NCBI GenBank assembly: GCA_022564935.1
Contig: JADFKM010000048.1
Span: 1 to 15,170 of the forward strand
Direction: 5' to 3'
Length of the DNA: 15,170 nt
Source of the DNA: Candidatus Dadabacteria bacterium
GTDB lineage: Bacteria > Desulfobacterota_D > UBA1144 > Nemesobacterales > JADFKM01
This document shows positions 1 through 15,170 of this stretch, one piece after another. Below the pieces are notes generated by a model. That model ran no database searches. It was not told where the DNA came from and worked only from the letters and a program-made list of their open reading frames with translations. Each line of letters begins with the position of its first letter. Positions within the stretch are counted from its first letter, which is position 1. The position numbers and the translations under genes are program-made.

Positions 1-556
1 TGGCGATAGGGGCATAAGGAGCATCGTTACGGCGGCGGCCAGTTGCGGCGTGCCCGTCTTCTGCCCGGCCATTGCAGACAGCCCCTACGGCGACGCGGCA
101 CTTATTGCGAAGGGCAAGGGCTTTTCCCTCACCATCGACGCCATGAAAGATTATGTTGAATTTATGTCCCTTGCGCAGAGGATGCAGGAAACCGCAGTGG
201 TTTATATAGGAGGGGGTGTGCCTAAGGATTTCATACAACTTTTTGCCGTAACGAGCGATTTAATGTATGAGGACAGGGTGGTGCCCAACAGAGCCCCCGG
301 CCTCAACAGGAAAGGCACCGGGAATCTGGAGACCTATTATCCGCATAAATATGCGATTCAAATCACTACCGATTCCCCGCAATGGGGCGGGCTTTCGGGA
401 TGAACGTTCGAAGAGGCCGTTTCCTGGGGCAAGGAGAAATCCAACGGCAACCTCGTTCAGTGCTACTGCGACGCCACCATTGCGCTTCCGATTGTGGCAC
501 ACGCTCTTGCCGAAAGAGTGGGGGAGAAGAGACAGGGCATCGATTTTAGCGAGTAG
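1..556 (+). pseudogene. Deoxyhypusine synthase-like protein, 3' part, interrupted by in-frame TGA
   Basis: The reading frame is open from the window edge (first full codon at base 2), so the gene starts outside. Its translation resembles the C-terminal half of the deoxyhypusine synthase / bacterial DHS-like family: a VPVFCPAIADS segment, then VVYIGGGVPKDF, then YAIQITTDSPQWGGLSG. The frame stops at TGA 401-403, then continues without any shift through TFEEAVSWGK and YCDATIALPIVAHALAE to TAG 554-556. EAVSWGK is the family motif holding the lysine that forms the enzyme-imine intermediate (codon 431-433), so a product ending at the TGA would lack the catalytic residue. Family members use spermidine and NAD to transfer an aminobutyl group; in bacteria, which lack eIF5A, a homospermidine-type or other polyamine role is more likely. 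The GTG at 50 is internal. Whether the TGA is a real mutation or a sequence error cannot be told from here. Confidence 0.8.
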
Positions 557-617
557 TCTCGGGCACTAATTCGTTGGTCGTTGCGGGGGAGATTTGCATG
601 ACTCACTCCAGTTTATT

Positions 618-1589
618 TTAAGCATGCTCTTTGAGGATTTGGTTGATCTCCCGCAGCTCGGACTTTGAGAGCTTTATGTCTCCGGCCCGTGCGTTCTCTT
701 CAGCCTGCGAGGGTCTTTTAGCCCCGACGATTGCCGAGCTTATCGCCGGTTTGGACAGCACCCACGCTATGGCGAGCTGCCCCATTGTGATGCCGATTCT
801 ACCTGCTATCTTCTGGAGCTTCCTTACAACCCTTAGGTTGTCTTTGAACTGTTTTCCCTGAAAGAGGTCGACGTTATCCTGCCACATATCGGCGTCTTCG
901 AGCATCTCCCCGGAGCGCCAGTCGTCTCTTGGGAACTTCGAATTCCGGTTGAACTTGCCCGTGAGAATGCCGTAGGCAAGGGTGCCGTATGTGGCCAGGC
1001 CGATTCCTTCCCGCTTGCAGAACGGCATTATCGATTTCTCGATCTCGCGTGTCAACATGCTGTATCGCGGCTGCAGGGAGTGTATGGGCGCAGTTATGAT
1101 GCACTGTTTTATTTGCCGGACGCTGAAGTTTGATACCCCTATGTACCTCACCTTCCCAGACTTGAGCAGTTCTTTTAGTGCCTTCATCGTCGTTTCAAAC
1201 GGCGTGTTGAGGTCGGGCCAGTGAACTTGATACAGGTCGATGTAGTCGGTTTTGAGCCTCTTCAGACTCCCTTCGATGGCGTGCATTATGTGGTGCCTGC
1301 TCCCGGAGCGGTAAAGAGAGCCGTTCTCGTCCCAGTGCAGCCCGAACTTGGTTGCGATAATCGCTTCCTTTCGCCTGTTGCCCAGTGCCTTTCCGAGCAC
1401 CTCTTCTGAATGTCCCAGGCCGTATGTGTCGGCGGTATCGAAAAAATTGATGCCGAGGTCTAGAGCACGTCCGACTGCGGCAGTTGCGTTTTTATCGTCA
1501 CGCTTCCCCCATCCGCCTCCCATGGCCCAGCAGCCGAACCCGACGACCGATACCTTTAGCTTCGTTTTCCCGAGTGTCCTGTATTCCAT
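618..1589 (-). CDS. Aldo/keto reductase
   Basis: This 323-residue protein belongs to the aldo/keto reductase superfamily, (beta/alpha)8-barrel enzymes that reduce carbonyls with NADPH. The catalytic tetrad is visible as Asp51 and Tyr56 (NFFDTADTYG), Lys81 (IIATKFG) and His123 (YQVHWPD). The C-terminal GAKRPSQAEENA segment is the usual cofactor-phosphate-binding region. The open frame extends upstream to base 1670, but MEYRTLGKTKLKVS at 1589 matches the conserved family N-terminus and has a weak GGGTG ribosome site. The 27 residues upstream look unlike the family. The general type resembles the YhdN / AKR11 group, and the physiological substrate cannot be read from sequence. It is transcribed away from yraN, with a 229-base divergent spacer that shows no clear promoter consensus. 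Confidence 0.93.
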   Translation of the reverse strand: MEYRTLGKTKLKVSVVGFGCWAMGGGWGKRDDKNATAAVGRALDLGINFFDTADTYGLGHSEEVLGKALGNRRKEAIIATKFGLHWDENGSLYRSGSRHHIMHAIEGSLKRLKTDYIDLYQVHWPDLNTPFETTMKALKELLKSGKVRYIGVSNFSVRQIKQCIITAPIHSLQPRYSMLTREIEKSIMPFCKREGIGLATYGTLAYGILTGKFNRNSKFPRDDWRSGEMLEDADMWQDNVDLFQGKQFKDNLRVVRKLQKIAGRIGITMGQLAIAWVLSKPAISSAIVGAKRPSQAEENARAGDIKLSKSELREINQILKEHA

Positions 1590-1818
1590 ATTTATGCACC
1601 CATATACACAGTTTTTTATGCCATGGGAGTTTGATGCGCTCTCAATGACAATACTAGGAGTGTAATACATATAACGGAAATTGTCATCGGCGATGAGAGC
1701 GGTGCTGAAGAAATTTCCAGAATTTGATTCCCGGCATTAAATAGGTGTTAATAATATGGGAGCAAGAATGGGGGAAATCTTTTTTTGAAACTCGATTGAT
1801 GGCAAACTAGGGGCATCG

Positions 1819-2196
1819 ATGAAAAACACGAGGGCTGCTGGAAAGAAGGGCGAGGCCATAGCTTGCAGGGCTTTAGAGAGGTACGGTTACGACATAGTTG
1901 AGAAGAATTACAGGTGCAGGGAAGGGGAAATCGATATAATCGCAAGGGATAAAGACTGCCTGTGTTTCATAGAAGTGAAGTCGCGCTCTTCGGAGAGCTT
2001 CGGACTGCCGGAAGAATCCGTTACCAAAACCAAGCAGCTTCGGCTTTGGACTGTGGCGAACGTGTTCCTGGAGGAAAAGGAGGTTGAATACGACGAGCTT
2101 AGGTTTGATATCGCGGCGGTAAACCTTTTGACAGGCGAAGTAAGGGTTATACGTAACGCCTTTGAGGTCGATACCACATCTATGGAGCTTAATTGA
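1819..2196 (+). CDS. yraN: YraN family protein (UPF0102), endonuclease-fold
   Basis: The product has 125 residues, normal for the YraN/UPF0102 family. It starts with the family signature AAGKKGEAIACRALERYGYDI and continues with REGEIDIIARD and CFIEVKSRS. Asp39, Glu52 and Lys54 form a PD-(D/E)XK-like nuclease arrangement, so the fold is that of a restriction-endonuclease-like or Holliday-junction-resolvase-like protein. The biological role of the family is not settled. The ATG at 1819 is preceded by AGGGG at a suitable distance. In many bacteria yraN lies near rnhB and rplS, but neither is next to it here; it stands between a divergent aldo/keto reductase and a DUF427 gene. Confidence 0.93.
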   Translation: MKNTRAAGKKGEAIACRALERYGYDIVEKNYRCREGEIDIIARDKDCLCFIEVKSRSSESFGLPEESVTKTKQLRLWTVANVFLEEKEVEYDELRFDIAAVNLLTGEVRVIRNAFEVDTTSMELN

Positions 2197-2412
2197 AAAT
2201 TACAGCGGTCGGGCCTTAACACTATGTAATTAACAAATGACAAAACGGGCAAACACTCGCCTAAGAGCGTTGTGCCTCTATTAAATCAGGACACAGTTTA
2301 AACTCCATATCTTACATATATTGATCGCAGTTTCTTACGGTTTATGAAACTATTTCCCCACTATTTCAATCTTAATTTGATAAGGCTAATTGAATTACGG
2401 GAGGACCATAAG

Positions 2413-2694
2413 TTGAAAGCTATGTGGAACGACACAGTAATTGCAGAGAGCGATGACACCATAGCCGTAGAGGGTAACCATTACTTCCCACCTGAGAGTA
2501 TAAACACTGAGTATTTTCAGGGGAGCGATACCCATACCAGATGCTTTTGGAAAGGTATTGCCAGTTATTACAATATTTCAGTGGACGGTAGTGTGAACAA
2601 AGACGGGGCATGGTTTTACCCCGAGCCGAAGGAAGACGCCAAAAATATCAAAAACTACGTTGCGTTCTGGCATGGTGTAAAGGTTGTAGACTGA
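2413..2694 (+). CDS. DUF427 domain protein (TTG start)
   Basis: This 93-residue protein is a single DUF427 domain (Pfam calls the family NTP_transf_9, without a firmly shown activity). Recognisable blocks are AMWNDTVIAESDDT, VEGNHYFPPES, SDTHTRCFWKG, ASYYNISVDG, AWFYPEPK and a terminal YVAFWHGVKV. The frame is open back to an ATG at 2344, but that adds 23 residues that do not look like the family. A TTG at 2413 sits 7 bases after a strong GGGAGGA site (2399-2405) and gives the usual start LKAMWN, so TTG is preferred. The gene has about 215 bases of non-coding DNA before it and converges on the transporter gene. Function is unknown; sulfur or redox-linked roles have been guessed for relatives, but nothing here supports one. 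Confidence 0.9.
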   Translation: MKAMWNDTVIAESDDTIAVEGNHYFPPESINTEYFQGSDTHTRCFWKGIASYYNISVDGSVNKDGAWFYPEPKEDAKNIKNYVAFWHGVKVVD

Positions 2695-2721
2695 AATTAC
2701 TTTTAGTTATATTCACATATA

Positions 2722-4222
2722 TTATTCGGGCTTTAGCAGTAACCCTTTGGGCAGCAGGGTGCGCTCAAATACCTCAAACAGACCCTGAACTGCGAGTGCA
2801 AGGAGGGCTGCCGGTACTGCACCTTCGAGGATCAACCCAGTGTTGTCCAGGCGGATCCCAGTGAGTATCGGCTGGCCGTAACCTCCGGCTCCGATCAGCG
2901 CGCCGAGGGTGGCCGTTCCCACGTTGATAACGGAAGATGTTTTAATCCCGGCCAGGATCGAGCGCGATGCAAGGGGCAGTTCTATGAGCCTCAGCCTTGC
3001 CCCTTCGGGCAGTCCCAGAGCCATCGAGGATTCGGTGATTTCGGGCGGAATATCGCTCAGGCCCGCGTATGTGTTCCTCACTATGGGGAGGAGGCTGTAG
3101 AGGAAGAGAGCGGCTATTGCGGGGGAAGTGCCGATGCCGAGCAAAGGAATCATAAACACCAGCAGGGCCAGCGAGGGGACTGTCTGTATTATTCCTACCG
3201 CTCCCAAGATTACCTGGCCGAAGGATTTGTGACGGCGGGAAAGGATTCCCAGGGGTATCGAAATAACAATGGCTGCGGAGAGGGAGATCGCTACGAGAAA
3301 CAGGTGCTCCATTGTGCGTCTCCAGAGTCGCGATAAGAAGGTGGCGGAGCTTACGGCAGGGGATAATGATAGATGCTCGCTCAGGAACCCCGCTGCAATA
3401 TTTTGCTCGGGAATGCGGTGGAGCTTTGCCTGCGCATTCAATCCGACCATCTTCGGCTCGTCTATCCTGCCTTCAAGCTCCAATATCTGCCCCAGTATCT
3501 CCGGGGCGCTCTTGAGCAGCTCTTTCCTGTATAGTATTACGGCATCGTAGCGCGGGAAGTAGTTCAGGTCGTCATGCAGCCTGCGGATGTTGTAGTAGCT
3601 TATTTCGGCGTCGGTGGAATAGAGGTCCATTGCGTCGATGGAGCCTGTTTGAAGCCCCCTGTAGGCAAGGTCGTGGTCTAGGCCCCTGACGTCTTTTTGC
3701 GGAAGGCCGTAGTGAGAGCGAAGGCCGGGCCAGCCGTCGCCCCTGTCCATGAACTCGTTGCTGAAGGCCAGTTTGAGGCCGGGGTGATTTTGCAAATCTG
3801 AGATTTTTTCAATCCCCAGGCTCACCGCCACGTCCTCTTTCATCCCTAAAACGTATGTGTTGTTGAATCCCAGAGGGCGGCTCATAAGGATGCCGTGCTC
3901 GGCAAGGGCTTCTCTTAACTGCCGCTCGTCCCTTTATGCTCCTTCCCGAAAAGATCTCTTTAGCGATTGTTCCTGTGTACTCAGGATAGATGTCTATTTC
4001 GCCTGAAATCAGAGAGCTCCAAAGGATTCTCGTGCCTCCGAGCTGACTCCTGTGTGTGGCGCGCGCTCCGCCGGTTCGTGCGATTTGGGTGATTATCTCC
4101 CCCAGTATTACGGATTCGGTGAATTTTTTCGATGCGGTTTTTATCTCGACCGGAGTTTTCTCAGCAGCCCCAAACACAGGCGGCGAATATATCAGGAGCA
4201 GCAAAGTCAGGAGCTTTATCAA
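2722..4222 (-). CDS. Fused substrate-binding/permease ABC transporter protein, OpuC/EgtU type, frameshifted
   Basis: Two overlapping frames (4222-3809 and 3885-2722) join into one protein of about 499 residues if one extra G in the GGG at 3930-3932 is ignored. The join reads GRSIK then DERQLREALAEHGILMSRPLG without loss. Residues 1-19 are a signal peptide. Residues about 21-285 are an OpuC/ProX-like binding domain (SKKFTESVILGEI, then EIDIYPEYTGT). Residues about 300-499 are a permease with several membrane segments and the ATPase-contacting EAA loop (ESSMALGLPEGARLRLIELP). Relatives import quaternary amines such as glycine betaine, choline or ergothioneine. The start is TTG at 4222, overlapping the ATPase stop as TTGA, with GGAGG 9 bases before it. 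The domain order is binding domain first, whereas described EgtU proteins have the permease first. Placement near egtBD suggests ergothioneine, but this is inference. The frameshift may be a sequencing error or a true lesion. Confidence 0.85.
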
Positions 4223-4971
4223 TCCTGGTCGCCTCCGATAACATCGAGAGGGTTTCGCTGTGCGTTAATGAACTCGGTGACGAAGGGCTCGGCGGGTGTG
4301 CGCGCAAGCTCGGTGAGCGTACCCTGCTGCACTATGGAACCGTCCTCCATCAACACCATGGTATCTCCGAGGAACCCGGCCTCTCCTAAATCGTGGGTTA
4401 CCATTACGACCGTCTTGTTCAGTGTACCGAACACGCTCTTGAGATCGACTTGAAGCTGGTATCTAATCAGCGGGTCGAGCGCTCCGAGCGGCTCGTCTAG
4501 GAGCAGTATGTCGGGCTCGAGCATCAGGGCGCGCATCAGGCTTACGCGCTGTCTCTGACCCCCGGAGAGCTGAATCGGGTAGCGCAGCAGGCCTTCGATG
4601 GGGAACTTCGTCAGCTCGCAAAGCTCAGCTATCCTCCTCTCTATCCAGCCGCTGTCCCTGCCCAGGTGTCTTGCCATGAGGGAGATGTTTCGCTCCGTCG
4701 TCAGGTGAGGGAAGAGCCCCCCTTCCTGAATCACATACCCCATACTCTGTCTGAGCCGGTAGACGTTCGACGGGTTCAAAATATGGCCGTCAATATACAC
4801 CGATCCGATGTCCGGCTCTATGAGACCGATAATCGTCCTGAGAATAGTGGATTTGCCGCATCCGCTCCGGCCGAGTATTACTGTGGTCATGCCCGGTGAT
4901 ATCCGTAGATCTATGGCGTCAAGCGCCGTATTATCGCCGTATGTCTTTGTGATATTTTCAAGGGTAATCAT
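4219..4971 (-). CDS. ABC transporter ATP-binding protein, OpuCA/EgtV type
   Basis: The 250-residue protein is a complete ABC ATPase. It has Walker A GRSGCGKS (34-41), a Q-loop at Gln82, the signature LSGGQ (135-139), Walker B ILLLDEP (155-161) and the switch His193 (VTHD). The best match by eye is the quaternary-amine uptake group (ProV/OpuCA/EgtV), but it ends soon after the nucleotide-binding domain and lacks the C-terminal CBS pair found in OpuCA and ProV. Its stop overlaps the TTG start of the downstream fused permease, implying translational coupling and one transporter complex. No strong ribosome site is seen before the ATG at 4971. The 300-base gap separating it from egtD means it may have its own promoter. 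Confidence 0.93.
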   Translation of the reverse strand: MITLENITKTYGDNTALDAIDLRISPGMTTVILGRSGCGKSTILRTIIGLIEPDIGSVYIDGHILNPSNVYRLRQSMGYVIQEGGLFPHLTTERNISLMARHLGRDSGWIERRIAELCELTKFPIEGLLRYPIQLSGGQRQRVSLMRALMLEPDILLLDEPLGALDPLIRYQLQVDLKSVFGTLNKTVVMVTHDLGEAGFLGDTMVLMEDGSIVQQGTLTELARTPAEPFVTEFINAQRNPLDVIGGDQD

Positions 4972-5271
4972 AGCTGTGTTTTAAGGGCTGGAGGTTACTG
5001 GATTTTGAGTGTCCTCTCTTGATAGAAGCAATTGCGGGGGAAGGAATCTGCTGGTTCAGGTCGATACGCGACCACCATTCTCCTCTGTCATATTAATTTA
5101 CTTTAGGAGTGAATATAAACTTTTTTGGGGCTATTTTCTATCGCATAGAAAAGGGTTGGATTTGATGATTGCAATGGGTGAGAGTTATAGAAAGAGCGTG
5201 TAGATCAGAATAAGTGCATATTTGAGGTACGGCAGTGAGTTTTAAATCAAGTTGGTAAATGATTGCGGCGG
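4972..5271. other. Non-coding spacer between egtD and the transporter genes
   Basis: No credible gene is seen in these 300 bases. A short perfect hairpin lies at 5134-5152 (TTTTCTAT, loop CGC, ATAGAAAA), but on the transcribed minus strand it is followed by TAGCCCC and an A-run rather than a T-run, so it is not a convincing intrinsic terminator. A five-base stem GGTCG/CGACC is present near 5058-5072. No good promoter consensus was found for the transporter operon on the minus strand. The spacer could hold a terminator for egtBD, a promoter or a regulatory leader. Confidence 0.4.
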
Positions 5272-6246
5272 TTATTTCACTGTGAGATACTGGACGCTGA
5301 ATTTTTTCTCTTTATCCGTCCATACGTGTTGGACGTCGAATATTGGGGAAACCATTTCTTCAAACTCCTCTATGCCGTATTTGTACGAGTATTCGGTCAG
5401 TATGTCCTCGTCAGTTTTGAAGAAAATTTTGTTGTTGTTCATCTTCACGCTCTGATCCTTCAAGCTCACAAGGTGCATTTCGACCCTTCCGTGTTCTTTA
5501 TTGTAGAATGCTTGATGTTTCCAGAGGCTTATTTGGAAGTTTGCGCCCAGCTCTCGGTTAAGCCTTCTTAAGATGTTTAAGTTGAACTCTGAGGTCAATC
5601 CATCTTTGTCGTTGTAAGCAGCTTCCAGGGTTTCGGTGTCCTTCTTTAAGTCGACGCCTATAAGCAGGCTGCCGTCCTTGCCGACGAGCCCGGCAATACG
5701 CCCGAGAAACTTAAGGGCCTGCTCGGGGGTGAAGTTGCCGATAGTCGAGCCGGGGTAAAACACGACTTTCTTTGACCACGTCACATCGAGCGGCGGCAGC
5801 TCGAACGGCTGAGAATAATCGGCGCAAACGGGACGTATCTTTAAGCTCTCATAGTCAATTGAAAGGGCTTCGGTTGATTTGATGAGATGGTTGAGAGAAA
5901 TGTCTATGGGGACGTAGGCCGAGATGTTCTTTAAGCGGTCAAGCAGCAAGCGTATCTTTAAGCTGCTCCCGCTCCCGAACTCGATTAACAGACAGTCCTG
6001 CCCTATCAGCGAAGATATTTCATCTAGGTTGTTTTCGATTATCCCTATCTCGGTTCTGGTTAGATAGTACTCTTCCAGGTCGCAAATTTGATCGAACAAC
6101 GCCGAGCCTTCCTCGTCGTAGAACAGCTTGCAGGGAAGTGTCTTCTGCGGCTTTTTTAGCCCGCTCAAGACCTCTCGCAGGTAGCTTTCCTGCTCAGGTG
6201 AATGCACGCTGCCCTCGGAGTTATGCTTTGGTCGTAGATTTGACAT
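5272..6246 (-). CDS. egtD: L-histidine N-alpha-methyltransferase EgtD
   Basis: EgtD uses three S-adenosylmethionine molecules to turn L-histidine into hercynine, the first step of ergothioneine synthesis, in the cytoplasm. The 324-residue length from the ATG at 6246 is normal for the family. Conserved blocks are LFYDEEGSALFDQI (41-54), EEYYLTRTE (58-66), the SAM site IEFGSGSSLK (88-97) with Asp114, YPGSTIGNF (164-172) containing the histidine-binding Asn171, Tyr211, and TEYSYKY (284-290), whose Glu285 and Ser287 correspond to the residues that hold the imidazole ring. The frame is open to a GTG at 6282 inside egtB, but the ATG two bases after the egtB stop gives the usual N-terminus. With this spacing egtB and egtD form one operon, egtB first. 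No accessory egt genes follow directly. Confidence 0.96.
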   Translation of the reverse strand: MSNLRPKHNSEGSVHSPEQESYLREVLSGLKKPQKTLPCKLFYDEEGSALFDQICDLEEYYLTRTEIGIIENNLDEISSLIGQDCLLIEFGSGSSLKIRLLLDRLKNISAYVPIDISLNHLIKSTEALSIDYESLKIRPVCADYSQPFELPPLDVTWSKKVVFYPGSTIGNFTPEQALKFLGRIAGLVGKDGSLLIGVDLKKDTETLEAAYNDKDGLTSEFNLNILRRLNRELGANFQISLWKHQAFYNKEHGRVEMHLVSLKDQSVKMNNNKIFFKTDEDILTEYSYKYGIEEFEEMVSPIFDVQHVWTDKEKKFSVQYLTVK

Positions 6247-6248
6247 GC

Positions 6249-7550
6249 TTATTTTGCGAGCCTCAATCCCTTGAACTGCCACCTGGCCTCAGGGGGGAAG
6301 AAGTTCCTGTATGTGGGTCGTATATGCGATTTAGGCGTAGCGCAGGAGCCGCCTCTTAAGACCATCTGATTCGACATGAACTTGCCGTTGTACTCACCGA
6401 GTGCGCTGGAAGGGGCGCTATAACCGGGGTATGGGGAATATGAGCTTCGAGTCCATTCCCAAAGGTCGCCGAACATCTGTTGGATTGAGCCGGATGCACG
6501 GCCGTTCTGAGTGGGTATGGGATGGTAGTATCCGTCATCAGCGAAATTGCCTGAAATCTCTACCGAAGAGGATGCGGTTTCCCATTCGGCCTCTGTTGGC
6601 AGTCTCGCACCCGCCCAGCCTGCGTATGCCTCTGCCTCATAAAAGCTCAGGTGGCTCACGGGCTCCTCAGGGTTTACCCCCCTCATGCCCGCAAGTGTGT
6701 AGTGCCGCCATTTGCCCTCGAGCTTCTCCCAGTATAACGGGGCCTTCCAGTCGTTGAGCTCGATCGTAGCCCATCCGTCCGAGAGCCACAGCTCCGGTCT
6801 TTCATAGGCGCCGTCTTCGATGAACTCTACGTACTCTCCGTTTGTGACCAGGCGTGTTGCTATGGAAAATTCGCCTACGAACTGTCGGTGGAGTGGAAGC
6901 TCGTTGTCGTAGGCGAATGACTCGCCGTCGCTTCCGATCCACCGCTGTCCCTCGGGGAACTCGACCCAGCCCATTTTTTCTACGCTCTTAGTTCTAGGGG
7001 GGGTCGGTAAATCTTTACGGTAAGCGGGCTTCATGGGGTTTATGGAAAATACGTGTTTGATGTCTGTTAGCATAAGCTCCTGGTGCTGCTGCTCGTGATG
7101 CAAGCCGATCTCGATTATTGGGGCGAGCTCTTCAAATATAACTTCTCCAGAGTTTTCTAAAAATTCCAACATGTGGTTGTCGACGTGCTTGCGGTATTTG
7201 AAGGTGTCTTCAACCCCCGGTCTTGAGATAAGCCCCCGGTTAGGACGGTACCATCTCTCACCGGCCAGTACGTAGTAGGAATTGAAGAGATATGCGTATT
7301 GGGGGTTGGGAGATTTGTATTTTGGGTCTGCCTTCGGGAGTACAAATGTTTCAAAGAACCAGCTTGTGTGAGCCAGGTGCCATTTAGTGGGGCTTACATC
7401 GGGCATCGATTGGATTACATAGTCTTCAATATTGAGGGGTTGGCAAAGGGTCTCGGAGAACTTGCGCACTTCCCGGTATTTAGAGGCTAAAGAGTCCCTT
7501 CCAAGGTTTGAGGTGGGAAGAAAGTCTTTTTGCGGAGCGCCTTCGTTCAT
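6249..7550 (-). CDS. egtB: Ergothioneine biosynthesis sulfoxide synthase EgtB
   Basis: EgtB is a mononuclear non-haem iron enzyme that joins hercynine and a thiol donor (gamma-glutamylcysteine or cysteine) with O2 to form a sulfoxide. The 433 residues show the two expected parts: an N-terminal DinB-like domain (about 20-165) and a C-terminal formylglycine-generating-enzyme-like domain (about 195-433, with GDLWEWTRSSYSPYPGY and LRGGSCATPKSHIRPTYRNF). Likely iron ligands are His61 (HLAHTSWFFE), His152 and His156 (HHEQQHQE). The segment LFNSYYVLAGERW has adjacent Tyr92-Tyr93, which recalls the tyrosine pair described for the cysteine-using EgtB of Chloracidobacterium, so direct use of cysteine is possible. 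An AAGGAGG site lies 14 bases upstream of the ATG at 7550, slightly far but usable. egtD follows after 2 bases. Confidence 0.96.
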   Translation of the reverse strand: MNEGAPQKDFLPTSNLGRDSLASKYREVRKFSETLCQPLNIEDYVIQSMPDVSPTKWHLAHTSWFFETFVLPKADPKYKSPNPQYAYLFNSYYVLAGERWYRPNRGLISRPGVEDTFKYRKHVDNHMLEFLENSGEVIFEELAPIIEIGLHHEQQHQELMLTDIKHVFSINPMKPAYRKDLPTPPRTKSVEKMGWVEFPEGQRWIGSDGESFAYDNELPLHRQFVGEFSIATRLVTNGEYVEFIEDGAYERPELWLSDGWATIELNDWKAPLYWEKLEGKWRHYTLAGMRGVNPEEPVSHLSFYEAEAYAGWAGARLPTEAEWETASSSVEISGNFADDGYYHPIPTQNGRASGSIQQMFGDLWEWTRSSYSPYPGYSAPSSALGEYNGKFMSNQMVLRGGSCATPKSHIRPTYRNFFPPEARWQFKGLRLAK

Positions 7551-8051
7551 AAGATGTGTTGGTTCCTCCTTAATTGTTGGTGATAGTGATTGAAACAGAG
7601 CATTTTCTTCTCAAATGGTTAAACTATAACCCCCGATTGCTTAATAAATAATGATGTAAAAAGCTCAAATTAGCAAGAACTGACCCGTTGCTATTATGAC
7701 GTAATTGGTTCGAGCGAGTTTCATTTCTAACTGCGTTTTGCTTTCTTAAACCGAGCTTTAGCTCAAATTCAAGAGCAAAGGAGTATTATGTTCCATAGGG
7801 ATATTTTGCCTTATTTATTGGGGTAGGACTCAGTTTTTGCACATCAAATATTAGGCTGTGCGGGTTAAATTCCAGGCCGCAGGAAGAAGTTTTAAGCATT
7901 TGAGTTCTTTGGTGATATAGAGTGTTGAAAAGGAATATATAAATGATGAGCACATTATACTAATGGCTATTTCAAGCCGCCTTTGACAACTCATCTATAC
8001 TATACCCAGGCTAATTAGCTTTAAAGGTAGTAGAAAAATTAACATCATCTC
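7551..8051. other. Intergenic region between divergent egtB and groES
   Basis: This AT-rich stretch separates two divergent operons and holds no recognisable gene. On the minus strand a TATAGT (7628-7623) about 73 bases before egtB could be a -10 element, but its -35 partner is poor. On the plus strand a 12-codon ORF (ATG 7788-7790, stop 7824-7826) has an AAAGGAGT site before it, yet nothing else supports it. A TTGACA at 7983-7988 has no matching -10 at normal distance. The long spacer leaves room for undetected regulatory elements. Confidence 0.4.
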
Positions 8052-8079
8052 TTGACAAATTCTTTAGGACAAATATGTT
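8052..8079 (+). promoter_or_regulatory. groESL sigma-70-type promoter
   Basis: A perfect -35 hexamer TTGACA (8052-8057) is followed after 16 bases by TATGTT (8074-8079), which matches the -10 consensus at four of six positions. The predicted transcription start, near 8086, falls inside the CIRCE operator just downstream, as expected for a repressible chaperonin promoter. Confidence 0.75.
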
Positions 8080-8084
8080 ATTAG

Positions 8085-8109
8085 TAGCACTCGGTGGTAT
8101 AGAGTGCTA
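8085..8109 (+). promoter_or_regulatory. CIRCE operator (HrcA binding site)
   Basis: TAGCACTC (8085-8092), nine bases, then GAGTGCTA (8102-8109) match the CIRCE inverted repeat TTAGCACTC-N9-GAGTGCTAA, lacking only the outermost T/A pair. CIRCE is bound by the HrcA repressor, which is inactivated when GroEL is titrated by unfolded protein. The site covers the predicted start of transcription of groESL, 37 bases before the groES ATG. hrcA itself is not in the window. Confidence 0.93.
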
Positions 8110-8145
8110 TTTTTTATCCCATTCTACTCAGGAGGTATAAGGGTG

Positions 8146-8433
8146 ATGAAGGTCAGACCGCTTCACGATAAGATTTTGCTTGAAAGAATTGAGGCTTCTC
8201 AAAAAACAAAGGGTGGAATTATCATACCTGAAACCGCAAAAGAAAAGCCTCAGGAAGGTAAAGTCGTGTCTGTCGGCAAGGGGCGAGTCGGAGATGATGG
8301 AAAAATTGTGCCACTAGAGGTCAAGAAGGGCGACAAGGTGTTGTTCAGCAAATACGGCGGTACGGAAATAACTCTCGAAGGTGATGATTACGTTATCCTC
8401 GATGAAAATGAAGTGCTTGCTATAATCGAATAA
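8146..8433 (+). CDS. groES: Co-chaperonin GroES
   Basis: GroES is the seven-subunit lid of the chaperonin, binding GroEL in the cytoplasm in the presence of ATP. The 95-residue length is standard. The N-terminal beta strand MKVRPLHDKILLERIE, the mobile loop around SQKTKGGIIIPETAKEKPQEG (about residues 17-37) and GDKVLFSKYGGTEI are all conserved. The frame is open upstream to 8104, but the ATG at 8146, 9 bases after AGGAGGT (8130-8136), gives the family start. A GTG directly before this ATG is an alternative that would add one residue. It is the first gene of the CIRCE-controlled groES-groEL operon. Confidence 0.98.
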   Translation: MKVRPLHDKILLERIEASQKTKGGIIIPETAKEKPQEGKVVSVGKGRVGDDGKIVPLEVKKGDKVLFSKYGGTEITLEGDDYVILDENEVLAIIE

Positions 8434-8452
8434 AACAAGGAGGTATTAGCAG

Positions 8453-10105
8453 ATGGCTGCTAAACAAATTGCATTTGGTTCTGAGGCGAGAGATTCAATT
8501 TTAAAAGGCATTGAGCAGTTATCAAACGCCGTTAAGGCAACGTTGGGTCCAAGGGGAAGGAACGTATTGATCGAGAAGAGCTTCGGCGCCCCGGTTGTGA
8601 CCAAGGACGGAGTAACGGTGGCTAAAGAGATAGAGCTCGAAGATAGATACGAGAATATGGGCGCTCAGATGGTAAAAGAGGTAGCTTCGAAGACAAGCGA
8701 CGTGGCTGGGGACGGCACTACGACTGCGACCCTTCTTGCACAGGGAATTTTTAAAGAGGGCATAAAGCTCGTGGCAGCCGGTCATGACCCCATGAAGCTG
8801 AAAAGGGGTATCGACAAATCTGTTGTAGTCGTGGTCGACACTATCAGAAAACTCAGCAAGCAGGTCAAGGGGAGAACAGAGATTGCTCAGGTGGCCACAA
8901 TATCGGCAAACGGTGATGAAGACATTGGAAACATCATTGCGGATGCAATGGAGAAGGTCGGTAAGGACGGCGTTATTACCGTCGAGGAAGGCAAGATCCT
9001 TGAAACTACGATGGAAGTGGTTGAGGGTATGCAGTTCGACAGGGGCTATCTTTCCCCATATTTCGTTACCGAGACCGAAAAGATGATTGTAGAGATGGAA
9101 GATCCCCTCGTGCTTCTCTATGATAAAAAGATCGCCAACATGAAAGACCTCGTTCCACTGCTCGAAGAGGTAGCAAGGAGCCAGAAGCCTATTCTGATAG
9201 TTTCAGAGGACGTTGAGGGGGAAGCCCTTGCCACACTGGTCGTCAATAGAATCAGGGGAACCCTGAAGTGCGCCGCGGTTAAGGCCCCGGGGTTTGGAGA
9301 CAGGCGTAAGGCGATGATTGAGGACTTAGCGGTACTCACAGGCGGCACCGTCATATCGGAAGAGGCGGGAATGAAGCTTGAAGATGCCAACCTTAAATCA
9401 ATGGGTACAGCGAAAAAAGTGGTAATAGACAAGGAAAATACCACAATTATCGGGGGGGGCGGCAAAAAAGCCGACATCGAAGCGAGAATCAGGCAGTTAA
9501 AGTCCCAGATCGATGAGGCTACCGGTGAGTACGACAGGGAGAAGCTCCAGGAGAGACTCGCCAAGCTTGCCGGCGGCGTTTCGGTGGTCAAAGTGGGCGC
9601 CGCTACTGAAACTGAGATGAAGGAGAAGAAAGCCAGGGTTGAGGATGCCTTGAACGCGACAAGAGCGGCGGTGGAAGAGGGCATAGTGCCCGGAGGCGGG
9701 GTTGCTCTGATAAGAGCCATTACTCCGCTTTTGGAATTTGATACGGGCGATGATGAGGAGAAGGCCGGTGTCAACATAGTACGGCGTGTGCTCGAAGATC
9801 CCTTAAGGGGCATTGCTTCAAATGCCGGATGGGACGGTTCGATCGTTGTAGAGAAGGTAAAAGAGAGCAAAGGCTCAATCGGTTTTGACGCAGCCGCACT
9901 GAAGTACTGCGACCTTGTGGAGGCCGGGATCGTCGACCCGACAAAGGTATGCCGCTCGGCGCTTCAAAATGCAGCCAGCGTCGCCGGACTCCTGTTGACT
10001 ACAGAAGCCCTTGTAGCTGAAAAGCCCTCCGAAGAGGGCGCCGGTATGCCCGGTGGAATGCCCGGCGGTGGTGGAGGTATGCCGGGCGGAATGGGCGGAT
10101 TTTAA
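8453..10105 (+). CDS. groEL: Chaperonin GroEL
   Basis: GroEL forms the double-ring, 14-subunit folding chamber in the cytoplasm and hydrolyses ATP to drive folding of client proteins. At 550 residues it is full length. Signatures include the N-terminal [18 protein letters not shown], the ATP-site loop [15 protein letters not shown], the apical region ending in [13 protein letters not shown], the family motif [18 protein letters not shown], and a C-terminal Gly-Gly-Met-rich tail ([20 protein letters not shown] then Phe) typical of class I chaperonins. AAGGAGGT (8437-8444) lies 8 bases before the ATG, and 19 bases separate it from groES. A strong terminator follows 20 bases after the stop. The sequence shows no lesion or unusual insert. 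Confidence 0.99.
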
Positions 10106-10124
10106 ATTAAACACGAACCGAGAG

Positions 10125-10152
10125 GGGAGGGTGGTAAATACACCACCCTCCC
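10125..10152 (+). terminator. Intrinsic terminator after groEL
   Basis: An 11-base perfect stem, GGGAGGGTGGT (10125-10135) with ACCACCCTCCC (10142-10152), closes a six-base loop. A moderately T-rich tail (AGTCTTACTTTTG) follows. Position and strength suit the end of the groESL transcript. Confidence 0.85.
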
Positions 10153-10293
10153 AGTCTTACTTTTGACGCACTTCCCTTTTTTTAGTTACCATTTAATTTA
10201 TTTTCGTTTATCAGGGTACATGCGCTGATTCATGTTCAGCAGCATTGTATGAGCGGGGGAATGTGCTTGAGCTTTTTAATATAAAGAGTGGTG

Positions 10294-10313
10294 AAAAACC
10301 GGGTCTTAACCCG
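10294..10313 (-). terminator. Intrinsic terminator overlapping the cofC stop codon
   Basis: Read on the minus strand, CGGGT, loop TAAG, ACCCG (10313-10300) is followed by GTTTTTC. The loop contains the cofC TAA stop codon. The stem is only five pairs but GC-rich and is followed by a proper T-run, so it probably ends the cofC transcript before it meets groESL. Confidence 0.6.
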
Positions 10314-10989
10314 TGAGCTTCAATTTCTCTACCCTGTCTGCGATGCCGAGCTTGCGAAGGGCAACGAGCGTGTTGGAGCTCCGAGCATCGTTCATATTGT
10401 AATATGTAACCAGGGCTCTCAAATCTTCAGGCTCGTCTACGTCGAGTCCGATTCGGGGGTTTTCTATTACGCTGTAGGGAATTTCAAACCTTTTTGCGTC
10501 TTCGATGTGCTTTCTCAGGCTGTCGCGGCCGAACTGGGAGCGGATTACGTTTGGAGGAGTTTGCAGGATTGCGTTCGTGCCGAATCTGTCCCTTGAAGGG
10601 ACGATGATAACTGAGGGTTGTGGGAGCGGTCTATCCAAAATGAAGTCAATATCCAGTGGTGTGATTAATGGAATATCGCCCGGGATCCTGAGTACTGAAG
10701 TTGCTCCCATTTCAGCGCAGATAAGCGATGCTTCATCTACGGAGGCGCTTTCTCCCCTCTGGTCTTTTTCGATTATAAGGTCGAATCCGAGCTCTTTTGA
10801 GAGCTCGCAGACCCTTTCGTCTATAGTTACTACAAGGCAGCGTTCGGGAAGCTCCGAGCGTTTTAAGGCGCCGAGCATATCTCTCAGCATGGCCAGGACG
10901 AGCTCCTTCCTCTCAGCCCCGGTAAGGAAGCCCGACATCCTATCCTTCGCCTTGGTTAAGTCTTTTACGGGAACAATAACGAATTTCAT
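10306..10989 (-). CDS. cofC: Phospholactate/phosphoenolpyruvate guanylyltransferase (CofC/FbiD), F420 pathway
   Basis: CofC (FbiD in actinobacteria) transfers GMP from GTP to 2-phospholactate or phosphoenolpyruvate, making the activated side-chain precursor of coenzyme F420. The 227-residue protein has the MobA-like nucleotidyltransferase pattern: N-terminal FVIVPVKDLTKAKDRMSGFL, RIPGDIPLIT (101-110) with its metal-binding Asp105, PSRDRFGTNAIL (131-142), FGRDSLRKHI (153-162) and LDVDEPEDL (182-190). No clear Shine-Dalgarno precedes the ATG at 10989. It stands alone: no cofD/fbiA, cofE/fbiB or cofGH/fbiC is next to it, so F420 synthesis would need unlinked genes. Its terminator overlaps the stop, converging on groESL. 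Which phosphoacid is used cannot be deduced here. Confidence 0.9.
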   Translation of the reverse strand: MKFVIVPVKDLTKAKDRMSGFLTGAERKELVLAMLRDMLGALKRSELPERCLVVTIDERVCELSKELGFDLIIEKDQRGESASVDEASLICAEMGATSVLRIPGDIPLITPLDIDFILDRPLPQPSVIIVPSRDRFGTNAILQTPPNVIRSQFGRDSLRKHIEDAKRFEIPYSVIENPRIGLDVDEPEDLRALVTYYNMNDARSSNTLVALRKLGIADRVEKLKLTG

Positions 10990-11447
10990 GAACTTATATT
11001 TTATGGGGTTTTGAGATTGGGATCCTGACCGTGTACTCCGATGTTAAGGGTTAAATTTCTCTAATATAGATACTTAGCAGATGCCCAAATTCACCGACTT
11101 AACTGTCTTGGGCATACCTCTAATATTAGCGATATGTGAGCTTACCCGGAAATAATATAATATAACATGATAATAAGCGAAGGATTCGATTACTCGATTT
11201 GCGCTGATTAAATAATCATTTTCCTGCGCTCACTTTTAAAAGGTCATTCGGTCTATGTTCATAGGCGAAGGGGTTTAATGGAGTTGGTAAGTTGTATTTA
11301 CGTGTGAGTGCATGTCTAATAAAAATTCGAATCCACTACCTGCCTTTTCGCGCTCACAAGCATGCGCCCTAAGAGCGCATGCTTGTTTATATCGGAACGT
11401 CTATTACATCGCGGCAAAAACACAACACAGATGGCTCGATAGACTGG
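10990..11447. other. Intergenic region between cofC and the CMD-domain gene
   Basis: No credible gene is seen in this AT-rich stretch. It contains an inverted repeat ATGCCCAA/TTGGGCAT (11081-11088 and 11108-11115, 19-base loop) and the 12-base perfect hairpin listed separately. A TATATT is present on the minus strand upstream of cofC, without a good -35 partner at usual spacing. A plus-strand frame at 11312-11575 runs antisense into the CMD gene and has no family features. Confidence 0.4.
11356..11386. terminator. 12-base perfect hairpin, possible terminator
   Basis: ACAAGCATGCGC (11356-11367) and GCGCATGCTTGT (11375-11386) pair perfectly around a 7-base loop. It lies about 60 bases beyond the stop of the minus-strand CMD gene, but the T-rich tail (TTTATAT) is on the plus-strand side. 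It could therefore end a plus-strand transcript, act from both sides, or be a protein-binding site. Confidence 0.5.
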
Positions 11448-12239
11448 TCAGCAGCCGCATTCAATGTCGCTTGTATCTTCTTTTAGGTTTTGCTGAACGG
11501 CATCTTCCATTTTATCGGAGCTGTCTGATGAAGCGGAGCCGGCGGATTTGGCCCCTCCTGAGTTCACATCCTTGAGGGTTTCCATCGATATTCCCGTATG
11601 GGCGTAGCAGGCGCCTGCCGCCATGACCATGGCCACGTTGATGGCCTCAGCGACCTGCTCGCGGCTGACTCCGAAATCCACTGCGTCCTTCGCGCAACCC
11701 CTGATGCACCACGGACACCGGGTCATATGCGCGCAGGCAAGTCCGATGATCGCCCTCTTCATTGTTTTACTCAGGGCTCCGTCCTGAAACACTTTGCTGT
11801 GGAAATCCATGAACGGCTTCGAAATAGGTCCGCTTGCCTCCCTGAACTCCCCAATCTCCTTGGTGATGTTCTTCTTGAAGAAATGGCCTTCGGTTATAGG
11901 CTCGTCATTTTTCAGGGCGTCGTATGTTTCGAAAGCAATGTTGGAGTATGCGAAAGGCGCGCCCATGGCAAACCTCATACCCACGTAGATTGCCTCCACT
12001 ATCTCCTCGTCCGAGGCTCCTGCGTGCTTTGAAGTCTTTACTCGCCCCCTTATACAGTAAGGACATCTCGTTATGTGAGAGCCGGCCACTGCGATCAGCT
12101 CTTTTTCCTTTTTACTCAAAGCCCCGTCAGCGAAGACAGCGTCGTGGAACGTCTGCCACCCCTCGTGAAGCTCCGGCTTGATCTTTTTGAGCAAGCCGAT
12201 TTCATCCCTTATGTTGCTTTTAAACATATACTCTGACAT
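11448..12239 (-). CDS. Tandem carboxymuconolactone decarboxylase / AhpD-like protein
   Basis: The 263 residues hold two carboxymuconolactone decarboxylase (CMD) domains, about 20-110 and 135-225, each with a CxxC pair: HITRCPYCIRG (Cys59, Cys62) and HMTRCPWCIRG (Cys175, Cys178). In AhpD-type proteins the CxxC works as a thiol redox centre. The His normally four residues after the second Cys is replaced here by Arg66 in the first domain and Cys182 in the second. A Ser/Asp/Glu-rich tail follows domain two and ends in ECGC, adding two more cysteines. The ATG at 12239 is preceded by AAGGAGGT at 9 bases. It lies 72 bases downstream of a tetR gene on the same strand and is probably cotranscribed with it. 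A thiol-redox or hydroperoxide-related role is likely; the exact reaction is unknown. Confidence 0.9.
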   Translation of the reverse strand: MSEYMFKSNIRDEIGLLKKIKPELHEGWQTFHDAVFADGALSKKEKELIAVAGSHITRCPYCIRGRVKTSKHAGASDEEIVEAIYVGMRFAMGAPFAYSNIAFETYDALKNDEPITEGHFFKKNITKEIGEFREASGPISKPFMDFHSKVFQDGALSKTMKRAIIGLACAHMTRCPWCIRGCAKDAVDFGVSREQVAEAINVAMVMAAGACYAHTGISMETLKDVNSGGAKSAGSASSDSSDKMEDAVQQNLKEDTSDIECGC

Positions 12240-12311
12240 ATGTTTTTACCTCCTTTATTTTTTCTATTTTGTTATCGCATTTTTATCTGCCCAAAAATAA
12301 TGATTGATTTC

Positions 12312-12899
12312 TTAAATCGGCTCTAGCAGCTTCATAATAGAATGAATTCTACTGGAAAGCGGCTCAGGCGTTTTATATGTCTTTACCATCATTATCGCGC
12401 CTTCCAGATGACAGAGCAGCAGCGATGCTATGTGTTGCGGGTCGATGTCGCTTCGGAACTCGCCTCTTTTTATCCCCTCTGCTATACATGACTCCAAAAC
12501 ACTCTCCCAGTTTTGAAAAAAAACGCTTAACCGAGAGCGAAACCCCTCGTTTACGTCGCTCATTTCGATCGCCAGGTTGCCGAAAGGACATCCCCGCTCA
12601 CAATTCAGGCTTTCGTGGTAATCGGAAATCTTCTTATAAAACCTTTTGAGCCTGGATTTGGGGGAGATGGAGCCATCGAGCAGGGTATAGTTGATTATTT
12701 CTTCTTCAAACTGCTCTATTCGTGAGTCAAGAGCTATGAGAGCGAGTTCTTCTTTGCTCTTAAAATGGTAGTAGAAATTGCTTTTCTTTACTCCCGTTTT
12801 GTCGAGTATATTATCGACTGTTGTAGTATGGTAACCCTTTTGGTGGATCAGGTCAGTGGCCGCTTCGATAAGTTTAGCTTTGTTTCCCATCTGTCTCAT
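12312..12899 (-). CDS. TetR family transcriptional regulator (YxaF/LmrA-like C-terminus)
   Basis: This 195-residue protein has the TetR-type helix-turn-helix near its N-terminus (IEAATDLIHQKGYHTTTVDNI, then GVKKSNFYYHFKSKEELAL, about 11-55). The C-terminal ligand domain contains NCERGCPFGNLAIEM (99-113), a block typical of the YxaF/LmrA-like group. Cys100 and Cys104 are close together and might sense thiol-reactive compounds, which would suit control of the redox-type gene downstream; this is inference. The ATG at 12899 has GGGAG 11 bases upstream; a second ATG three codons later is also possible. A consensus promoter and a palindromic operator lie about 160-210 bases upstream, pointing to autoregulation. 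The start directly abuts the stop of a 36-codon leader ORF built from decayed copies of its own 5' end. Confidence 0.93.
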   Translation of the reverse strand: MRQMGNKAKLIEAATDLIHQKGYHTTTVDNILDKTGVKKSNFYYHFKSKEELALIALDSRIEQFEEEIINYTLLDGSISPKSRLKRFYKKISDYHESLNCERGCPFGNLAIEMSDVNEGFRSRLSVFFQNWESVLESCIAEGIKRGEFRSDIDPQHIASLLLCHLEGAIMMVKTYKTPEPLSSRIHSIMKLLEPI

Positions 12900-13010
12900 C
12901 TACTTTGTTTCTCCCATCGGTGTGCCGTCAATTTTAGTTTGCCGCCCGCCCGCCTCATCTTTTCCATTGTTTCTCTCAGGTGCTTCGAATAATTTAGTTT
13001 TGCTGCCCAT
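12858..13010 (-). repeat. Three degenerate ~60-base tandem copies spanning the tetR start
   Basis: On the minus strand, three similar blocks begin at 13007, 12946 and 12887, a pitch of 59-61 bases. The third is the tetR coding sequence itself. Copies one and three share ATGGG.A.CAAA.CTAAA and then TCGAAGC, with 6 mismatches in 29 bases, and encode MGSKTKLFEA and MGNKAKLIEA. Copies one and two share CAAACTAAA-like, GCAC-CC-like, GAGAAACAA and AGATGAG stretches with small indels. The pattern suggests old tandem duplication of the tetR 5' end. Confidence 0.7.
12900..13010 (-). CDS. Possible 36-residue leader ORF upstream of tetR
   Basis: An ATG at 13010, preceded by a purine-rich GAGATGGGGATC stretch, opens a 36-codon frame starting MGSKTKLFEAPERNNGKDEA and ending with a TAG (12902-12900) that directly touches the tetR ATG. 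Its first ten residues match the first ten residues of TetR counted from its second methionine at six to seven positions. It falls within the transcript expected from the upstream consensus promoter, so if translated it would be coupled to tetR. No independent evidence of translation exists; it may only be a decayed duplicate. Confidence 0.35.
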   Translation of the reverse strand: MGSKTKLFEAPERNNGKDEAGGRQTKIDGTPMGETK

Positions 13011-13057
13011 GATCCCCATCTCTTTCGATACTCGACATCGCTATTCTGCCCGGAGCT

Positions 13058-13083
13058 ATTAGGTCTGACCGGTCAGTCCTAAT
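13058..13083 (-). promoter_or_regulatory. Palindromic operator, probably for the TetR regulator
   Basis: A 26-base palindrome centred between 13070 and 13071 has a perfect core CTGACCGGTCAG (13065-13076) and outer arms ATTAGG/CCTAAT; only the T/T pair at 13064 and 13077 fails. Size and a GACCGGTC-type core suit a TetR-family operator. It begins inside the -10 hexamer and covers the predicted transcription start, so a bound repressor would block the promoter. Confidence 0.8.
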
Positions 13084-13110
13084 TATAATTGAATACGGAG
13101 TTCTTGTCAA
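13082..13110 (-). promoter_or_regulatory. Consensus sigma-70 promoter for the tetR-CMD operon
   Basis: On the minus strand TTGACA (13110-13105), exactly 17 bases, then TATAAT (13087-13082) is a perfect match to the sigma-70 consensus. It points toward the leader ORF, tetR and the CMD gene. Such a strong promoter fits tight control by the overlapping operator. Confidence 0.88.
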
Positions 13111-13250
13111 GCGAATATTTCATCTTTGAGCCGGTTTTTATATTTGTTGTAGCATTGATTTCCAGGTTGATATATGCTAGCCAAAATTGAAATACCACGG
13201 TGTGTTAGTTAAGTTATCACCGGAAAGCCGAGCATCGACGGTTCATTTCA

Positions 13251-14615
13251 ATGACAGCACCCCACAACCTCGGATGGATCTCAAATGATAATATGGCCCT
13301 TCTCACCGACCTCTACGAGTTCACTATGGCCTACAGCTATTTCCGCTCTGGAAAGAACGAGCATGCGACCTTCGAGCTGTTTGTCCGCGAGTTGCCTCAG
13401 GATAGGTCTTTTCTGGTTTCAGCGGGTCTCGAGCAGATACTCTATTACCTTGAAAATATAAGTTTTGGTGAGGAAAGCCTCGATTATCTGGGTACCTTGG
13501 GCCTTTTCGACACGGAATTTCTAGATTATCTCGGCAGCTTTAAGTTCACGGGCACCGTTTACGCCATCCCCGAGGGTGAAATCTACTTTCCACCCGAGCC
13601 GGTCATTATGGTGTCCGCCCCCAGAATTGAGGCTCAAATCGTTGAGACCTTCCTGCTGAACACCTTTAATTTTCAATCCCTCGTAGCTTCAAAGGCCGCC
13701 CGGATTGTTCTCGCCGCAGACGGTAGGGGCGTCGTGGATTTTTCGCTTCGCAGGGACCACGGTGCCGATGCGGCGGTTAAGGCGGCCCGCGCCTCTTATA
13801 TCGCCGGCTGCTTGGGGACGTCCAATGTGCTTGCAGGAATGTTTTTCGATATCCCGGTGTTTGGAACTATGGCTCATTCATACGTTATGTCCTTCGTGTC
13901 TGAAATTGAAGCGTTCAGAAGGTTTGTCAAAGATTATCCGAAGAACTCCGTTCTGCTTATAGATACTTACGATACTATAGGGGGTGCGAAAAACGCCATT
14001 AAAGTAGGAAAGGAGATGAAAAAAGCGGGCAGGAAGCTCCAAGGACTAAGGTTAGATTCCGGTGATTTAGCGTTACTGAGCAAAAAAGTGAGGGGAATGC
14101 TTGACGGTGATGGGCTGGGGTATGTGAAGATTATGGCAAGTGGGGATTTAAACGAATATCGAATCCAAGACCTCGTTAAAGGGGAAGCGCCGATCGATAC
14201 GTTCGGCGTCGGGACTGAGATGGGCACGTCAAGAGACTCGCCTGCTCTGGGGGGGATTTATAAGCTCTCATGCGACAACTTGGGCCCCAGGATGAAGCTC
14301 TCTTGTGGAAAGGCAACGCTACCGGGCAAGAAGGTATTATACAGGTGCATGGATACCGAAGGGATGTATTGGAAGGACCTTATAGCCACTTGGGATGAGA
14401 AGGTCGACCTTCCTGACGGCTACAAGGTTTTGGAGAGGGTGATGGAAAACGGAAGCATTACCAGCGACGTACCGTCTATAACTGTGATAAGGCGAAGGTT
14501 TTTGGGAAATATGGAGAAGATTCCAGCTTTGTTGAAGGACATTAATAATCCCGGCAGCTATAGCGTGGAGATAAGTGAGAATCTATCAAGGAAAGCTGAA
14601 GGACACTTGGGTTAA
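13251..14615 (+). CDS. pncB: Nicotinate phosphoribosyltransferase
   Basis: The enzyme makes nicotinate mononucleotide from nicotinate and PRPP with ATP hydrolysis, the entry step of Preiss-Handler NAD salvage, in the cytoplasm. The 454-residue protein carries the family blocks [15 protein letters not shown] (17-31), [19 protein letters not shown] (44-62), [11 protein letters not shown] (161-171), [11 protein letters not shown] with the presumed phosphorylated His209, [16 protein letters not shown] in the PRPP/phosphate region, and [19 protein letters not shown] near the C-terminal part. No clear Shine-Dalgarno precedes the ATG at 13251. The next in-frame ATG at 13293 would remove part of the N-terminus just before the conserved LLTDLYEF. 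It is transcribed divergently from the tetR operon with about 140 bases between the promoter of the latter and its start. No recognised terminator follows immediately. Confidence 0.95.
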
Positions 14616-14711
14616 TTATTTAAAAATCCAATTGCCTAAAGATCCCACAAATATTAGGGAGCGAACCGAGGGGGGAAATTAATAATCACGGGTAATATCT
14701 GTTTGTATTTT

Positions 14712-14740
14712 TTGACAAAACTGTTATTAGGGGATTTAAT
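14712..14740 (+). promoter_or_regulatory. Orphan sigma-70-like promoter
   Basis: TTGACA (14712-14717), 17 bases, then TTTAAT (14735-14740, five of six matches to TATAAT) form a near-consensus promoter on the plus strand. No plus-strand gene follows within the window; the next gene is on the opposite strand. It might drive a small RNA or an antisense transcript, or be chance in AT-rich DNA. Confidence 0.5.
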
Positions 14741-14774
14741 ATATAGTGTACTTAAAGTGTGCCGAAAAGGGGTT

Positions 14775-14805
14775 GCTGAGGACATTATAAAGGTTAATGT
14801 CCAGC
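14775..14805 (+). other. Hairpin downstream of the orphan promoter
   Basis: GGACATTA (14780-14787), a 7-base loop, and TAATGTCC (14795-14802) form a perfect 8-pair stem, extendable by GCT/AGC across a two-base bulge. It begins about 28 bases after the predicted transcription start of the orphan promoter. The tail TAGTAGTTTGTTTGG is only moderately T-rich, so terminator function is uncertain; it could be part of a structured RNA. Confidence 0.45.
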
Positions 14806-14938
14806 ATAGTAGTTTGTTTGGCGAGGTCAAGAAATTTAGTGCGTTATTAATATACTATGTAATTCTCAATTAGATGAATCGGGATTATGCAACCCTTTGT
14901 AAACTAATTGATTTTTCAACATTACATGTGCTACGCAC

Positions 14939-15170
14939 TCAAAAGATTCCAGAAATTTTTTTCAAGGTGTTTGCCATATCTTTAATGTTATTTGAATCAA
15001 GGGTTGGATGTACCAACAACATTAAACTTGTTTCACCAAGTAACTTAGCATTTGATAATATTTCATAATTCCTGATATTATAATCACTAAAAGCTTTCTC
15101 CCTATAGATCTCTGGGCATGAGCCAGTAAAACAAGGTATGCCTTCTGCATTTATTGCCTGTATAATTTTA
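14939..15170 (-). CDS. DegT/DnrJ/EryC1/StrS-type aminotransferase, C-terminal fragment
   Basis: A minus-strand frame enters from the right edge (first full codon at 15169) and ends at TGA 14941-14939, giving the last 76 residues of a protein. The segment AINAEGIPCFTGSCPEIYRE, then LLGETSLMLLVHPTLDSNNI and DMANTLKKI, matches the C-terminal end of PLP-dependent sugar aminotransferases of the DegT/DnrJ/EryC1/StrS family, which act on nucleotide-sugar keto groups in surface polysaccharide or natural-product pathways. The PLP-binding lysine and most of the fold lie outside the window. The fragment is AT-rich in comparison with genes to the left, as is common for exchangeable polysaccharide clusters. 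Partner genes and substrate are unknown. Confidence 0.82.
   Translation of the reverse strand, partial: KIIQAINAEGIPCFTGSCPEIYREKAFSDYNIRNYEILSNAKLLGETSLMLLVHPTLDSNNIKDMANTLKKISGIF

Follow-up and report, generated by a model that had tools for sequence, protein, structure and literature searches.

A widespread ABC transporter family encoded beside ergothioneine and selenoneine biosynthesis genes, with a candidate role in the import of trimethyl-histidine betaines

Bacterial ergothioneine uptake is known from organisms most of which are unable to make ergothioneine. The importer EgtU is reported almost only from Firmicutes, and in the Streptococcus pneumoniae protein (SpEgtU) the determinants for ergothioneine are G244, F293 and Y337; the same protein binds hercynine weakly (PMC9732360). 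In the open-access literature searched, we found neither a bacterial selenoneine importer nor a transporter partner of egtBD, senAB or MES (metallopterin-dependent ergothioneine synthase) clusters. Here we describe an ATPase and binding domain-permease fusion pair encoded next to egtB and egtD, which belongs to a widespread and so far uncharacterised ABC importer family.

The locus is on the minus strand of a 15,170-nucleotide stretch of Candidatus Dadabacteria DNA (the window; contig JADFKM010000048.1), where egtB and egtD are found directly upstream of an OpuC-type ATPase gene and a gene for a substrate-binding domain (SBD) fused to a permease (TMD). All four elements, on the one strand, are present as the original prediction had read them. 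The egtB gene (6249..7550) encodes a 433-residue ergothioneine biosynthesis sulfoxide synthase (TIGR03440, 6e-172, 572 bits against a cut-off of 360), in which the HX3HXE iron-ligand motif is HEQQHQE at residue 152. The egtD gene (5272..6282) encodes the L-histidine N-alpha-methyltransferase (TIGR03438, 1e-115, 386 bits against a cut-off of 290.9; PF10017, 1.6e-106); its listed length is 336 residues, and translation probably starts at the ATG directly behind the egtB stop codon. No match above cut-off to the partners EgtE and EgtC was found in the window's genome. The predicted tandem order holds, except that egtD is parted from the ATPase gene by a 300-bp non-coding gap (4972..5271). In most other genomes of the order this interval contains a DUF427 gene and a DUF6596 gene, neither of which is present in the window. 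A weak sigma-70-like match lies in the gap at 5140-5112 and is not evidence of a promoter. The 250-residue ATPase (4219..4971) is of the OpuC/ProV quaternary-amine importer type (TIGR01186, 2.3e-63) and is 59–68% identical to the fusion-adjacent ATPases of the order. Its stop codon overlaps the start of the fusion gene (4222..2722) by 4 nt. The fusion joins an OpuAC-type binding domain (PF04069) to a quaternary-amine permease (BPD_transp_1, PF00528) and is split into two ORFs, the one (3809..4222) containing the signal sequence and the first OpuAC stretch (PF04069 profile positions 2–65), and the other (2722..3885) the C-terminal part of OpuAC (positions 81–256) followed by the permease.

A survey of relatives, proposed with the original prediction, found the adjacency conserved. 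In 13 of the 15 other carriers within the order, the transporter and egtBD share a strand and are no more than about 6 kb apart; the two exceptions are an unlinked copy (G013) and a locus split by a contig end, in which the ATPase gene and egtD are still together (G040). EgtD is present in all 16 carriers of the order, the window included, versus 11 of the 27 non-carriers (Fisher p = 5.6e-5). A sample of 184 gammaproteobacterial genomes gave EgtD in 9 of 11 transporter carriers versus 61 of 173 others (p = 0.003), with the transporter close to EgtD in none of those 11. Among 80 public loci, EgtD lies no more than 10 kb from the transporter in 27, where about 0.4 would be expected for one EgtD placed randomly in a 4-Mb genome; the adjacency is far above chance. 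Linked EgtD genes are often only 0–335 bp from the transporter and on the same strand, and the linkage spans about ten phyla with differing gene orders. On a tree of the fusion with 85 rows the linkage is scattered and requires at least 19 changes between linked and unlinked states, with no EgtD linkage in 52 rows, some of which have short flanks. EgtD over the cut-off is encoded elsewhere in 38 of the 49 carriers that lack it nearby, and a full EgtD is absent from about ten carrier genomes, for example that of locus L108, a complete chromosome. Myxococcus xanthus is among the organisms with both the fusion and EgtD.

Three alternative routes of chalcogen insertion are found beside the transporter, namely EgtB (as at L092), SenA/SenB (selenoneine) and an MES-like fusion of molybdopterin oxidoreductase and cysteine desulfurase. 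At locus L157, SenA (482.8 bits against a cut-off of 420) is encoded next to the transporter together with a SenB-EgtD fusion (SenB, 374.8 bits against a cut-off of 300; EgtD, 363 bits, over its cut-off), and SenA-like proteins with 51–56% identity are encoded at L095, L102, L106, L111 and L115. The molybdopterin oxidoreductase and cysteine desulfurase fusion lies next to EgtD at L096, L097, L098, L112 and L159, and its architecture suggests that it is MES-like. All that the three routes have in common is EgtD and trimethyl-histidine betaines. The EgtD-pathway genes are the sole neighbours that recur across phyla, and the unlinked transporter copies showed no recurring osmoadaptation gene among their neighbours.

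The label "EgtU-like", under which the transporter had been placed, fails because the three residues that distinguish EgtU are replaced and the domain order is reversed. The equivalents of SpEgtU G244, F293 and Y337 are Phe in 82, Tyr in 85 and Phe in 85 of 85 family members, matching betaine-binding AfProX, and this replacement is alike in members linked to EgtD and in those that are not. In the members examined the SBD precedes the TMD. Residues Y341, Y419, Y443, K242, T296, E375 and R379 (SpEgtU numbering here and below) are invariant or nearly so in the 85 sequences, but these residues of the aromatic cage and of the carboxylate and imidazole contacts do not discriminate between ligands since they are common to other quaternary-amine binders. 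An invariant Trp at 383 and an Asp-His-Asp motif at 400–402 set the family apart from EgtU. A family profile scored 214–218 bits against SpEgtUC, 204 against Listeria BilEB, 197 against both H. pylori EgtU and AfProX, and 148–158 against OpuCC and OpuBC. The best fit to the modelled SBD is H. pylori EgtU with bound ergothioneine (Z 34.5, 1.6 Å); ProX and OpuBC are nearly tied with it in Z, so that the model makes no choice between EgtU and ProX. A structure prediction made without an alignment had a pLDDT of 37 and was discarded.

Recurrence beside ergothioneine and selenoneine genes in about ten phyla suggests that the transporter imports these compounds or their precursor, and we consider that the ATPase and SBD-TMD fusion together probably import ergothioneine, selenoneine and/or hercynine. 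We infer the substrate, the purpose and the direction of transport, the last because SBD-dependent systems of this type are importers. The SBD, tethered to the permease N-terminus, would capture the betaine outside the inner membrane through an aromatic cage formed by Y293, Y341, Y419 and Y443, with K242, T296 and R379 predicted to contact the ligand carboxylate, and uptake would be driven by ATP hydrolysis in the adjoining ATPase. Producers, the window's organism included, may recapture leaked product or supplement their own synthesis in this way, and carriers without EgtD may scavenge from the environment. The proposal of a dedicated ergothioneine or hercynine carrier in an organism that also makes the compound has gained strong support from the linkage, which extends to ten or so phyla, to all three routes and to selenoneine, while losing its identification with EgtU.

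Two other ligand assignments deserve consideration. The transporter could import hercynine (histidine betaine) alone as a precursor for EgtB, SenA or the MES-like enzyme, saving three SAM per molecule. EgtD produces hercynine, and each of the three linked chalcogen-insertion enzymes uses it as substrate. A pocket of the small-ligand type with Phe at 244 may fit a ligand without a thione, and E. coli with MES makes more ergothioneine when hercynine is supplied than when it depends on intracellular synthesis (PMC9516567). We nevertheless think this narrower assignment unlikely, as import of the precursor would make redundant the very enzyme, EgtD, that is the most constant neighbour; carriers without EgtD, such as that of L108, and the weak binding of hercynine by SpEgtU (PMC9732360) also speak against it. 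Less probable still is a general importer of glycine betaine- or choline-type osmolytes, with the proximity of egtD resulting from shared stress regulation or from the supply of methyl groups to EgtD (betaine to methionine to SAM). The AfProX-like Phe/Tyr/Phe pocket with its generic Tyr cage, the close resemblance of the modelled SBD to ProX and OpuBC, and the many carriers without EgtD linkage would all fit such a function. It poorly explains, however, why the transporter is linked to the EgtB, SenA/B and MES-like routes, and the absence of recurrent osmoadaptation genes beside unlinked copies, with cross-phylum recurrence limited to EgtD-pathway genes, argues against it, as does the preference of the family profile for EgtU over OpuC and ProX; nor was a betaine-homocysteine methyltransferase-like neighbour noticed in a general inspection of the neighbourhoods.

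Whether the window's own copy would still serve as a trimethyl-histidine betaine importer depends on a frameshift that had been missed when the SBD-TMD gene was read as unbroken. A blastx frame change places a frameshift of the single-base type at 3925..3940 (about 3,930), minus strand: ORF 4222..3809 supplies the SBD through "EIFSGRSIK", and the remainder is read in the next frame (ORF 3885..2722), which has a stop codon just upstream of the frameshift point. The fusion is a single ORF of 497–521 residues in 12 copies from the order, and a programmed frameshift was rejected because the frame is uninterrupted in these relatives. The gene is thus either intact apart from a sequence error or recently inactivated. 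If it was inactivated, the adjacency would be only the relic of a transporter that is now a pseudogene, in an organism that makes ergothioneine and does not import it; we regard this as possible, though somewhat doubtful. No second fusion copy was found in the window's genome, egtD occurs without the transporter in 11 genomes of the order, and one further genome (G031) retains just the final 31 fusion codons between the same neighbours, so transporter loss does occur. Against decay, the remaining frame is open and 63–70% identical to the intact fusions of the order, and elsewhere on the contig another conserved gene has a stop codon absent from 29 relatives, making sequence error in a draft MAG at least as likely. 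A deoxyhypusine-synthase-like gene has an in-frame TGA at window positions 401–403 where relatives have Cys. Selenocysteine was rejected at this codon: the genome lacks SelB over the cut-off, the sequence in it that best matches tRNA-Sec is a tRNA-Ser, and downstream RNA folding is no better than in shuffled sequences. A nonsense mutation or sequence error is more likely.

Should the family import trimethyl-histidine betaines, as we favour, its coupling to three unrelated synthesis routes would mean that producers also import or recycle such compounds, and it would be the first candidate selenoneine carrier. We suggest, tentatively, that it may be a second importer lineage for 2-thio- and 2-seleno-histidine betaines (ergothioneine and selenoneine), independently arranged with the SBD before the permease and with a non-EgtU pocket (Phe244, Trp383, Asp-His-Asp 400–402), serving producers of both in about ten phyla, most of them Gram-negative, that use aerobic, anaerobic and selenium routes. 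Such carriers would be overlooked by EgtU pocket signatures alone, and the family offers a ready panel of proteins for studying how a betaine pocket tells thione, selenone and plain imidazole apart.

The closest solved relatives of the family SBD by profile score are the EgtU/EgtUV systems (S. pneumoniae spd_1642-1643, Listeria BilE and H. pylori EgtU), which likewise combine one ATPase with a fused permease and OpuAC-type SBD and share the Tyr cage, K242, T296, E375 and R379. In EgtU the order is TMD-SBD (EgtUBC), whereas in the present family it is reversed and preceded by a signal sequence or lipobox; Phe, Tyr and Phe take the place of G244, F293 and Y337, and EgtU lacks the invariant W383 and the Asp-His-Asp motif. 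Unlike EgtU of the Firmicutes, the family is found chiefly in Gram-negative phyla able to synthesise the compound themselves. AfProX, OpuBC and OpuCC share the Cluster F-III fold and the aromatic cage with the family, and AfProX, which binds glycine betaine, resembles the family at the three EgtU-discriminating positions; the family SBD differs from these proteins in its fusion to the permease and its linkage to EgtD pathways, and OpuC and OpuB score lower with the family profile. Among the biosynthetic systems, EgtB, EgtD, SenA and SenB of the transporter loci match the curated models of egtBD and senAB clusters over cut-off, and MES has the same molybdopterin oxidoreductase and cysteine desulfurase architecture as the fusion at the linked loci.

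In the window, egtB (7550..6249) and egtD (6282..5272), both scoring well above the curated cut-offs, lie on the minus strand and are followed, after a gap of 300 bp, by a gene on the same strand for an OpuC/ProV-type ATPase (4971..4219), which overlaps by 4 nt a gene (4222..2722) encoding an OpuAC substrate-binding domain fused to the N-terminal side of a BPD_transp_1 permease. The adjacency of egtBD and the transporter on which the original prediction was built is conserved in 13 of the 15 other transporter carriers of the order, where the arrangement egtB-egtD-(DUF427)-(DUF6596 protein)-ATPase-fusion, or a subset of it, is found on a single strand. In order-mate G040 a contig end splits the locus but leaves egtD next to the ATPase gene, and in order-mate G013 transporter and egtD are unlinked. 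EgtD is present in all 16 order-mate genomes with the transporter versus 11 of the 27 without it (Fisher p = 5.6e-5).

The order-mate insert between egtD and the transporter encodes a DUF427 protein (~164–183 aa) and a DUF6596 protein (L032 8420–8968, L092 8402–9163, L026 13054–14361 and equivalent loci); in L026 and L029 the latter is a complete ECF-sigma-like protein, and elsewhere its sigma part is missing. In several order-mates hisG (ATP phosphoribosyltransferase; L025 5553–6185 and equivalents) lies just upstream of egtB, which places histidine supply beside hercynine synthesis. Elsewhere in the window, a cofC gene (2-phospho-L-lactate guanylyltransferase, 10306–10989, above the TIGR03552 cut-off) suggests F420 synthesis in this organism, and a double CMD/AhpD-domain protein (11448–12239) exceeds the cut-off for TIGR04169 (arsenosugar-biosynthesis-associated peroxidase-like).

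The window fusion gene is frameshifted, its N-terminal part and the remainder lying in different frames with the switch at ~3,925–3,940; the order-mate copies comprise 12 continuous ORFs of 497–521 aa, and no further copy was found in the window's own genome (88.6% complete). At 2–553, the end of a deoxyhypusine-synthase-like gene contains an in-frame TGA (401–403) within GGLSG-x-TFEEAVSWGK, at a position that is a Cys codon (TGC/TGT) in 29 order-mates. Selenocysteine is unlikely here, as a SelB above cut-off, a tRNA-Sec and a notable RNA fold are all lacking, and the TGA is probably a nonsense mutation or a sequence error. That two conserved genes are broken within a single 15-kb draft-MAG contig suggests sequence errors. 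Real decay is possible because all that order-mate G031 (L083 4032–4124) keeps of the fusion is its last 31 codons, flanked by the DUF6596 gene and the conserved gene that comes next, the remnant of a deleted transporter; a pseudogene reading bears only on the window genome's own copy.

Among 84,980 species genomes scanned, 539 relatives were found; in the best 80 of these, which include several near-identical pairs and MAGs whose phylum labels, taken from record titles, are in part doubtful, 27 loci have EgtD no more than 10 kb from the fusion (~0.4 expected by chance), often with less than 350 bp between neighbouring genes. Three chemically distinct routes adjoin the fusion. EgtB is linked in Dadabacteria, Gemmatimonadota/Latescibacterota-labelled MAGs, Bacteroidota, Neomarinimicrobiota and Phycisphaerae, and SenA with SenB in Nitrospinota, Acidobacteriota and Marinimicrobia; at one locus (L157 8649–10595) a 649-aa fusion of SenB (selenosugar synthase) and EgtD, both parts above cut-offs, directly follows SenA and the transporter. 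A fusion of a molybdopterin oxidoreductase with a NifS-type cysteine desulfurase is linked in Scalindua, Syntrophobacteraceae and locus L112; this MES-like protein has the same architecture as the metallopterin-dependent ergothioneine synthase, MES (PMC9516567). A tree built from 85 fusions calls for at least 19 changes between linked and unlinked states, so that the association was gained or retained repeatedly. Open-access full texts include EgtU, MES and selenoneine papers, and none of those found reports a transporter linked to these clusters; absence from the open-access texts is not proof.

Where the fusion has no local EgtD, the enzyme is encoded elsewhere, above cut-off, in 38 of 49 genomes. 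In a gammaproteobacterial class sample of 184 genomes, EgtD occurs in 9/11 carriers versus 61/173 non-carriers (p = 0.003, or 0.011 after leaving out four carriers previously found by homology), the two loci not being close together. About ten carriers, including the complete chromosome L108, have no EgtD, which fits scavenging. In one EgtD-less lineage (L099 3–803, L101, L105 8224–9186) a 2-thiouracil-desulfurase-domain protein (PF04463 + DUF1722) ends 15 bp ahead of the transporter ATPase; a thione-desulfurising enzyme at this place might be a hint that ergothioneine is broken down once imported.

Binding-domain-dependent type I ABC systems are importers, and as such a system the transporter would import its substrate. 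Because EgtD and the trimethyl-histidine betaine scaffold are common to all linked pathways, the parsimonious substrate, judged from gene content, would be ergothioneine/selenoneine or hercynine. Import of hercynine as a precursor is a narrower form of this explanation, so that confidence in the two overlaps; against it, the most constant neighbour is EgtD itself and there are carriers that lack EgtD, and for these reasons we would favour uptake of the product.

The main rival is a glycine-betaine importer, which keeps that standing because of the pocket. With residues mapped to SpEgtUC numbering (PMC9732360), the fusion family keeps K242, T275, T296, Y341, E375, R379, D381, Y419 and Y443, and W383 and H401 are invariant, the pocket being alike in linked and unlinked members. 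G244, F293 and Y337, said to mark EgtU (PMC9732360), are replaced by F, Y and F, as in AfProX, and on these residues the EgtU-like label originally given to the transporter does not hold. The family profile scores SpEgtUC highest (214–218 bits), followed by Listeria BilEB (204), H. pylori EgtU and AfProX (both 197) and OpuC/OpuB (148–158). The predicted structure of the order-mate fusion at L092 (pLDDT 83) confirms a binding domain followed by the permease domain, and its best match among solved folds is ergothioneine-bound H. pylori EgtU (Z 34.5), ProX and OpuBC scoring almost equally. Since EgtU-related proteins without these determinants, including in work on H. pylori, are reported to aid ergothioneine uptake at lower affinity (PMC9732360), the missing signature weakens identity with EgtU more than it weakens carriage of ergothioneine.
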